Assembly (NCBI GenBank): GCA_009787785.1 | Contig: WQSR01000002.1 | Coordinates: 31,512 to 95,511 of the forward strand | DNA from: Defluviitaleaceae bacterium | GTDB taxonomy: Bacteria; Bacillota; Clostridia; Lachnospirales; WQUN01 | Direction: 5' to 3' | DNA: 64,000 nt | Shown: in pieces, positions 1 through 64,000 of the stretch | Position numbering within the stretch: position 1 is the first letter of the stretch | How the letters are laid out: each line of letters begins with the position of its first letter | Made by a program: the position numbers and the translations under genes | Notes under the pieces: model-generated | What the model saw: the letters and a program-made list of their open reading frames with translations, nothing else | Databases searched by the model: none | Told to the model about the DNA's origin: nothing

Positions 1-87
1 CCATCCATGCGCTGAAATTTCCCGCGGAACGCTTGCGCCCGGAGGGCGTACCAGTGACGCGGGAAGATTTCAGCTTGCATGGGATGG
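1..87. repeat. Long imperfect inverted repeat at window edge
   Basis: Bases 1-26 pair with 58-87. The arms share the blocks CCATCC, ATGC, GCTGAAAT and TTCCCGCG with a few bulged bases. The spacer carries a small GCCC/GGGC hairpin. The left arm starts at the first base, so the element may continue outside the window. It resembles the other long inverted repeats here in its architecture, but I could not match its core to theirs with certainty. No coding capacity was seen between it and the amylase-family gene ending at 203. Confidence 0.6.
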
Positions 88-202
88 CGCATTGCGCCGC
101 GCCGCAGTCGGCCCGTTTAGGGGGATTTTGCGCAATCGCTCCGTCAGAACTTCCCCCCGGTGACAGTATACGAGTTATATACGCCCCGGAGGGGGCGAAT
201 GC

Positions 203-1936
203 CTACACCACCGCGCAAGTCTTGGGGGGTAGGCGGTTTGTGCCGTCCTCCTGGGTGGCGAGGAGGGGCTTGTGCTTTAACCGGATGGGTTCTTCTCCCG
301 CGTTGTAAAGAATCCCCAGGGCTTCGGGGCCTTTGCCAAGCTTCCACCGGCAGAGGCCCTTTTTGCGTGTGTAGGCGATGTCCGCGCCTTGGATGAGGGC
401 GTTGTGGGTTTTCCGCAGGGCGATGAGGCGGGTAAAAAAATGCATAAGGCTTTTGTCCTGCCGTGCCGCGTCCCACACCATGGGGGCGCGGGAGCCGGGG
501 TCACCGTCCCCCGCCATGCCCACCTCCGTGCCATAATACAGGCTGGGCGCGCCCTTCATCAGGTACATGAACAGGAAGGCGTTTTTCATGGCGGTCTTGT
601 CGCCATCTGCCTGGGTGAGGGCGCGTACGGTATCGTGGGAATCCATCAAATTGAAGCGGATTGTATTGTGCAAATCGGATAATTGCCCCAGTTTGGCGAA
701 CAGTTTCTGTGTGAACACATCGGGGGAAATGCTTTGGGTGAAGAATAAATCCCGCAAAATGTGAGCAAGGGGATAGTTCATCACCGCGTCGAAATACCCG
801 TTGTTGAGCCATTTTGACGGGTCGTGCCACACCTCGCCCACCAGGTAGAAGTCGGGCTTGGCCGCGTCTACCGCCGCCCGCAGTTCCCGCCAGAAGTCAA
901 AGGAAACCTCGTCGGACACATCCAGCCGCCAGCCGTCGATGTCGCATTCCTTTATCCAGTACACCGCCGAGTCGATGAGATGCTTCCGCGCCCCGGGGTG
1001 TTCCGTGTTCCATTTGGGCATGTTGGCCACATGAGCGAAGGTGTCGTAATTCAGGGCTTCCCGGGTGGGGTAATCCTTGCGCACCGGGAAGCTGTGGATG
1101 TGAAAATAATCCCGGTACTTTGACTTTTCCTGCTTTTTCAGCACATCCTGCCAGAAGGGGTGCGCGCCGCCAATATGATTGAACACCGCGTCCAGCATGA
1201 TTTTCATGCCCTTCGCGTGGGCTTTTTTCACCAGCTCCTTCAAGTCCGCCGTGGAGCCGAAATGGGGGTCGATGGCGAAATAATCCTGCACATCGTACTT
1301 GTGGTTGGAGGGGGAATGGAAAATGGGGGTGAGGTAAATCCCGGTGACGCCCAGAGCATGTAAATAGGGCAGTTGCTTGATAATCCCGCGCAAATCGCCG
1401 CCGAAGAAGTTCTTCCCCTTGGGCGTCCCCTTCAGCCAGTCCCCGATTTCAGGCGGCGAAAGGGCAGGTTCGCCATTACAAAACCGCTCGGGGAAAATCT
1501 GATACCAGCAGGTTTGCGCCGCCCAGGCCGGGGCCCTCGGCGCGTCGATTTCATGGACGAAGGGGAAGAAAAAATGGCCAAGGGCGTCTCCCCTCCCCTC
1601 TCCGTTTTCGTCGAAAGTAATCTCCTCCCCCTTGTGGGTGGTGAGGAGGAAGCTATATTTCATGCGCTTTGCCTTGGTTGGGGTGAGGGCGGCGCGCCAG
1701 TGGATGACCGCCTTGGCGGTATATTGGGGATGCATGGGGGCCTCTTCGGTAAACCACTCCCAAATAGCGTTGCCCCTTTCGTCCTTGCGCCCGGTTTTTT
1801 CCCAGTAGAAGGGGTCGCCGTAGACCACCCTCGCGGCGGTGATATTGCCCGGCGTGATGAGGGTGAGGATAATTTTGCCCAGGGCGGTGTCATAGTAGCT
1901 GTAGGGCAGTTGGGATTGATGGAGCATGGTTTTCAT
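203..1936 (-). CDS. Neopullulanase/cyclomaltodextrinase-type alpha-glycosidase (GH13_20)
   Basis: A 577-residue glycoside hydrolase that should hydrolyse imported maltodextrins, cyclodextrins or pullulan fragments in the cytoplasm; there is no signal peptide. A beta-rich N-terminal domain (about 1-130) precedes the GH13 barrel. The catalytic residues are visible: nucleophile Asp339 in GWRLDV, acid/base Glu368 in LVGEVW and stabiliser Asp435 in MDSHD. The MPKW stretch near 306 is the region-V form typical of the neopullulanase subfamily. Its start overlaps the stop of the upstream AmyE-like amylase gene by four bases, so the two are co-transcribed. Extracellular amylase followed by an intracellular maltodextrinase is a coherent pathway. 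The exact choice among neopullulanase, maltogenic amylase and cyclomaltodextrinase cannot be made from sequence alone. Confidence 0.9.
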   Translation of the reverse strand: MKTMLHQSQLPYSYYDTALGKIILTLITPGNITAARVVYGDPFYWEKTGRKDERGNAIWEWFTEEAPMHPQYTAKAVIHWRAALTPTKAKRMKYSFLLTTHKGEEITFDENGEGRGDALGHFFFPFVHEIDAPRAPAWAAQTCWYQIFPERFCNGEPALSPPEIGDWLKGTPKGKNFFGGDLRGIIKQLPYLHALGVTGIYLTPIFHSPSNHKYDVQDYFAIDPHFGSTADLKELVKKAHAKGMKIMLDAVFNHIGGAHPFWQDVLKKQEKSKYRDYFHIHSFPVRKDYPTREALNYDTFAHVANMPKWNTEHPGARKHLIDSAVYWIKECDIDGWRLDVSDEVSFDFWRELRAAVDAAKPDFYLVGEVWHDPSKWLNNGYFDAVMNYPLAHILRDLFFTQSISPDVFTQKLFAKLGQLSDLHNTIRFNLMDSHDTVRALTQADGDKTAMKNAFLFMYLMKGAPSLYYGTEVGMAGDGDPGSRAPMVWDAARQDKSLMHFFTRLIALRKTHNALIQGADIAYTRKKGLCRWKLGKGPEALGILYNAGEEPIRLKHKPLLATQEDGTNRLPPKTCAVV

Positions 1937-4233
1937 CCCTCAATCACCACCGCGCCGCCGATTTCCACCCCGTCGCCGACTTGGAAGACCCGTGTGCTTT
2001 GGGCAATGGTCAGGTACGGCACCGTCTGTTCACCCCCACCGAAATTGTTGAAAATCAGCGTCACGGGCACATCTGTGTCCTCGGGAAGGTAGAACACCCA
2101 GGCATAGCCCTCGCCGTCTGCGCGGGGCAGCCATGCCATTTCCGGGCCGGGCCAGCCCTCGTGGAAGACATCGCCCCGGTCGTTCCAGGCCCAGACGCCC
2201 GCCCGTTCCCAGGGGTTCGTGTTGCGCACGTATTCCACACGGATTTGGCGCGTGGGCTGTTCTTCCTCCTTGATAAAGGAAGCCGCCCTGATGCGGTGAT
2301 GCTCGGAGCCCATTGCATCCACGCTGATAAGATGCATGTGAAAAACATCCCCCACCGCCGCCCCGGCACCGATGCGCAGGGTATCGCCATGGTTAAAGTC
2401 GGTTTCAAGAATGAGGGTATCATTTTGGAAAAGGCTTACCCGGTTGCTGTCCATGTACTTGGCGATGAGGGTGATTTCCACCCCCGCCGGGTCGGAAAAA
2501 CGGACATCCCGGCTGGGGGGATACACCGCCGTAATGGGGCGCGGGATGAGCGGGACGGCATCGGCAGGGGCCTTGCGCAACACCAGCACACCCCGGGGCG
2601 GTATGTGCATCAGGTTTGAAAAGGATACCCCGGTAAGCCAGCCGTCAGCCACGGTGAAGACTAATTCCGTTATCTGGCATTGGTATGTGCCGTCCACCAT
2701 TTCCACGGGGAACAGCACCTGGGGCAGGGTTTCCGTTGCCGGCTGGGAGGGAATCTGCACCGGCGCGTCCCCCACATTTGCCAGCACCGCGCCGGTCTTC
2801 GCTCCCGCCGGGCCGCGCTGGATGATGGCCACGTTTCCGTGGGTGCCGGTGGTCTCCGGGTAATTGCGGAAATCGTTGGCGAACCAGTTAATGGCCGCCA
2901 CTGCCGGGTCGCGGTACAGTAATTGATGCCCCCAGGCGTTGGCAAAGGAGCCGTCGGGCTGGGGAATAAACATGGTGCCGCTGTTGACAAAGCCCGGCCC
3001 CGGCCGCACGAAAAACAGGGGCGACGTCCCCTGCCGCGCCGCGATGAGAGCCCACCCCGCAATAATTTGCTCATCGGTCAGATGGCGGGACATCCCCGCG
3101 TTGCCATATTGGTCGTGGGATTCCACCCAGGGCACCACGCCCTCGGCGAAGCCCAGATGTCCGCCCAAATCCACGGCGCGAAATGCCGGGCCAAAAACCG
3201 AATCCCCATGGTCGCGGGGATTGCCATAGACATGGAAATGGGGGGAGTTCCAGCCAAACTCCCCGTCACGCAAGAAGCCCAGGCTCACCGAGTTTAATAT
3301 ATGCCGGGAGAAGGCATAGGGCGAAATCATAAATTGCGAAAGCTCGTACAGTCCGTGGAGATAATGGTTGGCGCGGTACCCCGAGCCCAGGGTTTCTCCG
3401 TACTGGAAGGGAATCCGCCCCAGCTCGCGCACCCTTTCGTCCACAAAGGTCGAAATCACCGGCCAGAAATCGCTGGCGATATCCGGCGGGTCATTGGGCA
3501 GCTCGATATGATGAGCCGCGTCAAAGCGGAAGCCGCTGGCCCCCGCCGTGATAATCTCATCCAAGAAGGCCATATACAAAGCCTGAAACTCTGGCCGTGC
3601 GGTATAAAAATCCCAAAGCCCCAGCAAATTACTGCGCACGAAGCTACGCCGGTCGCCAAAGTCCATGGGCCGTATCCAGGGATTATCCGCGGCGGCATCC
3701 CCCTGCCGGGAGTGGAACAGCGACGGCTCGTGGTCACGCAAAGCGGGGTCGATGTGGTGCCAATAGGCCGTGGTATGGTTGGGTATGGCGTCCACGATAA
3801 TGAAAATCCCATGGGCCGCCGCTTCCCGGGTGAGGGTCTCAAATTCCGCTTTCGTGCCCAGGTAATTCCCGATGGCGAAACGCGTGGGCTGGTACAAATC
3901 GTACCACCGCCCGAAGTTCCCCCGGCTCCCCGGCTCGCGAATCAACGCCGCGCCAATAGGCGAGGTTTGCACCACCCCAAAGCCCGCCCGGGCAATGTAG
4001 GGCAGTTGGTTGGTAATCTCCACGAAGGACATATTCCACGCGTGGAGGATATTGCCGCCGTGGGGCGTTTCCGGCAAATTGTAGGGGTTGGCGAAGCGCA
4101 ACTCCCCCGGTTGCAAGGGCGGCTCCATACGCGCCCGCTGTACCAAAAATACCGTCACCGCCGCTACATTGATGGCCAGCACCGCAAATAAAGCCACCAG
4201 CACCCATTTCCTTACATCTCCCATTTTCATCAC
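1933..4233 (-). CDS. Membrane-anchored alpha-amylase, AmyE type (GH13_28), with C-terminal starch-binding module
   Basis: A 766-residue amylase. Residues 9-31 form an uncleaved-looking signal anchor, so the enzyme acts outside the membrane on starch. The barrel closely follows Bacillus subtilis AmyE: nucleophile Asp238 in GFRFDAAHHIEL, acid/base Glu280 in FQYGE and Asp374 in WVESHD. A beta domain follows, and the last ~90 residues (WAWNDRGD, then the WPGPEM stretch) look like a CBM26 starch-binding module related to the modules of the surface protein at 14536-16503. The GTG start at 4233 overlaps the VapC stop codon (GTGATG); an in-frame ATG lies one codon later. No separate promoter fits between the toxin gene and this one, so it is probably transcribed with the toxin-antitoxin pair. 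Confidence 0.92.
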   Translation of the reverse strand: MMKMGDVRKWVLVALFAVLAINVAAVTVFLVQRARMEPPLQPGELRFANPYNLPETPHGGNILHAWNMSFVEITNQLPYIARAGFGVVQTSPIGAALIREPGSRGNFGRWYDLYQPTRFAIGNYLGTKAEFETLTREAAAHGIFIIVDAIPNHTTAYWHHIDPALRDHEPSLFHSRQGDAAADNPWIRPMDFGDRRSFVRSNLLGLWDFYTARPEFQALYMAFLDEIITAGASGFRFDAAHHIELPNDPPDIASDFWPVISTFVDERVRELGRIPFQYGETLGSGYRANHYLHGLYELSQFMISPYAFSRHILNSVSLGFLRDGEFGWNSPHFHVYGNPRDHGDSVFGPAFRAVDLGGHLGFAEGVVPWVESHDQYGNAGMSRHLTDEQIIAGWALIAARQGTSPLFFVRPGPGFVNSGTMFIPQPDGSFANAWGHQLLYRDPAVAAINWFANDFRNYPETTGTHGNVAIIQRGPAGAKTGAVLANVGDAPVQIPSQPATETLPQVLFPVEMVDGTYQCQITELVFTVADGWLTGVSFSNLMHIPPRGVLVLRKAPADAVPLIPRPITAVYPPSRDVRFSDPAGVEITLIAKYMDSNRVSLFQNDTLILETDFNHGDTLRIGAGAAVGDVFHMHLISVDAMGSEHHRIRAASFIKEEEQPTRQIRVEYVRNTNPWERAGVWAWNDRGDVFHEGWPGPEMAWLPRADGEGYAWVFYLPEDTDVPVTLIFNNFGGGEQTVPYLTIAQSTRVFQVGDGVEIGGAVVIEG

Positions 4234-4646
4234 CTATCCGATAATGGATTTACAATTTCAAGTGTACCCGCCACAATTTGCCCCTCTTGCATATCCTCGC
4301 TCGCCAGCATCGTACAGCCATTGTGCAGTGCCGTAGCGATAATTAAACTGTCATAAAAGACATACCCATACCGCTTATATATTTCCACTGCGGCAAGGAT
4401 GAGGGCGGCCTCTTCGTTTACAACCGTTGCCACCTCGGAAATTTCATGCACTATCTTGCCAATGGCTTTGGGCTTCACCTGGGACTTTTTCAACAAGACA
4501 TAAGTAAATTCCTTTAGCACCTGCGTTGAAATAACACAGGGGCGTTCATCCAAAAATGCCAATGCCTTCTCCCGCTTCACAGGCTCGTCTGCCGTAAACG
4601 CATACACCAAAATATTCGTGTCAATAAATGCCTTCGCCCCGTGCAT
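4230..4646 (-). CDS. PIN-domain toxin, VapC-like
   Basis: A 138-residue PIN-fold ribonuclease. The acidic active-site set is visible: Asp in FIDTN near residue 9, Glu in LKEFTY, Asp in FYDSLI and a late Asp in ASEDM. VapC toxins cleave RNA and are held in check by the product of the adjacent antitoxin gene, which here overlaps this gene by 26 bases. The start ATG at 4646 was preferred over the longer in-frame start at 4664 because the family begins shortly before the DTN motif. Its stop overlaps the start of the amylase gene, which is unusual: the toxin sits inside a catabolic operon. Confidence 0.88.
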   Translation of the reverse strand: MHGAKAFIDTNILVYAFTADEPVKREKALAFLDERPCVISTQVLKEFTYVLLKKSQVKPKAIGKIVHEISEVATVVNEEAALILAAVEIYKRYGYVFYDSLIIATALHNGCTMLASEDMQEGQIVAGTLEIVNPLSDR

Positions 4647-4860
4647 TGGCTTCCTCCCTGTCAAATTTCCAATCCTTTGTACTAACCAAGGGCTTCGCGA
4701 TATCGCTGAAATTCTTTTTCACCTTTTTCTGCAAGGTTATGCCGCCCTCAAAAACACTGATTTCCACATGGTCCTCCAGGCGCAAATTGCTACGCTCCAT
4801 CGCTTCCTTGGGTATCCTTATCCCGGTGCTGTTTCCCCAGCGTTTGATGGTTGCTGTCAT
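4621..4860 (-). CDS. AbrB/MazE-type antitoxin
   Basis: A 79-residue protein with an N-terminal swapped-hairpin AbrB/MazE DNA-binding domain (IKRWGNSTGIRIPKEAM) and a charged C-terminal tail that should bind and mask the PIN toxin. The start at 4860 has a strong AGGAGGT ribosome site; the open frame extends further upstream through the promoter, so the longer version was rejected. MazE-fold antitoxins usually repress their own promoter, and a perfect palindrome covers the -10 box upstream. Because the amylase genes follow without a gap, this antitoxin may also control starch-enzyme expression; that last point is inference. Confidence 0.88.
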   Translation of the reverse strand: MTATIKRWGNSTGIRIPKEAMERSNLRLEDHVEISVFEGGITLQKKVKKNFSDIAKPLVSTKDWKFDREEANARGEGIY

Positions 4861-4876
4861 GGTGCCACACCTCCTA

Positions 4877-4890
4877 CGTATAATTATACG
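4877..4890. promoter_or_regulatory. Palindromic operator candidate over the toxin-antitoxin promoter
   Basis: CGTATAATTATACG is a perfect 14-base palindrome that covers the -10 box of the minus-strand promoter upstream of the MazE-like antitoxin. This is the usual place for autoregulation by a MazE/AbrB antitoxin. Confidence 0.6.
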
Positions 4891-4912
4891 CCGCGTATAT
4901 ACATGTGCGCAA
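4883..4912 (-). promoter_or_regulatory. Promoter of the toxin-antitoxin/amylase operon
   Basis: Minus-strand TTGCGC (4912-4907), 18-base spacer, TATAAT (4888-4883), ending 22 bases before the antitoxin start. No other promoter was found before the amylase and neopullulanase genes. Confidence 0.6.
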
Positions 4913-5004
4913 GCACGAATCGGCTCCAAAAGACGCAATTGCCATTTTTTGTTCTGTTCCCATTATAGGATTTTCAAACCTTTGTATCAATAGAAGGTGC
5001 GTAT

Positions 5005-5055
5005 GAACAACCGGACAAATTCTCAGACATTTTCTGAACAAATGTCCGGTTGTTC
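5005..5055. repeat. 13-base inverted repeat in the 4861-5157 intergenic region
   Basis: GAACAACCGGACA (5005-5017) is matched by its exact reverse complement at 5043-5055. It could be a hairpin, a protein-binding site or the edge of an acquired segment. The rest of the roughly 300 bases between 4861 and 5157 shows only the antitoxin promoter. Confidence 0.5.
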
Positions 5056-5157
5056 GCCCGTCCCCAGTGGACGGCACACCCCAACGGCAAAACAGCGTTC
5101 GCAGGATTGGGAATTGTAGCCACCCATTTTCATTTCCGCAGGGCAAGATTATGATAT

Positions 5158-5424
5158 AATGCCCTTGCGGACGACACTGCTACTTCCAAGGAATACGACA
5201 ACGCAATGTTTGCCGAACTTAAAAGGTTATACCCCAACCACCGCATAGCTGTTTCAATAGAATCTGAAAATGAAAACGCCGATAATGCCGAGCAAAGCAT
5301 AAGAGAAAAGCAGTTTTATGAAAAAAGTTGTTTTAGCGAAACAGGCTATTTTGTGAAACGAAAAGCAGACTCATTTGAGATAATGATAATCGGAAAAGAT
5401 AGAACAGCAAGGGGGGAACTCAAA
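5158..5424 (+). pseudogene. C-terminal remnant of a GNAT-type acetyltransferase
   Basis: The frame read from just after a stop at 5152-5154 gives LADDTATSKEYDNAMF and then an ...AETGYF-like ...SETGYFVKRK segment, resembling the last third of small GNAT acetyltransferases. The N-terminal acetyl-CoA-binding part is missing. The frame runs directly into the DUF3788 gene, so a naive call from the ATG at 5206 would produce a false fusion. The match to GNAT is from memory of the family and is not strong. Confidence 0.5.
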
Positions 5425-5940
5425 ATGGATAGACCTATCAAGTCATATGATGAAGTTAAAGCAATATTGGGTACTGCAAGCCCTGCATGGGAAAAACTTA
5501 CTGGTTTAATTCGTTTCCATTATGTGATAGATGAAATTTGGCAAGCGGGAAATCCAAACCATAAACATTATAATAATTTGTATTTCAAACGTGGTGGCAA
5601 AACGCTTGTAACGCTTGCTATTCGTGAGGGATATTTCATTGTTTCCGTTGTGCTTGGTAAAGACGAACGAGCAAAATTTGAAGAACAGAGAAAATCCTTT
5701 GGTGAAGAAATCAACAAGGAATATGACACAACCGAAATATACCATGATGGCAAATGGCTAGGCTTTGATATATATGGTGATTCATTAATTGATGATGTTT
5801 TTCGCCTACTTCAAATCAAGCGTAAGCCCAATCGTAAAACTTTGCCGGATGATATGGGAAAATGCGGCTGTCTTGATATAGGTCTATCGCACGATGATAT
5901 TACGAATTACCTCATACTAATGGGCGAGAAATATGAGTGA
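5425..5940 (+). CDS. DUF3788 family protein
   Basis: A 171-residue protein resembling the DUF3788 family (W.LT.LIRFHYVIDE, then FKRGGKTLVTLAIREGYF and VSVVLGKDERAKF). The family function is unknown. The start ATG at 5425 has a GGGGGGAA ribosome site and begins where the family begins; the open frame extends upstream into the acetyltransferase remnant. The stop lies a few bases into the ABC ATPase reading frame, so the two may be translated together, although the best ATPase start is 14 bases downstream. Base composition is AT-rich compared with the starch genes on both sides. Confidence 0.7.
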   Translation: MDRPIKSYDEVKAILGTASPAWEKLTGLIRFHYVIDEIWQAGNPNHKHYNNLYFKRGGKTLVTLAIREGYFIVSVVLGKDERAKFEEQRKSFGEEINKEYDTTEIYHDGKWLGFDIYGDSLIDDVFRLLQIKRKPNRKTLPDDMGKCGCLDIGLSHDDITNYLILMGEKYE

Positions 5941-5953
5941 ACGGGGGAACAAC

Positions 5954-6724
5954 GTGTCAATTTTGGCAAAAGTAAATAACCTAAGCGTACAATACGGTAC
6001 AAACATTGCCGTCAATAAAATATCTTTTGATGTGAGCGCAGGGGAAATCGTAGCCGTAATCGGTTCAAATGGTAGCGGTAAGACTTCCTCAATGGAGTGT
6101 TTGGGGGGCTTGCGAAACCCAAGTGATGGCACTATCGCCGTCTTTGACAAAGACCCCCAAACAGACCGAAAGGAAATTTATAAGCAATTAGGCGTACAGT
6201 TGCAAGAATCTGCCTACCCCGAAAAAATAAAGGTTGGCGAGATATGCGATTGGTTTTCGTCTTTTTATGAAAACCCTGCCGATTATGAAAAACTCCTAGC
6301 CCAATTCGGACTTGCGGATAAGAAAAAAAGTTATACAAACAAGTTATCGGGCGGGCAAAAGCAACGACTTTCCATTTTGCTTGCTATGCTAGGCCGCCCC
6401 AAGTTGCTGATATTGGACGAATTAACCACAGGACTAGACCCTGAAGCGCGACGCAGTATTTGGGAAATATTGAAGGTTATCAAAAGCGGCGGCATTGGGA
6501 TATTACTTGTTTCCCACTACATGGACGAGGTAGAGAACCTAGCCGACAGGATTATCTTCATGCAAAACGGAAAAATCACCTTTACAGGAACGCTTGCAGC
6601 ATTGCGAAACTTCGCCCAAGAAAATTTACACGCGGATAAGTGGAGCGAGCGCATGAGTTTAGAGGACATTTACCTAGCCTTTGCACCACAGCAAAAAACC
6701 GTAGATTTGGGGGAATTGATGTGA
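5954..6724 (+). CDS. ABC transporter ATP-binding protein
   Basis: Cytosolic ATPase subunit of a two-gene ABC-2-type exporter. Walker A is GSNGSGKTSS, the signature is LSGGQKQR, Walker B is LLILDELTTGLD and the switch His is in LLVSHYMDE. The GTG at 5954 follows a well-spaced GGGGGAACAAC and begins VSILAKVNNLSV; an ATG at 5933 is the alternative start with a weaker ribosome site. The gene overlaps the permease start by four bases (ATGTGA), which argues for a single complex. The substrate is unknown; this family exports drugs, peptides or lipids. Confidence 0.88.
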   Translation: MSILAKVNNLSVQYGTNIAVNKISFDVSAGEIVAVIGSNGSGKTSSMECLGGLRNPSDGTIAVFDKDPQTDRKEIYKQLGVQLQESAYPEKIKVGEICDWFSSFYENPADYEKLLAQFGLADKKKSYTNKLSGGQKQRLSILLAMLGRPKLLILDELTTGLDPEARRSIWEILKVIKSGGIGILLVSHYMDEVENLADRIIFMQNGKITFTGTLAALRNFAQENLHADKWSERMSLEDIYLAFAPQQKTVDLGELM

Positions 6725-7482
6725 TTGCAAAATCATTTTTCAAGACAATGCAAATGATTGTAAAACTCTATATCAGAGATTTTGCGAGCCCTTTTTTCTC
6801 TGTTGCGTTTCCCCTTGGCTCGATACTGCTTTTTGGTAGTATTTTTGGTAACGAGCCCAACGAGTTATTTAATTACCAACACGGTTCAATGGATGCGATG
6901 ATTCCCGCTCTTGTGGGCATGGTTATTGCGGTAAATGGAATAATGACTTTGCCGTTGAACTTATCCGAATTTATGACAAACAAGGTGTATAAACGATTTG
7001 ACGCAACACCGATGGGCAAGGGCAACATCATTCTTGTGCAAGTTTTCGTCTATTTATTGGCGGCACTTTTAAGCACCGTTATTGTAATTGTCGCAGGACG
7101 TATCATTTATAACATCAACATAGTGGGTGATTGGTTTGTCATCATCCCCGCAATATTGCTGTCATGCGTGGCAATCTTTTCAATGGGCTTTTTTATTGCG
7201 GCGATATTCAAAAGCGGAAAGGTTGCACAAGTGGTAAGCTATATCGTGTACTTCTTAATGATTTTTATATCCGGTGCTACAGTACCATTGGAAATCATGC
7301 CCGATAATATCAGAACCTTTGCTAATATCCTACCGCTAACCCATGTGGTAAATCTGCTACAGGGTACATTCCACGGACAGGGTATAGGCGAACAAGTGAC
7401 GGCAATTTATATACTTGTTGGTATTGCCCTTGTTTGTGGCAGTATTGGCGCAATGATGTACAGACGTAGAAAGTGGGCGTAA
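6721..7482 (+). CDS. ABC-2 type transporter permease
   Basis: A 253-residue integral membrane protein with about six hydrophobic segments, including a pair near residues 25-45 and 60-80 and a cluster from 110 to 245. It has the GATVPLEIMPDNIR loop and LPLTHVV stretch typical of ABC-2 permeases of the DrrB/NodJ type. It starts with GTG at 6721, overlapping the ATPase stop by four bases. The longer in-frame start at 6640 would run inside the ATPase gene and was rejected. It forms the channel of the exporter with the preceding ATPase. Confidence 0.87.
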   Translation: MIAKSFFKTMQMIVKLYIRDFASPFFSVAFPLGSILLFGSIFGNEPNELFNYQHGSMDAMIPALVGMVIAVNGIMTLPLNLSEFMTNKVYKRFDATPMGKGNIILVQVFVYLLAALLSTVIVIVAGRIIYNINIVGDWFVIIPAILLSCVAIFSMGFFIAAIFKSGKVAQVVSYIVYFLMIFISGATVPLEIMPDNIRTFANILPLTHVVNLLQGTFHGQGIGEQVTAIYILVGIALVCGSIGAMMYRRRKWA

Positions 7483-7562
7483 GTTCTACTATTTTTAGGT
7501 GCGTTATGCCGTAGTGAACGGCAAGGATTTTATTATTTATATAATATGCGGGGGAAACAACG

Positions 7563-7985
7563 TTGGAAAAACTCATCTCAATTATTAAAGAAACGATAAT
7601 TTTATATTGCGTTATTTTTACTATCGCCACAATAGTAAACAGTGCTGGGTGGTTATGGTTTGGAATCGCTACAAACCCTGATGTGCACGAACACATCATG
7701 CTGAGAGCAATGATTGTTTTAGCGATTGCAGTAGGTGTAGTTATTATAAAAAAGGTTGCTTTTTTGGGTAATATGAAGCATTACATCATCACTTGTACCA
7801 TCGCTTTAGTTATTATGCTTGTGGTTATATGGGTGCTATCATCTGGCGAAGGGGCGCACCCCGATGCTTTTAGGGATTTGACAAGGAGCATTGTAGCTCC
7901 TTATGCCATAATTGCGGCAATTATAGGTATTGTAAGATTAAAACGGATAAAACGGAGTAAAAATAAAAACATTGTAGCGCGATAA
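7563..7985 (+). CDS. Small four-helix membrane protein, function unknown
   Basis: A 140-residue protein with four hydrophobic stretches (about 10-32, 45-64, 75-92 and 107-125) and a basic C-terminal tail (RLKRIKRSKNK). It starts with TTG at 7563 after a GGGGGAAA ribosome site very like that of the ABC ATPase. It lies 80 bases after the permease, with a five-base GCCGT/ACGGC hairpin between them, and is likely in the same operon. I do not recognise the family; small DUF3021-like membrane proteins next to ABC exporters are a possible comparison. Confidence 0.6.
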   Translation: MEKLISIIKETIILYCVIFTIATIVNSAGWLWFGIATNPDVHEHIMLRAMIVLAIAVGVVIIKKVAFLGNMKHYIITCTIALVIMLVVIWVLSSGEGAHPDAFRDLTRSIVAPYAIIAAIIGIVRLKRIKRSKNKNIVAR

Positions 7986-8008
7986 ATCGAAGTGACAGAT
8001 ACATTGTA

Positions 8009-9607
8009 TCAATTTTGGATTGCGTTTTCGCTATTAAAAAAGGCTAATGCCGCGTCAAGGGCTTCCCATTCGTTTACCATTATATCCGGCCAAAGTACCA
8101 ACGGGTCGGCACTTGTATCAGGACGCAGAAAATGCATATAAGTCACGCGAACCACCAACCCGGAAGCGGGCAACATAACATTCGTGCCGCCCCCGGCCCC
8201 GGACGGGGATGTTGCGCTGGGCTCGCCAATTACAATACCAAAACCGCTGTCGGCCACTCGGGTGGCAAAATACACACCTGCACTAAAGGTTCTTTCGCTG
8301 GTCAGCACGGCGAGGGAAATATTGTGCGGGTTGTTTTTTTCCATTATCGGAGGGCCATACAGATACGCATTGTCGGCTACGTCAGCGTATAGTAAATGGC
8401 TGAATATTGGCCTGTGAAGTGTGCTTGTCAGCCATGTCCGATTATTTTCGTTAAGGCGAAGGATTACGCCCTTTTCCGGCAGTTGCAAGTCCATTGCGTT
8501 AAAAAGTCCGTGTATAATATCAAGGGAACCGCCGGGATTATCCCGCAGGTCGAAAATAAAATTGCGTATGCCGTCGGCAATAGCCGCTTCTATGGCAAGC
8601 TCAATCTCGTGCGTTATATCGTACCGAATCCGGTGGCGTTGCTCGTCCCAGACGGCTGCGCTGGGCATTAATGGACCCACCAAGCTGATGTACATGACAT
8701 CGCCTAAAAGTTCATACGTATTGTTGATTGGCAGGTGCGTACTGGGGTGGCCGGACGAAAACCCCGCCTCCATATAGGTAAGCCTGCCATTTTCTTTTAG
8801 CGTAAGTTCTACCCAAAGCTGATTGTCCCGCCGGTATATTTGCGCCCCGGCCATATATAAAATGAGTTCCGAACGGGAATAGCGGGCCCGGTTGCGCAAT
8901 GCGCCGAAGGGATTATAGGCTCCATAATATATATCAATAAGCGCGAAAATGTCCGTTATGGGTATTCCGCCGATACCGATTATTTCTTTTGTACTAATGC
9001 CGTTTTCATCGGCAAGAAAAAGCCCGTACCCGCGGGCAATAAATACATGGTCAATAAAATCCCCGTCCTGAAACAGCGTGCTTCCGGCCCACCACCCAAT
9101 GTCCGGCTGGTCGGCTATCTGCATAGAGCGGGCAAGATGGCCGTCCTGTTGCACCGCAAGAAAACGCTGGGTAGCCATAACAAATTCGGTACGGGTCATA
9201 GGCGTAGCCGTTATACGCAGATATTCTTCCCGGTAGGCTGTGTAATTTGCAAGAAGTCTGTTTGCTACAACAAAATTGGGGTGCATTTCTTCCAAACGTT
9301 CCACTACCAATAGCGCATCGCCGGAGAAATCCTGTGTTTCACCCCCCGGGCGCACCCATATTGTGCCGTTCAACTCGCTCTCGCACCGGGGGGCCACAAG
9401 AGGGGTTTCCGGCAGGGCTGGGTCGGGGACATAAGCAGGGGCGTAATCAGGGACGTAGAATGGGTGCATTGGCTCTGGCGGAGTGTACAGGTATTGTGGA
9501 AGGGGCACTGTCTCGGGTTCATCGTCTTTATCGGTGATATTTGTATCCCCTCTCCCGCAGGAAACTAAAAACAATAACAGCGTAACAAGCAAAATTAGTT
9601 TTTCCAT
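8009..9607 (-). CDS. S41-type (tail-specific protease-like) lipoprotein
   Basis: A 532-residue secreted lipoprotein: signal peptide with lipobox FLVSC (Cys17), a Pro-rich linker, then a peptidase S41-like region. The C-terminal half carries DLRDNPGGS and the ERTFSAGVYFA segment, the position of the S41 nucleophile Ser. Start 9607 has a GGAGG site; the open frame extending to 9889 is rejected. It lies 62 bases behind the DUF1189 gene and may be the last gene of the starch operon. A paralogue is at 59003-60595. The catalytic Lys could not be placed with certainty, so this may be a non-proteolytic relative. Substrate unknown. Confidence 0.75.
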   Translation of the reverse strand: MEKLILLVTLLLFLVSCGRGDTNITDKDDEPETVPLPQYLYTPPEPMHPFYVPDYAPAYVPDPALPETPLVAPRCESELNGTIWVRPGGETQDFSGDALLVVERLEEMHPNFVVANRLLANYTAYREEYLRITATPMTRTEFVMATQRFLAVQQDGHLARSMQIADQPDIGWWAGSTLFQDGDFIDHVFIARGYGLFLADENGISTKEIIGIGGIPITDIFALIDIYYGAYNPFGALRNRARYSRSELILYMAGAQIYRRDNQLWVELTLKENGRLTYMEAGFSSGHPSTHLPINNTYELLGDVMYISLVGPLMPSAAVWDEQRHRIRYDITHEIELAIEAAIADGIRNFIFDLRDNPGGSLDIIHGLFNAMDLQLPEKGVILRLNENNRTWLTSTLHRPIFSHLLYADVADNAYLYGPPIMEKNNPHNISLAVLTSERTFSAGVYFATRVADSGFGIVIGEPSATSPSGAGGGTNVMLPASGLVVRVTYMHFLRPDTSADPLVLWPDIMVNEWEALDAALAFFNSENAIQN

Positions 9608-9669
9608 CGGTGGGTTGCCTCCATTGCAGCACACAGGGCATACCGCTTCGCGGCAAGCTCCTTGCCTTC

Positions 9670-10479
9670 TCACACCAACTGCTGAACATCCGCGTTCCAG
9701 TATTCCTTCAACGCCTTGTAGGCGAAAAGTAGCATAATAAAGGGGAAAAGGAATGCGTACAGCATGGGGACAAAAATCCCGATGGCCATGGAAATCAACC
9801 CCGCGGGTACCGCCGCGAAAACGCATACGGAAAACCGCTCCCGCGCCGTCATGTAGCCCGAGAATTTTTGCCAATGGCCGAAAAGCCACACCGCCGCCAA
9901 GTAAATTACCCCTTGGGAAAACATAAAAACAATGAAAACCATGGCCAGCATCGGCGCGACCACCCCGGAAAAATACCGGTTGTGCAAGGCCAAGTGGTTG
10001 AAGATTTCCTCCAAGTCGCCCGCCTGCACCGCCCAGGCGGAAACCATGTGCAAAGGCAACGCCAAGGCCGTGCGGGCATCGCGGTAAAAAATATACTCGG
10101 GGGTAAATACGAAAAGATAATTCGCCGACGTGTCCGCCCAGGCATCATACCGGGGCGCGAATACAATCCGTGTCAGATTCCCCTGTGCCGCACTGCCCGT
10201 GTCTATGTGCCAATTTTCATGGCCCGCCGCCGGGGTGTATAGCCCTTGGGCAAATCCACGCTCATCCGCCGTCACCTGAATGACATCCGCCCATTCCCGG
10301 GAAAAAAGGGCCCAATCCGGCCCGCCATGCATCCGGGGATACATCACCGAGGGCGGCTCGCGGAAAACAGCCACCGCCACCGGCACCGTCAGCAAGAACT
10401 GAACCATAAAAAACACGCAAAGCACGCGGGAAAACCGCGCAGTCCTTGCGTGTCTGGCCAGTGAAGCCCAAATATACAA
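9670..10479 (-). CDS. DUF1189 membrane protein, MalA-like maltodextrin utilisation protein
   Basis: A 269-residue membrane protein with an N-terminal helix (about 20-40), a long extracellular loop and three to four C-terminal helices (about 170-260). It matches the pattern of DUF1189 proteins. In Streptococcus pneumoniae a DUF1189 protein called MalA is encoded with the maltodextrin transporter, and here the gene also directly follows malG-like and malF-like genes. The TTG start at 10479 immediately follows the MalG stop. Its molecular role is not established. Confidence 0.75.
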   Translation of the reverse strand: MYIWASLARHARTARFSRVLCVFFMVQFLLTVPVAVAVFREPPSVMYPRMHGGPDWALFSREWADVIQVTADERGFAQGLYTPAAGHENWHIDTGSAAQGNLTRIVFAPRYDAWADTSANYLFVFTPEYIFYRDARTALALPLHMVSAWAVQAGDLEEIFNHLALHNRYFSGVVAPMLAMVFIVFMFSQGVIYLAAVWLFGHWQKFSGYMTARERFSVCVFAAVPAGLISMAIGIFVPMLYAFLFPFIMLLFAYKALKEYWNADVQQLV

Positions 10480-11358
10480 TTACTCGCCCTTGTTGGCCCC
10501 GGCGGCAATCCCCAGCGCGAAATACCGTTGGAATACGAAGAATACTATGCTGAAGGGCACCGCGATAATCAACGCGCCGGCGGTAAAGGCCGTAATATCC
10601 CAAGCGGCGTCGCCGGGGTTGGAGAGGTTAAACAGGCCGATGGCAATGGTGAAATTCTCCGAACTGCGCAACAGCAAACGCGGGAAAATAAAGTCCATCC
10701 AGGGCCCCATGAAGGCATTGAAGCCCACAAAGATGATAATCGGCTTCGACAGCGGGAAAATCACCTTGGTAAACACCTGCATCTTGCTGGCCCCGTCCAT
10801 ATAGGCGGCCTCGTCCAGGGATTTGGGAATGTTGAGCATATACCCCCGCATGAGCCACATGGTACCGGGAATGCCCCCGCCGATGTAGATTAACGGCAGG
10901 ACATAAATATTATTCAGCCAGCCGAAGGTGAGGAAAATGGAATAAATCGCCACCATCGCCAGGAAGCTGGGAAACATATTCAGCACCATAATGGCCAGCA
11001 AGCCGGACTTGCGCCCCCTAAATTGCAACCGGGCGAAGACAAAGCCCATGAAGGTATGGACAATGACCGTCCCCACGGTATTTATCACCGCGATAATCAA
11101 AGAGTTGCGGTACCACAGCCCGAAATCATGCTCGTAGAACAGCCGCTGGAAGTTGGCCAAGGTCAGCGTCCGGGGGATGGGGATGGGCCCGAAATTATCC
11201 GCCATGACCGCTCCCGGTGTGCCCCGGATGGGGTTCAAGGCCGAGCCGATGAGCCACAGCACGGGATACAAAACAATGATAGCCATGATAACCAAATTGA
11301 TATGCACACCCAGCCACGCCATAAAACGCCCGAGATTGAAGGATTTTTTCCTTTGCAT
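10480..11358 (-). CDS. Maltodextrin ABC permease, MalG/MalD-like
   Basis: A 292-residue CUT1-family permease with six membrane segments. The conserved cytoplasmic loop that contacts the ATPase is visible as EAAYMDGASKMQVF followed by a proline (about 190-210). It pairs with the MalF-like permease encoded two bases upstream to form the import channel for maltodextrins delivered by the binding protein at 13218-14516. No ATPase gene is encoded nearby, so a shared MsmX-type ATPase elsewhere in the genome is expected. Confidence 0.93.
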   Translation of the reverse strand: MQRKKSFNLGRFMAWLGVHINLVIMAIIVLYPVLWLIGSALNPIRGTPGAVMADNFGPIPIPRTLTLANFQRLFYEHDFGLWYRNSLIIAVINTVGTVIVHTFMGFVFARLQFRGRKSGLLAIMVLNMFPSFLAMVAIYSIFLTFGWLNNIYVLPLIYIGGGIPGTMWLMRGYMLNIPKSLDEAAYMDGASKMQVFTKVIFPLSKPIIIFVGFNAFMGPWMDFIFPRLLLRSSENFTIAIGLFNLSNPGDAAWDITAFTAGALIIAVPFSIVFFVFQRYFALGIAAGANKGE

Positions 11359-11360
11359 GG

Positions 11361-12692
11361 CTATTCCTCCTTAAAAGCGCGGGTGCGCCGCAGATTCCAA
11401 ACCGAAACGCTGGCAATTACGATGAAAATAAAGGTGGACATGACGCTGGCGAAATTGTACATCCGGTTGTCCAGGGTTAGCCGGTACACCCAGGTAATGA
11501 GCAAATCCGTGTCCCCGGCGAAGAACATAGCCGGGTTGCGCGGCCCGCCCTCGGTGACGAAGTACACAATCCCGAAATTATTGAAGTTCCCCGCCACGCC
11601 CATAATCAGCAAGGGCGATATGGCGGCGAAAATTGTAGGCAAGGTGAGCCGTTTGAACTGCTGCCACGGCCCCGCCCCGTCAATGGAGGCGGCCTCGTAT
11701 ATTTCCGGGTTCAAAGTGGTCATCACCCCGGTAATCATGACCATAAACCAGGCGAAGCCCAGCCAGGTCTGCACAATAAGAAGCACCGCACGGGACCAGC
11801 CCGCCGACGCGAAGAAAACAATGGGATAATTAATGAGCCCGATGTCCAGCAAAATCCGGTTCACCACCCCATGGGTGACGAAAAAGTTGCGGAACAGCAT
11901 CTGGGACACCAGCGCGGGTACGGCCCAGGGCAGAATAAACATCCCCCGCCAGAACTTGGGATAGCGTACCAGCTTCGAGTTTACTAAAATCGCTTGCATA
12001 AAGCCCACGGCAAAGGCAAAGAACGTAGCCCCAAAAGCCCAAGCCACCGTCCAGGCCCCCACCCGTAACAAGGTCTGGTTCCACAGCGGATTGTTGATAA
12101 CCTCTATGAAAGTGGCGAAGCCCACCCATTCCACCAGATGGCGCGGGGGGATATTATGCATATTATAGTTCGTAAACGCCACCAAAAAGGCAAACAAAAT
12201 CGGTATCACCGAGAAAAGCACAACAAAGGCAAGCCCCGGCGCGATGGCGATATATTCAAAGGAATCGTACATCAGCTTCTTTATCCAGGTGCGGACCGAG
12301 TCCCTATGTGCGCCCCTTTCCATATCCTTGCGCGTCCGATACGCGTCCCGTATGTTCCAAATATAAAACACGGAAAACGCAACCAGAATGGAAATGGCCA
12401 ACAGCCCCGACAGCATCAGCATGGTGGAATGGTCAAAGACCCGCACCGCCGCCGTCTCCCGGGGTATGGTCCCCAGCGTTATTATCCCCCATATCCCTTC
12501 GGTGAACATCCCCGCGTGACGCGGATGGGGCGGCACCTGGCCCAAAATCAAGCGCAACGTGCCCGTTCCCAGCTCGATGCCCACCATCAGCATCTGTATG
12601 AGGAAGAAAAATAATCCCTTCACATACTGCTTGTTCGCAACCTGCCCACTGCCCCATATAACAGCGGACATCAAGGCAACTACCTTTGCCAT
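11361..12692 (-). CDS. Maltodextrin ABC permease, MalF/MalC-like
   Basis: A 443-residue CUT1 permease. The first ~120 residues form extra hydrophobic segments (a TM-rich leader typical of the Gram-positive MalC/MalF forms), followed by a short charged stretch and the six-helix permease core. The EAASIDGAGPWQQF loop is present near residue 350. The start at 12692 has an AGAGGTG site and overlaps the end of the upstream small gene by 13 bases. It is co-transcribed with the MalG-like gene and, through two small unknown genes, with the binding-protein gene. Confidence 0.93.
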   Translation of the reverse strand: MAKVVALMSAVIWGSGQVANKQYVKGLFFFLIQMLMVGIELGTGTLRLILGQVPPHPRHAGMFTEGIWGIITLGTIPRETAAVRVFDHSTMLMLSGLLAISILVAFSVFYIWNIRDAYRTRKDMERGAHRDSVRTWIKKLMYDSFEYIAIAPGLAFVVLFSVIPILFAFLVAFTNYNMHNIPPRHLVEWVGFATFIEVINNPLWNQTLLRVGAWTVAWAFGATFFAFAVGFMQAILVNSKLVRYPKFWRGMFILPWAVPALVSQMLFRNFFVTHGVVNRILLDIGLINYPIVFFASAGWSRAVLLIVQTWLGFAWFMVMITGVMTTLNPEIYEAASIDGAGPWQQFKRLTLPTIFAAISPLLIMGVAGNFNNFGIVYFVTEGGPRNPAMFFAGDTDLLITWVYRLTLDNRMYNFASVMSTFIFIVIASVSVWNLRRTRAFKEE

Positions 12693-12952
12693 GGGGGTAC
12701 ACCTCTTTCTTTAAAAGCGAAGCCCATAAGATGGTGCAAAGCGGAATCAACATACGCACTGTTGCCACAATAAAAATGGTCACTCAAAATTTCACGCACA
12801 CGAAGCATTTCCTTCATGCCGCCTAGAGAAAGCCTTTTCTCCGCGATGAGCGCGTCTATCAAGCCCAAAACCCTGTCACCATACGCTTGACTGTCAAGAC
12901 GCACCGCCCGCTGGGCCTCCACGGCGATATTGCCCACAGAGAGCCTACTCAT
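12680..12952 (-). CDS. Small protein of unknown function between malE-like and malF-like genes
   Basis: A 90-residue, mostly alpha-helical-looking soluble protein (MSRLSVGNIAVEAQRA..., a later LIDALIAEKRLSL segment, ending GVPPWQR). I do not recognise the family. Its ATG at 12952 overlaps the stop of the preceding 60-residue gene by eight bases, and its own end overlaps the MalF-like start by 13. That tight packing suggests the pair is translated as a unit inside the maltodextrin operon. A longer in-frame start exists at 12982 inside the previous gene and is less likely. Confidence 0.6.
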   Translation of the reverse strand: MSRLSVGNIAVEAQRAVRLDSQAYGDRVLGLIDALIAEKRLSLGGMKEMLRVREILSDHFYCGNSAYVDSALHHLMGFAFKERGVPPWQR

Positions 12953-13127
12953 TTTGCACCCACAGGCGGAAAACACGTTCAACCTGGGCGCAGATTTCCG
13001 GGTCTAAAGCATCATACGCTATAATTTCCCGTTGTAAATCAACGACAAGCTTCACCATAAACACACCAAAGTCCTTGTGTATACAGCTAATAAAATCCTG
13101 TCTCCTCATCGGCTTACGCAGTATCAT
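12945..13127 (-). CDS. Small protein of unknown function, possibly DUF5674-like
   Basis: A 60-residue protein. The start MILRKPM...F and the central MVKLVVDLQREIIAYDA recall the beginning of DUF5674 proteins, but it lacks their later LHAD-type motif, so the match is tentative. The ATG at 13127 is preferred because the frame upstream of it runs into the hairpin after the binding-protein gene. It overlaps the next small gene by eight bases, a layout typical of toxin-antitoxin or other stoichiometric pairs, but neither protein resembles a known toxin. Confidence 0.55.
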   Translation of the reverse strand: MILRKPMRRQDFISCIHKDFGVFMVKLVVDLQREIIAYDALDPEICAQVERVFRLWVQNE

Positions 13128-13167
13128 ATCCCGCACCCCGACCAAAAATAAAGTTTTTGAAGAGGGT

Positions 13168-13201
13168 GTGGGAGAAACTTTTTTCAAAAAGTTTCTCCCA
13201 C
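13168..13201 (-). terminator. Strong intercistronic hairpin after the binding-protein gene
   Basis: GTGGGAGAAACTTTTT (13168-13183) pairs perfectly with 13186-13201, giving a 16-base stem with a two-base loop. On the minus strand no clean U-run follows, so it is more likely a partial terminator or 3' stabiliser than a full stop. It would favour high binding-protein levels over permease levels. Confidence 0.65.
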
Positions 13202-13217
13202 GGTTCTTCTCTAATCC

Positions 13218-14516
13218 CTAATCAATATGAATCCCCGCCACAGCCAACAGCGTGGTGTATGATTCCATGGCCCGCGTCTGGGCCTCGGGGATACTCAAGT
13301 CGCGGTCCCACACAAAGGAGAGCATTTCCTCCATGGGCCCCCACATCGAGTGCACCTGGGGTATCAGCGGCATGGGCACGGTAAAGGGTGACTGGGCGAT
13401 AATACCGGCCAGATGGGGGTCATCCCGCAAGCCCGGTATGCCGGAAATATCCCGGCGGGCAGTCATGGTGTGTATGCCCTCGAACTGAATCCGCGCACCC
13501 TCCTCACTCACCATAAAGTCAAGGAAGGCATAGGCCCAAGGCCGGTTTATCTCCGACGAGAAGCTGGAAACCCCAGCAATCATCGTCCCGGAGAAAGCCG
13601 TAGGCTGTACCCCGCCAATGGTGGGAATGGTCGTCACGCCGAAATTTACATTGTTCGCAAACAAATCGGTAAACGCCCAGGGTCCGGTGATGGTCAAGGG
13701 TATTTCCCCCAAGCGGAAGCGTTCCTCGGCGGTATTGAAATTAATGTCCGCCAAAGGCAAGTCAAATAAATCCCTAAGCTGTAGGAAAAACTCCAGACCC
13801 CGCGCCACCTCCGGGGAATCAAACCCGGGCCGGCGGTAGTCCGTCATGTCCGGCCCAAAGGGCCGAAAGCCCTCCACGGCCAGCCAGGGGAAATTAAAAT
13901 ACGGGTCGTTGACAGGCCAAGCCATGGTCCAGTCGTTGGTGGCGGGGTTGTTCCAAGTCTGGGCAAAGGCGAAGATTTCCTCGAAGGTGCGCGGCGGCTG
14001 TGGCCCCCACAAATCCCGGTTGTAGAACAACGCGATGTTCTCCACCTGGAAGGGTACGCCATACATAAAGCCATTGTGGGTAATGGTGCCCACAGCGGCC
14101 TCCTGAAGCTCCGCTTGCCATTTCTGTTGCAAGGCCATGGGGACGGGCTCAATCATGCCGTCGTTAATGGCCCAGGAAACATGGTCGTGGGGGAAGGCAA
14201 AAATATCCGCCCCAAATCCCGCCGGGCCATCCAATTGCATGTGCGTGCGGGACGCCACATTCCCCATTTGCTCGAAGCGCACCGACACATTGCCGTGGGG
14301 GTTTTGGCTCACAAAGGCGCGAATCAGCTCATGTGCCCACTCCTCGTTGTCCAGCCAGATAAGCAAATCCACCGGCTCCGTGGTTTTCTCCACGCCGTAG
14401 AAATAAACGGTTTCGCCAAGGTCAATCTCCACATCGGTAGTACGGCCATCATAGGCGCAAGCGGACAACGCCAGCAATACCAACGCGGCCATGGCAAGGA
14501 ATACATTTTTTCTCAT
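13218..14516 (-). CDS. Maltodextrin-binding lipoprotein (MalE/MalX-like, SBP family 1)
   Basis: A 432-residue extracellular solute-binding protein with a lipoprotein signal (lipobox LSAC, Cys20). The core has the family-1 features: WLDNEEWAHELIRAF, DIFAFPHDHV, GVPFQVENIALFYNRD and TFEEIFAFAQTW. Aromatic residues are abundant in the likely sugar-binding groove. It would capture maltodextrins and deliver them to the MalF/MalG-like permeases downstream. It lies 19 bases after the starch-binding surface protein gene, so both are in one transcript. A strong hairpin follows it. Confidence 0.92.
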   Translation of the reverse strand: MRKNVFLAMAALVLLALSACAYDGRTTDVEIDLGETVYFYGVEKTTEPVDLLIWLDNEEWAHELIRAFVSQNPHGNVSVRFEQMGNVASRTHMQLDGPAGFGADIFAFPHDHVSWAINDGMIEPVPMALQQKWQAELQEAAVGTITHNGFMYGVPFQVENIALFYNRDLWGPQPPRTFEEIFAFAQTWNNPATNDWTMAWPVNDPYFNFPWLAVEGFRPFGPDMTDYRRPGFDSPEVARGLEFFLQLRDLFDLPLADINFNTAEERFRLGEIPLTITGPWAFTDLFANNVNFGVTTIPTIGGVQPTAFSGTMIAGVSSFSSEINRPWAYAFLDFMVSEEGARIQFEGIHTMTARRDISGIPGLRDDPHLAGIIAQSPFTVPMPLIPQVHSMWGPMEEMLSFVWDRDLSIPEAQTRAMESYTTLLAVAGIHID

Positions 14517-14535
14517 ACGCTATCCCTCCGGTTCC

Positions 14536-16503
14536 CTACTTTTTCTTCTTCAACAACAAGAACGCGCCCGCGAGCAATACAGCCACCACCGCGGATACGA
14601 TAACGATAACCAGGACAAGGTTTACGCCGCCGTCATCATCGGCAGGCGCGGCCGCTTGAACGGGCGTCGGTGTGGCCGCAGGGGTAGGCGGCGCGAAAAC
14701 CACCGGCTCGGGGCGGGCTTCCGCTTCCGCGTCAGCGGGGTCAAATTCCTCGTAGCGTATTTCAAACTGGCCGAACTCGTTGATGATAACCACCCACACA
14801 TCACGGCCGGCGGTTATGGGAATGTCGTCGGTCTGGGGCTGGCCACTATTGTTGATAATGATATGGTCAACCCAGCCGGGGATGTGCATGATATGCCAGT
14901 TCCCGTCCATTTCCGTAAACTGCGGGCCCGGCCAGCCGATGAACATGTCGCCCAATCCGGCTTCATCTTCCGCGCCGTCGTGCCATGCCCACAGTGCCGG
15001 GGCGTGCCATTCCGGGGGTACATAGGCGCGTATGGCGATATAGTCCACATCCGGGCGGTACACTTCCTCCGGCACGCCGAAAGCGAAGGGGTCGCTTGTA
15101 CGGACGGGGCCGGTGGTTTGCGCATCGGTGGTGACTTCAAAGTCGCCGTCCGCGCTGGTAATCGTCACCCACACAGGCACACCGTCGAAGGAGATGCCCT
15201 CGGTTTGTCTGCCGCCGTCATAGCCTTCGTTGAACATGATATTCGTCACGCTGGCGGGCACGAAAATATAGTACCAGCCGGGATTATCGGGGTCGGGGCT
15301 CGGGAAGGGGCCGGGCCACTCCCCTTCATAGAACAAATTCCAATCGCCGCCCCATCCCCAGAAGCCAAGGCCCTCCCATTCTTCCGGCGGATAGGCGTAT
15401 ACGACTACAGCGTCCACTTCAATCATATCCTGGGCGAACACACGGGGCACAAAGGGCGCGAACGCGCCTGTGGTTTGCGGCGTGGTGGTAAGGGTAAACC
15501 CATCGCCGGGGCCTGTTACCGTTATCCAAACGGGCTGGCCGGGCAAGGTAATGTCGCCGGTTTGGATACTGCCGTCATTGGCATTTACCAAGCCGCCGGT
15601 CATGTCGGTGGGAACATATTGGAAGAACCAGCCAGGATTATTGGGGCATTCCTGCATGGGGTAGCCCGGCCATCCGAGGTGGTCCCACAGGCCGCCGGTG
15701 ACGCTTCCCCACGCCCATACGCCGGGAGCTTCCCAGTCGGCGGGTACCTGCACATAAACAATGGTATACATCTGGGGAATGGCACCCGTGGTTTGCGGGG
15801 TGTCGGTAGCGGTGAAATCATCCCCTGGGCCGCTAATGGTTATCCAAGTCGGCTGACCCGGTACAAGGGTAATATCGCCGGTTTGAATCTCGCCTTCGTT
15901 GGCACTGATTAAGCCGCCGGTCATATCGCCCGGTGCGTGGAACAAAAACCAGCCTTCGTTACCCGGTACGGGAATCATCCTTGCGGTACCCGGCCACGCG
16001 GCAAAGTACGCGCTGGGCGCGCCGCCCCATGCCCATACCCGGGGCGCGTCCCAACCTTCGGGCACTTGCGCAAAAATGGGGGTAGTGGCCGAGGGGAAAT
16101 CCCCTGTGGTTTGCGGCGTGTTGGTGATTTCAAAAGCACCGCCCGCGGCCACCGTTACCCAAACGGGCTCACCCGTGAGGTCGAAGTCGGCGGTTTGCCC
16201 CCCGTCACCCAGGACATCCACAACCAAGCCGCCCGTCATATCCGACGCCAGCCACTGGAAATACCAGCCGGGGTTATTCGGGTCTTCCATCATGGGTTGG
16301 CCCGGCCAGCCAAGGTGGTCCCACAGGCCGCCGGCCATACTGCCCCAGGCCCATACACCGGGGGCTTCCCAGTCGGCGGGTACTTGAACAAACACGATGG
16401 TTTGACCCAAGTCCTCACTTGCCGACACTTGCATCGGGGTCGCGATAATCATGGACGCGAATACCATCACTATCGCAAGCAGAAGAAATTTGACGTTTTT
16501 CAT
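14536..16503 (-). CDS. Cell-surface protein with five tandem starch-binding modules
   Basis: A 655-residue protein with a signal peptide (1-29), five repeated modules (about 35-134, 140-240, 247-346, 364-465 and 488-585), a Pro/Ala/Thr linker (586-625) and a C-terminal membrane helix ending in KKKK. Each module has W(E/D)APGVWAWG-like, GWPG and GWYFQ-like blocks and most end QTTG. The pattern matches the CBM26-like module at the end of the amylase encoded at 1933-4233. Modules 1 and 3 are nearly identical, indicating recent internal duplication. There is no catalytic domain, so its role should be binding starch at the membrane surface next to the importer. The start has a GAGGAG site. Confidence 0.85.
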   Translation of the reverse strand: MKNVKFLLLAIVMVFASMIIATPMQVSASEDLGQTIVFVQVPADWEAPGVWAWGSMAGGLWDHLGWPGQPMMEDPNNPGWYFQWLASDMTGGLVVDVLGDGGQTADFDLTGEPVWVTVAAGGAFEITNTPQTTGDFPSATTPIFAQVPEGWDAPRVWAWGGAPSAYFAAWPGTARMIPVPGNEGWFLFHAPGDMTGGLISANEGEIQTGDITLVPGQPTWITISGPGDDFTATDTPQTTGAIPQMYTIVYVQVPADWEAPGVWAWGSVTGGLWDHLGWPGYPMQECPNNPGWFFQYVPTDMTGGLVNANDGSIQTGDITLPGQPVWITVTGPGDGFTLTTTPQTTGAFAPFVPRVFAQDMIEVDAVVVYAYPPEEWEGLGFWGWGGDWNLFYEGEWPGPFPSPDPDNPGWYYIFVPASVTNIMFNEGYDGGRQTEGISFDGVPVWVTITSADGDFEVTTDAQTTGPVRTSDPFAFGVPEEVYRPDVDYIAIRAYVPPEWHAPALWAWHDGAEDEAGLGDMFIGWPGPQFTEMDGNWHIMHIPGWVDHIIINNSGQPQTDDIPITAGRDVWVVIINEFGQFEIRYEEFDPADAEAEARPEPVVFAPPTPAATPTPVQAAAPADDDGGVNLVLVIVIVSAVVAVLLAGAFLLLKKKK

Positions 16504-16553
16504 TTTTGTCTCCTCTTTTATTTATTTTTGTTGTTTAAAGCCGTAAGGGGGCG

Positions 16554-16766
16554 TTACCTTCCAATTTTATCCCAATCAATTTCATCATCCGAAATAAAAC
16601 CACTGTCTTCCGCGGCTTTTATTCGCTGGGCTTCTTCGGGCGTAACTTTTGTAAAATTGGGGTCCCACGCCAACACCAACTTTTTCACAAATTCATGGGC
16701 AAAACGCTGGTCGTTGGCTGGGAGTATATTCATTAAACGAGCGGTTTCTTTTACAAGGGTAGACAT
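16554..16766 (-). CDS. Putative antitoxin of a RelE-type pair
   Basis: A 70-residue acidic protein (N-terminal STLVKETARLMNILPAND, C-terminal FISDDEIDWDKIGR) encoded 11 bases after a RelE-type toxin. Toxin-first order and small size suggest it is the cognate antitoxin. The exact family was not recognised. It lies about 50 bases ahead of the starch-binding surface protein gene with no promoter evident between them. Confidence 0.7.
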   Translation of the reverse strand: MSTLVKETARLMNILPANDQRFAHEFVKKLVLAWDPNFTKVTPEEAQRIKAAEDSGFISDDEIDWDKIGR

Positions 16767-16777
16767 ATAATTCTCCT

Positions 16778-17038
16778 TTATTTGTAAATATCTCCCCGGT
16801 TTCCTATGTCAATAATTAATAGGATTTCGATATGATTTTCCTTGGTTTGTTTATAAATTATGCGCCACGTACCGATTCGTAAACGCTTTCGGCTATCCGT
16901 ATACCCCTGCATAACGGCGATATCGCCCTCGGGTGGATTCTTGGTCAGCTTCACAATAGCTTCCCGTATACGCTTGATGTTCTTCTTCGTTTGTTTATCC
17001 AGGAATTTTATCGCGTCCCTGGAGTATCTAATTTCCAT
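16778..17038 (-). CDS. RelE/ParE-superfamily toxin
   Basis: An 86-residue toxin of the RelE/StbE type: MEIRYSRDAIKFLDKQ at the start, KRLRIGTWRIIYK in the middle and a hydrophobic DIGNRGDIYK ending. Such proteins cleave mRNA on the ribosome. The gene overlaps the 3' end of the pullulanase gene by 11 bases, so it is translated from the starch operon message. Toxin precedes antitoxin. Confidence 0.85.
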   Translation of the reverse strand: MEIRYSRDAIKFLDKQTKKNIKRIREAIVKLTKNPPEGDIAVMQGYTDSRKRLRIGTWRIIYKQTKENHIEILLIIDIGNRGDIYK

Positions 17039-20000
17039 ACGCCACCAGCATAGAAAACGGTGGAAGGGTTACGGCTTGCCGGGGTGGGATTTCCCACAAG
17101 GCGTCTACTCCGGCGGCGGTGCTGTCAACCACTACATGGAGGGGCTCATGCCAGAGGAAATTCACACTGCGCGGCTCCCCCGCGCCGTTGTACGCCACGA
17201 AGATATTGCGCCACGCATCGCCCCCCGCGTGTTCACCCAGGCGGAAGGCCAGCACCAAATCCTGCCCGGCGGGTGCCACAGAGGCCGGAGGGTTGGGAAA
17301 GAGGGGGTGAATCATGGCGTTGATATCCTCCCGGCTGTCCATCCGAAAGGCGGGGCGGGCGTTGCGCAAAGCAATCAGCCCCATGAAATATTCATGGACT
17401 TCGATAAATTCTACTTTCTGGTCCCAGCGGATGGCGTTGAAGAAATCATCGGCGTTGAAGGTATTCTCATGGCCGCGCTTGGAGCGCAAAAAGGAATCCC
17501 CGGCGTGGATAAAGGGCACGCCCTGCGAGGTTAATATAACCCCCGTGCCGAAAGTCATACTCCGGGCCACGTTGCTCCCCATGACGTTGTCGCGGTCAAT
17601 CATGTGGTGGGGGTCGTGACGGAAGGCTTCATTATTAATGGTACGGTATTGGGAGAAGAAATCATTCGTCACCCAGTCCGAAGCACCTGCCGCGTCTATT
17701 CCGCCCCGGGCCGCGCCCAGGGACCAGGCGATATTGTCAAAGAGCACCATGTCGTCGTGCTTCGAGATGTAATTTATAGACTCCGACGCCGCGCCCACGC
17801 TGGGGGTATTGGCGCGGACGCTACGCCACACATCAGCCACAACGCCACCGCCCCGGTGGCCGTTGACAAAGCCGGGGTTGGCGTCCCGGTTGCCGCCGCG
17901 TAGCATGTTGCGGGTGTTGTCGTTGAAGAAGGCGAAGCCGTTGCCTGTAATGTTGGCCGCGTGGGAGGGCAAGGGCGCGGTGGCAAAGGCTTCCCGCAGG
18001 TTGCCCTGGCTGTCCCGGAACAGCTCCGGGAAATTAAGGGGCGAGCCCGACGGATTGGCCGCCCAGGGCTCCCCATAAATCAGCACCGTAGGGTCTACGG
18101 CGCGGAGGGCGGCTACGGCGGCGCGCATGGTTTCGATATCGTGGAGCCACATTAAATCAAAGCGGAAGCCGTCGATGCCAAACTCCCGTTGCCAGTACAA
18201 CAGGGAATCAATAATATACTGCCGCACCATGGGGCGTTCACAGGCCAGCTCGTTCCCCACCCCGCTACCGTCCCCGGCAATCATCCCCGTGCACCAGGTC
18301 CGGTGGAAATAATAGGGCACGCTGGCTTGAAAGGGCCCGTCGGTGACGCTGGCGGTATGGTTATACACCACGTCCTTCACCACGCGGATGCCTACGTTGT
18401 GCATGGCGTTGATGGCGGCCTTCAACTCCTGAATGCGTACATACGGCGTGGTGGGGTCGGTGGAGTAGGTGCCCTCGGGGACATTGAAATTCTGCGGGTC
18501 GTAGCCCCAGTTCATGGCGTGGCGGGTGTTGTATATTTGGCGGTTGGGCTGTAGCTCGTTCACGTGCCGCTGGTCGTAGAAGGGAAGCAAATGCACGGTG
18601 GTGACGCCCAGCTCTATAAGATGGTCCAGTCCTGTCGCTACATATATAGGGTTGCCCTGGGCGTCGGTGGGCGTGACCCAACAGCTTTCATCCGTGCAAA
18701 GGGAAATGTCAAAGGGCGTCATCGCCGTACACGCACCCAAGATATCATGCCGCCGCGATGCGTGTACCCGCGCCGTCGTCCCCCGCTGGGTAAAGGCCAT
18801 GAATGTCCCGCGATACGCCGGGGGTATCCCCGAGCTGGGATGAATGGAAAAATCCCGCACATGTAATTCGTAGATTACATGGTCTACCTGGTAGGGGTGC
18901 CCCGTGCCGGGGTTGACGCGCAGCGGCTGTGCGGGACGCGCCACATATACCCGTTCGCCGTTCACATATTTATACCCGCGCTGTAGCCAATTCAGATTAT
19001 CCGCCCCGCGCAAGGCCGGGCCCCGCTGGTCGTCATTGATAATCGCCCCCAGCCCCTCGTTGGCCGACACCGCCGTCACGTGGGGGTCGATGGCGAAGGT
19101 CACGTGCCCCTGGGGATGGGTGACGCGGAACATATACCACCATTGGGTTTTCCCGTCGGCCCAGTTGCCGGGGATGCTCGCGTGCCACACGCCCTGGGCA
19201 TTGCGGGTCATATCGTGGAGGGAATAGGGCGCGGTGACAAAAGAAGAAAGCACCCGCATCCCGCCTGTGGCATCGTAGTGGCCCTGGCCCGGCACTTGGT
19301 TCAAGTCCCGGTACAAAGCCACCTGTACATTGGCGGCGGTGGGTGCCCACAATTTAAATTCGCTTCGGTCGGTATGCCATCGGTGTCCCAGCCAATCCGT
19401 GTAATGGAATTGGTCCAAAATACCGCGCATGAGGACATTTACGCCCCCGGTTTCCTTTTGCCCCGCGCCGAAGGCCAGGGCATAATGCCGCTGGGGGTTC
19501 AGCTCGTCGTATGTATACACATGAAAAATGGGGAAGGCCGCGCCCCCGCCGATACGGCTCACCCCTTGGCCTACACTGCGGATGGGGATAACCGCGCCAT
19601 TTGCCCAATCCGTCCCCGTCACATCCCGCAATCCAAACAAAGCCGGGTCAATGTCGCCCTCCGGCGCAATCAAGGTTACGCGGATATAATCCCGCCAATC
19701 GGCAATAGCCGTCACCGCCAAGCCGCCCATATACGGGAAAGCCGGCGTGACCATGGTCGTACCCAGTATGTGAAATGCTTCTGTGCTCACGGGATTTCCC
19801 TCCCCGTCGGTATCCAAGAAAGCAATAACATCACCGGTTTGCCGCCCCCACACATCCCAGCCCCCTGTGGGGCACGGGGGAAGCCTAAGCAAAAACCCCA
19901 CCCGGTCCGTACCGGGCTGAAGCCGCAAGGTCAGGGTATGAAAGGGATACGGCTCCCCTGAAAAGGGGCTATGTATCAAAACCTGGGCCGAATGCCGCCC

Positions 20001-20294
20001 GCCGCCGCCGCCGACAATCCCCCCCGGTGCGCCGTCAGGTGTCCACACCCAAAAATCCCACCCGCCGGGATGCCGCAACTCCCGCTCGAAAACATGAATC
20101 GTCAGGGTCAATCCGTCGGAATCATCCGCCCCCCCAAGGGGTGTACCCGTTGCCGCGGTATCGGCGGTACCTTCGCCCAAGGGAGCATCGGGTATAGGGC
20201 CGTTGCGCAACACCCAGGCAATTCCGCCCACGCCCAGCACAACCGCCAGCACCATAACCGCTATGATATGCTTCGCCGAAATTCTGTCTAGCAT
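17028..20294 (-). CDS. Membrane-anchored type I pullulanase (GH13_14)
   Basis: A 1088-residue debranching enzyme that cuts alpha-1,6 links in pullulan and starch outside the membrane. A signal anchor (8-29) is followed by a CBM41-like module (about 62-160), a linking domain, a CBM48-like domain (about 300-400) and the GH13 barrel. The pullulanase signature appears as MNWGYDP (594-600), with Met in place of the usual Tyr. The catalytic set is Asp713 (GFRFD), Glu742 (IYGEPW) and Asp847 (SKHDD). It lies 12 bases downstream of the LacI-type regulator, which fits control by that regulator. Confidence 0.93.
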   Translation of the reverse strand: MLDRISAKHIIAVMVLAVVLGVGGIAWVLRNGPIPDAPLGEGTADTAATGTPLGGADDSDGLTLTIHVFERELRHPGGWDFWVWTPDGAPGGIVGGGGGRHSAQVLIHSPFSGEPYPFHTLTLRLQPGTDRVGFLLRLPPCPTGGWDVWGRQTGDVIAFLDTDGEGNPVSTEAFHILGTTMVTPAFPYMGGLAVTAIADWRDYIRVTLIAPEGDIDPALFGLRDVTGTDWANGAVIPIRSVGQGVSRIGGGAAFPIFHVYTYDELNPQRHYALAFGAGQKETGGVNVLMRGILDQFHYTDWLGHRWHTDRSEFKLWAPTAANVQVALYRDLNQVPGQGHYDATGGMRVLSSFVTAPYSLHDMTRNAQGVWHASIPGNWADGKTQWWYMFRVTHPQGHVTFAIDPHVTAVSANEGLGAIINDDQRGPALRGADNLNWLQRGYKYVNGERVYVARPAQPLRVNPGTGHPYQVDHVIYELHVRDFSIHPSSGIPPAYRGTFMAFTQRGTTARVHASRRHDILGACTAMTPFDISLCTDESCWVTPTDAQGNPIYVATGLDHLIELGVTTVHLLPFYDQRHVNELQPNRQIYNTRHAMNWGYDPQNFNVPEGTYSTDPTTPYVRIQELKAAINAMHNVGIRVVKDVVYNHTASVTDGPFQASVPYYFHRTWCTGMIAGDGSGVGNELACERPMVRQYIIDSLLYWQREFGIDGFRFDLMWLHDIETMRAAVAALRAVDPTVLIYGEPWAANPSGSPLNFPELFRDSQGNLREAFATAPLPSHAANITGNGFAFFNDNTRNMLRGGNRDANPGFVNGHRGGGVVADVWRSVRANTPSVGAASESINYISKHDDMVLFDNIAWSLGAARGGIDAAGASDWVTNDFFSQYRTINNEAFRHDPHHMIDRDNVMGSNVARSMTFGTGVILTSQGVPFIHAGDSFLRSKRGHENTFNADDFFNAIRWDQKVEFIEVHEYFMGLIALRNARPAFRMDSREDINAMIHPLFPNPPASVAPAGQDLVLAFRLGEHAGGDAWRNIFVAYNGAGEPRSVNFLWHEPLHVVVDSTAAGVDALWEIPPRQAVTLPPFSMLVAYGN

Positions 20295-20306
20295 CTGTGT
20301 CCACTC

Positions 20307-21308
20307 CTAAATTGAACGAAAGCTCCCGCACTCATTCAGGGTGGCTTGTAACACTATATGTTCGTGGGGCTTGCCTTCATCAATGATGCCCAACAAAGTT
20401 TCCACACTTTTTTCCGCCATTTCGTCGAAGGGCTGTACAAAGGTGGTCAGCGTGGGGTTGGTGTACCCGCCGCTTTCAATGCCGTCAAAGCCCACAACGG
20501 AAATATCCTCGGGGACGCGCAAGCCCCGCTCGTGTACGGCCTTCATCGCGCCGATGGCCAGCACGTCCGACAGGCACAGGAAGCAGGTATATTGCCCCTG
20601 TTCGAGGAATTTCTTCGCCGTTTTGTACCCGGTTTGGAACAAATACGCCTGGTCATATTCCACTTCCCCCGACCGGGGGTGCAGACCGTATTGGCCGAAA
20701 ATTTTCCTCATGCCCTTTTCCCGCTGATAATACTCCCCAATGACGGCAATATCCCGGTGGCCGTTGCGGCAGATATAATCCGCCATCTTTTCCCCTTCGT
20801 GCTCGTCATTAATGGTAACGCTGGAAAACCACGAACGGTCCGGCGCGTAAAACACCGTGGTGGACACCATCACAATGGGCACATTCAACATCTGCAAGGT
20901 GGGATAATTCTCTTCGAAGTAGCCCCCCAGCAGAAAAATCCCCTTGGGGCGTTTTTCCTTGCAAATACTAATGGCCGCATCGGCCATGCTCTGGCCGGAG
21001 CCCAGCTCACAGCTTTGCAGAATCACGTCATAGTTCAAATCATGCATTTTTTCCAGAATCAAGGATATAATCCGCGAGAAGAAGGGGTTGGTGATGCCAT
21101 GCACCAGCAAAACCACCGTCCGGGTAGAAATACTGGACAAGCTCCGCGCCGAATTGTTGGGTATATAGGTACAATCGTTGATGGCTTGCTGTACGCGCTT
21201 GCGCGTATCCTCGCTCACGCCCTTGTGCCCATTCAGCACCCGGGAAACGGTACTTTTGCTCACACCCGCAAGGCGGGCGATATCATAGATATTCGCGTCT
21301 TTTTGCAT
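20307..21308 (-). CDS. LacI-family transcriptional regulator of the starch operon
   Basis: A 333-residue repressor with an N-terminal LacI helix-turn-helix (IYDIARLAGVSKSTVSRVLNG) and a periplasmic-binding-protein-like sensor domain. The ATG at 21308 was chosen because the family begins just before the IYDIA motif; the frame upstream runs through the promoter. The gene heads the pullulanase/transporter cluster on the same strand and is probably autoregulated through the operator between its promoter and start. Maltose or a maltodextrin is the likely effector, by analogy with MalR proteins. Confidence 0.9.
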   Translation of the reverse strand: MQKDANIYDIARLAGVSKSTVSRVLNGHKGVSEDTRKRVQQAINDCTYIPNNSARSLSSISTRTVVLLVHGITNPFFSRIISLILEKMHDLNYDVILQSCELGSGQSMADAAISICKEKRPKGIFLLGGYFEENYPTLQMLNVPIVMVSTTVFYAPDRSWFSSVTINDEHEGEKMADYICRNGHRDIAVIGEYYQREKGMRKIFGQYGLHPRSGEVEYDQAYLFQTGYKTAKKFLEQGQYTCFLCLSDVLAIGAMKAVHERGLRVPEDISVVGFDGIESGGYTNPTLTTFVQPFDEMAEKSVETLLGIIDEGKPHEHIVLQATLNECGSFRSI

Positions 21309-21330
21309 ATGTACCCCCACTTTATCTTTT

Positions 21331-21344
21331 CGGGAACGCTCCCG
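21331..21344. promoter_or_regulatory. LacI-type operator candidate
   Basis: CGGGAACGCTCCCG is a near-perfect palindrome with a central C-G step, the form expected for a LacI-family operator. It lies between the predicted transcription start and the regulator's own start codon, 22 bases upstream of the latter. Confidence 0.55.
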
Positions 21345-21357
21345 CAAATGTAACGCA

Positions 21358-21386
21358 ATGGTAACATAGACTGAGAAAAATGTCAA
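21358..21386 (-). promoter_or_regulatory. Promoter of the LacI-pullulanase-transporter operon
   Basis: Minus-strand TTGACA (21386-21381), 17-base spacer, TACCAT (21363-21358). No other convincing promoter was found before the pullulanase or transporter genes, so it may drive the whole cluster down to about 9.6 kb or 8.0 kb. Confidence 0.7.
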
Positions 21387-21410
21387 TGACGGTGCCGCGT
21401 GATGATTGAA

Positions 21411-23189
21411 TTAGAAATTGGCATAGCCTTTCTTCAGCCATGCTTTTTCCGCTTCATTTAGATAAGGCGACAGGGCTTCATAGGTCGCCTTGTGGTATTG
21501 GTTTAAATATTCCCCCTCGGCGGCGGTCAGCATTTCCGGCACGATGGCGCGGGTGTCGATGGGGCAGAAGGTCAAAGACTCGAAGCCAAGGAAGGTGCCG
21601 TACTCGGTTTCCAGGGCTTCCCTCACGCACAGGATATTTTCAATGCGGATGCCGTATTCGCCGTCTTTGTACATGCCCGGCTCGTTGCTGGCCATCATTC
21701 CGGGGGCGAGAGCCACCGTGTTGTGCTTCGTGGCGATGTTGTGGGGGCCTTCGTGCACGCACAGCACGTAGCCGATGCCGTGGCCCGTGCCGTGGCGGTA
21801 GTTCAGCCCGTCCCGCCAAAGGTGTTGCCGCGCCAGGATGTCTATTTGGTGCCCGGTGGTTCCCGAAGGGAAAACCGCCATAACCAGCGCGATATGCCCT
21901 TTCAGCACCAGCGTGAAGTTGCGCCGCATTTCGTCGGTGAGGGGGCCTACGGGCACCGTTCGCGTGGTATCGGTGGTGCCGTCCAGGTATTGCGCCCCGC
22001 TGTCTATCAGCAAGAATCCCTCCCGCGCTATCTCCGCGCCTTGGGGGCCGGGGTTGTAGTGCGCGCTTGCGGCGTTGGCACCATAGGCGGCAATGGTGGC
22101 GAAGCTGTCCCCGATATAATCGGCTTGCGCATTGCGCAATTCCCGTAGCTTGCGTGTGATGTCACCCTCGCGCAGGTTCAGCTCGCCGGGGGCTTGTATC
22201 TGTTCCTCCAGCCATTTGAGCATACGCACCCAAACCACGCCTTCTTTTATATAGGCGTTGCGGATATTGGCCAGCTCGGCCTCGCTCTTTTTGGCTTTCA
22301 ACAGGGGGATGATATCGTCGGATACATTCCGGTTCACCGCCACGGCTCTGGGAATCGCCTCTCCCAACAGCACATGGGTTTTGTTCGCGTTAAAAAACAG
22401 CTTGCCCTTGCCCAATTCGGCAGAGCGCAAGCCGCGCATAAATTCGGTAAATCCTTCGTAGGGATGCTTCGTGAAACCGGGTAGCGGGATGCCCTGGAGC
22501 TTCGCCGCGTCGATGAAGACATGGGCCTGGGACGGGGTGATAAACAAATAAGCATAGCACACCGGGGTATACAGCACATCGCCGCCACGGATGTTCAACA
22601 GCCACGCGATGTCGTCCAGTGCCGTCACCACATAGCCGCCGATGTCCTTTTTAGCCATTTCCCCGCGCACGATAGCCAGCTTTTCGCAGGAGGAAAGCCC
22701 CGCGAATCGTATATCGTGGGCGAAGGCGGGATGGCTGGGCACGAGTGGCCGGTCTGTCCACATGCCGTCAATCAGGTCAAGGGCATATTCATAGGTGGCG
22801 GCCTTTTCGTTCAATTGCCTACGCAAGGCATCATAGGACTGCACCGACAAGGTGCGCCCGTCAAAGCCCACCCGCCCGCCTTGGGGCAATTGCGCTTTCA
22901 GAAAGGCTTGGTAGGTAGGGACGCCCGGCTCTTCCATTTTATACAGGTCGATGCCCGAGCCTTCCAGCTCTTTCGCCGCCTGCACAAAATACCGCCCGTC
23001 CGTCCAAAGCCCGGCCTTGTCCCGCGTCACCACCACCATGCCATTGGAGCCGGTAAAGCCGGAAAGCCACGCCCGGGTCTTCCAGTAATCCGTCACGTAG
23101 CCGCTGCCGTGGGCATCGGCACCTGTAATAATGTACGCGTCTATGCCCTGCGCCTTCATGCGATTGCGCAACAGCGTCAGTTTTTCCAT
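21411..23189 (-). CDS. Xaa-Pro aminopeptidase (M24B)
   Basis: A 592-residue cytosolic metallopeptidase that removes N-terminal residues before proline. The long form, with two N-terminal creatinase-like domains and a C-terminal pita-bread domain, resembles eukaryotic-type aminopeptidase P1. The metal ligands are visible: Asp in LIDSGAQY, Asp in TTDTTRT, His in GTGHGIGY, Glu in SNEPGMY and Glu in IRIENI. Its ATG overlaps the ZapA stop (TAATG), so it is translated with zapA and the DUF2399 gene. Confidence 0.93.
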   Translation of the reverse strand: MEKLTLLRNRMKAQGIDAYIITGADAHGSGYVTDYWKTRAWLSGFTGSNGMVVVTRDKAGLWTDGRYFVQAAKELEGSGIDLYKMEEPGVPTYQAFLKAQLPQGGRVGFDGRTLSVQSYDALRRQLNEKAATYEYALDLIDGMWTDRPLVPSHPAFAHDIRFAGLSSCEKLAIVRGEMAKKDIGGYVVTALDDIAWLLNIRGGDVLYTPVCYAYLFITPSQAHVFIDAAKLQGIPLPGFTKHPYEGFTEFMRGLRSAELGKGKLFFNANKTHVLLGEAIPRAVAVNRNVSDDIIPLLKAKKSEAELANIRNAYIKEGVVWVRMLKWLEEQIQAPGELNLREGDITRKLRELRNAQADYIGDSFATIAAYGANAASAHYNPGPQGAEIAREGFLLIDSGAQYLDGTTDTTRTVPVGPLTDEMRRNFTLVLKGHIALVMAVFPSGTTGHQIDILARQHLWRDGLNYRHGTGHGIGYVLCVHEGPHNIATKHNTVALAPGMMASNEPGMYKDGEYGIRIENILCVREALETEYGTFLGFESLTFCPIDTRAIVPEMLTAAEGEYLNQYHKATYEALSPYLNEAEKAWLKKGYANF

Positions 23190-23599
23190 TATCCTATCGC
23201 CTTGCGCCCCTGGTGAAGGGAGATTATTTTTTCGTCGGAATTGTTTAACGCCTCGTCCAGCTCCAAGCGCATTTGCGCCAGCTCCCTTTCAAGGCTGTGC
23301 ATCCGCTCGGTCAATTTTATGTTCTCGTCATGCACATCGGTGCATTCTTTCAAAAGGTGCTTGTTCTCGGCGGTGAGCCTTTTCATCTCCGGCTCGGCCT
23401 TGAAGTAATCGTCCGCGATATTCAAAGCCATAAGTAATGTACGCTCGCGTTCGCTTATCATGATTGTAGCGTACCGCTCCGAGATTTCGTTGATGCGCAC
23501 GCCCGTGTAGTGGGCCAGCCTCTGTAAGTAGTCGATTGATTCGCTGGATTTGATTTTGATTACATCTCCGTTAATTACTACGTCCACGCGGTTTTCCAT
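23189..23599 (-). CDS. ZapA-like cell-division protein
   Basis: A 136-residue protein with the ZapA fold at the N-terminus (VDVVINGDVIKIKSSES, then the YLQRLAHYTGVRINEI segment) and a long C-terminal coiled coil (about 65-125) rich in E, L and R. ZapA cross-links FtsZ filaments at the division site. Two adjacent ATGs exist; the second (23599) has the better spacing to GGAGG. It overlaps the gene before and the gene after it. The coiled coil is longer than in minimal ZapA proteins. Confidence 0.78.
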   Translation of the reverse strand: MENRVDVVINGDVIKIKSSESIDYLQRLAHYTGVRINEISERYATIMISERERTLLMALNIADDYFKAEPEMKRLTAENKHLLKECTDVHDENIKLTERMHSLERELAQMRLELDEALNNSDEKIISLHQGRKAIG

Positions 23600-24888
23600 C
23601 ATAGTCCTCCCATGTATTTTTTTATATCCGCCGCAAGTATTTCTACCAGCGGTAAATGGCTGGCGGTTTTTCCGTTCTTTCGTATCAGCGAAAGCAGTGA
23701 CGCGAAGGTGTCGTTGTGCAGTGCCACATCCTTTTTTTCGTCGGGGAGCAGGTGGTGGCCATAGGTCAGGGCTTGCTCATAATCGGCCTTTTTATATCGC
23801 CAGGGCTTGAACCGCTTGCCGAAGCGCGAGTACATACCGTCGCCCAGAAGCAAGCCCTTCAAGTCCATGTTTCCCGAATAATATAAATCCGCGCCGCTCT
23901 CGTAGCACAGGGTAAGGAGCCTGTCCAAGGCGGCGTTCATGCCCGAGGCGGCGCACACCAAGGTACAGCGCAACCCCCGCAACCGCTCGCACAGCAAGGC
24001 GAAAACATTCGCGCTCTCTACAATGAACACCCGCCGCTTGTACGCCACCGCACGGGTAAAACGGCTGATGTTTTCCAATGTCAGCACATGGGCTTCGCCC
24101 AGACTGTCATAATATTCACAGGCGGTGTCCACCACGTCGCCATAGGCCAAAAGCCCCAGCACCGTAACATTGTTGAGCACCCCGTTGGAAAGCAAGCCCG
24201 CTTGCCAGTACAGGGAAATGCTGTCTTCGAGCTGGTTGGGGATGGGCACATTATACCGCCGCGCCAAGGCGCGTAAAAACAACGGGCCGTGACTGCCGTA
24301 GAAATCCAAAGACTGGGGATGCCCGCAAATGCGCTCGGAAAAATCCGAAAGCAAAATATATTCATCCTGGGACAGGGCGTTGAGGGCGTTGCAAACGGTC
24401 TTCACCTGCTCCACCATCGGGTCGGGGTCGGTGATAAACCGCTCGGCCCATTGCTTGTAGGTGCGGCGCATATGGGCAATCATTTCCCTGAGCCAGTGCT
24501 CGGCCTCCGTGCCTTCATATTCGGGCAGGATTTCGGTTTTTACATAGGAAGCGAAGCTGTCGCGCACCCGGACGCGCTCCTTGTTGTCGTCGAGATGGGA
24601 GGTGAGCGGGCGCGCAAAATAGCCCTCCAGCAGTACACCCAAGCCGGGGGCTTCCGGGAAAACCCTATGCAATTGCCGCTCGAAATCCGCAAGGCTGATG
24701 CGAATTAACGCCTGATTGTAATAATCCCGCTTAAAAAATTCGGACAGGGCCTTTTCTTCATAATCGTAGGGCTTGAGCAAACGTACCGCACCAAAACAAC
24801 GCCCGTGACGGGCGAACAAATCCCACATTCCCTCCATCAAACGCGAAAAACCCGCATCCCGCATAAAATACTGTAGTAGTTCTTCCAT
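23599..24888 (-). CDS. TIGR02679/DUF2399 protein, orphan Wadjet JetD-like Toprim protein
   Basis: A 429-residue protein. The C-terminal half resembles DUF2399: VFIVESANVFALL, a CTLVCAASGMNAALDRLL segment, DLYYSGNMDLKGL and a late KPWRY. In TIGR02679 proteins of the four-gene TIGR02677-02680 (Wadjet-type) cassettes this region is a Toprim-like nuclease domain. Here the usual GDFD acidic motif reads GNMD, so one metal-binding Asp seems replaced. No SMC-like ATPase or other cassette member is encoded nearby; instead the gene is tightly coupled to zapA and an aminopeptidase. Function here is unknown. Confidence 0.72.
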   Translation of the reverse strand: MEELLQYFMRDAGFSRLMEGMWDLFARHGRCFGAVRLLKPYDYEEKALSEFFKRDYYNQALIRISLADFERQLHRVFPEAPGLGVLLEGYFARPLTSHLDDNKERVRVRDSFASYVKTEILPEYEGTEAEHWLREMIAHMRRTYKQWAERFITDPDPMVEQVKTVCNALNALSQDEYILLSDFSERICGHPQSLDFYGSHGPLFLRALARRYNVPIPNQLEDSISLYWQAGLLSNGVLNNVTVLGLLAYGDVVDTACEYYDSLGEAHVLTLENISRFTRAVAYKRRVFIVESANVFALLCERLRGLRCTLVCAASGMNAALDRLLTLCYESGADLYYSGNMDLKGLLLGDGMYSRFGKRFKPWRYKKADYEQALTYGHHLLPDEKKDVALHNDTFASLLSLIRKNGKTASHLPLVEILAADIKKYMGGL

Positions 24889-24960
24889 TGTGACCCCTAG
24901 AGAAAATTATTGCGGACATTATCCAAAATTTTGTCCAACTATAACCTTTTGTTCATAAAC

Positions 24961-24989
24961 TTGTCAAGAATTTGTAACAATGTCATAAT
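24961..24989 (+). promoter_or_regulatory. Promoter of the mgtE operon
   Basis: TTGTCA (24961-24966), 17-base spacer, CATAAT (24984-24989), 37 bases before the first mgtE start. The leader is too short for an M-box magnesium riboswitch and none was recognised. Confidence 0.6.
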
Positions 24990-25026
24990 ACTCCACCGGA
25001 CAATCTTCAACGATTGGAGTGGTTCT

Positions 25027-26367
25027 ATGAAAGAGGCCGTTTTCGCGTTGATTTGTGAAAATCCCATTCGCATTGCAAAAGTGCAGGAAGCCCTTGCCGC
25101 TATGAATATCGTCGATGTCGGCGATATCTTCGAAGACATGAGCATGGAGCATATCCTGCAAATTTTTCGGTTATTGCCGAAAGATGTCGCCGCCAATGTC
25201 TTTGCCCATATCGTACCTGAAAAACAGCAAGTGCTTGTGGAGGCCCTGACCGACAAAGAAGTCGGCCATATCATCGAGGGCCTGTTTATGGACGATGCCG
25301 TTGATTTCATAGAAGAAATGCCCGCCAACGTGGTCAATCGCGTACTTCGCAACGCCACCCCCGAGCGGCGGAATGTGATTAACCGCCTGTTAAATTACCC
25401 GGAGGATTCCGTCGGCTCCATCATGACCACGGAATATATGGCCCTGCGGGAAGATTATACCGTTATGGAAGCCTTCGCCCGTATGCGCGAGGAGCGCGTG
25501 CGCGGCATTCACACCTGTTACATCGTGCGCCGGGACAAAATCCTGCTGGGAGCGGTTTCGTTAAAGTCCCTGCTACTGGCGAAGGAGCATGTGCGGGTGG
25601 GCGATTTGGTGCGTACCCAGGTTATCAGCGCGCAGACCCACGACGACCAGGAGGAAGCGGCGGGTCTGTTCCGTAAGTATGACTTCCTTTCTCTGCCCGT
25701 GGTGGACAAGGAGAACCGCCTGGTGGGCATCATCACCGTAGACGATATGGTGGAAATCGTGGAAGAGGAAGCCACGGAGGACTTCGAGCTGATGGCGGGT
25801 ATTATCCCCTCGGAGGAACCCTATCTGCGCACGGGGGTATTCAAGCATTCCAGGGGGCGCATCGGCTGGCTGATGGTGCTGATGCTGGCGGCGATTCTCA
25901 CGGAAATGATTTTAGGCGATTATGAAAATAACTCGGTGTTATTGCTTTTCCCGGTGCTGGGCTGGTTTATCCCACTGCTGATGGGCGCGGGGGGCAACGC
26001 CGGAAGCCAGGCCGCCACGCTGGTCATCAGGAGCATGGCCCTGGATGAAATCCGCTTCAAGGATATCTTCAAGGTGTGGTGGCTGGAAATCCGCATCGCG
26101 CTTATCTGCGGGCTGATACTGGGCACCATCATGACCATCGGGATAACCCTGTTTACCGCTACGGATTTTATGGTGACGCTGACGGTGGCCTCTACCTTGG
26201 TGCTGGTATCCCTGCTGGCAAAATCCCTGGGTAGCTTGTTGCCCATTTTGGGCAAGCGGGCGGGCATTGACCCGGCGGTCTTCGCCACACCCATGCTGAC
26301 CACGCTGAAGGACGCCATTACCATTCTGGTATATTTCTCCCTTGCGCGTTTGATTCTGGGGGTATAG
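25027..26367 (+). CDS. mgtE: Magnesium transporter MgtE, copy 1
   Basis: A 446-residue Mg2+ channel/transporter: N-terminal superhelical MgtE domain (about 1-130), paired CBS domains (about 135-260) and five C-terminal membrane helices. Signature parts are PEDSVGSIMTTEY before the CBS pair and MGAGGNAGSQAATLVIR in the pore region. The ATG at 25027 was chosen over the upstream frame because the earlier part contains the promoter. It is followed after 11 bases by a second mgtE gene. Confidence 0.93.
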   Translation: MKEAVFALICENPIRIAKVQEALAAMNIVDVGDIFEDMSMEHILQIFRLLPKDVAANVFAHIVPEKQQVLVEALTDKEVGHIIEGLFMDDAVDFIEEMPANVVNRVLRNATPERRNVINRLLNYPEDSVGSIMTTEYMALREDYTVMEAFARMREERVRGIHTCYIVRRDKILLGAVSLKSLLLAKEHVRVGDLVRTQVISAQTHDDQEEAAGLFRKYDFLSLPVVDKENRLVGIITVDDMVEIVEEEATEDFELMAGIIPSEEPYLRTGVFKHSRGRIGWLMVLMLAAILTEMILGDYENNSVLLLFPVLGWFIPLLMGAGGNAGSQAATLVIRSMALDEIRFKDIFKVWWLEIRIALICGLILGTIMTIGITLFTATDFMVTLTVASTLVLVSLLAKSLGSLLPILGKRAGIDPAVFATPMLTTLKDAITILVYFSLARLILGV

Positions 26368-26378
26368 GGGGGTGCGCT

Positions 26379-27677
26379 GTGGATAAAGAAAAATTTGACG
26401 CCTTCAACAATATGAACCCGGTGGACATCGCCGAGATTTTAGATGAAACCGACGACGAGCAAGCCGTCCGCGCCTTCCGCCTGCTTTCGAATGATTTATC
26501 CGCCGACGTTTTCTCCTACATCTCCCCGGAGAAGCAAAAATTGCTGGTGGAGGAGCTTACGGCCACGGAAATCACCGACATCATGGAGGAACTCTCCGCC
26601 GACGACATGGCGGACTTCATCGAGGACGTACCCGACGATGTGGCCCAGCGGGTGCTGGACAGCATCTCCATGGAAAAAGGCACCACGGTGGACCGGTTGC
26701 TGGATTACCCGGAGGACTCTGCCGGCTCGGTGATGACCACGGAAATTGTCGAACTTACTGCGGATATGACCGTAAAAGACGCGCTTAATACCATCCGCAC
26801 CTCGGGGGTGGACAAGGAAACCATTTATACCTGCTATGTGGTGGACGCCGAGCGGCGGCTCATGGGCGCGGTGACAGCGGACACGCTGGTGCAAGCGGAT
26901 TTGCACGAAAAAATAAATAACCTGACGGAAACCAATATTATTTCCGCCCACACAACCGATGACCGGGAGGAGGTGGCCCTCCAGTTCAGCAAGTATGATT
27001 TGATTGCCATGCCCGTTATCAACCGGGGAGGCCAGCTGGCCGGGATTGTCACCGTTGACGATATCCTGCGCGTTATCGTGGAGGAGGACACGGAGGACTT
27101 TGAAATCATGGGCGGTATGCGGCCCTCCGACGAGCCGTATTTGAAGACCGGCGTTTTCCAGCATGTAAAAAACCGTATCGTCTGGCTTACCCTGATGATG
27201 CTGACCGCCATTATTACCGCTACGATTATCAGTACCTTCGAAGAGCTGTTATATGTCATCCCCACGTTGTACGCCTTCATCCCCATGCTGATGGGCGCGG
27301 GGGGCAACGCCGGGGCGCAATCGGCGACGGTGGTTATCCGGGGTATGGCCTTGGGGGATATTGCCATCAAGGACGTGGCCAAAGTGGTCTGGCGGGAGAC
27401 CCGCATCGCCCTGGTGTGTTGCCTCGCCTTGGGCCTGGTGAATTTCTTCCGGGTGTTCTTTACCCACGGGCGGGATTATACCCTGGCACTGGTGATTACA
27501 TTGAGCCTGTGCGCTACCTTGCTGGTGGCGAAAACCATCGGCTGTATGCTACCCCTCTTCGCAAAAAAAATCGGTGTGGACCCGGCGGTAATGTCCGCGC
27601 CCTTGATTACCACCATCGTGGACTGCACGGCCTTGATTTTCTATTTCTCCATAGCGCGGTTGGTTTTGGGGCTATAG
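26379..27677 (+). CDS. mgtE: Magnesium transporter MgtE, copy 2
   Basis: A 432-residue paralogue of the preceding MgtE with the same order: N domain, PEDSAGSVMTTEI, CBS pair and a five-helix channel with MGAGGNAGAQSATVVIR. It starts with GTG at 26379. The N-terminal domain is more acidic (DETDDEQA, LSADDMADF), which could change the magnesium-sensing range. The pore QSAT/QAAT difference with copy 1 is small. The two may form homodimers or a heterodimer; that is inference. Confidence 0.92.
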   Translation: MDKEKFDAFNNMNPVDIAEILDETDDEQAVRAFRLLSNDLSADVFSYISPEKQKLLVEELTATEITDIMEELSADDMADFIEDVPDDVAQRVLDSISMEKGTTVDRLLDYPEDSAGSVMTTEIVELTADMTVKDALNTIRTSGVDKETIYTCYVVDAERRLMGAVTADTLVQADLHEKINNLTETNIISAHTTDDREEVALQFSKYDLIAMPVINRGGQLAGIVTVDDILRVIVEEDTEDFEIMGGMRPSDEPYLKTGVFQHVKNRIVWLTLMMLTAIITATIISTFEELLYVIPTLYAFIPMLMGAGGNAGAQSATVVIRGMALGDIAIKDVAKVVWRETRIALVCCLALGLVNFFRVFFTHGRDYTLALVITLSLCATLLVAKTIGCMLPLFAKKIGVDPAVMSAPLITTIVDCTALIFYFSIARLVLGL

Positions 27678-27678
27678 C

Positions 27679-28701
27679 ATGACCCGGGAAATATTATCCA
27701 TGAATATACAGGAGTTGCGGGGCCTGATGGCGGAGCTGAACCACCCGGCCTACCGTGCCGAGCAATTGTTTGAATGGCTGCACCGCCGCGGTGCGGCTTC
27801 TTTTATGGACATGAATAATTTGCCCGTGGCTTTGCGGGAGGCGTTGGCAGGGGAATGCCATATCCCTCCCTGCCGGGTGGTCAAGACCCAGACATCCAAG
27901 GACACGACGGTGAAATACCTCTTTTCCCTGGGGGAGGACGGGGTACACATCGAGTCCGTGCTTATGGGGTACAACCACGGATTTTCCCTGTGTATCTCCA
28001 CCCAGGCGGGCTGTCGGATGGGATGCAAATTCTGCGCGTCCGCCATAGGGGGGCTGGTACGCAACCTCACCGCCGGGGAAATGTGCGCCCAGGTATACAA
28101 CGTGCCCGAGGGGGTTTCTTCCATTGTGTTAATGGGATGCGGCGAGCCCCTGGACAATTTCGACGCGGTGGTACGCTTCATCGCGCTCATCACCCATCCC
28201 AAGGGGGCCAACCTGGGTGCCCGGCACATCACGGTGTCCACCTGCGGCCTTGTGCCGGAAATATATGCCCTGGCCCGAATGAAATTGCAAGTAAATCTCG
28301 CCGTATCCCTCCACGGCCCGTCGGACGAAATCCGCAGACAGTTCATGCCCGTCGCCAACCGCTATCCCCTGGAGGAATTGCTGGAGGCTTGCCGCTTCTA
28401 TACCGATACCACCCGCCGCCGCATTACCTATGAATACGCTTTGGCCAGCCGTATCAACGACGCCCCCCAGCAAGCCCAGGAATTGGCCCGGCGGCTACGG
28501 GGACAGTTGTGCCATGTGAATTTGATTCCCGTCAATGCAAAAAGCAGGGAACGTTCCCACTTCGCCCCTACCCCACGCCGCGAAGCGGAAGCCTTCGCCG
28601 CCGTTCTTACCCGGCACCACATTCCCACCACCATCCGCCGGAGCCTGGGCAACGATATCGCCGCGGCGTGCGGGCAATTGCGGGTACAACATGGAGAATA
28701 A
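27679..28701 (+). CDS. rlmN: RlmN-type 23S rRNA/tRNA adenine-C2 methyltransferase
   Basis: A 340-residue radical-SAM enzyme that methylates C2 of A2503 in 23S rRNA and A37 in some tRNAs. The 4Fe-4S ligands are Cys112, Cys116 and Cys119 (CRMGCKFC). The C-terminal RRSLGNDIAAACGQL carries the methyl-accepting Cys near residue 331. Cfr-type resistance proteins have the same core, but the overall motifs and setting fit RlmN. It begins one base after the mgtE stop and overlaps the transporter gene downstream. Confidence 0.88.
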   Translation: MTREILSMNIQELRGLMAELNHPAYRAEQLFEWLHRRGAASFMDMNNLPVALREALAGECHIPPCRVVKTQTSKDTTVKYLFSLGEDGVHIESVLMGYNHGFSLCISTQAGCRMGCKFCASAIGGLVRNLTAGEMCAQVYNVPEGVSSIVLMGCGEPLDNFDAVVRFIALITHPKGANLGARHITVSTCGLVPEIYALARMKLQVNLAVSLHGPSDEIRRQFMPVANRYPLEELLEACRFYTDTTRRRITYEYALASRINDAPQQAQELARRLRGQLCHVNLIPVNAKSRERSHFAPTPRREAEAFAAVLTRHHIPTTIRRSLGNDIAAACGQLRVQHGE

Positions 28702-30235
28702 AAAAATTTCAATCAAGGAACCGGGCATATTAATCCTGGGTATCCTTTTGGCGGTGATATCTGCCGCCATCTGTATGCAGATTATGGGGCAGTTGGGTAC
28801 CGCTCCCAACACGTCGCTGATTGGCGCGGTTCTGATTATGATTTTTACGCGTATCCCCTTAGTGCTGGCGAAACGCTTCAAGAATCTCGAACGGCAGAAC
28901 TATGTACTGTCCATTGCCTCGGCGGCGGGCTTTACCGCGGCGAACTGCGGCTTTGTGGCGGTGGCCACCATGTTTATTCTGGGCAGGAACGATTTGATTT
29001 TGCCCATTGCCTTCGGCACCTTGGTGGGCAGTATGATTGCGGTATTTGTCATGGGGTGGATTTTTGACTCGAAGATTTTTCCGGTAAGCGGCGCGTGGCC
29101 CATGGGGCAAGCCGTGGCCACCACCATCGAGGCCGGGGACGCGGGCGGGAAAAAGGGCTTTGAATTGTTGCAGGGGCTTGGGGTGGGCGCGTTGGCCAGC
29201 TTCCTCGGGATTCCCGCCGCAGGGGTGGGCATCGCCTTCATCGCCAATATGATTACCATGACCGCGCTGGGGATTGGGATGATACTCAGAGGCTTTTCCA
29301 CGCGCTTGTTCAACGGCTTTGACATCGGGGATTCGAATATCGCCCAAGGGATGATGATTGGGGCCGGCGTTGTGGCGTTGGTTCAGGTTATCCACACCAT
29401 TTCCAAGGGAAATAAAAAGGAAGCGGAGCAGGAAGCCTACGCCGTAAGCGACGCCAGGACAAAAAAAGTGCTGGCGGGCTCGCTGGGGTTGTTTACGGCG
29501 GGGGCCGTGGCCGTCGCGCTGATTACCGGAGCCTTCAGCGAAATGGGCGTCGGGATGTCGGTGGGATGGGTGGCCTTCGCGGGGTTTTCTTCGGTGGCTA
29601 TTATGGTGCTGGTGGGTACGGCGGGTATGCATTCCGGCTGGGCCCCGGGCTTCGCGGTGGTGACGATTTTTTTGACTTTGGGGATGATGCTTGGCTTTCC
29701 GGCCGTCCCTTTGGCCATTTTGATAGGATACATAGGCTCTATGGGTATGCCCTTGTTCGATACGGGGGTGGGGCTGAAAACGGGCTGGCTGATTCGGGGG
29801 AAGGGCGCGGACCCGGAGCGCGAACGCCACGGGCGCAACCAGCAGGTGCGCATGAAACAGCTGGGGGTCATCATCGGCGTTGCCATGTCCCTGTTCTTCG
29901 GCGTGATGCTCATTAATAATGAAGTAATCCCGCCCATGAGTATTTTCTACGCCTATACCGTGGGCGAAACGGTGAACCCCGCGTTAATCCGGGAGCTCGC
30001 CCTCTGGGCCATCCCCGGCGCGGTGCTACAGGCCGCCTTCGGTAACAAAAGCGTGGGCCTGATGATTGCCACGGGCTTGCTGATTAACAATCCGGTTTTC
30101 GGAATAACCCTGCTGGTTTCCATACTGATTCGCCGGATATTCGGCGCGAAGCACATGGGCGTGCGCGCACCGGGACTCATTGCCGGCGACGGCCTCTTCG
30201 GCTTCGGAGCCAATATTGTGCGGGCGTTTTTCTAA
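28691..30235 (+). CDS. OPT-family (oligopeptide/metal-chelate) transporter
   Basis: A 514-residue polytopic membrane protein with about 14 hydrophobic segments, matching OPT/YSL proteins (SGAWPMGQAVATTIEAGD, IGYIGSMGMPLFDTG and AFGNKSVGLMIATG stretches). OPT members import small peptides or metal chelates by proton coupling. The ATG at 28691 overlaps the end of rlmN by 11 bases; the open frame upstream lies inside rlmN and is rejected. It ends convergently with the ZIP transporter gene, overlapping by four bases. Confidence 0.82.
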   Translation: MENKKISIKEPGILILGILLAVISAAICMQIMGQLGTAPNTSLIGAVLIMIFTRIPLVLAKRFKNLERQNYVLSIASAAGFTAANCGFVAVATMFILGRNDLILPIAFGTLVGSMIAVFVMGWIFDSKIFPVSGAWPMGQAVATTIEAGDAGGKKGFELLQGLGVGALASFLGIPAAGVGIAFIANMITMTALGIGMILRGFSTRLFNGFDIGDSNIAQGMMIGAGVVALVQVIHTISKGNKKEAEQEAYAVSDARTKKVLAGSLGLFTAGAVAVALITGAFSEMGVGMSVGWVAFAGFSSVAIMVLVGTAGMHSGWAPGFAVVTIFLTLGMMLGFPAVPLAILIGYIGSMGMPLFDTGVGLKTGWLIRGKGADPERERHGRNQQVRMKQLGVIIGVAMSLFFGVMLINNEVIPPMSIFYAYTVGETVNPALIRELALWAIPGAVLQAAFGNKSVGLMIATGLLINNPVFGITLLVSILIRRIFGAKHMGVRAPGLIAGDGLFGFGANIVRAFF

Positions 30236-30990
30236 ACAAACTCCATTGCCACCAGACTGGCGGCCATCACCGCCATCCCGGCGAAAAGCCAGCGCATGAC
30301 GGATGCATGGCTGTCGTATTTTCCTGCCGTGGGCAAAAGCTGGTAAACGGCCACAAAGACCATGATGCCGCCCACCGCCGCGAAGGTAAGGCCGAAAACC
30401 GCCCCCACATCGCCGAAGATGTGCCGCAGGGCCAGCCATGCCACCAGCCCGCCCAGGGGCTCCGTCAGGCCGGACAGGGTAGAAATGGCGATAGCCTTGG
30501 CCTTACTGCCTGTGGCATAGTACAGGGGCGCGGCCATGGCGATGCCCTCGGGGATGTTGTGGATAGCCACGGCGATGGCGATGGCGACGCCCAGAGCCGG
30601 GTCATACATAGCCGCCATGAAAGTAATAAAGCCCTCGGGGAAATTGTGGATGGCGATGGCGATGGCCGAGAGCGTTCCCGTGCGCTTCAAGTCCTTCCCC
30701 TTTTGGGGGATGATTTTTTCCAGCACGGCCATGAAGGCGACCCCGCCAAAGAAGGCCACCGTGGCGATGAGATAGCCCATCCCTTCGCCATAGGCCGCCT
30801 CCAAGCCCTCGAAGCCTTTAAGCAAAATTTCCGCGAAGGAAATATAAATCATGACCCCTGCGGCGAAGCTCAGGCACACCGACAGGGCTTTTTTATTTTC
30901 CATGCGGGTAAACAAAGCCACACAGCCCCCCACCCCCGTAGCAAGCCCAGCCAGCAAGGTAAGCGTGAAAGCGAACGTTATATCGGACAT
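30232..30990 (-). CDS. ZIP-family metal transporter, ZupT-like
   Basis: A 252-residue membrane protein with eight hydrophobic segments. The paired metal-site motifs of the ZIP family are clear: HNFPEG in helix 4 and HNIPEG in helix 5. It should import zinc and perhaps other divalent metals. The start MSDITF (30990) is preferred to the upstream in-frame ATG at 31026. It faces the OPT gene and diverges from the MerR operon. Confidence 0.9.
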   Translation of the reverse strand: MSDITFAFTLTLLAGLATGVGGCVALFTRMENKKALSVCLSFAAGVMIYISFAEILLKGFEGLEAAYGEGMGYLIATVAFFGGVAFMAVLEKIIPQKGKDLKRTGTLSAIAIAIHNFPEGFITFMAAMYDPALGVAIAIAVAIHNIPEGIAMAAPLYYATGSKAKAIAISTLSGLTEPLGGLVAWLALRHIFGDVGAVFGLTFAAVGGIMVFVAVYQLLPTAGKYDSHASVMRWLFAGMAVMAASLVAMEFV

Positions 30991-31046
30991 TAAAATCACC
31001 CTCCACCTTGCATTGTATGGGGGCAATTGGGAATGTGCGAAAACAC

Positions 31047-31078
31047 TTGACTAAGACGTATACGTATTGGTTTAAAAT
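31047..31078 (+). promoter_or_regulatory. MerR-type promoter of the first MerR-ABC operon
   Basis: TTGACT (31047-31052) and TAAAAT (31073-31078) are separated by 20 bases, the stretched spacing that MerR proteins correct by DNA distortion. The spacer carries the palindrome ACGTATACGT (31056-31065). The second MerR operon has a similar arrangement. Confidence 0.65.
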
Positions 31079-31099
31079 GATAGTAAGGAGGTCAGACAA

Positions 31100-32170
31100 A
31101 TGGAAAACTACCGTGCAATCCCTGAAGGATATATGCGAATCGGTGAAATAGCCAAGAAAGCGGGTGTCACCGTTCGCACACTATCCTATTACGACAAGGA
31201 AGGTTTACTCGCGCCGTCGGGGGCAAGTGACGGCGGGTATCGGCTTTACTCCGACAAGGATTTGGCAAAGCTGATGCAGATTCTCATGATGAAGCGGCTT
31301 GGGTTTACGCTCAACGAGATAAAAATGCGGACTTCCGCCATGAACACAACCGTTGAGGTGTTGGATGTGCTTACGGAGCACGAGAGCTATATCCGCAAGA
31401 AGATTGACTACTTGGCGGAGTCGCTTAACGCCCTCAAATCGCTAAAGGAGGAAATTGTACAGATAGATGCCGTGGATTTTAAGAAATTTGCAGGTATCCT
31501 CGCGCATTTGCAAATGAAGAATGAGCGTTATTGGCTCATAAAGTACCTTGATAATGATACGCTTGACGCACTGCAAATCCTTCTGCCCGATGAAGAAAGC
31601 ACCGCAAGGTTTGTTGAGGGAACAAACCGCTACGTTGCGGAAGCGGCCATGCTGCACGATGAAGGCGTACCCCCCGAAAGCGAGCGGGGGCAGGAGCTGG
31701 CTAAAAGATTTTATGGTTTGCTGATGGAAATAATGGGCGGAGATACAAAACTGATGCACAAAATGAACGCGCAAATACTCAAAAGCACCTCCGACGAAAG
31801 GCACGACGAAATCATGGATAAGTTCCGCCTGTTTATGATGTCGGCATTGGGGACATATCTGGGTTTTGCGCACCCCCCGCCGTCTGTTGGCGTTGTGGAA
31901 GTCGCGGGCAACTTTATTGCGGAAGCGGCTACACTGCACGATGACGGAATATTGCCCGCAAGTGAACAGGGTCAGGATTTTGCAAAAAAATATTGGCAAT
32001 GGGTAGTGGAACTGACGGGCGGCGATATGGCTATGATTCAAACAATGAACGAGCAGTTTGAAATGCATGTGCCAGACGATGACGAAGCCACAAAAAAATC
32101 ACTCTCATTTATAAAAGCGTCCCTGGAAATTTATTTTAATAACCGTGAAGGGGGAAGTGGGCATGACTAG
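31100..32170 (+). CDS. MerR-family regulator with duplicated TipAS-like sensor
   Basis: A 356-residue regulator: MerR winged helix (residues 11-80, RIGEIAKKAGVTVRTLSYYDKEGLL), coiled-coil dimer helix, then two related helical segments (about 180-250 and 268-345) with ...AEAA.LHD.G..P.SE.GQ..AK..., recalling the TipAS drug-binding fold. It heads an operon with an ABC ATPase and permease and probably senses the exported compound. Its paralogue at 42633-43436 has only one such segment. Confidence 0.87.
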   Translation: MENYRAIPEGYMRIGEIAKKAGVTVRTLSYYDKEGLLAPSGASDGGYRLYSDKDLAKLMQILMMKRLGFTLNEIKMRTSAMNTTVEVLDVLTEHESYIRKKIDYLAESLNALKSLKEEIVQIDAVDFKKFAGILAHLQMKNERYWLIKYLDNDTLDALQILLPDEESTARFVEGTNRYVAEAAMLHDEGVPPESERGQELAKRFYGLLMEIMGGDTKLMHKMNAQILKSTSDERHDEIMDKFRLFMMSALGTYLGFAHPPPSVGVVEVAGNFIAEAATLHDDGILPASEQGQDFAKKYWQWVVELTGGDMAMIQTMNEQFEMHVPDDDEATKKSLSFIKASLEIYFNNREGGSGHD

Positions 32171-32864
32171 CATACGCATGAAAAACGTGGAAAAATCCTT
32201 TGGGGAGAACAAGGTGCTTAAAGGCGTAACCTTCGATACCCATGAAGGAGAAATATTCGGGATGCTGGGGCCCTCCGGCTCGGGCAAGACCACCATTATC
32301 AATATCCTAACCAAGCAATTCAGCGCAGACAGCGGCGAGTGCCATGTCAGCGCGGCCAGCCATGAAATCGGGTTGATGCTGGAGCATGACGGCCTGTTTT
32401 CCCGGCTTAGCTGTTTGGAAAATTTGGTGGTGTTTGAAAAAATCTATGGCATCCCCCGCGCACGCTCCATTGAAGCGTTGGAGCGTGTAGGCTTGGGGGA
32501 ATCGCTAAAAATCGCCGCGGATAAATTATCGAAGGGGATGCGCCAGCGGCTGACACTGGCACGGGCGGTACTGCACAAGCCCAAAATCATGTTCCTGGAC
32601 GAACCCACCAGCGCGCTTGACCCGCTGACGGCACGGGGCATTTATCAGCTTATCAAAGAACTGCGCGACAGCGGAACCACTGTTTTCCTCACTACGCACA
32701 ATATGCAGGAGGCCGTAAGCCTATGCGACCGCGTGGTTATGCTACATAACGGCATCATAATTGAACAGGGCAACCCCGATGAAATTTGCAACCGCTACAA
32801 CGCGACCAAAATCATAAGCGATTTAGAAGCCGTATTTGTGCAACTGACAGGAGGATTGAAATGA
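32163..32864 (+). CDS. ABC transporter ATP-binding protein (MerR-linked, copy 1)
   Basis: A 233-residue ATPase with Walker A GPSGSGKTT, signature LSKGMRQRL, Walker B IMFLDEPTSALD and switch His in FLTTHNMQE. The start ATG overlaps the MerR stop by eight bases, and the end overlaps the permease ATG (ATGA). It powers the ABC-2-type exporter encoded by this operon. It is closely similar to the ATPase at 41936-42640, including LSKGMRQRL and the KNVxKSFGxNKVLK start. Confidence 0.92.
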   Translation: MTSIRMKNVEKSFGENKVLKGVTFDTHEGEIFGMLGPSGSGKTTIINILTKQFSADSGECHVSAASHEIGLMLEHDGLFSRLSCLENLVVFEKIYGIPRARSIEALERVGLGESLKIAADKLSKGMRQRLTLARAVLHKPKIMFLDEPTSALDPLTARGIYQLIKELRDSGTTVFLTTHNMQEAVSLCDRVVMLHNGIIIEQGNPDEICNRYNATKIISDLEAVFVQLTGGLK

Positions 32865-33607
32865 GAAGCGTAAACGCCGTTTTCTATAAACAGCTAAGAG
32901 ATACCCTTAAAAATACGCCCACATTGTTCCAATTTATTCTGTATCCCATGATGGCGTTGATTATGAGCGTGATGGCGGTGCCGGATTTTGAAGGCATACC
33001 CGAGGACATGCTGGCGATAATCGCGGACAATATGCCCAACATGGTGACGATGATGGCCACAGTTTTTGCGGGTATGGGGTTGATTACCGTTATCCCCGGC
33101 ATTATCACCGAGGATACGGAAAAGAAAAGTCTGCGCTTTATGACAATGGCCGGGGTAAAGCCCCTATCCTACATAATCGGGGTTAGTGGGGTAATATTTT
33201 TTGTCAGCATTTTCACGTCTGTGGCGTTTAGTTTAATCGGCGGGTTTACCGGGCTTGATTTCTGGATTTTCACGGCGGCGATGATGTCGGGGGTAGCGGG
33301 GTCAATCATGCTGGGCGCGACGATTGGCGTACTTTCGGGCGCGCACCAAGCCGCGCAAGGTTTGGCTTTGCCCGCCGCATTAATACTAGGCTTTGGCCCG
33401 ATGATAGCCCAATTTAATGATACGGTAGCCCGTGTTCTCCATCTTTTCTATACGCAACAGCTTAACATAGTGGCGAACTACCTGACCCAAGGCGGTGTAG
33501 ATACCCCGTTATGGCAATCATTCGGCATTATGTGGGCGAACGTGGCGGTGCTGGGCTTATTGTTCGTGCTTGTGTTCAAAAAGAAATGGCCGGTTGCATT
33601 TACATAA
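32861..33607 (+). CDS. ABC-2 type permease (MerR-linked, copy 1)
   Basis: A 248-residue membrane protein with about six helices. It begins MRSVNAVFYKQLRDTLKN, nearly the same as the copy at 41250-41939, and shares the KSLRFMTMAGVKP loop and LGATIGVLS. It forms the exporter with the preceding ATPase. It ends convergently with the HelD gene, overlapping by eight bases. The longer start at 32786 lies inside the ATPase and was rejected. Confidence 0.9.
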   Translation: MRSVNAVFYKQLRDTLKNTPTLFQFILYPMMALIMSVMAVPDFEGIPEDMLAIIADNMPNMVTMMATVFAGMGLITVIPGIITEDTEKKSLRFMTMAGVKPLSYIIGVSGVIFFVSIFTSVAFSLIGGFTGLDFWIFTAAMMSGVAGSIMLGATIGVLSGAHQAAQGLALPAALILGFGPMIAQFNDTVARVLHLFYTQQLNIVANYLTQGGVDTPLWQSFGIMWANVAVLGLLFVLVFKKKWPVAFT

Positions 33608-35798
33608 CCACCAGCCTATGCAAGGCGCGGGTCATGGCGATGTAGTGGAGTTTTACGTCCAGGGGCTGTGCGGTGTAGCGCGACGCGTCGGTGATGATTA
33701 CCGCGTCAAACTCCAGCCCCTTGGCCAGATATACCGGGAGGATAAGTATGCCGCCCTCGTAGTCGGCCTCCTGCTCGGTGATGATGGGGAAATGGAGGGC
33801 GCGTTCCAGGGCTTCGCATTCCCCGGCGGTTTTGGCGATGAGCGCAATGGAGCGGCACCCCGCGGCTTGGGCGGCGGCGATTTCCTTTTGGATGATGGCC
33901 GTGCGGGAGGTTATATCGCCGGGGGTATGCTGGATTACCGGCGTGCCGTGGCGTATCACAGGGACGGCCAAGGGCACGGCGGGAACGCTCCCCTGCGGGT
34001 ACAATTGCATGATTACCGGATTAGCGGCTTCCATGATTTCTATGGTAGTGCGGTAGCTCCGGGTCAGCACCAGAGGCGTGGCATCGAAAATAGGGCGCAC
34101 CTCCTCCCACGTGTTGATGCCTTTGTGGGCAAGCAAGCCTTGATGCAAGTCACCCAAAATACTGAAGGACGCGGCGGGCAAAGCCTCCTTCAGCGCGAGG
34201 AATTGAAACGGGCTATAATCCTGGGCCTCGTCGATGAGCACATGCTTCATCCCCCCGTCCTCGATGCCGAACAAATGCTTCTGCATGTATAACAGGGGCG
34301 GCAAATCCTCGGGCTCCCATTTCCCCCGCGCCAGAGCCAGGCGGGTCTCGTCGGCCAGTAGCGCGTACTCCTCATGGGAGAAGAGCCCCTCCCCTACCCT
34401 TTCCAGCAGACCCGATGTGGTGAACAAGGCGGTATAATATTCCGGCGCGGTTTTCAGCCGGAAGGTGCCCATGTATTTTTTCCGCGTGGGGCGCGCTTTT
34501 TCCTGGAGCTGTTTAAGCATGGCGTCCCGCTTTTCGATGACAGCGGTAAAACGGCGGCGGCGGGCCTGGGTATCCTCCGGCATGAGGGCCCTCACCTTCG
34601 CCATATGCTTGTCGAAGACCTCCTCGATACTTTTCTCCATACGGGGAAGCTGCCGCTTGAGGGTGCTGGTCAGGTATTTTTCGATTTCGGCGGCGCGCTT
34701 GACGGTGGGGAGGAAGGTGTAGGTATCGGTGAACATACGGGCGATTTTCTCCCGGGGGAACAGGGTATATCCCTCCAGGGCGAAATCCTCCGCCGGGAGC
34801 AATTCCCCTTCAATGTGGCGCAGATAGCTCCTGATGAGCTGATAGAACCGGAGGGAGCCCTTCAACCCGGCGGCGGCCATGCGGGGGGTGGCGTGGGCGT
34901 TATTGTTCACGGCCTCGGTGAGGGCCTCCAGGGGGGACGCCACGGGGTTTTTCTCCGGGTCCATGTCCAAGCAATTGCATACATAGTCGGCAAAGGTCGT
35001 CTGGGCTACCTGCTCCACCCCCAGCTCGGGCAACACATCGGAGATATAGCTCAGGAAAAACCGGCTGGGCGCGAGAATCATCACCTGCTTGGGGGTCAGG
35101 GTCTGGGCGTGGGTGTACAGCAGGTAGGCGATGCGGTGCAAAGCAATGGTGGTTTTTCCGCTGCCCGCCGCCCCCTGCACCAACAGCGGCTCCCGCAACG
35201 CCGCCCGGATAATCCGGTTCTGCTCGGCCTGAATTGTCGTCACGATATCGCGCAGGCGGCGGTCCTTGCTCGCGCCCAAAGCGGCTTGCAAAAAGGTATC
35301 GCTGGCGGTGACATCAATGTCCATGAAGCCCTCCAGCTTGCCCTTTTCGATTTGGTACTGCCGCTTTAGCGTCAGCTCGCCCTCGATGTGCCCGTCGGGG
35401 CAATCATAGGCCGCGTGGCCGATGCGCCCTTCGTAGTACAGCGTAGCCAGCGGTGCGCGCCAGTCGGTGATGAGCATGTCCAGCCCGCGCATAAGCGATA
35501 TCTTGCCGATATAATGGGTCTTCCCATCAAAATCAACCCGGGCAAAGTACGGCTTGCCTTGGGCGTAGGCCATCTGGCGCAGGTGGGTCTTCCAGCCCTC
35601 CAGCAAAGAAAGGCTGACCGTCAATTCGCTAAACTGCTCGGGATTGTCAATATTCATGTGGGCGAAGGCATAGGAAACGCGGCTGTCAAGTTCATCTTTT
35701 TGCTTTTCCACTTTGGGGATTTCGGCGGCCAGAAAGGCCAGGACGGCATTTAAATATGAAAGCTCTTGCGGGTGGTCGGGGTGCTTCCCGATTTCCAT
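33600..35798 (-). CDS. helD: HelD-type RNA polymerase-recycling helicase (UvrD/Rep superfamily 1)
   Basis: A 732-residue SF1 ATPase. The N-terminal coiled coil (about 1-75) precedes the Walker A GAAGSGKTT (209-217). Walker B is in HVLIDEAQDYSPF, and LTRSYRTT and AKGLEFDAVII are later helicase motifs. HelD binds stalled RNA polymerase and releases it from DNA and RNA; it also affects rifampicin tolerance in several Bacillota and Actinobacteria. The start has an AAAGGAG site. The overall length and N-terminal coiled coil fit HelD better than UvrD. Confidence 0.87.
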   Translation of the reverse strand: MEIGKHPDHPQELSYLNAVLAFLAAEIPKVEKQKDELDSRVSYAFAHMNIDNPEQFSELTVSLSLLEGWKTHLRQMAYAQGKPYFARVDFDGKTHYIGKISLMRGLDMLITDWRAPLATLYYEGRIGHAAYDCPDGHIEGELTLKRQYQIEKGKLEGFMDIDVTASDTFLQAALGASKDRRLRDIVTTIQAEQNRIIRAALREPLLVQGAAGSGKTTIALHRIAYLLYTHAQTLTPKQVMILAPSRFFLSYISDVLPELGVEQVAQTTFADYVCNCLDMDPEKNPVASPLEALTEAVNNNAHATPRMAAAGLKGSLRFYQLIRSYLRHIEGELLPAEDFALEGYTLFPREKIARMFTDTYTFLPTVKRAAEIEKYLTSTLKRQLPRMEKSIEEVFDKHMAKVRALMPEDTQARRRRFTAVIEKRDAMLKQLQEKARPTRKKYMGTFRLKTAPEYYTALFTTSGLLERVGEGLFSHEEYALLADETRLALARGKWEPEDLPPLLYMQKHLFGIEDGGMKHVLIDEAQDYSPFQFLALKEALPAASFSILGDLHQGLLAHKGINTWEEVRPIFDATPLVLTRSYRTTIEIMEAANPVIMQLYPQGSVPAVPLAVPVIRHGTPVIQHTPGDITSRTAIIQKEIAAAQAAGCRSIALIAKTAGECEALERALHFPIITEQEADYEGGILILPVYLAKGLEFDAVIITDASRYTAQPLDVKLHYIAMTRALHRLVVM

Positions 35799-35836
35799 GA
35801 TACGCTCCTTTCAACTAGGGCGTGTTCCCACTACAC

Positions 35837-36253
35837 CTACGGGTCGTCACTTCTGAAGGCGGCCCCAATCATCAACGCCAGCACATCCTCGGGGATGTGA
35901 TTGATAAGCCGCTCGGCCTGGGAGGGCTTCCTGGGCTCAATCCTGGGCACACCCTTCTTCTCCCCCGTGCCGTGGTCATAAATAAACCCCAGGGGCTTAC
36001 CCTCTGCGGCAATGGGCACGCGAATATAACACACCGGGGCTCTATTTGGAAACTTTAATTTAAATTGGCGCAAATATTCCTTGATATCGCGAAGATTTCC
36101 GCCCTCCTGCACAGCCACAACATGGCCGCCCTCGGGCTCGTCGCCGTTCATCTTGCACGAATATGCCACCACGCCCTGGGTGCCAAAGCGCGTATGTATT
36201 TCCGTCAAGCTCATATACCGCTGGGGCGGCGGGACAATCTTAAACCCTCGCAT
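35837..36253 (-). CDS. Conserved-looking protein of unknown function
   Basis: A 138-residue soluble protein starting MRGFKIVPPPQRYMSLTEIHTRFG. It has a good GGAGG ribosome site and codon use like its neighbours, so it is probably real. I do not recognise a domain. Possible two-part organisation: an alpha/beta N-terminal part with VAYSCKMNGDEPEGGHVVAV and a C-terminal helix (AERLINHIPEDVLALMIGAAF). Two long palindromic elements lie upstream. Confidence 0.65.
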   Translation of the reverse strand: MRGFKIVPPPQRYMSLTEIHTRFGTQGVVAYSCKMNGDEPEGGHVVAVQEGGNLRDIKEYLRQFKLKFPNRAPVCYIRVPIAAEGKPLGFIYDHGTGEKKGVPRIEPRKPSQAERLINHIPEDVLALMIGAAFRSDDP

Positions 36254-36329
36254 GGCAACCTCCGCTTATTTTGTCAGTGTATAATCTAATCTACTGTAAC
36301 ATTGTTGTTTTCGTGTTTTACATATCCCC

Positions 36330-36573
36330 GTGGGCGGGGTTGGGTGAATGCTTGCGAACATATTCACGCCGTGGATGTGTGAGACGCCGCGCTGGCACGG
36401 GAAGGCTCATGAACGGCTCTGCGCGGCAAGTACTTGCGTTAGTCTCGCTCCGCGAGCCGAACGCCAAGTACTAAAGCCGCCCCTTCGCCGTTAATTTCAC
36501 CTTCCCGCGAGACGCGCTTGCCTCTCACACACCCACTGCGTGTGTTCGCAAGCATTCACCCAACCCCGCCCAC
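36330..36573. repeat. Long palindromic element 1 (subfamily A)
   Basis: Perfect 31-base arms (36330-36360 and 36543-36573) enclose a nested hairpin. Reading from the minus strand: a box GGCAAGCGCGTCTC (36522-36509), a GGGAAGG/CCTTCCC stem, an ACGGC/GCCGT stem, an apical AGTACTTGGCGTT/AACGCAAGTACT stem, and a box GTGCCAGCGCGGC (36398-36386). No credible open frame. The same two boxes and the apical motif occur in the neighbouring element in the opposite orientation. The 36254-36329 stretch before it shows nothing clear. Confidence 0.8.
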
Positions 36574-36611
36574 GAAACACCAAATACGCAATCAACGTGA
36601 CAGAGTAACTT

Positions 36612-36627
36612 TATTTCACGTGAACCC
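36612..36627. other. parS-like palindrome
   Basis: The ten-base palindrome TTCACGTGAA sits inside a 16-base stretch that matches the Bacillus parS consensus at 13 of 16 positions by my alignment. It lies between the two palindromic elements. A real ParB site is possible but a chance E-box-like palindrome is equally likely. Confidence 0.3.
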
Positions 36628-36691
36628 TGAAAATTATGCGGTGGGCAATTTGTGAAAGCAAATTACTTTACCACACACTTGCGGATAAGTA

Positions 36692-36884
36692 GCGTGGTGG
36701 GGTGAAGCGGGGTGAATGGGCAAGCGCGTCTCACGAAGTCCCGTGATTAGTGGTGAATGGCGGAGTTATGTGGTTGGCGTTGAGGCTTCTGAAAGAAGAC
36801 CAACGCAACCACTTCTCCGACATAGCCAATCATCACGGGACGAGTGCCAGCGCGGCACATTCACCCCGCTTCACCCCACCACGC
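36692..36884. repeat. Long palindromic element 2 (subfamily A)
   Basis: Perfect 27-base arms (36692-36718 and 36858-36884). The interior holds GGCAAGCGCGTCTC (36719-36732), a GTCCCGTGA-type stem, an apical GTGGTTGGCGTTG (36770-36782) pairing with CAACGCAACCAC (36801-36812), and GTGCCAGCGCGGC (36844-36856). Box-to-box distance is 125 bases, against 124 in element 1. The arms are unrelated in sequence to those of element 1, while the apical TTGGCGTT/AACGCAA with its bulged G is shared. Non-coding. Confidence 0.8.
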
Positions 36885-36939
36885 AGGTTACAACCCCACT
36901 GTGTATAAAATAAAATTCCTCACACATTCTACCACATAA

Positions 36940-36968
36940 TTGACATAAAAATTTTCAAAGCATAGAAT
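36940..36968 (+). promoter_or_regulatory. Promoter-like sequence next to a terminator hairpin
   Basis: TTGACA (36940-36945), 17-base spacer, TAGAAT (36963-36968). It would start transcription inside the hairpin that follows at 36970, toward a minus-strand gene and then the TPM gene at 37303. Confidence 0.45.
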
Positions 36969-36969
36969 T

Positions 36970-36999
36970 AGCCGCCCGAAAACAACGGACGGCTTTTTT
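36970..36999 (+). terminator. Rho-independent terminator, plus strand
   Basis: AGCCGCCCG pairs with CGGACGGCT (one mismatch) and is followed by six T. Orientation is plus strand, yet no plus-strand protein gene precedes it, which raises the possibility of a non-coding transcript across the palindromic elements. Confidence 0.6.
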
Positions 37000-37026
37000 C
37001 GTATATTTCCATGGTTAAAAGCTACA

Positions 37027-37194
37027 CTAGAATTTATCGCAAAAATCATCAAAAAGATGGCCTGCCCTGCGCATGGCGCGGCGGCTGTCTTTGGCCATGC
37101 GGCGGCGATATTTGTCGTCGGTCAGCGCGAAGCCCATACCGATTGCCATACCAACAGCCAAGCCGCTGACCAATCCTCCGGTAAATCTATGCAT
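37027..37194 (-). CDS. Small YtxH-like membrane protein
   Basis: A 55-residue protein starting MHRFTGGLVSGLAVGMAIGMGFAL, a Gly-rich membrane helix, followed by a basic tail (KYRRRMAKDSRRAMRRAG). It has a very strong AAAGGAGG site upstream of 37194. The pattern recalls YtxH/Gas-vesicle-like stress proteins, which often sit near envelope-stress genes such as the PspA gene further downstream. Family assignment is tentative. Confidence 0.6.
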   Translation of the reverse strand: MHRFTGGLVSGLAVGMAIGMGFALTDDKYRRRMAKDSRRAMRRAGHLFDDFCDKF

Positions 37195-37302
37195 GATTAA
37201 ACCTCCTTTCGTGGTTATACTATAATTATGTACCGCTTTGGCGGGAGTATACAGGTTGCACAATAGGGAAAGAGAAATTTTAACTGGAAGGGACAGGTGC
37301 AT

Positions 37303-38475
37303 ATGGGAAGACGCGGCGGTGGAATGCGTGGCGGTTTGGGTGGAGGAATGCGCGGTGGGGGAATGCGTGGCGGCGGCCGCATGGGGGGCGGCTTGTCCGG
37401 GGGAAGCGGCCGTATAGGCGGCGGTTTAACCGGGGGAAGCGGACGCATGGGCGGTGGCGCGAGGCCACCAGTAAGCCGTCCCGCGCCTCGGGCGGTGCAA
37501 CCTCGCGGACGCGGGGGCGGTTTTGGTACGGGCATGGCCACGGGCATGTTGCTTGGCGGCGGAATGCGGCGGCGCATGTGGGGCCCGCGCTGGGGCTGGG
37601 GCGGCGGTTGGGGCGGCAGAACCGTGGTACACCATCACCACGGCGGTGGCGGCGGCCCGGCTGGCCCCGGTGGCAGACCCGGCGGCGGTTGCGGTTGCTT
37701 TACCGTGATTTTGGCGGTTTTTGTGTTGATTATCGTTCTCGCCCTTGTGGGGCAAATCTTTAATGTCGGGGCACCCGGCGGCGGCGGGCAAGTAACCCGC
37801 TCTACAATACAGCGCGAGGCGTTGGGCCGGGGCGAAGCGGATTCCCGCGTTCCCCTTATAGTGGCCCCCAATGCGCGTATCGGAAACCGGACAGCCGTGG
37901 AGCGGAGCTTGCAAAATTTCCATAACCGCACGGGGGTACGCCCGATTTTATATATCACCGACAGCATAAACGGCATACAGCCCTGGGACCTTGACGATGA
38001 TACGCTAAGTGATTTCGCCCGCGAGCGATATGTGGAATTAACCGGGACAAACCAAGCCCACGTACTGCTGTTGTTTCTGGTGAACGACCAGGAGGAATAC
38101 AATATGTGGGTACAGCCCGGCAGCGCGACCCACACCGTGATGGACGGCGAAGCCATTGACATTCTCATGGATAATGTCCAGCGATTTTGGACCATGGACC
38201 GGGATAAGTCCCTTATGTTCTCCCGTGCCTTCGACCAGGCGGGCACCAGCATCATGCAGGTACACCGCTCGCCCTGGGTCAATGTGATGATTGTAGCCGG
38301 GGTGTTGCTGATTCTCTTCCTATTATATACATGGTGGAAGGCGAAGCAGGACCAAAAGAACCTGGAGGCCGAGCAAACCGAGCGGATTCTGAACCAGGAT
38401 TTGAACGAGTTTGGCGCGGGCGATGACGAAGCCAGCCGGCTGGCACAGCAGTATGAGGATAACAATGAGCAGTGA
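37303..38475 (+). CDS. TPM-domain membrane protein with Gly/Arg/Met-rich N-terminus
   Basis: A 390-residue protein. Residues 1-130 are low complexity, rich in Gly, Arg and Met with repeated GGGMRGG units, then a His/Gly stretch. A membrane helix (about 140-165) leads to a TPM-like domain (about 180-320: AVERSLQNFHNRTGVRPILYIT, LFLVNDQEEYNMWVQPG), a second helix (about 327-347) and an acidic tail. TPM domains occur in envelope and photosystem repair proteins. The ATG at 37303 has an upstream AAGGGAC site; a GTG two codons earlier is an alternative. It lies just ahead of the PspA gene. Confidence 0.75.
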   Translation: MGRRGGGMRGGLGGGMRGGGMRGGGRMGGGLSGGSGRIGGGLTGGSGRMGGGARPPVSRPAPRAVQPRGRGGGFGTGMATGMLLGGGMRRRMWGPRWGWGGGWGGRTVVHHHHGGGGGPAGPGGRPGGGCGCFTVILAVFVLIIVLALVGQIFNVGAPGGGGQVTRSTIQREALGRGEADSRVPLIVAPNARIGNRTAVERSLQNFHNRTGVRPILYITDSINGIQPWDLDDDTLSDFARERYVELTGTNQAHVLLLFLVNDQEEYNMWVQPGSATHTVMDGEAIDILMDNVQRFWTMDRDKSLMFSRAFDQAGTSIMQVHRSPWVNVMIVAGVLLILFLLYTWWKAKQDQKNLEAEQTERILNQDLNEFGAGDDEASRLAQQYEDNNEQ

Positions 38476-38550
38476 CAACATGACTCACTAAATTTATTTC
38501 ACATCTGGCAAGGGTAATAAACTCTGCCAGTATCAAAAGGAGGAGCACAT

Positions 38551-39300
38551 ATGGGAGTATTAAGCAGATTCCGCAACATCATGGCGGCCAACGTGAACGC
38601 TTTGCTGGACAAGGTGGAAGACCCGGCGAAAATGATTGACCAGACCCTGCGCCAGCTCGCTACGGATTTGGCGGCGGTAAAAAAGGAAACCGCCGGGGTT
38701 ATGGCTGAGGAAACCCGCACCCGGCGCGAAGCCGACGCCAACCAGGAGCAGACAAAGAAAAATATGGACCTGGCACGCAAAGCACTGCAAGCCGGCAACG
38801 AAGACCACGCCAGGGTTTTCCTGAACAAGAAAAACGAGCTGGAAGCCCAGGGCGTGGAGTTGCAAAAGCTGGCCGAAGCCGCCCAGCAAAACGCCGTTCA
38901 AATGCGCCAAATGCACGACAAGCTGGTGCGTGACATCAACCAGCTCCGTTCCCGCCAAGCCACGATTAAATCCAATCTGGCCGTGGCCAAGGCCACCGAG
39001 CGGGTGAACAAAGCCGGCGCGGCGGGCTCCAAGGCCGAGGGCGCGATGCAAGCCTTCAGCCGTTTTGAGGCCCAGGCCCAGGAGCGGCTGGATAGGGCCC
39101 GCGCATTGGGCGCGCTGAACGAGGTGCCCAAGGACGAAGCCACGGCTTTGGCCGATTTGTATAAGAACGGCGGCGGCGCGGCCCTGGACGACGAGCTTGC
39201 CGCGTTGAAAGCGGAAATGGGATTGGCTCCGGCGGTGCCCGTGGATGATGAAATCGCCGCGCTGTACGCCGAAATCGACAACATCCCCGTAGAAAATTGA
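38551..39300 (+). CDS. pspA: PspA/IM30 family envelope-stress protein
   Basis: A 249-residue predominantly coiled-coil protein. It starts MGVLSRFRNIMAANVNALLDKVEDPAKMIDQ, the classic PspA/Vipp1 amphipathic N-terminus, followed by long helices through residue 180 and a short C-terminal helix (VDDEIAALYAEID). PspA binds the membrane and protects against ion leakage. The AAGGAGG site is strong. It ends with a four-base overlap onto the RNase R gene (TTGA). Confidence 0.9.
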   Translation: MGVLSRFRNIMAANVNALLDKVEDPAKMIDQTLRQLATDLAAVKKETAGVMAEETRTRREADANQEQTKKNMDLARKALQAGNEDHARVFLNKKNELEAQGVELQKLAEAAQQNAVQMRQMHDKLVRDINQLRSRQATIKSNLAVAKATERVNKAGAAGSKAEGAMQAFSRFEAQAQERLDRARALGALNEVPKDEATALADLYKNGGGAALDDELAALKAEMGLAPAVPVDDEIAALYAEIDNIPVEN

Positions 39301-41246
39301 GCAAAAATAAAGGCGCGAAGCCTGTGACGGGTACCTTCATCGGCACGGCGAAGGGCTTCGGCTTTGTGGCATTGAGCACAACAGGGGCGGATGATATTTT
39401 CATCCCGCCCCATTTTGTATGCGGCGCGTTGCACGGGGATATGGTGGAGGTACGGCTGGAAACCGACTTTCGTGGAGGCGTGTCACGGTCAAAATCCGGC
39501 AACGACAGCGAACCCCGCCAGCTTGGCCGCGTTGTGCAAATTATCAAGCGCGGCACCTATGTGGGGACATTCTACACCCAGGGTGCCCAGGGCTATGTAC
39601 GGCCCCTGGAAGCGAAAATCCCCTATATTTTTTCCGTGCCGCCCAAGAGTCGGGGGCGGTTCGGGCTGGTGGACGGCCACCGGATAATTTTCTCGGTGGA
39701 TAAAAAGAACCATCCCGAGAATCATCTGTCGCCGGCCTTCGTCACCGAGGTGCTGGGGCATATCCACGACCCCGGCGTGGACGTGCTCACTTTGGTGCGC
39801 CAGGCGGGCATCCCCTACGAATGGCCGGAGGATGTCATCATCGCCGCCAAAGCCCTGCCGGAGGTTGTCGAAGTTGATTTCCCCCGGCTGGATTTACGCC
39901 ATTGGCAAATTTGCACCATAGACGGCGACGACACCAAGGACATCGACGACGCCATTTCCCTGACCATGACCGGCGCAGGGCATTTTAAGCTGGGTGTGCA
40001 CATCGCGGATGTGGCCCACTATGTCCCCGAAGGTTCGCCTCTGGACACAGAGGCCCTGCGGCGGGGCACCAGCGTGTACCTTGCCGACCGGGTGATTCCC
40101 ATGCTACCCCACAGCCTTTCCAGCGGGATATGCTCACTGTTTCCCCAGGTGGACAGGCTTGCCGTCAGTTGCGTCATGACCGTGGATGAAAATGGAAATG
40201 TGCTGGAATATGAAATCCAGCCGTCGGTGATTCACAGCAAACAGCAATGGAGCTACAACGCCGTGGAGGCACTGCTGGCAGCCGGTGGCGATGACCCCTG
40301 GTTTTCCTTTTTCGCCAGCCTAGACCGCCTGCGGGAAATCCTCTACGAAAAACGCCGCAAGCGTGGCGCGCTGGACTTCGATTTGCCGGAGGCGAAAATC
40401 CGGGTGGACGAAACCGGCCGCCCCATTTCCATAGAGCCCTACAGCCGCAACCGGGCCACGGGCATCATCGAGGAATGCATGATTTTGTGCAACGAAACCA
40501 TTGCCGCCCATTGCCTTGGGCAAAAGACCCCCTTCGTCTACCGCACCCACGAGCCGCCCAACGCCACCAAGCTGAGCCAGCTGAACGACATGGCGAAAAA
40601 CTACGGCGTAAAAATCCCCCCATCGGCCACCAAGCCCAAGGCCCTGCAACGGGTGCTGACTTCCGTGGCCGATACCCCCGCCGCCTACGCCATCTCCGGC
40701 GCGGTGCTTCGCGCCTTGCCCCAGGCCCACTACACCCCCGACAACCCCACCCACTACGGGCTGGCATCGGCGGCGTATTGTCATTTCACCTCCCCCATCC
40801 GGCGGTACGCAGACCTGCAAGCCCACCGGATTCTCAAGCACATGCTCAACAAAACCCTCTACGCCGAAAATCTCGCCCCTCATTTCCGCCGCCTTTTGCC
40901 CACCGTATGCGCCCAAGCCTCCCGCACCGAGCGCGAGGCCGAAGCCCTCGAACGGGACGTGAGCCAGCTCAAAAAGGTACAGTTCATGGAGGGCTACGAG
41001 GGCGAAACCTTCGCGGGCATCGTATCGGGCATCACCCCCTGGGGCGTGTACGTCATGCTTCCCAGCACCATCGAGGGCATGGTCCCCATCGAGCACATAA
41101 AAAAAAGCGGCCTTCGCTATGACAAAGACCGCAAATGCTACGTTTCCAAGCGCAACCGCCCCGCCTTGGCTCTGGGCACAACGATAACGGTGCGGCTGGT
41201 TTCCACGGATACGGAAGAGCGGAAGATTACTTTTAAGATTGTTTAA
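39297..41246 (+). CDS. rnr: RNase R-type 3'-5' exoribonuclease (RNB)
   Basis: A 649-residue exonuclease. N-terminal cold-shock/OB region (about 10-150), an RNB catalytic domain with the acidic cluster in TIDGDDTKDIDDAISL (Asp209, 212, 215, 217, 218), and a C-terminal S1 domain (about 570-645, GIVSGITPWGVYVMLPSTIEG). It degrades structured RNA and takes part in rRNA and tmRNA quality control. It starts with TTG at 39297, overlapping the pspA stop. It is shorter than typical RNase R (about 700-800): the N-terminal winged helix and basic tail are missing. Confidence 0.9.
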   Translation: MSKNKGAKPVTGTFIGTAKGFGFVALSTTGADDIFIPPHFVCGALHGDMVEVRLETDFRGGVSRSKSGNDSEPRQLGRVVQIIKRGTYVGTFYTQGAQGYVRPLEAKIPYIFSVPPKSRGRFGLVDGHRIIFSVDKKNHPENHLSPAFVTEVLGHIHDPGVDVLTLVRQAGIPYEWPEDVIIAAKALPEVVEVDFPRLDLRHWQICTIDGDDTKDIDDAISLTMTGAGHFKLGVHIADVAHYVPEGSPLDTEALRRGTSVYLADRVIPMLPHSLSSGICSLFPQVDRLAVSCVMTVDENGNVLEYEIQPSVIHSKQQWSYNAVEALLAAGGDDPWFSFFASLDRLREILYEKRRKRGALDFDLPEAKIRVDETGRPISIEPYSRNRATGIIEECMILCNETIAAHCLGQKTPFVYRTHEPPNATKLSQLNDMAKNYGVKIPPSATKPKALQRVLTSVADTPAAYAISGAVLRALPQAHYTPDNPTHYGLASAAYCHFTSPIRRYADLQAHRILKHMLNKTLYAENLAPHFRRLLPTVCAQASRTEREAEALERDVSQLKKVQFMEGYEGETFAGIVSGITPWGVYVMLPSTIEGMVPIEHIKKSGLRYDKDRKCYVSKRNRPALALGTTITVRLVSTDTEERKITFKIV

Positions 41247-41249
41247 GGA

Positions 41250-41939
41250 CTAACTCCGCAATCCTTTTGCGGCGTAGGCGAAGATGAATACCACCAGGAG
41301 CACGCCCACATTCGCCCACATGATGGCGAAGGGTTGCCACGAGAGGGAGCCCTCTGCGGCTGTGGCGAATTGGTGCGTGTAGATGAAGTGGAAAACTTGG
41401 TCAATCCTTTCGTTGAAGGGGGCAATCATGGGGCCGAAGCCCAGCACCATGGCGGCGGGCAGGGCCAGCCCCGACGCGGCTTGCTGGTTTTTGGACAGTA
41501 TGCCGATGGTGGCACCCAGCAAAATGGAGCCCGCCACGGCGGACATAATGAGTGCGAAGAAGAAGTAAAATTCCTGCCCTTCAAACCGGCCGATGAAGGC
41601 AAAGGCCAACGCCGGGAGGATACCCACCGCGAAGATTACCCCGCCCACGCCCAGCAGATACGCGCCGGGCTTCACCCCAGCCATCACCAAAAAGCGCAAA
41701 CTTTTTCTTTCCCTGTCCTCAGCAATAATGCTGGCAACCAGCGGAATCAAGCCCATGCCCGCAAAAATCGACGCCATCATGGTGACGAACATGGTATCGG
41801 GCATGTATTCGTCCGGTCTGGCGACTAATTCCGTCATTATCCACGCCACGACGGGAAACAGGAAAAACTGAATCAGCACCACCATATTCTTATACGTATC
41901 CTTTAATTGCTTCTTAAAAATCGCTTTTACGCTTCTCAT
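41250..41939 (-). CDS. ABC-2 type permease (MerR-linked, copy 2)
   Basis: A 229-residue membrane protein paralogous to 32861-33607: it starts MRSVKAIFKKQLKDTYKN and shares KSLRFLVMAGVKP, LGATIGILS, LGFGPMIAPFNE and IMWANVGVLL. About six helices. The real start overlaps the ATPase stop by four bases; the frame upstream to 42080 is a shadow of the ATPase. It would export the compound sensed by the linked MerR protein. Confidence 0.9.
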   Translation of the reverse strand: MRSVKAIFKKQLKDTYKNMVVLIQFFLFPVVAWIMTELVARPDEYMPDTMFVTMMASIFAGMGLIPLVASIIAEDRERKSLRFLVMAGVKPGAYLLGVGGVIFAVGILPALAFAFIGRFEGQEFYFFFALIMSAVAGSILLGATIGILSKNQQAASGLALPAAMVLGFGPMIAPFNERIDQVFHFIYTHQFATAAEGSLSWQPFAIMWANVGVLLVVFIFAYAAKGLRS

Positions 41940-42640
41940 CCCAATCCCTCCCCAGTGAGCTTTACAAATACGGCTTCCAAATCCATCACGGTTTTTACCG
42001 CGTTGTGGCGGGTGCAGATTTCCTTGGGCTCGCCCTGCTCTATAATGGTTCCCTTGTGCAAAAGCACCACCCGCTCGCACAAATTAGTGGCTTCCTCCAT
42101 GTTGTGTGTGGTGAGGAAAATGGTGGAGCCTTTGGCCCGCAGGTCGAGTATGAGCTTGTGGATGCCCCGTGCCGTCACCGGGTCCAGCGCGCTGGTGGGT
42201 TCGTCCAGGAACAATATTTTAGGCGAATGCAGTACCGCCCGGGCCAGGCCCAAACGCTGGCGCATCCCTTTGGAGAGCTGATGCACCGGGGTGTTGGCCG
42301 CGTCCTTTAGCCCCACCCGCTCCAGGATTTCCTTCGTTTTTTTGCGGGGAGAGCCGTAAATATCCTCGAACACAATCAGATTATCCATACACGACAGGCG
42401 GGGATACAGCCCGTCATGCTCCAGCAGTAGCCCAATTTCATGGCTTTGGGCGTCCACATGGCAGGTGCCGCTGTCCACGTCCAGTTGCCGGGTCAAAATG
42501 TTGATAATCGTGGTCTTGCCCGCGCCGGAGGGCCCCAACATGCCAAAGATTTCGCCCTTGCGGGTCTCCAGCGTTACTTCCTTCAGCACCTTGTTCGCGC
42601 CGAAGGACTTGCCGACGTTCTTCATGCTTACGCTAATCAT
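41936..42640 (-). CDS. ABC transporter ATP-binding protein (MerR-linked, copy 2)
   Basis: A 234-residue ATPase with Walker A GPSGAGKTT, signature LSKGMRQRL, Walker B ILFLDEPTSALD and switch His in LTTHNMEE. It overlaps the MerR gene by eight bases upstream and the permease gene by four downstream. It is the paralogue of 32163-32864 in an inverted copy of the same operon. Confidence 0.92.
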   Translation of the reverse strand: MISVSMKNVGKSFGANKVLKEVTLETRKGEIFGMLGPSGAGKTTIINILTRQLDVDSGTCHVDAQSHEIGLLLEHDGLYPRLSCMDNLIVFEDIYGSPRKKTKEILERVGLKDAANTPVHQLSKGMRQRLGLARAVLHSPKILFLDEPTSALDPVTARGIHKLILDLRAKGSTIFLTTHNMEEATNLCERVVLLHKGTIIEQGEPKEICTRHNAVKTVMDLEAVFVKLTGEGLG

Positions 42641-43436
42641 TTTTTTTCATCCCTTCATATGGATTGATTCCCGTTCTTTGAAAATAAATGGATAATGCCT
42701 GTTCCAAAAATTCCTTGTCGAAGAAGAAATTTTCCTTCCATTCCCCCTCGCCCACCTTGTCACCCATCTCGAATAAATCCCCCAGCATGTGGGTATCGCC
42801 GTTGGTGAATTTCATGGTGAAGTCCCACCACGCCTTGGCAAATGCCTGGGCCTCATCGCTTTCCGGCACGAAGCCCTGCTTCTTCAAATCCCCTACCCTT
42901 TTCATCAGCAGTTTAAATTGTTTGCCCATTTCCTCACTGCTTTGTGTGTCATGGCGGTTGTGGATGGTGTCGAACATATCCGGGGTCATGTATTTCATCA
43001 CCCAGTAGCCCACGCTTTTTTCTATCAGCATGTAAACGATATTGGCGTATTTGGCCCAATCCACTTCCTCTATTTGGATGACCTCCCGGCTTAGCTTCTC
43101 CAGCGAAACCAGGATGTCCTTCAGGGACTTTATTTTCTCCCGCACACTGCCCGCTTGCTCGGCGAGAAGCTCCGCCACCTCCTGGGGCGTGTTTATCGAC
43201 GGCAACCGCGATTTGATATCCTCCAGGGAAAAACCCAGATATTTCATAGACTGGATTTGATGGAGCTTCACCACATCCTTGCCGGTGTACAGCCTGCGCC
43301 CGCCCTCGCTCTGGGCCGAAGGTGACAACAGCCCCTCCTTGTCGTAATATTGCAAGGTACGAACCGTAACACCCATTTTTTTCGCAATTTCACCCACGGT
43401 CATGTAGCCCTGTGGGATGGCTCGGTAGTTTTCCAT
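42633..43436 (-). CDS. MerR-family regulator (copy 2)
   Basis: A 267-residue regulator starting MENYRAIPQGYMTVGEIAKKMGVTVRTLQYYDKEGLL, with the same N-terminal layout as the regulator at 31100. A single C-terminal TipAS-like segment replaces the duplicated one. Start 43436 has a GGAGG site; the open frame extends to 43652 through the palindromic element and the promoter and is rejected. It is probably autoregulated from the promoter at 43641-43671, giving an mRNA leader that contains the whole palindromic element. Confidence 0.9.
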   Translation of the reverse strand: MENYRAIPQGYMTVGEIAKKMGVTVRTLQYYDKEGLLSPSAQSEGGRRLYTGKDVVKLHQIQSMKYLGFSLEDIKSRLPSINTPQEVAELLAEQAGSVREKIKSLKDILVSLEKLSREVIQIEEVDWAKYANIVYMLIEKSVGYWVMKYMTPDMFDTIHNRHDTQSSEEMGKQFKLLMKRVGDLKKQGFVPESDEAQAFAKAWWDFTMKFTNGDTHMLGDLFEMGDKVGEGEWKENFFFDKEFLEQALSIYFQRTGINPYEGMKKND

Positions 43437-43478
43437 ACAGTTACCTCCAGTAGCCTGTATTCGTGTTGCCGTTGCGGG

Positions 43479-43628
43479 GATTGGGAGCCGGGGGGCGCGG
43501 CTGGAAGTTGCGGCGAGCGATTGCGTGCGCCCCGTAGCGCATTGGCGCGGTGGGCTTCCGCGCCACCAGCGGAGGAAGGGCGTAGCATAGCGAGCGCAAC
43601 TTCCAGCCGCGCCCCCCGGCTCCCAATC
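43479..43628. repeat. Long palindromic element 3 (subfamily B), in the MerR leader
   Basis: Perfect 34-base arms (43479-43512 and 43595-43628). The core 43534-43574 reads GTAGCGCATTGGC, then a seven-base stem GGCGCGG/CCGCGCC around a seven-base loop, then ACCAGCGGAG. The same core, ungapped, occurs at 47295-47335 with two compensatory changes in the stem. The element starts about six bases after the predicted transcription start, so it would form the 5' leader of the MerR mRNA as one large hairpin. Confidence 0.85.
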
Positions 43629-43640
43629 TCCTCTACGCAC

Positions 43641-43671
43641 AGTATAATTCATTACGTTACGTCATGAGCAA
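43641..43671 (-). promoter_or_regulatory. MerR-type promoter of the second MerR-ABC operon
   Basis: Minus-strand TTGCTC (43671-43666), 19-base spacer, TATACT (43646-43641). The spacer contains ACGTAACGT on the minus strand (43662-43654), close to the ACGTATACGT operator of the first MerR operon; both are preceded by G and embedded in GACGTA. Confidence 0.65.
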
Positions 43672-43713
43672 GGGAAATTTTTTTGAAATTTTTGACACAT
43701 TTGGGGGGCCCGG

Positions 43714-44937
43714 ATGAACGCCTCGAACAAGCTGAGCTTTTATCTCATCGTAGTGAGCCAGGGCATCGGCTTGATAGGCGGGGAAGTATTGTATTTCGCC
43801 ATATCCCTCCACGTGCTGGACTTGACCGGCTCTGCGGAAATCTTTGCCGCTATGATAGCCATTTCATTCCTGCCCAGAATTATTTTCACGCCCCTGGGGG
43901 GCGCGATGGCCGACCGCTTCTCTAAGAAAATGATACTGGTCATCTGCGACAGCGCGAACACGATTTTGGTGGGCGTGCTGGCCCTTTTGCTCCTTGGCGG
44001 CAGTCAGTCCGTGATTCTACTGGGTGCCGCCGTTACGCTGATTACCCTCATTTCCACCTTCTACCATCCCACAGTGACGGCCAGCCTTCCCGCCGTGCGC
44101 AATGCCGGCGAGCTGGTGAAGGCCAATGGCCTGGTTCAAGGGATAAAGGCCGTTTCCCGTCTTTTGGGCCCCATCATGGCCGGTTTTTTATTTGCCGCGA
44201 TGGGCGTAACCTTCCTGGTGGGATTATGTGCCCTATTTTTCCTCTTCTCCGCCATTATCAATTTCTTCATTAAAATACCCCACCAAAAGCAAGCACGGGA
44301 AAGCGGCATGGTTAAAACCATCGCCGCCGACATAAAAGAAGGGTTCGTCTACATAACCCGGACGAACCCCGTACTTTTTAGAATAGCCATGGTCTTCACT
44401 GTGTTCATTTTGTTCTACCAGTCCATGCTGGCCGTGGCGTTCCCCTACATGCTACGGATTACCTTCGCCATGAGCGAAGCATCCTTCGGCTTCGCCAACG
44501 CCGGCATCGGCGTGGCCGTGCTGGCCGGGAGCCTCATCTCCGGCAAAATAAAGAAATACATGGAGATAAAACACCTCCCCTACTACATCGCGCTCATCGG
44601 AGCATTCACCGCACCCATAGCCCTGTCCATGCTACTGCCCATGGAAGGCACCCCCTTCCCGCCTCTGCTCATGATTTCCAGCTTTATGCTCATTATGTTT
44701 ATTTTTACGCTCATAAACGTATTAATCATGGCCTATACCCAAATCCACGTGCCCTCTCATATGGTGGGGAAGACCATCGCCCTCATCCTGTCCATTGTCA
44801 ATTTGTCGGCTCCGGTGGGTTTGTTCCTTCTGGGATGGTTGTTGGAAAACATGGCCGACGCGCAATTTATCATCTACTTCGCCATCGCCTTGTTCACACT
44901 CACCCTGGGACTGGTGGCGAAAAGGTTTGTAATGTAA
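43714..44937 (+). CDS. MFS transporter, EntS/MFS_3-like exporter
   Basis: A 407-residue major facilitator protein with 12 hydrophobic segments. The loop between helices 2 and 3 is GGAMADRFSKK, the typical MFS motif A region, and AVRNAGELVKANGLVQG is characteristic of the EntS/MFS_3 drug or siderophore exporters. It begins with ATG at 43714 next to a G-rich ribosome site. It ends convergently with the histidine kinase gene, overlapping by 38 bases. Substrate unknown. Confidence 0.85.
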   Translation: MNASNKLSFYLIVVSQGIGLIGGEVLYFAISLHVLDLTGSAEIFAAMIAISFLPRIIFTPLGGAMADRFSKKMILVICDSANTILVGVLALLLLGGSQSVILLGAAVTLITLISTFYHPTVTASLPAVRNAGELVKANGLVQGIKAVSRLLGPIMAGFLFAAMGVTFLVGLCALFFLFSAIINFFIKIPHQKQARESGMVKTIAADIKEGFVYITRTNPVLFRIAMVFTVFILFYQSMLAVAFPYMLRITFAMSEASFGFANAGIGVAVLAGSLISGKIKKYMEIKHLPYYIALIGAFTAPIALSMLLPMEGTPFPPLLMISSFMLIMFIFTLINVLIMAYTQIHVPSHMVGKTIALILSIVNLSAPVGLFLLGWLLENMADAQFIIYFAIALFTLTLGLVAKRFVM

Positions 44938-46411
44938 TCTCAAACACCGCCCCGCTATCCGGCGCATTGCGGTTTCTGGCGGTGATGCTACCGCCCATGC
45001 TCTTGATAATATCTTTGCAAATGGCGAGCCCCAGCCCGTAGTTGCCGTTCTCGCCCTTGTAAAAACGCTCAAAGATGTGTGAGATATCGCCGGGGTTAAT
45101 GCCTTCGCCGTCGTCCTGGATGGTGATTTTTATGCCCTGGGCGTCGGCGGCGCAGTGTAGGGCAATTTCCTTTTGCGCGTGGCGGATGGCGTTGGTGAGT
45201 ATGTTGGTGATGGCGCGTTCCAGCTTTTCGTAGTTGGCTTGGACAAAAATTTCTCCGGGTGGCGTGGACAACGCTATTTTTTTGTTTGCGTTCAGCGCGA
45301 TGGGCTTTATGCGTTCGCAACATTCGGTGAGCAAAGCGGGTAAGTCAATGGCTGTGGTGTCGCCGTTGTTTTCATAGTTGCTGTCCATGCGGGAGGCGTA
45401 GAGCAGCTCGTCCACCAGGCCGGCCATTTTGTGCCCCTCGGCCAGAATAATCTCCGCGCCTTCCTTTTTTTCAAACACACCGTCCAATAAGCCCTCGGCG
45501 AAGCCTTGAATAGACATCAGCGGCGTGCGCAGTTCGTGGGAGGCGTTCTGGAAGAATTGCTTTTGCTTGGCTTCATAGGCTTGCAACATGTCGGACATGG
45601 TGTTCATACTTTTGGAAAGCTGGGCGAACTCCGCGTCCTTGAACGCGCCGGGCTGGGTGCTGAAATTGCCTCGGCCAATGGTTTCGGCGTAGCTACACAG
45701 CCGGGCAATGGATTGCTTAAACCGGGACGAAAGGGACAGCGTGATGGCAAGCCCCGCAAGGCCCGACGCCACCAGCAATACACCCAAAATTTGATTCATG
45801 CGGTTGGTGAAGGTCATGGCCGAGGTGATGTCGGTATACATAAGGATGGACCATTCCCCCTCGGGCATGGGGCGGCGCAGGGCACTTACGTAGTAGGTGC
45901 TGGCGTTCCCGTGTACGCGGCGCATTTCGTTGGCGGTGAAGCGGGCGGCGTTGACGCGGTAGTACTCCGTCAAGAATTGGATTTTCGCCCCTTGCCCTTC
46001 CAGGAGAAAATCCATGTTGGGGGAGAGGATATACCCCGCGTCATCAATAATAATAACGCTTGTATCCACAATGGCGGCGCGTGGCGTGATGGGGCCGATG
46101 GTAAAGGAGGTGACAAAGGCGTGTTCACGCCCCGTGTCTGCATCCAAAAATAGCAGGGGTCGTTCCGCGAAGGGGCCAAGGTTTATCTCGCGGGGCGCGA
46201 TACGTAAAATCGCGTCCAGAGGCACGTCGTCGGAAATAAATACCGCTTCGGTGAAATTGACGGCATTAACCATGCCGATTTGCAACTCCCGTTCGGCAAT
46301 GCTACGGATATAGTTGCTGGATAACACATTAAACAAAAAATACACCACAAGGAAGCTGGCAAAGATGGCCCCGGTGTAGTAAATCACCATTTTGCGCGTA
46401 AAGCGGTTCAT
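44900..46411 (-). CDS. Sensor histidine kinase
   Basis: A 503-residue membrane kinase: helix 1 (about 8-30), an extracellular sensor (31-205), helix 2 (about 207-228), a HAMP linker, HisKA with phosphorylated His292 in SHELRTPLMS, and a HATPase domain with the N-box NILTNAIRHAQ, DDGEGI and GNYGLGLAICK. It overlaps the response regulator gene by four bases. The pair lies next to the propeller-type binding-protein operon on the opposite strand and may regulate it; this is inference from position. Confidence 0.92.
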   Translation of the reverse strand: MNRFTRKMVIYYTGAIFASFLVVYFLFNVLSSNYIRSIAERELQIGMVNAVNFTEAVFISDDVPLDAILRIAPREINLGPFAERPLLFLDADTGREHAFVTSFTIGPITPRAAIVDTSVIIIDDAGYILSPNMDFLLEGQGAKIQFLTEYYRVNAARFTANEMRRVHGNASTYYVSALRRPMPEGEWSILMYTDITSAMTFTNRMNQILGVLLVASGLAGLAITLSLSSRFKQSIARLCSYAETIGRGNFSTQPGAFKDAEFAQLSKSMNTMSDMLQAYEAKQKQFFQNASHELRTPLMSIQGFAEGLLDGVFEKKEGAEIILAEGHKMAGLVDELLYASRMDSNYENNGDTTAIDLPALLTECCERIKPIALNANKKIALSTPPGEIFVQANYEKLERAITNILTNAIRHAQKEIALHCAADAQGIKITIQDDGEGINPGDISHIFERFYKGENGNYGLGLAICKDIIKSMGGSITARNRNAPDSGAVFEITLQTFSPPVPG

Positions 46412-47100
46412 GTCTTCACCCTTCTCAGTCGGAATCCGTGGCCCCATATGGTTTCTATGGAGGCGGTGCTGTTGGCGTCGGTTAGTTTTTTTCGCAGGCG
46501 TTTCACGGTGGCGTCGGTGGCGCGGGTTTCCACCGCGTTGCCGTAGCCCCAGATTTTGTTAAGCAACTCCTCGCGGGAGATGGCGCGGTCCTGGTTGGCC
46601 AGCAGGTAGGTCAGCAGACTAAATTCCGTGTTGGTCAGCGGCAGTTGTGTGTCGGCGCAGTAGGCGGTGTATTTTTCGGGGTACAAAACGATATCCGCGA
46701 AATGGACGGAGGCGTCGGTTTTTTCCTCCGTGTCCATGGCCACGCGGCGGAGCATGGCCTTCACCCGCATAATCAGCTTCACAGGGCTGAAGGGCTTGGT
46801 GAAATAATCGTCGCTACCCAGGGAAATGCCCGAGATATAATCCTCGTCGGTGTCGCGGGCGGTGAGTATGATAATCGGTACCTTCGAAATGGCGCGAAGC
46901 TTTGTACATATAATAAACCCGCTACTGCCGGGCATCATTACATCCAGCACCACCAAATCGCAGGGGGCCTGGGTGAACGCTTCATATAATAGGTCGCCGT
47001 TTTCGAAGGCTTTCACCTGGTAGCCCTCCTTTTCCAGGTAGGAGCGTACCAGGTGGCGGATATTTCTTTCGTCCTCGGCAATGTAAATGAGTTGGCTCAT
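46408..47100 (-). CDS. OmpR-family response regulator
   Basis: A 230-residue regulator: receiver domain with phospho-acceptor Asp53 (VVLDVMMPG) and Lys in FTKPFS, and a C-terminal winged helix (ELLNKIWGYGNAVETRATDATVKRLRKK type motif around 170-225). It is the partner of the histidine kinase downstream. It diverges from the sugar-importer operon at 47460. Confidence 0.93.
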   Translation of the reverse strand: MSQLIYIAEDERNIRHLVRSYLEKEGYQVKAFENGDLLYEAFTQAPCDLVVLDVMMPGSSGFIICTKLRAISKVPIIILTARDTDEDYISGISLGSDDYFTKPFSPVKLIMRVKAMLRRVAMDTEEKTDASVHFADIVLYPEKYTAYCADTQLPLTNTEFSLLTYLLANQDRAISREELLNKIWGYGNAVETRATDATVKRLRKKLTDANSTASIETIWGHGFRLRRVKT

Positions 47101-47222
47101 GCAAACCCTCCGTGGGGGAAGTATACCACGCCAAAGCGGCGGGATTATTTTTGTCGCAATTTTGTTGCAATTTTAGGCTGATTTTGTCCCATGTGGATTT
47201 GTATAGTGTCCGAGCCAACAAG

Positions 47223-47437
47223 TTGGGGGTGGCCGAATGGGCACCGGAGCGCGGGGCCGGGGGTGTGACTTGCGGAGCGTCTTGCGAGCGAAACGTAGCG
47301 CATTGGCACAGTGCCTTTCTGTGCCACCAGCGGAGTGCCTTGAGCGTATTCGCATCGGCGAATGCGCTCAAGTCGCCGCCTAGCGTAGCAACCACACCCC
47401 CGGCCCCGCGCTCCGGTGCCCATTCGGCCACCCCCAA
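47223..47437. repeat. Long palindromic element 5 (subfamily B), ahead of an importer operon
   Basis: Perfect 45-base arms (47223-47267 and 47393-47437). Core 47295-47335: GTAGCGCATTGGC, stem GGCACAG/CTGTGCC with a seven-base loop, ACCAGCGGAG. A further hairpin TTGAGCGTATTCGC/GCGAATGCGCTCAA (47340-47371) is present only here. The right arm ends 22 bases before the start codon of the binding-protein gene. The 47101-47222 stretch carries the divergent control region with no strong promoter match apart from a TATAGT at 47202. Confidence 0.85.
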
Positions 47438-47459
47438 CAAATTTATGGGAGGAATGAAG

Positions 47460-49736
47460 ATGAAAAGAGGAACAAAATGGTTGTTGTGTGCGGGGGTTAT
47501 GCTCCTGTGGCTACTGGCCAGTGCCTGTGGAAGCGGCAACGGCAACGGCGACACGCAAGGCGGGGAGGATACGCCCCACGGGGGAAACGCCGCAACCCCG
47601 ATGGGTATGGGCACCGGCCGCTATGTGGAACTCAATATCACCCCGCCTATTCACGGGCGGTTGATGCACATTGTCGCACCGGACGGTACCTTGCTTGCCT
47701 TTGACGAAGGGCTACGCAACCGCTATGGGAGCACGGACAGGGGCATTACATGGGTACAATCCCCGGGGCCGGGGGCGGGTACCGAGCGTTTTATGGATGT
47801 GCAGAGCGTGGGGCTGTTGCCCGGCGGAAATCTGCTGGTGTACCTGCGGGAGGAAGGGATGGCCACCGTCGCGCCCGACGGAACAACGGCGCATTTCCCC
47901 GTGCCCGAAATTGACGCGGGTATCGCCGACGGGGATGAATTTATCCTCTCTTTCATACAAGTGCTGGACGATGAACGCGTACTGCTTACCTATAGGGTGG
48001 ACTGGTTTGCGCGCTTTATGCGGGAAAATGACGGCGAGTTTGTGCAAATCACCGGCGAAAACGAGACGCGCACCACGCAGGTACGCGTAGGGGGGACGGT
48101 GACAGGCGGTGCCGGGGGCATGGTCTTCGGCATGGGGGATGTCACCGCCATTCACGATATTGCCACGGGGCAGGAGCTGACCCGCCTTTCCCATACGGAT
48201 GCCATCACCCCCATGGGCGCGAACGCCAACGGGGACGTATATACCCTCATGGCCCACAATTTGGTGCGCTTCGGGGTGGAGGGGGAGGTATATACCCTAT
48301 TGAACGGCACGGCCTTCGCCTTCGGCGCGCCTTTGGGCAACACCGTGGCGGTTTCCTCGCTACCGGGGGGCGGCTTTGTCGCCCATGTCATGAAGGCCGA
48401 CGTAGATGAAATGGCTTTGGTGAGCCGCTTGTTCAAGTATATCTGGGACGAGAACGCAACGGTGGACCCGGATAAAATCCTCACCATCTGGTCACTGGAA
48501 GATAACGCCGTGGTGCGTGCCGCCATCACAGAGATTTGGCGGCTACACCCCGAGGCGGACATAACGCTGGAAATTGCCCTTTCCGGCGATGCGGGGATTT
48601 CCGCCACCGACGCGATTCGCACCCTTAACACGCGACTGCTGAGCGGGCGCGGCCCGGATATTATCATTTTGGACGGCACACCCATGGAAAGCTACGCCCA
48701 GCGCGGAATGCTGTTGAATTTATCCCCGGGCGTGGATACCACAGGCATGTATCAAAACCTGCTCGCAACCTACGCGGCACAGGGGATGTACATTGTCCCC
48801 ACCCAATTCACCATCCCCATGATTGTAGGCACGGAGGCGCATTTGCGGTATGCGGCTACCTTCCATGCCTTGGTGGACGCCATTGTCAACGGCAACCCCA
48901 TGCCCGTAATGGAAGCCTTCACCGCCACCGCAGGAGGTGCGTTCACTTTGGGCGGCACCCCCGAAGCACAGCGCGCCATGCTGGGCTTCACCGACTTGGA
49001 TGAGCTGTTCCATATCCTGTGGCTGGCCAACGCCTCTGCGTTTATTTATGACAACCGGCTGGATTCTGCCGTCCTTGGGGAATTTTTCGCCGCGTTGCAC
49101 GCAATCAGCGACAAATATGGGCTGGGGCAAAGCGCGGGGGATATGATGCATAGCGGCGGTGTATTTATGGCGACGGCGGGCGGCGGCGGCGGCGGCGTGA
49201 ACCGGGTAAGCATGGTCGGCGGCTCCCTTATGCAATATATGTTGCAAAACACCCACCTGGCCGCCTTCGAAGCGGGGAATATTATGCTCCTGCGCCCGTT
49301 TATGCAACGCGACGACTCCCAACTCGCCCTGTTCCCCGGGCTGGTGCCGGGGGCGTGGGTGCCGTCTACGCTGGTGGGGGTTTCTGCCGACACCCGGGTG
49401 GCGGATTTCGCGATGGCCTTTGTGAACGCCATGCTCTCCATGGAGGTACAGCGGGTGAACCACGGGGAAGGCTTCCCCATCATCCGCGAAGCCGTGGCGT
49501 GGCAACTTGAACAAATTAACGAGCAATTGGCCGAAATGGACGGGGATTTACCTCCCTTCGAGCTGGACCTGGACGCCTTCATTGCGCAATTACAAACACC
49601 GTCACTGATTGAAGCCACCCTGCGGGAAATGGTATGGCAAAGCGCGGAACGTCTTGCCCAGGGCAGGCTAAGCGTGGAAGGGGCTGTGGCGGAAGTTGAG
49701 CAAAACATTCGCAACTACCTGGCAGAGCGTTCGTAA
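47460..49736 (+). CDS. Lipoprotein: propeller-like domain fused to a sugar-binding protein domain
   Basis: A 758-residue lipoprotein (lipobox LASAC, Cys23). Residues about 50-330 have repeated short beta units (HIVAPDGTLLAFDE, GRITWVQS-like, GLLPGGNLLVYL, ANGDVYTLMAHN) that look like a beta-propeller. From about 340 (DKILTIWSLEDNAVVRAAITEIWRL) the sequence follows family-1 solute-binding proteins (GRGPDIIILDGTPMESYAQRG). The start at 47460 has a GGGAGG site at good spacing; an ATG two codons earlier is too close, and the open frame upstream runs through the palindromic element. Two permease genes follow. Confidence 0.78.
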   Translation: MKRGTKWLLCAGVMLLWLLASACGSGNGNGDTQGGEDTPHGGNAATPMGMGTGRYVELNITPPIHGRLMHIVAPDGTLLAFDEGLRNRYGSTDRGITWVQSPGPGAGTERFMDVQSVGLLPGGNLLVYLREEGMATVAPDGTTAHFPVPEIDAGIADGDEFILSFIQVLDDERVLLTYRVDWFARFMRENDGEFVQITGENETRTTQVRVGGTVTGGAGGMVFGMGDVTAIHDIATGQELTRLSHTDAITPMGANANGDVYTLMAHNLVRFGVEGEVYTLLNGTAFAFGAPLGNTVAVSSLPGGGFVAHVMKADVDEMALVSRLFKYIWDENATVDPDKILTIWSLEDNAVVRAAITEIWRLHPEADITLEIALSGDAGISATDAIRTLNTRLLSGRGPDIIILDGTPMESYAQRGMLLNLSPGVDTTGMYQNLLATYAAQGMYIVPTQFTIPMIVGTEAHLRYAATFHALVDAIVNGNPMPVMEAFTATAGGAFTLGGTPEAQRAMLGFTDLDELFHILWLANASAFIYDNRLDSAVLGEFFAALHAISDKYGLGQSAGDMMHSGGVFMATAGGGGGGVNRVSMVGGSLMQYMLQNTHLAAFEAGNIMLLRPFMQRDDSQLALFPGLVPGAWVPSTLVGVSADTRVADFAMAFVNAMLSMEVQRVNHGEGFPIIREAVAWQLEQINEQLAEMDGDLPPFELDLDAFIAQLQTPSLIEATLREMVWQSAERLAQGRLSVEGAVAEVEQNIRNYLAERS

Positions 49737-50577
49737 AGCAACGGGTAAGAGCTTATTACCCGTTGCCTTCCTCGCGCCCAGCTTCACGGGGATGCTCATT
49801 TTCTTTCTCATTCCCTTTGTGGATACGGTGCGCCGCAGTTTCTACGATGTGCGCGGGGTGAATTTTATCGGGCTGGAAAGCTATGTTTCCGTGGTAAATA
49901 ACATGGCTTTCCGCCTGGCGGCGGTGAATACCGCACGGTTTGTGGCCATTTGCATACCCCTCTTGCTGGTGATTAGCCTTGGGGTGGCGTTGCTGGTGCG
50001 CTGTGTCCGGCCGGGGGGCGCGGTGTTCAAGACCACATTTTTGTTGCCCATGGCCGTGCCCGTGGCCAGCGTTGTGTTGCTGTGGCAGGTGCTCTTCAAC
50101 GACGGGGGGCTGGCCAATAGTGTCCTGGATTTCTTCGGCTTGCCCGGGGTGCGCTTTATGGGCTCGGGGGCGGCGTTTTGGGTGCTGGTGGCTACCTATC
50201 TCTGGAAAAATACGGGCTACAACATGGTCTTGTGGCTGGCGGGGCTGGACAGCATTTCCGACACTTTGTACGAGGCGGCGCGTGTGGACGGCGCGAGCAA
50301 GCTACAGAGTTTCCGCTATGTCACCTTGCCCTGTTTACTGCCTACCGTGGGCATTGTGTCCATTTTATCGTTGCTGAACAGCTTCAAGGTATTCCGGGAG
50401 GCGTATTTGGTGGCGGGGGCCTATCCCCATGATTCCATGTACCTGCTACAGCATTTGTTTAACAACTGGTTTGTGCAACTGGATATCAGCCGCCTAAGCG
50501 CGGCGGCGACGATGCTTGCGGCGGTTTTGCTGGTGATGATTTTGATTATACGGAGATTTTTGGATGAGAAGGATTAG
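49696..50577 (+). CDS. Sugar ABC permease, MalF/UgpA-like
   Basis: A 293-residue CUT1 permease with six helices and the EAARVDGASKLQSFRYVTLP loop. It starts with TTG at 49696 inside the 3' end of the binding-protein gene; no better start is visible, so the 41-base overlap implies coupled translation. It overlaps the next permease gene by 14 bases. Confidence 0.87.
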   Translation: MSKTFATTWQSVRKATGKSLLPVAFLAPSFTGMLIFFLIPFVDTVRRSFYDVRGVNFIGLESYVSVVNNMAFRLAAVNTARFVAICIPLLLVISLGVALLVRCVRPGGAVFKTTFLLPMAVPVASVVLLWQVLFNDGGLANSVLDFFGLPGVRFMGSGAAFWVLVATYLWKNTGYNMVLWLAGLDSISDTLYEAARVDGASKLQSFRYVTLPCLLPTVGIVSILSLLNSFKVFREAYLVAGAYPHDSMYLLQHLFNNWFVQLDISRLSAAATMLAAVLLVMILIIRRFLDEKD

Positions 50578-51409
50578 TATTCTTGCGCACATTCCGCTGG
50601 TGGGGCTGGCGATGCTGGTGTGGTGGGTGCTGTGGTTTATGCTCATGGGCACTTTGATGAGCGTGGAGGAGTTGAACGCCACCATCGGCGCGGCACTCCA
50701 CGACGACGGAGGGCGTTCCTTCTGGCCGGTGCTTCCCGCGTGGCCCACGCTACAGCCGCTGGCGCGTTTGCTGTTGGATACGCCCCATTTTTTCGTGATG
50801 TTTTGGAATACCTTCCGGCTGGTGGTGCCTTCGGTGGCGGGGCAAATCGTACTGAGCGCGCCGGCGGCGTGGGCGTTGAGCCGCTTCCGTTTCCGGGGGC
50901 GAAAACTGCTTATTACGGTGTATATCGCGCTCATGCTTATGCCGTTTCAAGTGACCATGGTGCCGAATTTTTTGGTGATTGACCGCTTGGGGCTCATGGA
51001 CAATGTGCTGGCGGTGATTTTACCCTTCGCCTTTTCGGCCTTTCCCGTGTTTATTATGCTAAAGGGCTTCGACGCCGTGCCCCATGCCCTGCTGGAGGCC
51101 GCCTCCATTGACGGCGCGGGGCCGGTGCGTACCTTTTTGCATGTGGGGCTACCGCTGGGCTTGCCCAGTATTTTGGCCGCCATGGTGCTGGGGTTCCTGG
51201 ATGTCTGGGGAGCCATTGAACAGCCCATGACCTTCCTCGGCGACCCGTCGGCCTGGCCGTTGTCGCTGTTTCTGCCACAAATTGTAGCGGAGGAATTGGG
51301 GCTCGCCATGGCGGCTTCGTTGTTAATGCTACTGCCCGCTGTATTGTTCTTCCTCTTCGGGCAGAAATACCTCGAACTGGGCATTCAGGCCGCAGGGATA
51401 AAGGAGTAA
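50564..51409 (+). CDS. Sugar ABC permease, MalG/UgpE-like
   Basis: A 281-residue CUT1 permease, six helices, with LEAASIDGAGPVRTFLHVGLP as the ATPase-contact loop. It pairs with the upstream permease. The extracellular loop between helices 1 and 2 (about 35-80) is longer than usual. A shared ATPase encoded elsewhere is needed because none is present in this operon. Confidence 0.88.
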   Translation: MRRISILAHIPLVGLAMLVWWVLWFMLMGTLMSVEELNATIGAALHDDGGRSFWPVLPAWPTLQPLARLLLDTPHFFVMFWNTFRLVVPSVAGQIVLSAPAAWALSRFRFRGRKLLITVYIALMLMPFQVTMVPNFLVIDRLGLMDNVLAVILPFAFSAFPVFIMLKGFDAVPHALLEAASIDGAGPVRTFLHVGLPLGLPSILAAMVLGFLDVWGAIEQPMTFLGDPSAWPLSLFLPQIVAEELGLAMAASLLMLLPAVLFFLFGQKYLELGIQAAGIKE

Positions 51410-51414
51410 GGAAT

Positions 51415-53568
51415 ATGCGAAGATTCTTCAAGCAAACCGACCTCGCGCAACGCCGCGCCGGAGGGAATATCCTGCGCTTTCTCGCCATTTTGCTGGCGTT
51501 GACCTTAATCGCGCAAGGCACAGCGGGGGCGACCTTGGCCCGGGTGGTGCTGGCCACGCCGGAGCGGGGCGAAATCATCGACGCCATTCGCGCCCAGGCC
51601 ACGGTACATGCCAGCGACCATATTTCGAAGTATGTCCCCCCGGGGCTACGCATTGCGCAAATGCATGTGCACATGGGCCAGCGCGTTGGCACGGGGCAGG
51701 CCGTGGCCACCTTTGCGCGGGATGCCTTGGAAGCCGCCTACATCCGTGAATCCGCCGCATTGCAACGCATGGAACGCGACTTGGAAACCCTCCTGCGCGA
51801 TGCGTCCGGCGAAACCCCCTTGGAAACCGCCCAGCGCAACGCCCAGCGCGCCCGCGCCGACTACACCGCCACCCTACAGCAAAACGAAGCCGACATCGCC
51901 GCCGCCCGGGAAGCACTCAACGCGCTGGCACAGCCCGAGGCCCTGCGCAACCACGAACGCGCCCTGGCCGATTATTACAGCGTGGCGGCCCAGGGTCAGG
52001 CAGATATCCACACCGCGTTTACCAACCTACAAAACACCACCGGGGAAAACGACATCCCCTTGCAAAACGCCCTACGCAACCACGAACGCGCCCTGGAAGA
52101 CTACGAATCCGCCCGCGCTCAAAGCGAAGAGGAAACCGCCACGGCCCAAGCCCACTACAATGCCGTGCGCAGGGGCACGGCGTCCACCGTTGACCGCACC
52201 GCCACGGAAAACGCCCAGCGCAACGCCCAGCGCGCAAGGGAGGACTACCAATCCGCGCTACGGCAAAACGAAGAAGCCCTGACCGCCGCCGAGGCCGCGT
52301 TACTCACCGCCATCCAAGCCCACCACGCCGCCCTTTTCGCCAGCCCGCCCAATCCCGCCGCCCTCGCCGCCGCTTTGGCCGAGGTGGAACGCGCCCAAAA
52401 CGCCATCCCAGCGGCACAGGCCACCGCCCAAGCCAACCGCCTGGCCGCCGCCCGCCGCGTGGAGGACGCGGAGGCCGCCCTTTCCCAAGCCCAGCGCGGG
52501 GCAACCACCGCCACCCAGAACGAACGCGAGCAAGCCGCCACCGCCCTGGAAAACGCCCGCGCCCGCGCAGAAAGCAATATCCTAACCGCCCAACGCCGCC
52601 TGGAGGACACCCAAACCGCCCTCACCCAGGCCCAAGGCCACTTCGAAGCCGCTGTGGCGCAAGCCCAGGCCGCCTACGAAACCGCCCGCAACCGCGCCAC
52701 GGAAAACAGCCAAGCCGCCCGCCGCAGAACCGAGGACACCGCCTCGGCTTTGCACAGCGACGCCCAGCGCGCCCAAACCACCTTACAAAACACCCTCGCC
52801 GCCGCCGGTAACAGCCGCCAGCAAGCCGCCCGCCGCGTGGAAGACGCGGAAATCGCGCTACACAACGCGCTACAACAAGCCGAAGACACATCCGCCCACA
52901 GCCATATCAACGCCGCAACCCTACGGCTGGACATCGCCGAAAAGCAAGCCCAAGTAGAGGCCCTGGAAGCGTTGCTGGCCGCAGAAGGCGTATTGTACGC
53001 GCCTTACGCGGGCGCGGTCTCCTTTGCCCAGCAAACGGGGGAAAGCACCTCCGCCGCACCCCTCGTTACCCTGCGCGATACCTACGGCGGCTTCCATGCC
53101 CAATTATCCATCCCCCGCACACAGGCCGAGCGGCTTTCCGTAGGCACACAAAGCGAAGTCACCACCGGAGGCGGCAGTTTATTCTTTGTGCCCACGGTCA
53201 CGGGCATCGTCTCCGCGCTCTCCAACCCCTGCGAAAACGACCGCGTTACCGTGACCATTTCCCTGCCCCAGGGCAACTGGAACGAGGGTCAGCGCGTGGA
53301 CGCGCAAATCATTTTCAGCCGCGCCAATTTTGACCTAAGCGTGCCCGTGTCGGCACTGCATTCCGATAATATAGGCTATTTCCTGCTGGTGGTGGCACAG
53401 CGCAACACCGTTATGGGGGTGCAAAATGTAGTCCACCGCGTAAACGTTACCCTCATCGCCGCCGACCGCTACCGCGCCTCGGTGATGGGTGCCATCGACC
53501 GCAACAGCCAGATTATCACGGGTAGCAACAAGGCCGTTTCCGTGGGCGACAGAATACGGGTGAACTAG
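51415..53568 (+). CDS. HlyD/MacA-like membrane-fusion protein with a very long coiled coil
   Basis: A 717-residue adaptor. After an N-terminal helix (about 20-40) comes a short beta part (VVLATPERGEIIDAIRAQATV), a coiled coil of roughly 400 residues (about 95-510) built from repeats such as RRVEDAEAALSQAQ and rich in Ala, Gln, Arg and Glu, then a lipoyl/barrel part (LYAPYAGAVSFAQQTGEST ... VTLRDTY) and a C-terminal domain. Membrane-fusion proteins normally bridge exporters to outer components. Here the gene follows two sugar-import permeases after five bases. Coiled coils in the family are usually much shorter. Confidence 0.78.
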   Translation: MRRFFKQTDLAQRRAGGNILRFLAILLALTLIAQGTAGATLARVVLATPERGEIIDAIRAQATVHASDHISKYVPPGLRIAQMHVHMGQRVGTGQAVATFARDALEAAYIRESAALQRMERDLETLLRDASGETPLETAQRNAQRARADYTATLQQNEADIAAAREALNALAQPEALRNHERALADYYSVAAQGQADIHTAFTNLQNTTGENDIPLQNALRNHERALEDYESARAQSEEETATAQAHYNAVRRGTASTVDRTATENAQRNAQRAREDYQSALRQNEEALTAAEAALLTAIQAHHAALFASPPNPAALAAALAEVERAQNAIPAAQATAQANRLAAARRVEDAEAALSQAQRGATTATQNEREQAATALENARARAESNILTAQRRLEDTQTALTQAQGHFEAAVAQAQAAYETARNRATENSQAARRRTEDTASALHSDAQRAQTTLQNTLAAAGNSRQQAARRVEDAEIALHNALQQAEDTSAHSHINAATLRLDIAEKQAQVEALEALLAAEGVLYAPYAGAVSFAQQTGESTSAAPLVTLRDTYGGFHAQLSIPRTQAERLSVGTQSEVTTGGGSLFFVPTVTGIVSALSNPCENDRVTVTISLPQGNWNEGQRVDAQIIFSRANFDLSVPVSALHSDNIGYFLLVVAQRNTVMGVQNVVHRVNVTLIAADRYRASVMGAIDRNSQIITGSNKAVSVGDRIRVN

Positions 53569-53570
53569 CC

Positions 53571-54719
53571 ATGCCGCGTGTTCCGAAAATAATATGCTGG
53601 TGTGTGCTGGGGATTTTCCTCGCCTTGGGCTTTCGCGAAGCAAATACCATCGGGGCGTTTTCCCGCATATCCCTGCGCTTCGAGGCCCCCGTCAGCGGGG
53701 AAACGGCCCGCCAAGCGCGGATGCACGCCATACACTACCCAGGGGAAAATCCCTTCTGGCCTACCTTCTGGGCCCAGAAAACCGCGACCCTCATCGCGGG
53801 AGCGCGGGAAGCCCATGTGCCGACGCTCCTTTTTTCAGGGGACGCCGCACGGGTATGGCCCGCACGCTACCTTACGGGGAGTGCCCCCGGCGCGGCTGAT
53901 GGCTATGGCATCGCCATTTCCTATGCCCTGGCCCACCAGATGTGGGGTAGCACCGATATCCTGGGAAAACGCGCATACATAAACGACACACCGCGCATTA
54001 TACGCGGCATCTTCGAAGGCACCGCCCCGCTGGCCTTGCTCCCCTTCCCCATTGAAGACACCTCCCAAAGCTGGAACGCCGCAGAATTAACCGGCGGCAC
54101 ACCCCACGCCACGCGCCACCACGTAGAAAGCTTCGCCCTGGCCACGGGGCTGGGCACACCCCACTCCATTTACATGGGCGGCGCACACGCCCTAGCCCGC
54201 TTCATGGCCTGGTTCCCCATTTTCCTCCTCGCCCTGTACGGCGGCACCCTGTGCGTCCGTTATATCCGGGCACATCACCCCAAGCTAAGCATACCCCTGC
54301 TACTGAGCGGGCTCCTCCTTTTCGCTTTATGCCTGCCGTTTTTGCTCAACCGGCTTCCCCCCTGGATAATCCCCAACCAATGGAGCGATTTTTCCTTCTG
54401 GTCAGCACTGGCGCAACAAGCCTCAGCCAGCCTGCGCGAATTTCTATCCACCTACCCCACCCTCCGCGACGTAGCACTAAACATACACCTACTGCGCCAA
54501 GCGGGCATCCTATTTATTTCCCTATTTTGCTGTGCATCCCTATTAACACTACTCTCCGGTAAAAAAGCAGACACTGGCGCACGCTTTTTCCGCAATGCTT
54601 CGTTAGTACCTCCTTGCGCACCGCTGGTGCGCCGCGTCGGCACTTCCTCGCCTTGCGAAAAAATCCTCGCGCCATTATCTGCTTTTTTACCGGAGAGCAG
54701 TATAACAACCATAAAATAA
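53571..54719 (+). CDS. MacB-core-like membrane protein with palindrome-derived C-terminus
   Basis: A 382-residue protein: N-terminal helix (about 5-22), an extracellular region whose AISYALAHQMWGSTDILGK and RAYINDTPRIIRGIFE resemble the MacB periplasmic core domain, then three or four helices (about 205-340). No ATPase domain is present. The last ~50 residues (from SGKKADTG) are encoded by palindromic element 4, so the natural C-terminus has probably been replaced. It starts three bases after the adaptor gene stop, and the pair may form a stripped-down MacAB-like complex. Function unknown. Confidence 0.65.
   Translation: MPRVPKIICWCVLGIFLALGFREANTIGAFSRISLRFEAPVSGETARQARMHAIHYPGENPFWPTFWAQKTATLIAGAREAHVPTLLFSGDAARVWPARYLTGSAPGAADGYGIAISYALAHQMWGSTDILGKRAYINDTPRIIRGIFEGTAPLALLPFPIEDTSQSWNAAELTGGTPHATRHHVESFALATGLGTPHSIYMGGAHALARFMAWFPIFLLALYGGTLCVRYIRAHHPKLSIPLLLSGLLLFALCLPFLLNRLPPWIIPNQWSDFSFWSALAQQASASLREFLSTYPTLRDVALNIHLLRQAGILFISLFCCASLLTLLSGKKADTGARFFRNASLVPPCAPLVRRVGTSSPCEKILAPLSAFLPESSITTIK
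54552..54697. repeat. Long palindromic element 4, overlapping a coding 3' end
   Basis: Perfect 19-base arms (54552-54570 and 54679-54697), with pairing continuing through TGGCGC/GCGCCA and imperfectly inward. The minus strand contains GCGCACCAGCGGTGCGC, a perfect hairpin that shares CACCAGCGG with the subfamily B core. The element encodes the last residues of the gene ending at 54719 and lies just before the promoter of the next operon. Confidence 0.75.
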
Positions 54720-54756
54720 TGCCAAAAACACCCATAATTGACATTTTAAAATTATA

Positions 54757-54785
54757 TTGACAATTTTTGCATCATTTTATATTAT
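54757..54785 (+). promoter_or_regulatory. Promoter of the third sugar-importer operon
   Basis: TTGACA (54757-54762), 17-base spacer, TATTAT (54780-54785) in a very AT-rich segment; a second TTGACA lies at 54738. The start codon at 54842 has an AAAGGAGGA site. Confidence 0.75.
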
Positions 54786-54841
54786 ATTTATTGTATTTAG
54801 TAATCATATTAAGGGATTTTCATTCTAAAGGAGGATGATTT

Positions 54842-56230
54842 ATGAAAGGATTTTTCAAAGCACTGTCGCTTATTTTCGTGCTGGCTATGGTTCTTGCACT
54901 CGTTAGTGCTTGTGGCCGCAACGACAACGGCGGCGGTGCCGCAACCCCTGCACCCGCTCCTGCCCCTGTTGCTCCTGCACCCGCCCCTGCACCCGCTCCC
55001 GCCCCTGCGCCTGTTCCTACTGACGAGGTTATTCATCTCACCATGGGCTGGTGGGGTGGCGCACACCGCCAGGAAATTACTGAGGAAGTCATCCGTATGT
55101 GGAATGCCGCAAACCCAGGCATTCAAGTTACGGGCTATGCTATTGCAGACGGGTACTGGACGGTGCTTGCCACAAGCATCGCCGCAAACAATGTTTGGGA
55201 TTTGTTCCAATTGGGCTCAAACTATCCCGAATTTATCGACCAAATCGTTCCGCTTAACGATTTTATTGCAAGCGGAATCATTAACACGACACACATCACA
55301 GACGAGCTTATCGCGCTTACCACCACACAAATGCTAGGGTATGAAGGCAAGGTAGTAGGCATGTCAAACGGTGTAAACGCATGGGGCTATGTATACGACC
55401 CCGCACTTTTTGACGCGGCAGGCGTACCCCGCCCCCACGTTGACTGGACATGGGACGAGTTTGAAACCGCAATGATTGCCATCAGCAACGAACTTGGCAT
55501 ATACGGTATTAACGCATTTGAAAACGATGCGGTAATGCTTACACAGTTCCTGCGCCAAAGAGGTTATGAGCTGTATGACCCCAACCCCAGAATCCTTGGC
55601 ATTGACAGCCCCGAACCCATGGTGCGCTACTTTGAAATGAGATACAACCTAGTAAGCTCCGGCGCAATGCCTAACCCGGAACAAGCCATGTTGATGGACA
55701 CCCTTGATACCGACCCCGTAACATTTGGGCGTGCGGCAATGTCCCACCGCGCAAGCAACCAGCTAATCGCTATGATGCGCGCCGCCCAAGAGTATCGCCC
55801 CGGGCGGGAGTTCCACATGGTTGTGCCGCCGAGTATGCCCGGCACCGCGCCTGAAGCCGATGTTGTATCTTCGCAAATGTTCTCCATTTCTACCTCAAGC
55901 AACCACCCCGAAGCCGCCGCACAATTCCTTGATTTTTGGATTAACAGTGTAGAAGCAAACCTTATTCTCGGAGGAGAGCGTGGCGTACCCATCAATTCTC
56001 AGGTAAACGCGGCTATTCCCGGTTTGGGTGCCGTTTCAGCCTTCCACAACATGGTACTGGGAATCAGCACCGAAATAGTGGCAACCCCCCTGGGTAATCC
56101 AAGCCAGTCCGAAATTGAGGACTATATCAACGATGTAATTATCGACGCACTTGTTATGGGTATGATTACACCGCAACAAGCCGCACAGCGGGTCTTCGAC
56201 CATGCTACCGAAGTAGTCGGAAGAAATTAA
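54842..56230 (+). CDS. Sugar-binding lipoprotein (SBP family 1) with Pro-Ala linker
   Basis: A 462-residue lipoprotein: lipobox VSAC (Cys24), a Pro/Ala repeat linker (about 35-58), then a family-1 solute-binding fold (HLTMGWWGG, EEVIRMWNAANPGI, MSNGVNAWGYVYDPALFDAAG, WTWDEFETAM). The linker would hold the domain away from the membrane. It heads an operon with two permeases and is followed by a 13-base stem hairpin that probably raises its expression over the permeases. Ligand unknown. Codon use is AT-richer than in the starch locus. Confidence 0.92.
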   Translation: MKGFFKALSLIFVLAMVLALVSACGRNDNGGGAATPAPAPAPVAPAPAPAPAPAPAPVPTDEVIHLTMGWWGGAHRQEITEEVIRMWNAANPGIQVTGYAIADGYWTVLATSIAANNVWDLFQLGSNYPEFIDQIVPLNDFIASGIINTTHITDELIALTTTQMLGYEGKVVGMSNGVNAWGYVYDPALFDAAGVPRPHVDWTWDEFETAMIAISNELGIYGINAFENDAVMLTQFLRQRGYELYDPNPRILGIDSPEPMVRYFEMRYNLVSSGAMPNPEQAMLMDTLDTDPVTFGRAAMSHRASNQLIAMMRAAQEYRPGREFHMVVPPSMPGTAPEADVVSSQMFSISTSSNHPEAAAQFLDFWINSVEANLILGGERGVPINSQVNAAIPGLGAVSAFHNMVLGISTEIVATPLGNPSQSEIEDYINDVIIDALVMGMITPQQAAQRVFDHATEVVGRN

Positions 56231-56249
56231 AACACGTAATAAATGCGCC

Positions 56250-56280
56250 ATCGAAAACCGCGCCCGTCGCGGTTTTCGAT
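56250..56280 (+). terminator. Intercistronic hairpin after the binding-protein gene
   Basis: ATCGAAAACCGCG (56250-56262) pairs perfectly with 56268-56280 around a five-base loop. Only a weak T stretch follows, so partial termination or 3' end protection is more likely than full termination. Confidence 0.65.
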
Positions 56281-56302
56281 TATACATAGAGAGGTGAAAG
56301 TA

Positions 56303-57229
56303 TTGGCAGAATTAATTAAATCCGTGAAACCAAGCTGGGGAAAAGTTGCGCGCTTCATGAACAGGGACGGCGTTGTAGGTTATATATTTGCCTTGCCTTT
56401 TGTTATCGGATTTTTGTTTATCATGCTGGTGCCCATGGGTATGTCTTTTTACTATTCATTCACAGATTTTAATATGCGGCCCGAACACAATTTTATCGGC
56501 TTTTATAATTACACACGAATGTTTTCCGACGACCGCTTTTGGAATGCGATATCGGTGACATTCCGGTTTGTAATTTTTTCCGTGCCTGTGCGTATGGTTT
56601 TCGGGCTTTTAATAGCGTATGCCCTCACGCGCAAGTACAGAGGCTCCCATGCTTACCGTGCTGTGTATTACTTGCCTACGTTGATTGGCGGCTCTGTTGC
56701 CGTTGCTTTGGTGTGGAGACAGCTTTTTGTCAGCAACGGCGTAGTGTATAACTTGTTTACGTTTTTCGGCTTTGAGGGAATCGGTTGGTTCGGGATTCCA
56801 CACTTGGCTATTGTGCCGCTTATCGTGATGAGTGTTTGGCAGTTCGGCGCGGCAATGATTATATTCGCCGCCGGCATAAAGGATATCCCTGAATCGTATA
56901 TAGAGGCCGCTTCCATTGACGGCGCGAACAAATTTCATATATTTTTCAAAATTATTCTGCCATATCTTTCACCTGTTATTCTTTTTAACCTTGTGATGCA
57001 AACAATCAGCGCGTTTATGACCTTTACCCAGGCGTATATTATCACCGGCGGCGGGCCTGCCGAGTCTACCAATTTTATCGCGCTATATATTTACAATCAC
57101 GCATTTACATGGGGCAATATGGGCTATGCCTCCGCCATGAGCTGGATATTGCTTTTGATTGTGGCTGTTGTTACATTTACCATTTTGCGCACATCACGGC
57201 GTTGGACATTCTACGCCGATGAAAACTGA
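56303..57229 (+). CDS. Sugar ABC permease, MalF/UgpA-like
   Basis: A 308-residue CUT1 permease with six helices and the EAASIDGANKFHIFFKIILP loop. The TTG at 56303 lies seven bases after GAGGTG and is the best start; the open frame upstream would cross the hairpin. It partners with the Cache-fused permease downstream, 11 bases away. Confidence 0.88.
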   Translation: MAELIKSVKPSWGKVARFMNRDGVVGYIFALPFVIGFLFIMLVPMGMSFYYSFTDFNMRPEHNFIGFYNYTRMFSDDRFWNAISVTFRFVIFSVPVRMVFGLLIAYALTRKYRGSHAYRAVYYLPTLIGGSVAVALVWRQLFVSNGVVYNLFTFFGFEGIGWFGIPHLAIVPLIVMSVWQFGAAMIIFAAGIKDIPESYIEAASIDGANKFHIFFKIILPYLSPVILFNLVMQTISAFMTFTQAYIITGGGPAESTNFIALYIYNHAFTWGNMGYASAMSWILLLIVAVVTFTILRTSRRWTFYADEN

Positions 57230-57240
57230 GGGAAGCAATT

Positions 57241-58998
57241 ATGTTAGGTAAAATTTTTAAGAAAAATAGATTGCCCGCAACCGGCATTTTAATATTGCTT
57301 GTTATTTTTACGGCCTACGCCATGATTTTTGTGACGCGCATGATTCGGGATTTTGCCGATGAGCAATTGGACGAACGGGTTCCGAATGTTGTCCAATCGG
57401 TGCAAGCATACATGTCGAACCTTGAGCAATACAACCTGATGAAGGCCAGGGCTTTGGCTGGCGATGTCTACATTATTGACCTTTTGAACCGGTATAATGC
57501 GGGAGAAATTACCGCTGACTATGAAGGCTTGCCGCACTATATAAACGCGGCCGGGCGCACACTTGGGATAGACGAAATTGTAGTGCTAAGCCTCGACGGC
57601 AGTGTGCTTTTCGGCACAGATTTTGCTTCACTTACACTTTACACCGCCTTACATGAAGGCACAGCGGCTTCATCGTATATCGCCGAACCCGGTGTTTCGA
57701 TTTTTCTGTCCTCATCGGCACCGGTTTTCTCGGATGGCCATGTAATCGGCGCGGTTTCCGCCATGAGAGGCTTTAACGCCTTGGGCTCTGTTTTGCCTAT
57801 TGCCCGCACCTTCGGCGCGGAGGTTACTTTTTATGCAGGCGATACCTCTGTCGCGTCGTCGGTTTTTGCGGACCGCGTTGCGTTCCTGCGCGCAGTCGGC
57901 GTTACCCCTGCGGAGCATATTATCGAAGATGTCTTGTTCGAAGGCAACGCATACAGCGCGGATTTCATGTTTTACGACGGACTCCATCGCGGTTATTACA
58001 CGCCGGTTTTGGGCTGTGACGGTACTCCTGTGGGGATGATTTTCGTCGGGGTTGCCATAGAGGATACCTTGCACTCCGTGAACCGGATTATAAGCGGTCT
58101 GCTGACTGTGGGCACCCTTGTGCTTATTCTCGCTGTGTTAATGATTATCGGAAGCAGAACACGAGAAAAAATCCGCTACCCGATTTTATATCATTTTTTT
58201 ATCGGGGTTTTTGGTTTTATTATGATTTATCCCGTACTTTGGATGATTTCCGGCGCGTTCAAAACCGATGTCGAAATTGCATCGGGTGCGTTGACACTGT
58301 TGCCTCAAAATTTTTCTTTTGACAATTTCCGCGACGGTTGGCGCGTTTCCGAAACGCTTACCTTTGGTAGGTTTTTCCTCAACTCGGCCATCATTTCCGT
58401 TTCGTCTACCATTGGCGTAACCATCAGCTCTGCCCTTGTTGCGTACTCTTTGGCACGGACGAAGTTCAACGGGCGCAAATTGATTTTCGGCATTATGCTT
58501 TCCACCATGATGATTCCCGGGCAAGTTGTTATGATTCCGCAGTTTATTATTTTCCACAGAATAGGCTGGGTTAATACTTTTAATCCGCTTATTATACCCT
58601 CGTTTTTCGGCGCGGCGTTCTTTATCTTTCTTATGATGCAATTTATGAAAGGTGTCCCCAAAGAACTCGACGAGGCCGCGATTTGTGACGGATGCAACAA
58701 GTACAGCGTTTTTATACGCATCATCTTCCCGCTTTTGAAGCCCGCACTGATTACCACGGCGATAATTCAATTCTACTGGGCGTGGGATAACTTTTTGGGG
58801 CCGCTCATTTATTTACAAAGCTCGAACCTCTTTACAGTGTCGCTGGCCCTGCGCAGGTTCGCTGATGCCGATGCGGGTACTTCCTTCGGCGCGATGTTTG
58901 CCATGTCAACACTGTCGCTAATCCCCGTGTTTGTCATGTTCTTGATTTTCAACAAGCACCTTGTCGAAGGCATAAATACCACAGGGATTAAAGGGTAG
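57241..58998 (+). CDS. Sugar ABC permease with N-terminal Cache-type sensor module
   Basis: A 585-residue fusion. Residues 1-310 have the layout of a chemoreceptor or kinase sensor: helix 1 (about 14-32), an extracellular Cache-like region (about 36-278; note SLDGSVLFGTD, SSSAPVFSDGHVIGAVSAM and YYTPVLGCDGTPVGMIFVGVAIEDTL), helix 2 (about 283-303). Residues 315-585 are a normal MalG-type permease with six helices and EAAICDGCNKYSVF (478-491). No frameshift or stop is seen at the junction, so it is one protein. Ligand sensing by the importer itself is the obvious hypothesis. Confidence 0.85.
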   Translation: MLGKIFKKNRLPATGILILLVIFTAYAMIFVTRMIRDFADEQLDERVPNVVQSVQAYMSNLEQYNLMKARALAGDVYIIDLLNRYNAGEITADYEGLPHYINAAGRTLGIDEIVVLSLDGSVLFGTDFASLTLYTALHEGTAASSYIAEPGVSIFLSSSAPVFSDGHVIGAVSAMRGFNALGSVLPIARTFGAEVTFYAGDTSVASSVFADRVAFLRAVGVTPAEHIIEDVLFEGNAYSADFMFYDGLHRGYYTPVLGCDGTPVGMIFVGVAIEDTLHSVNRIISGLLTVGTLVLILAVLMIIGSRTREKIRYPILYHFFIGVFGFIMIYPVLWMISGAFKTDVEIASGALTLLPQNFSFDNFRDGWRVSETLTFGRFFLNSAIISVSSTIGVTISSALVAYSLARTKFNGRKLIFGIMLSTMMIPGQVVMIPQFIIFHRIGWVNTFNPLIIPSFFGAAFFIFLMMQFMKGVPKELDEAAICDGCNKYSVFIRIIFPLLKPALITTAIIQFYWAWDNFLGPLIYLQSSNLFTVSLALRRFADADAGTSFGAMFAMSTLSLIPVFVMFLIFNKHLVEGINTTGIKG

Positions 58999-59002
58999 CG
59001 AT

Positions 59003-60595
59003 TTACCCCTGCGCAAGCATCGCCAGCGCGGCGGTGAGCGCGTCCCCTGACACCCATATGTCCGGCGCGATGCCTATACCCTCCGGCAGGTGGCCCTCCG
59101 GCCAGAAAATTGCCCTATTGCTAAAGCGAAACGGGACGCCGGAGCGCGGCATGGTTTTCACATAATTGCCACCGAAATTGGCCACGCCGCGAGTATTTGT
59201 CCCTACAATTAAGGTATTGGTAATATTGGTCGTTAAGTCGACTAAAAATTCTGCCGACGACCCGGTGAAGCGGTCCGCCAGAACGATTAAAATATTTTCC
59301 CTTTCGACTATTTCATCCGGCAGGTAGCGCATCATGAAAAGGCCGCCGAAATGGTCAAACGGCATGGGCAAAAACCGGTCCAGGTTCACCTGTGTTGTAT
59401 ACGTACTTGTGCAATACGGTGTGCGTTCCACAGGATTTGCTTCATCTACATATATACCGATTTGGATATGGTTGAAGGGTACGATTTCACCCGTTAGCGT
59501 GTATATCCAACGCGATGCCGTTACGGAGCTTCCGCCGCCGTTCCCGCGCAAATCCAAAATCACCGCAGGTTCGTCCTGTAATTTTTCCGCAAAGGACAAG
59601 AAAATATCGGTGGCTTCCAATTGGGTGATTCCCATTTGCGGGCATTCGACATGGGATTCAAATGACATTGTGGTCATGGAAACCACGGGAATTGTATCAA
59701 ACCATTCCAATTTTGGCGGTTCCATCGGCGTCCGCGCAACCGGATATCGGCTTAACTGCATGTATTCACTCGTGCCGTTGCTGTACAGCACTGCGCGTGT
59801 TACGTTCAATATGCGTTCATGGGTGTCAAGAGGCATAACGATGGCATAGAAAAATGCCCCCCTTTCGTCAATAGAGAGCCGCATCACATCGTATATGGGG
59901 ATTCCGTCGATTTCCACGGCATACAATCCATTTTCCCTGTTGCGAAACCCATTCGCCGTCCGGTCAAAGGGTACAATCCCTGCGTGAAAATGATATGCGC
60001 GTGCCATACTGTGCCTACCCACAAAAAAATGAGCGTCATTAACAACGGGGGACAAATACCTGTTAATAATCTGCTCGAAAAAGTACGTATGAATGCGGTT
60101 TGTATATGCCGAAATTGCCGCTGAAATTCTTTCATGAATAGGCAAAAACACTTCATCCCCACCGAAATAGGTATAGCCGGCATATATGTTCCTCAGCAGT
60201 TGGAAAAAATCATCCACATCCGCCAGTGCATCCTCTATAGGTATGTTTTCGCCCCAGGGCATATCAATATTCACAAAATCCCAAAAATCGGCGGGATTGG
60301 CCGCGTGGCCTTCCATTGATTGAAGCAAGTCTGCTGAATCAAGTCTTATTATGCTTTCCCTGCGCTCGTTGGCGCGGGCTAGTGCGTCTTGCAGTGTAGG
60401 GATGACCGCTTCGTATACCGCTTCAATTTCATCCTGCTCCTCGATGTGTTCCCCGATGTGCAAAGCGTAATCCTCCGCGCCCCTGTTCCTAAGCGCGTTG
60501 TCCTCGTATAAGCCTATCGTATCATCCTCATCCGTCCGCGTGCCACAAGCGGCTAACAAGAAAAAAATCAGCCCAAGGAATACATATCCCTTCAT
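59003..60595 (-). CDS. S41-type (tail-specific protease-like) lipoprotein, second copy
   Basis: A 530-residue lipoprotein (lipobox LLAAC, Cys17) with an S41-like C-terminal half: DLRGNGGGSSVTASRW and LADRFTGSSAEFLVDL, the latter containing the expected nucleophile Ser. It is related in layout to the protein at 8009-9607. It is transcribed toward the Cache-permease gene, whose stop is four bases away. The role could be processing of surface proteins or a sensor lipoprotein; not determined. Confidence 0.78.
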   Translation of the reverse strand: MKGYVFLGLIFFLLAACGTRTDEDDTIGLYEDNALRNRGAEDYALHIGEHIEEQDEIEAVYEAVIPTLQDALARANERRESIIRLDSADLLQSMEGHAANPADFWDFVNIDMPWGENIPIEDALADVDDFFQLLRNIYAGYTYFGGDEVFLPIHERISAAISAYTNRIHTYFFEQIINRYLSPVVNDAHFFVGRHSMARAYHFHAGIVPFDRTANGFRNRENGLYAVEIDGIPIYDVMRLSIDERGAFFYAIVMPLDTHERILNVTRAVLYSNGTSEYMQLSRYPVARTPMEPPKLEWFDTIPVVSMTTMSFESHVECPQMGITQLEATDIFLSFAEKLQDEPAVILDLRGNGGGSSVTASRWIYTLTGEIVPFNHIQIGIYVDEANPVERTPYCTSTYTTQVNLDRFLPMPFDHFGGLFMMRYLPDEIVERENILIVLADRFTGSSAEFLVDLTTNITNTLIVGTNTRGVANFGGNYVKTMPRSGVPFRFSNRAIFWPEGHLPEGIGIAPDIWVSGDALTAALAMLAQG

Positions 60596-60642
60596 CGCTA
60601 TCCCCCCTTGCTTTTTCTATTCATTATATCACCAAAAGGGGG

Positions 60643-60671
60643 TTGACATGAATTATAATCTGCTCTATACT
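60643..60671 (+). promoter_or_regulatory. Promoter of the GntR-ABC operon
   Basis: TTGACA (60643-60648), 17-base spacer, TATACT (60666-60671). Confidence 0.75.
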
Positions 60672-60676
60672 GTACT

Positions 60677-60688
60677 TGTTGGCCAACA
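60677..60688. promoter_or_regulatory. Palindromic operator candidate for the GntR/YtrA regulator
   Basis: TGTTGGCCAACA is a perfect 12-base palindrome at the predicted transcription start, a typical place for repression by a YtrA-type protein encoded just downstream. Confidence 0.55.
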
Positions 60689-60722
60689 CAGTTAATGTCA
60701 CATCTGTACGCGGGAGGGATTC

Positions 60723-60776
60723 ATGCGCGACGTTACTTTTGAAGGGGTGGTGCTATATCCCGGATTTTATCATTAA
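60723..60776 (+). CDS. Possible 17-residue leader peptide
   Basis: ATG at 60723 has a good GGAGGG site and is read MRDVTFEGVVLYPGFYH then stop, overlapping the start of the GntR gene in another frame. The GntR frame itself lacks a well-placed ATG/GTG/TTG, so this reading frame may be a coupled leader, or the region may contain a frameshift that moved the true start. Confidence 0.35.
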   Translation: MRDVTFEGVVLYPGFYH

Positions 60777-61137
60777 ACAGCAAAGCAAAGAGACCATTTA
60801 CGAACAGATAATTTTCCAGATTAAGCTTCTTATCGCTAATGGGGAGTTGAAAGTGGGCGATATCTTGCCCTCTGTTCGAAATTTGGCAAAATCCCTTGAG
60901 GTCAGTACGCTTTCCGTCCAACGCGCTTATACAGAGTTGAAAAAAGACGGAATAATCGAAAGTGTGGAAGGGAAAGGCTATTTTGTTTCAGAAAGTTTGA
61001 ATAAATCCTCATTGAAGGATGCCTTGCTTCGCGAGGTAGAGGATGAAGCCAAACGTATTATTCAAATTGCCAAACAAAATGGCGTGGAACTTACAGAGTT
61101 ACAAGAAATTATTAAAATTTTTTGGGAGGATATATAA
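60739..61137 (+). CDS. GntR-family regulator, YtrA subfamily
   Basis: A winged-helix repressor of about 125 residues: SKETIYEQIIFQIKLLIANGELKVGD ILPSVRNLAKSLEVSTLSVQRAYTELKKDG is the YtrA-type DNA-binding part, followed by a short dimer helix. YtrA proteins repress the ABC exporter operon they head and respond to cell-wall-active compounds. The start is uncertain: homologues begin just before the DFII stretch, where this sequence has no standard start codon; TTG at 60739 is a compromise. The stop touches the ABC ATPase start. Confidence 0.78.
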   Translation: MKGWCYIPDFIIKQQSKETIYEQIIFQIKLLIANGELKVGDILPSVRNLAKSLEVSTLSVQRAYTELKKDGIIESVEGKGYFVSESLNKSSLKDALLREVEDEAKRIIQIAKQNGVELTELQEIIKIFWEDI

Positions 61138-62010
61138 ATGAACGCAACCGTTTTAACTGTGCGCAATCTTAGCAAGTGCTACAGTACTGGCAAGGGCATC
61201 AAAAATGTTAGCTTCGAGCTTCAAAAAGGCACGATTCTGGGCATTATCGGACTTAACGGCGCGGGGAAAACCACCCTATTGTCCTGTTTAACGGGCTTTC
61301 TGAATTGGGATGCCGGGGATGTAAAATATTCCTTGTCTGGAAAAACGTACAACAAGGTACAAAACGAAGTGCTTGAAAATTTGGGCATTGTATCTGCTGA
61401 ATACGGTTTTCCCGGTCATTTCAACGCAAAGACTGTATGCAGCATCATGTCCAACACCTATAAAAAATGGGATAAGGCAAGGTTTTATCATGTGCTGGAG
61501 CAATTGGAACTTGATTCAAAGCTGAAGATTGTAAAATTCTCCACTGGCATGAAAACGAAATTAGCCATCGCCATCGCATTGTCCCACAATGCAAAAATAC
61601 TGGTTTTAGATGAAGCTACCAATGGTCTTGATGTGAAAGCCTCAGCAAAAGTGCGGGAATTACTGCATACCCATGTCGCTGACGGTGAAAATGCCATCAT
61701 TCTCACATCCCATATCATGGGCGAGATTGAAAGAATGTCCGATGCCATCATGTTTATTGACGATGGAAATATTAGGTTTAACTGCAACAAAGATGATTTA
61801 ATGCACCAATACAAGGTCTTTCCCATGACATCGAAAAGATTGGGAGAGATTGACCGAAAAGATTTAATCCGTATCAAAAAAGGTGACCACGCCGTCCGCG
61901 TAATTGCCAAAGACCCGAAGGCGTTTTCTGAAAAATATACCATAGAGCCGGAAGTTTTACCCTTGGATACCATTATTGAAATGTTCTTGGAAGGAGAGAA
62001 TGTAGCATGA
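61138..62010 (+). CDS. ABC transporter ATP-binding protein, YtrB-like
   Basis: A 290-residue ATPase with Walker A GLNGAGKTT and Walker B ILVLDEATNGLD. The signature is FSTGMKTKLAIA, the degenerate form common in YtrB/EcsA-like bacteriocin-resistance exporters. The switch His is in ILTSHIMGE. It has a GGGAGG site and overlaps the permease ATG by four bases. Confidence 0.9.
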   Translation: MNATVLTVRNLSKCYSTGKGIKNVSFELQKGTILGIIGLNGAGKTTLLSCLTGFLNWDAGDVKYSLSGKTYNKVQNEVLENLGIVSAEYGFPGHFNAKTVCSIMSNTYKKWDKARFYHVLEQLELDSKLKIVKFSTGMKTKLAIAIALSHNAKILVLDEATNGLDVKASAKVRELLHTHVADGENAIILTSHIMGEIERMSDAIMFIDDGNIRFNCNKDDLMHQYKVFPMTSKRLGEIDRKDLIRIKKGDHAVRVIAKDPKAFSEKYTIEPEVLPLDTIIEMFLEGENVA

Positions 62011-62666
62011 GCGGTTTGATAGGATTAATGATTAATAATTTACATTTGCTTAGGAGAAACATATTGTTTTATATCATGATATGGCTAGTACCCTTTGCAA
62101 TACAACTGTTGAGTTATTTTGGCATGGTGAACTCCGCCATGAATTTTTCTCCCATTTTGTTTTTACTTACCTTGGCTACATTTCCATCGGTGAGCCTGGA
62201 GGTTGTAGGCCACGCATTGAATGCAAAATGGGATGTTTTCCAAAAAGCTATGCCTGTGCGAAAAGAATTAATTATCGCATCTCATTATCTTACGTTTATT
62301 TTGCTAAGTGGGCTCACATTGGTGCTGTGGCTACTCTTGCCCTTTGAGCATCACGGCACGGCCAATCTCATCCTCACAATGGTGCTTGTTCAACTTATAT
62401 GCATCGCGTATTATCCCATATCCTACCTGCTCTATACAATATTTCCTCAAAGGGAATCCACAGGGCAAATTATACTCATTGCATCATTCGCAATCGCTTT
62501 TGCCGGGGGAAGCGTGTTTGGAAATCACGCGCCATATGATTATCTCTTACCGGTAAGTATAATACTAACGGTTGGGTTGTATGTGATTTCATTTGCATTG
62601 TCGGTATTCTTTGACGGCCTAAGCCGCAAAGGCCGCAAAAGAAGGGCAGTTGTAGCAGTTTCATAA
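62007..62666 (+). CDS. ABC-2 type permease of the GntR-linked exporter
   Basis: A 219-residue membrane protein with about six helices, a charged loop (HALNAKWDVFQKAMPVRKE) and a basic tail. Its position directly after the YtrB-like ATPase, with an ATGA overlap, makes it the channel subunit of that exporter. No wider family match is claimed. Confidence 0.8.
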   Translation: MSGLIGLMINNLHLLRRNILFYIMIWLVPFAIQLLSYFGMVNSAMNFSPILFLLTLATFPSVSLEVVGHALNAKWDVFQKAMPVRKELIIASHYLTFILLSGLTLVLWLLLPFEHHGTANLILTMVLVQLICIAYYPISYLLYTIFPQRESTGQIILIASFAIAFAGGSVFGNHAPYDYLLPVSIILTVGLYVISFALSVFFDGLSRKGRKRRAVVAVS

Positions 62667-62752
62667 AATTTTTGTGTTAATCAAGAAAGTTGTTTAAGAC
62701 AAAACAAACGCCTTCTGCGATGGTATTATCATAACGGGAGGAGGAAAACGGC

Positions 62753-63655
62753 ATGAATGTTGAGCAGTTGGTCTATGAATCGACCCTGTATATTCACGAC
62801 AATTACGGCGAGCAGATAAGCATAGCGGATATTTCGACCCAAGCGTATCTCTCGCCATCTTACTTCGCGAAAGTTTTTCGTGTACTTACGGGATTTACGG
62901 TTGGGAGCTATCTAAACCACTACCGTATGTACAGCGCAGCGAAGAAACTTGCGGAAAGCAACAAGCGGATTGTCGAAATTGCATTTGATACAGGGTTCTT
63001 GTCGCAGCAGTCGTTTACAAAGAGCTTTTCAAAGACCTATGGAATTGCGCCGGCACAATTCCGTCTGCTAAAACCTATCATCCCACCATTTCCCCCCTCA
63101 ACTATGTGGAAGGAGCGTGTACCATCAATGGAACTGATGGATTGTTTCAAGAACGTGCGGTTTATCAAGAAAGATGCTTATTTTGTAGTTGGGTTTGAAG
63201 CAGAAATTAATTACAACAGCGAGGGAGGTACTGACCCGATTGGCGGCGTGTGGGACGCATTCAATCCGGTGAGCGGTATGATACCCGACAAAAGTTTCGA
63301 CGGCACCTATGGCATAACCCACAGCGAAACCAATGACGGGAAGGCGAAATACATCGCATGTGTGGAAGTCAGCACCCTTGCAAATATACCCACAGGATTT
63401 GTGGGGCGCAAGTTTGAAGCCAGCGAGTACGCTGTTTTCGACACAACACTGGAAATTATTTGGACTGGGATGTTTTACAAAACGCTGTACGCCAAATGGC
63501 TACCGGATTCAGGATATAGCTATCGTGAAGATTCGGGTTCAAGCACGTATGAATGGGCACCTTTTGTAAAATACCCTGCCATAGAAGCTTACCCCAAGGG
63601 CTGTGAAGATACAAAATCCTTGATGCACGTTTATATACCCATTATAAAGAAGTAA
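62753..63655 (+). CDS. AraC-family regulator with GyrI-like ligand domain
   Basis: A 300-residue regulator: N-terminal AraC/XylS DNA-binding domain with two helix-turn-helices (about 8-105; ISIADISTQAYLSPSYFAKVF and IVEIAFDTGFLSQQSFTKSF), and a C-terminal GyrI-like (AraC effector-binding) domain (about 125-300). Rob/SoxS-like proteins of this layout respond to small hydrophobic drugs. It has a GGAGGA site. It follows the exporter operon after 86 bases and ends before a palindromic terminator. Confidence 0.87.
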   Translation: MNVEQLVYESTLYIHDNYGEQISIADISTQAYLSPSYFAKVFRVLTGFTVGSYLNHYRMYSAAKKLAESNKRIVEIAFDTGFLSQQSFTKSFSKTYGIAPAQFRLLKPIIPPFPPSTMWKERVPSMELMDCFKNVRFIKKDAYFVVGFEAEINYNSEGGTDPIGGVWDAFNPVSGMIPDKSFDGTYGITHSETNDGKAKYIACVEVSTLANIPTGFVGRKFEASEYAVFDTTLEIIWTGMFYKTLYAKWLPDSGYSYREDSGSSTYEWAPFVKYPAIEAYPKGCEDTKSLMHVYIPIIKK

Positions 63656-63665
63656 CCATGGCAGT

Positions 63666-63767
63666 GCAGGCCGGTACACACCCGGCCTGCGGCTCTCGCA
63701 GGGCGTTGCCCGGGCCCGGTGGAACGCCGCCCCACGTTGCGCGACGGCTACGCGGCCAATTGGCCGC
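63666..63767. repeat. GC-rich cluster of palindromes
   Basis: The stretch between the AraC gene and the antitoxin is strikingly GC-rich within AT-rich surroundings. It contains GCAGGCCGG/CCGGCCTGC (63666-63674 and 63682-63690), GGCGTT/AACGCC around a GCCCGGGC, and ends in the 16-base palindrome described separately. It may be a REP-like element of a different type from the long-arm elements. Confidence 0.5.
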
Positions 63768-63773
63768 TATTTT
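63752..63773 (+). terminator. Terminator after the AraC-family gene
   Basis: The perfect palindrome GCGGCCAATTGGCCGC (63752-63767) is followed by TATTTTT on the plus strand, consistent with intrinsic termination. Confidence 0.6.
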
Positions 63774-63792
63774 TGTGTAACGATTAAATGTA

Positions 63793-63822
63793 TTGACAAT
63801 GCACATTATATTAATGCACAAT
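63793..63822 (+). promoter_or_regulatory. Promoter of the RelB/DinJ-type antitoxin
   Basis: TTGACA (63793-63798), 18-base spacer, CACAAT (63817-63822). The spacer has an interrupted TGCA...TGCA inverted repeat that could be an autoregulatory site. Confidence 0.45.
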
Positions 63823-63855
63823 GGTTGCACCAATACAAAAAAGGAAGGGATTGCT

Positions 63856-64000
63856 ATGACCAATGTAACGATAAGGATTGATGAAGCAATAAAAAAAGAG
63901 GCAGAAACCCTCTTTGACAAACTCGGCATGAGCATGTCTGGTGCGATAAATATTTTTTTCCGCCAAGCAATACGCGAACAAGCTATACCCTTTCCAATCC
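63856..64000 (+). CDS. RelB/DinJ-type antitoxin, partial (runs off window)
   Basis: The first 48 residues (MTNVTIRIDEAIKKEAETLF, then LGMSMSGAINIFFRQAI) match the ribbon-helix-helix N-terminus of RelB/DinJ antitoxins. A GGAAGGGA site precedes the ATG at 63856. The gene continues beyond the last base, and a YafQ/RelE-type toxin is expected downstream outside the window. Confidence 0.85.
   Translation, partial: MTNVTIRIDEAIKKEAETLFDKLGMSMSGAINIFFRQAIREQAIPFPI

Follow-up and report, generated by a model that had tools for sequence, protein, structure and literature searches.

Palindromic Repeats in Genomes and Genes

The best-known palindromic mobile elements that lie in frame within protein genes are those of Rickettsia. 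The Rickettsia palindromic elements (RPEs) are palindromes of ~100-200 nt, with several families per genome, found in frame in unrelated conserved genes; old copies have decaying arms (PMC10969869, PMC6649704). Bacterial MITEs are shorter than 500 bp, have terminal inverted repeats, no coding gene and a stable predicted fold, and are presumed to be mobilised in trans; conservation in ordinary MITEs is highest at the ends. In the GTAG-tagged repeats of REP/RAYT systems, GTAG is followed by an imperfect hairpin with an internal loop, stems show compensatory changes, and some copies are intragenic. Coding genes of Nematomorpha mitochondria contain perfect inverted repeats whose arm identity is maintained; each arm codes for conserved parts of the protein, and the description includes no mobile core (PMC6649704).

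The elements described here are a separate case, from Bacillota. The draft genomes that contain them are related to a termite-gut bacterium and carry several palindrome families apiece, and one trmD loop has been hit repeatedly. The window analysed (64,000 nt from a Defluviitaleaceae bacterium) contains two elements of one family, family A. With a probability of roughly 0.7, this family is a MITE-like mobile element of the foldback kind, non-autonomous and ~130-220 nt long, in Defluviitaleaceae-like Clostridia, and the two window elements are copies of it.

Two Elements in the Window

All features of the two elements are given on the forward (+) strand. Element 1 (43479-43628, 150 nt) lies between divergent genes for a MerR-type regulator and an MFS transporter, and element 2 (47222-47438, 217 nt) between divergent genes for a response regulator and a lipoprotein. 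The G-rich left arm of element 1 (43479-43512, 34 nt) is perfectly complementary to its right arm (43595-43628, 34 nt, 100%). In element 2, the G-rich left arm (47222-47267) carries the end motif GGTGGCCGAA, as in relatives, and its right arm (47393-47438, 46 nt) is again a 100% complement. The first-pass annotation had reported perfect arms of 34 and 45 bases; both are indeed perfect, but the second is 46 nt. When the window was resampled three times with a first-order Markov model, no inverted repeat as good as the arms of either element appeared.

The structured core of element 1 (43513-43595; L001:1480-1562) is a full covariance-model match at 95.6 bits. That of element 2 (47273-47357; L002:1479-1563) scores 36.6 bits and bears an additional side hairpin to its right. 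Each includes a conserved apical core of 41 nt, at 43534-43574 in element 1 (GTAGCGCATT-hairpin-ACCAGCGGAG) and at 47295-47335 in element 2. These align without a gap, as originally claimed, with 34/41 positions identical, and belong to a direct repeat 54 nt long whose two copies are 80% identical. The exchange of stem pairs noted between them, GGCGCGG/CCGCGCC in one element and GGCACAG/CTGTGCC in the other, is as it was described.

The arms of the two elements have a similarity score of 12 against 10.0 ± 1.6 for shuffled sequences, 18% of which reach 12. The earlier statement that the arms lack similarity therefore stands for this pair, but in origin the arms are not unrelated, as end motifs and target-site duplications (TSDs) are common to recent copies. 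Despite their unrelated sequences, all nine left arms examined in the genome that carries the window (hereafter the host genome) are G-rich relative to the orientation of the core, with G/(G+C) of 0.72-0.90.

Copy Number and Distribution

A search with the core in the genome and its relatives, which had been proposed at the outset, yielded further copies. The core pattern GTAGCGCATTGGC has nine matches in the 2.66-Mb host genome and none for the reversed control, so that the shared core is not due to chance. The pattern GCGCATTGGC..GCCACCAGCGGAG has ten matches there, two of them, at contig ends in C6 and C24, apparently being parts of a single element that the assembly divided. All genomes are drafts in which contigs break inside elements, and the host genome has further copies at contig ends. 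A covariance model (R1) built from eight host-genome copies gave 13 matches in the host genome, 10 in G025, 6 in G032, 4 in G030 and 1 in G031, amounting to ~34 copies. These five genomes, out of 38 searched in the family, span four genera, and the remaining 33 had none. With a broader covariance model and stricter filters that lose weak matches, the same five genomes were recovered among 392 at the level of the order (zero in 354 outside the family), and the host genome alone among 391 at the level of the class. Among the matches listed from an exact-pattern scan of genome contigs, almost all were chance occurrences lacking palindromic arms, L120 being the exception. Nearly all viral-contig matches were likewise chance ones without such arms, and a stricter viral pattern gave none. 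Plasmid and phage searches did not detect the element.

Ends, Target-Site Duplications and Mobility

Recent copies have a common end motif, GGAGTGGCCGAA. In G032 the outer arms end GGAGTG..CGAA..CG; several copies in the host genome have degenerate ends. G025 copies have CACGGAAATCAATTTTC ends around a GGGGGAGTGGCCGG stretch, and their TSDs are 9 bp long: the flanks of nine copies or internal-deletion derivatives match at a mean of 7.67/9 positions against 2.1 for swapped flanks, and five of the nine are perfect. Single TSDs have been observed in G032 (L226, L231). Shared end motifs and target duplications in recent copies argue for a mobile repeat family that has multiplied by transposition. 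The window copies, with GGTGGCCGAA/GGAGTGG-type or degenerate ends, are without clear TSDs. One imperfect and suggestive candidate flanks element 2, with AACAAGTT on the left (47217-47224) differing by one mismatch from AACAAATT on the right (47436-47443).

Terminal inverted repeats of ISAs1 type have been seen on the G025 copies only and not on those of the window. In G031, a 360-bp internally deleted insertion sequence with CACGGAAATCAATTT ends, nearly those of G025, encodes the C-terminus of an ISAs1-type transposase (NF033564 transpos_ISAs1, E=3e-19; 69.2 bits against a cut-off of 70, for a fragment). We infer that the G025 group was moved by ISAs1-type transposition. A DDE transposase would act in trans, of ISAs1 type for the G025 group and of another type for the GGAGTGG-ended group that includes the window copies. 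An intact autonomous transposase with ends like those of the family did not turn up, nor did a partner insertion sequence for the GGAGTGG ends; the host genome has no match to the DDE_Tnp_1 or Transposase_mut (PF00872, IS256-type) profiles.

Two candidate elements were rejected. A 2.1-kb stretch of G032:C79 with inward GGAGTGG ends has a nucleotidyltransferase/UvrA-like ORF (identified by eye) and no matching TSD, and is interpreted as two partial copies rather than an autonomous element. An end pair in G025:C40 encloses a urocanate-hydratase-like gene, also named by eye, and is ascribed to chance. Family-A ends also occur on short remnants and on derivatives that have no core (L329, L331, L335 and L299-L301), as palindrome deletion would be expected to produce. 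A palindrome in G025:C53 (L334) has a GGAGTGGCCGAATCGCG end motif and a different interior.

Movement of REP/RAYT-type repeats (GTAG and an imperfect hairpin) by a Y1 transposase is a highly improbable account of the family. It is suggested by GTAG directly preceding the imperfect hairpin CGCATTGG..CCACCAGCG in most copies, as in GTAG-tagged REPs (PMC3733652). GTAG is replaced by GAAG or GGAG in L262, L232 and L241, however, the elements are 130-220 nt with long terminal arms, and no Y1_Tnp (PF01797) was detected in the host genome. TSDs are present in the family, and IS200/IS605-type transposition is not known to make them.

Fold of the Core

Over 32 copies, the 23 modelled pairs of the core are 94.5% paired, against 78.4% in shuffled alignments. 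Both sides have changed in 16 of the 23, with 114 two-sided changed cells against 34. The covariation score is 0.426, compared with 0.139 for shuffled alignments and 0.09 or less for slid structures. The numbers are tilted towards the fold by relatedness among the copies and by an alignment made to fit the structure; the slid control retains the relatedness. Identity in the unpaired stretches around AGCGCATT and ACCAGCGGAG is 0.81-1.0 at all but one position, and at stem positions it falls to 0.4-0.5. The combination of covarying pairs and near-invariant internal loops indicates that the fold of the core is under constraint. Loops more conserved than stems would be expected of a fold that is recognised, and mutational arm repair alone would not explain unpaired loops that are nearly invariant. 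The core fold may be kept by selection because a single-stranded form (RNA or extruded DNA) is recognised by some partner.

A plain repeat, with conserved arms and no covariation, had been named as the outcome that would overturn the first-pass annotation; the covariance model and test reveal strong covariation in the core. That annotation took paired changes as pointing to selection on RNA or single-stranded DNA rather than simple duplication. The covarying core and invariant loops agree with this; the paired changes alone are no proof, because template switching in replication creates both sides in one step (PMC8794818). More generally, covariation alone does not prove a functional RNA.

The family might instead be a dispersed structured small RNA or riboregulator that the host keeps for a function of its own and transcribes into rod-like RNAs. 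Covarying stems with invariant asymmetric internal loops would suit such a role, as would the position of both window copies between divergent genes and the conservation of the core across differing end types. The sporadic occurrence in 5/38 family genomes, the TSDs and the intragenic insertions in both orientations make it unlikely. In addition, no Rfam family scored above its gathering threshold in the window region and none of relevance exceeded the cut-off at the element loci, where sub-threshold matches were of the miRNA type that arises by chance.

Arm Drift and Palindrome Repair

The arms diverge far faster than the core. Between copies, left arms differ by 20.4% and cores by 3.5% in G032; in G025 the values are 13.6% and 4.7%. 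With arms trimmed by hand, arm differences in G032 were two-sided in 66 cases and one-sided in 24, and in G025 the bias was the opposite (51 two-sided, 111 one-sided). Compensatory pairs can arise and be maintained through template switching (PMC8794818), so that pairing of the arms is weak evidence for selection. Fast arm drift that is mostly two-sided in G032 makes template-switch repair a serious alternative to it. Perfect arms could be kept mainly by replication template switching or by hairpin self-priming. We propose that arms maintained on their own template would drift as pairs and soon look unrelated.

In its extreme form this account has the arms perfect purely by mutation, the likeness of the cores due to recent common descent, and the fold unselected. 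It draws on the same template-switching precedent and the G032 bias, and on the coding palindromes of Nematomorpha, which have been argued to persist through repeat conversion (PMC6649704). Three observations render it unlikely: loop bases are invariant over 32 copies whose paired bases have been replaced, asymmetric internal loops have survived where template switching across them would remove them, and in the hemZ and trmD copies the arms have been left to decay rather than repaired. Since arms and core evolve differently within one molecule, the family offers a natural set of copies with which selection on a fold can be separated from mutational repair of a palindrome.

Copies Inside Genes

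Four intragenic copies, which lay outside what the first-pass annotation could see, are in frame and free of stops, in genes for a CopA-type ATPase (L262), HemZ (L228), TrmD (L263) and a 2-hydroxyacyl-CoA-dehydratase-type activase (L264). The copA, hemZ and activase inserts are sense to the core and are read in one common frame (..ERL..PRSAL..); the TrmD insert is antisense. Alignments (phmmer) to solved TrmD and CopA break at the insert. Open frames are a minority in the elements (35 of 144), so that chance preservation in all four copies is unlikely; the chance of finding four insertions both in frame and open (24% x 1/3 each) is ~4e-5, a value that assumes independence and was computed after the cases had been seen.

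The TrmD insert is missing from G001, G003 and others. In G002 (L339) and G004 (L338), which are of the same genus, a different perfect in-frame palindrome occupies the same TrmD loop; the L339 ORF is anchored at an upstream YGGG in a usable TrmD alignment. TrmD of G022 has a decayed-looking insert. TrmD is widely essential, and trmD occurs once in the host genome apart from a redundant contig end, so the gene bearing the insert is presumably functional. An intact second allele on contig C70 was considered and rejected: it repeats exactly 2,079 bp of the trmD region of C34 and stops before the insert, which marks assembly redundancy. Intragenic copies may persist where they lie in frame in surface loops, being translated through as Rickettsia palindromic elements are.

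Removal of the insert from the gene product, by splicing of a small intron or by byp-like translational bypassing, is very unlikely. Copies within conserved genes and a structured core could be accommodated by it, and untranslated palindromic elements bypassed by the ribosome are known from Magnusiomyces mitochondria (PMC6649704). It does not account for open, in-frame sequence in four of four intragenic copies when so few element frames are open, or for the single frame shared by the sense inserts, and no Rfam ribozyme or intron was matched. Bolder than the mobile-element reading itself, and rather unlikely, is that the folded core is the unit under selection: a selfish RNA or single-stranded DNA module that swaps terminal repeats and hence transposases, has its arms rewritten by self-templated copying, and colonises essential genes in frame.

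Other Palindromes

Other palindromes were surveyed in the window and a further 400 kb, on which their density is based. A second family, with GGGTGAATG-type ends, GGCAAGCGCG / CAGCGCGG internal motifs and G-rich perfect arms, is found at window positions 36329-36574 and 36692-36884 and at L366:12323-12503. A third has the core CCGCAAT..CTTCCT..CTTGCG and differing arms, and occurs in the window (54552-54697), at L354:6571-6730 and near the 3' end of L376. Its window copy is read in frame near the 3' end of an ORF. A nested long palindrome with CGGGAGTGGC ends has been detected at L365:19076-19377.

Comparison with Known Systems

Family A resembles the RPEs in element length, in the coexistence of several families per genome, in its in-frame copies in unrelated conserved genes and in the decaying arms of old copies. 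This likeness is one of description; the CGTC end tag reported for RPEs (PMC3733652) was not noticed on casual inspection. Unlike RPEs, family A has a Bacillota host, arms that vary between copies around a conserved covarying core, TSDs and an end match of the insertion-sequence type. The compensatory stem changes and intragenic copies recall GTAG-tagged REPs, from which the elements differ in being far larger, in having TSDs and in a host genome without a Y1 transposase. Like the Nematomorpha palindromes they place perfect inverted repeats in coding genes; unlike them, they have a common core and TSDs and insert additional peptides. With bacterial MITEs they share small size, terminal inverted repeats, the lack of a coding gene, a stable predicted fold, presumed mobilisation in trans and, in G025, TSDs. 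They depart from MITEs in having two end types around the same core and arms of 22-52 nt that change in pairs. The family is thus closest to MITEs and Rickettsia palindromic elements, with a reversal: it is the interior that is conserved and the ends that change.
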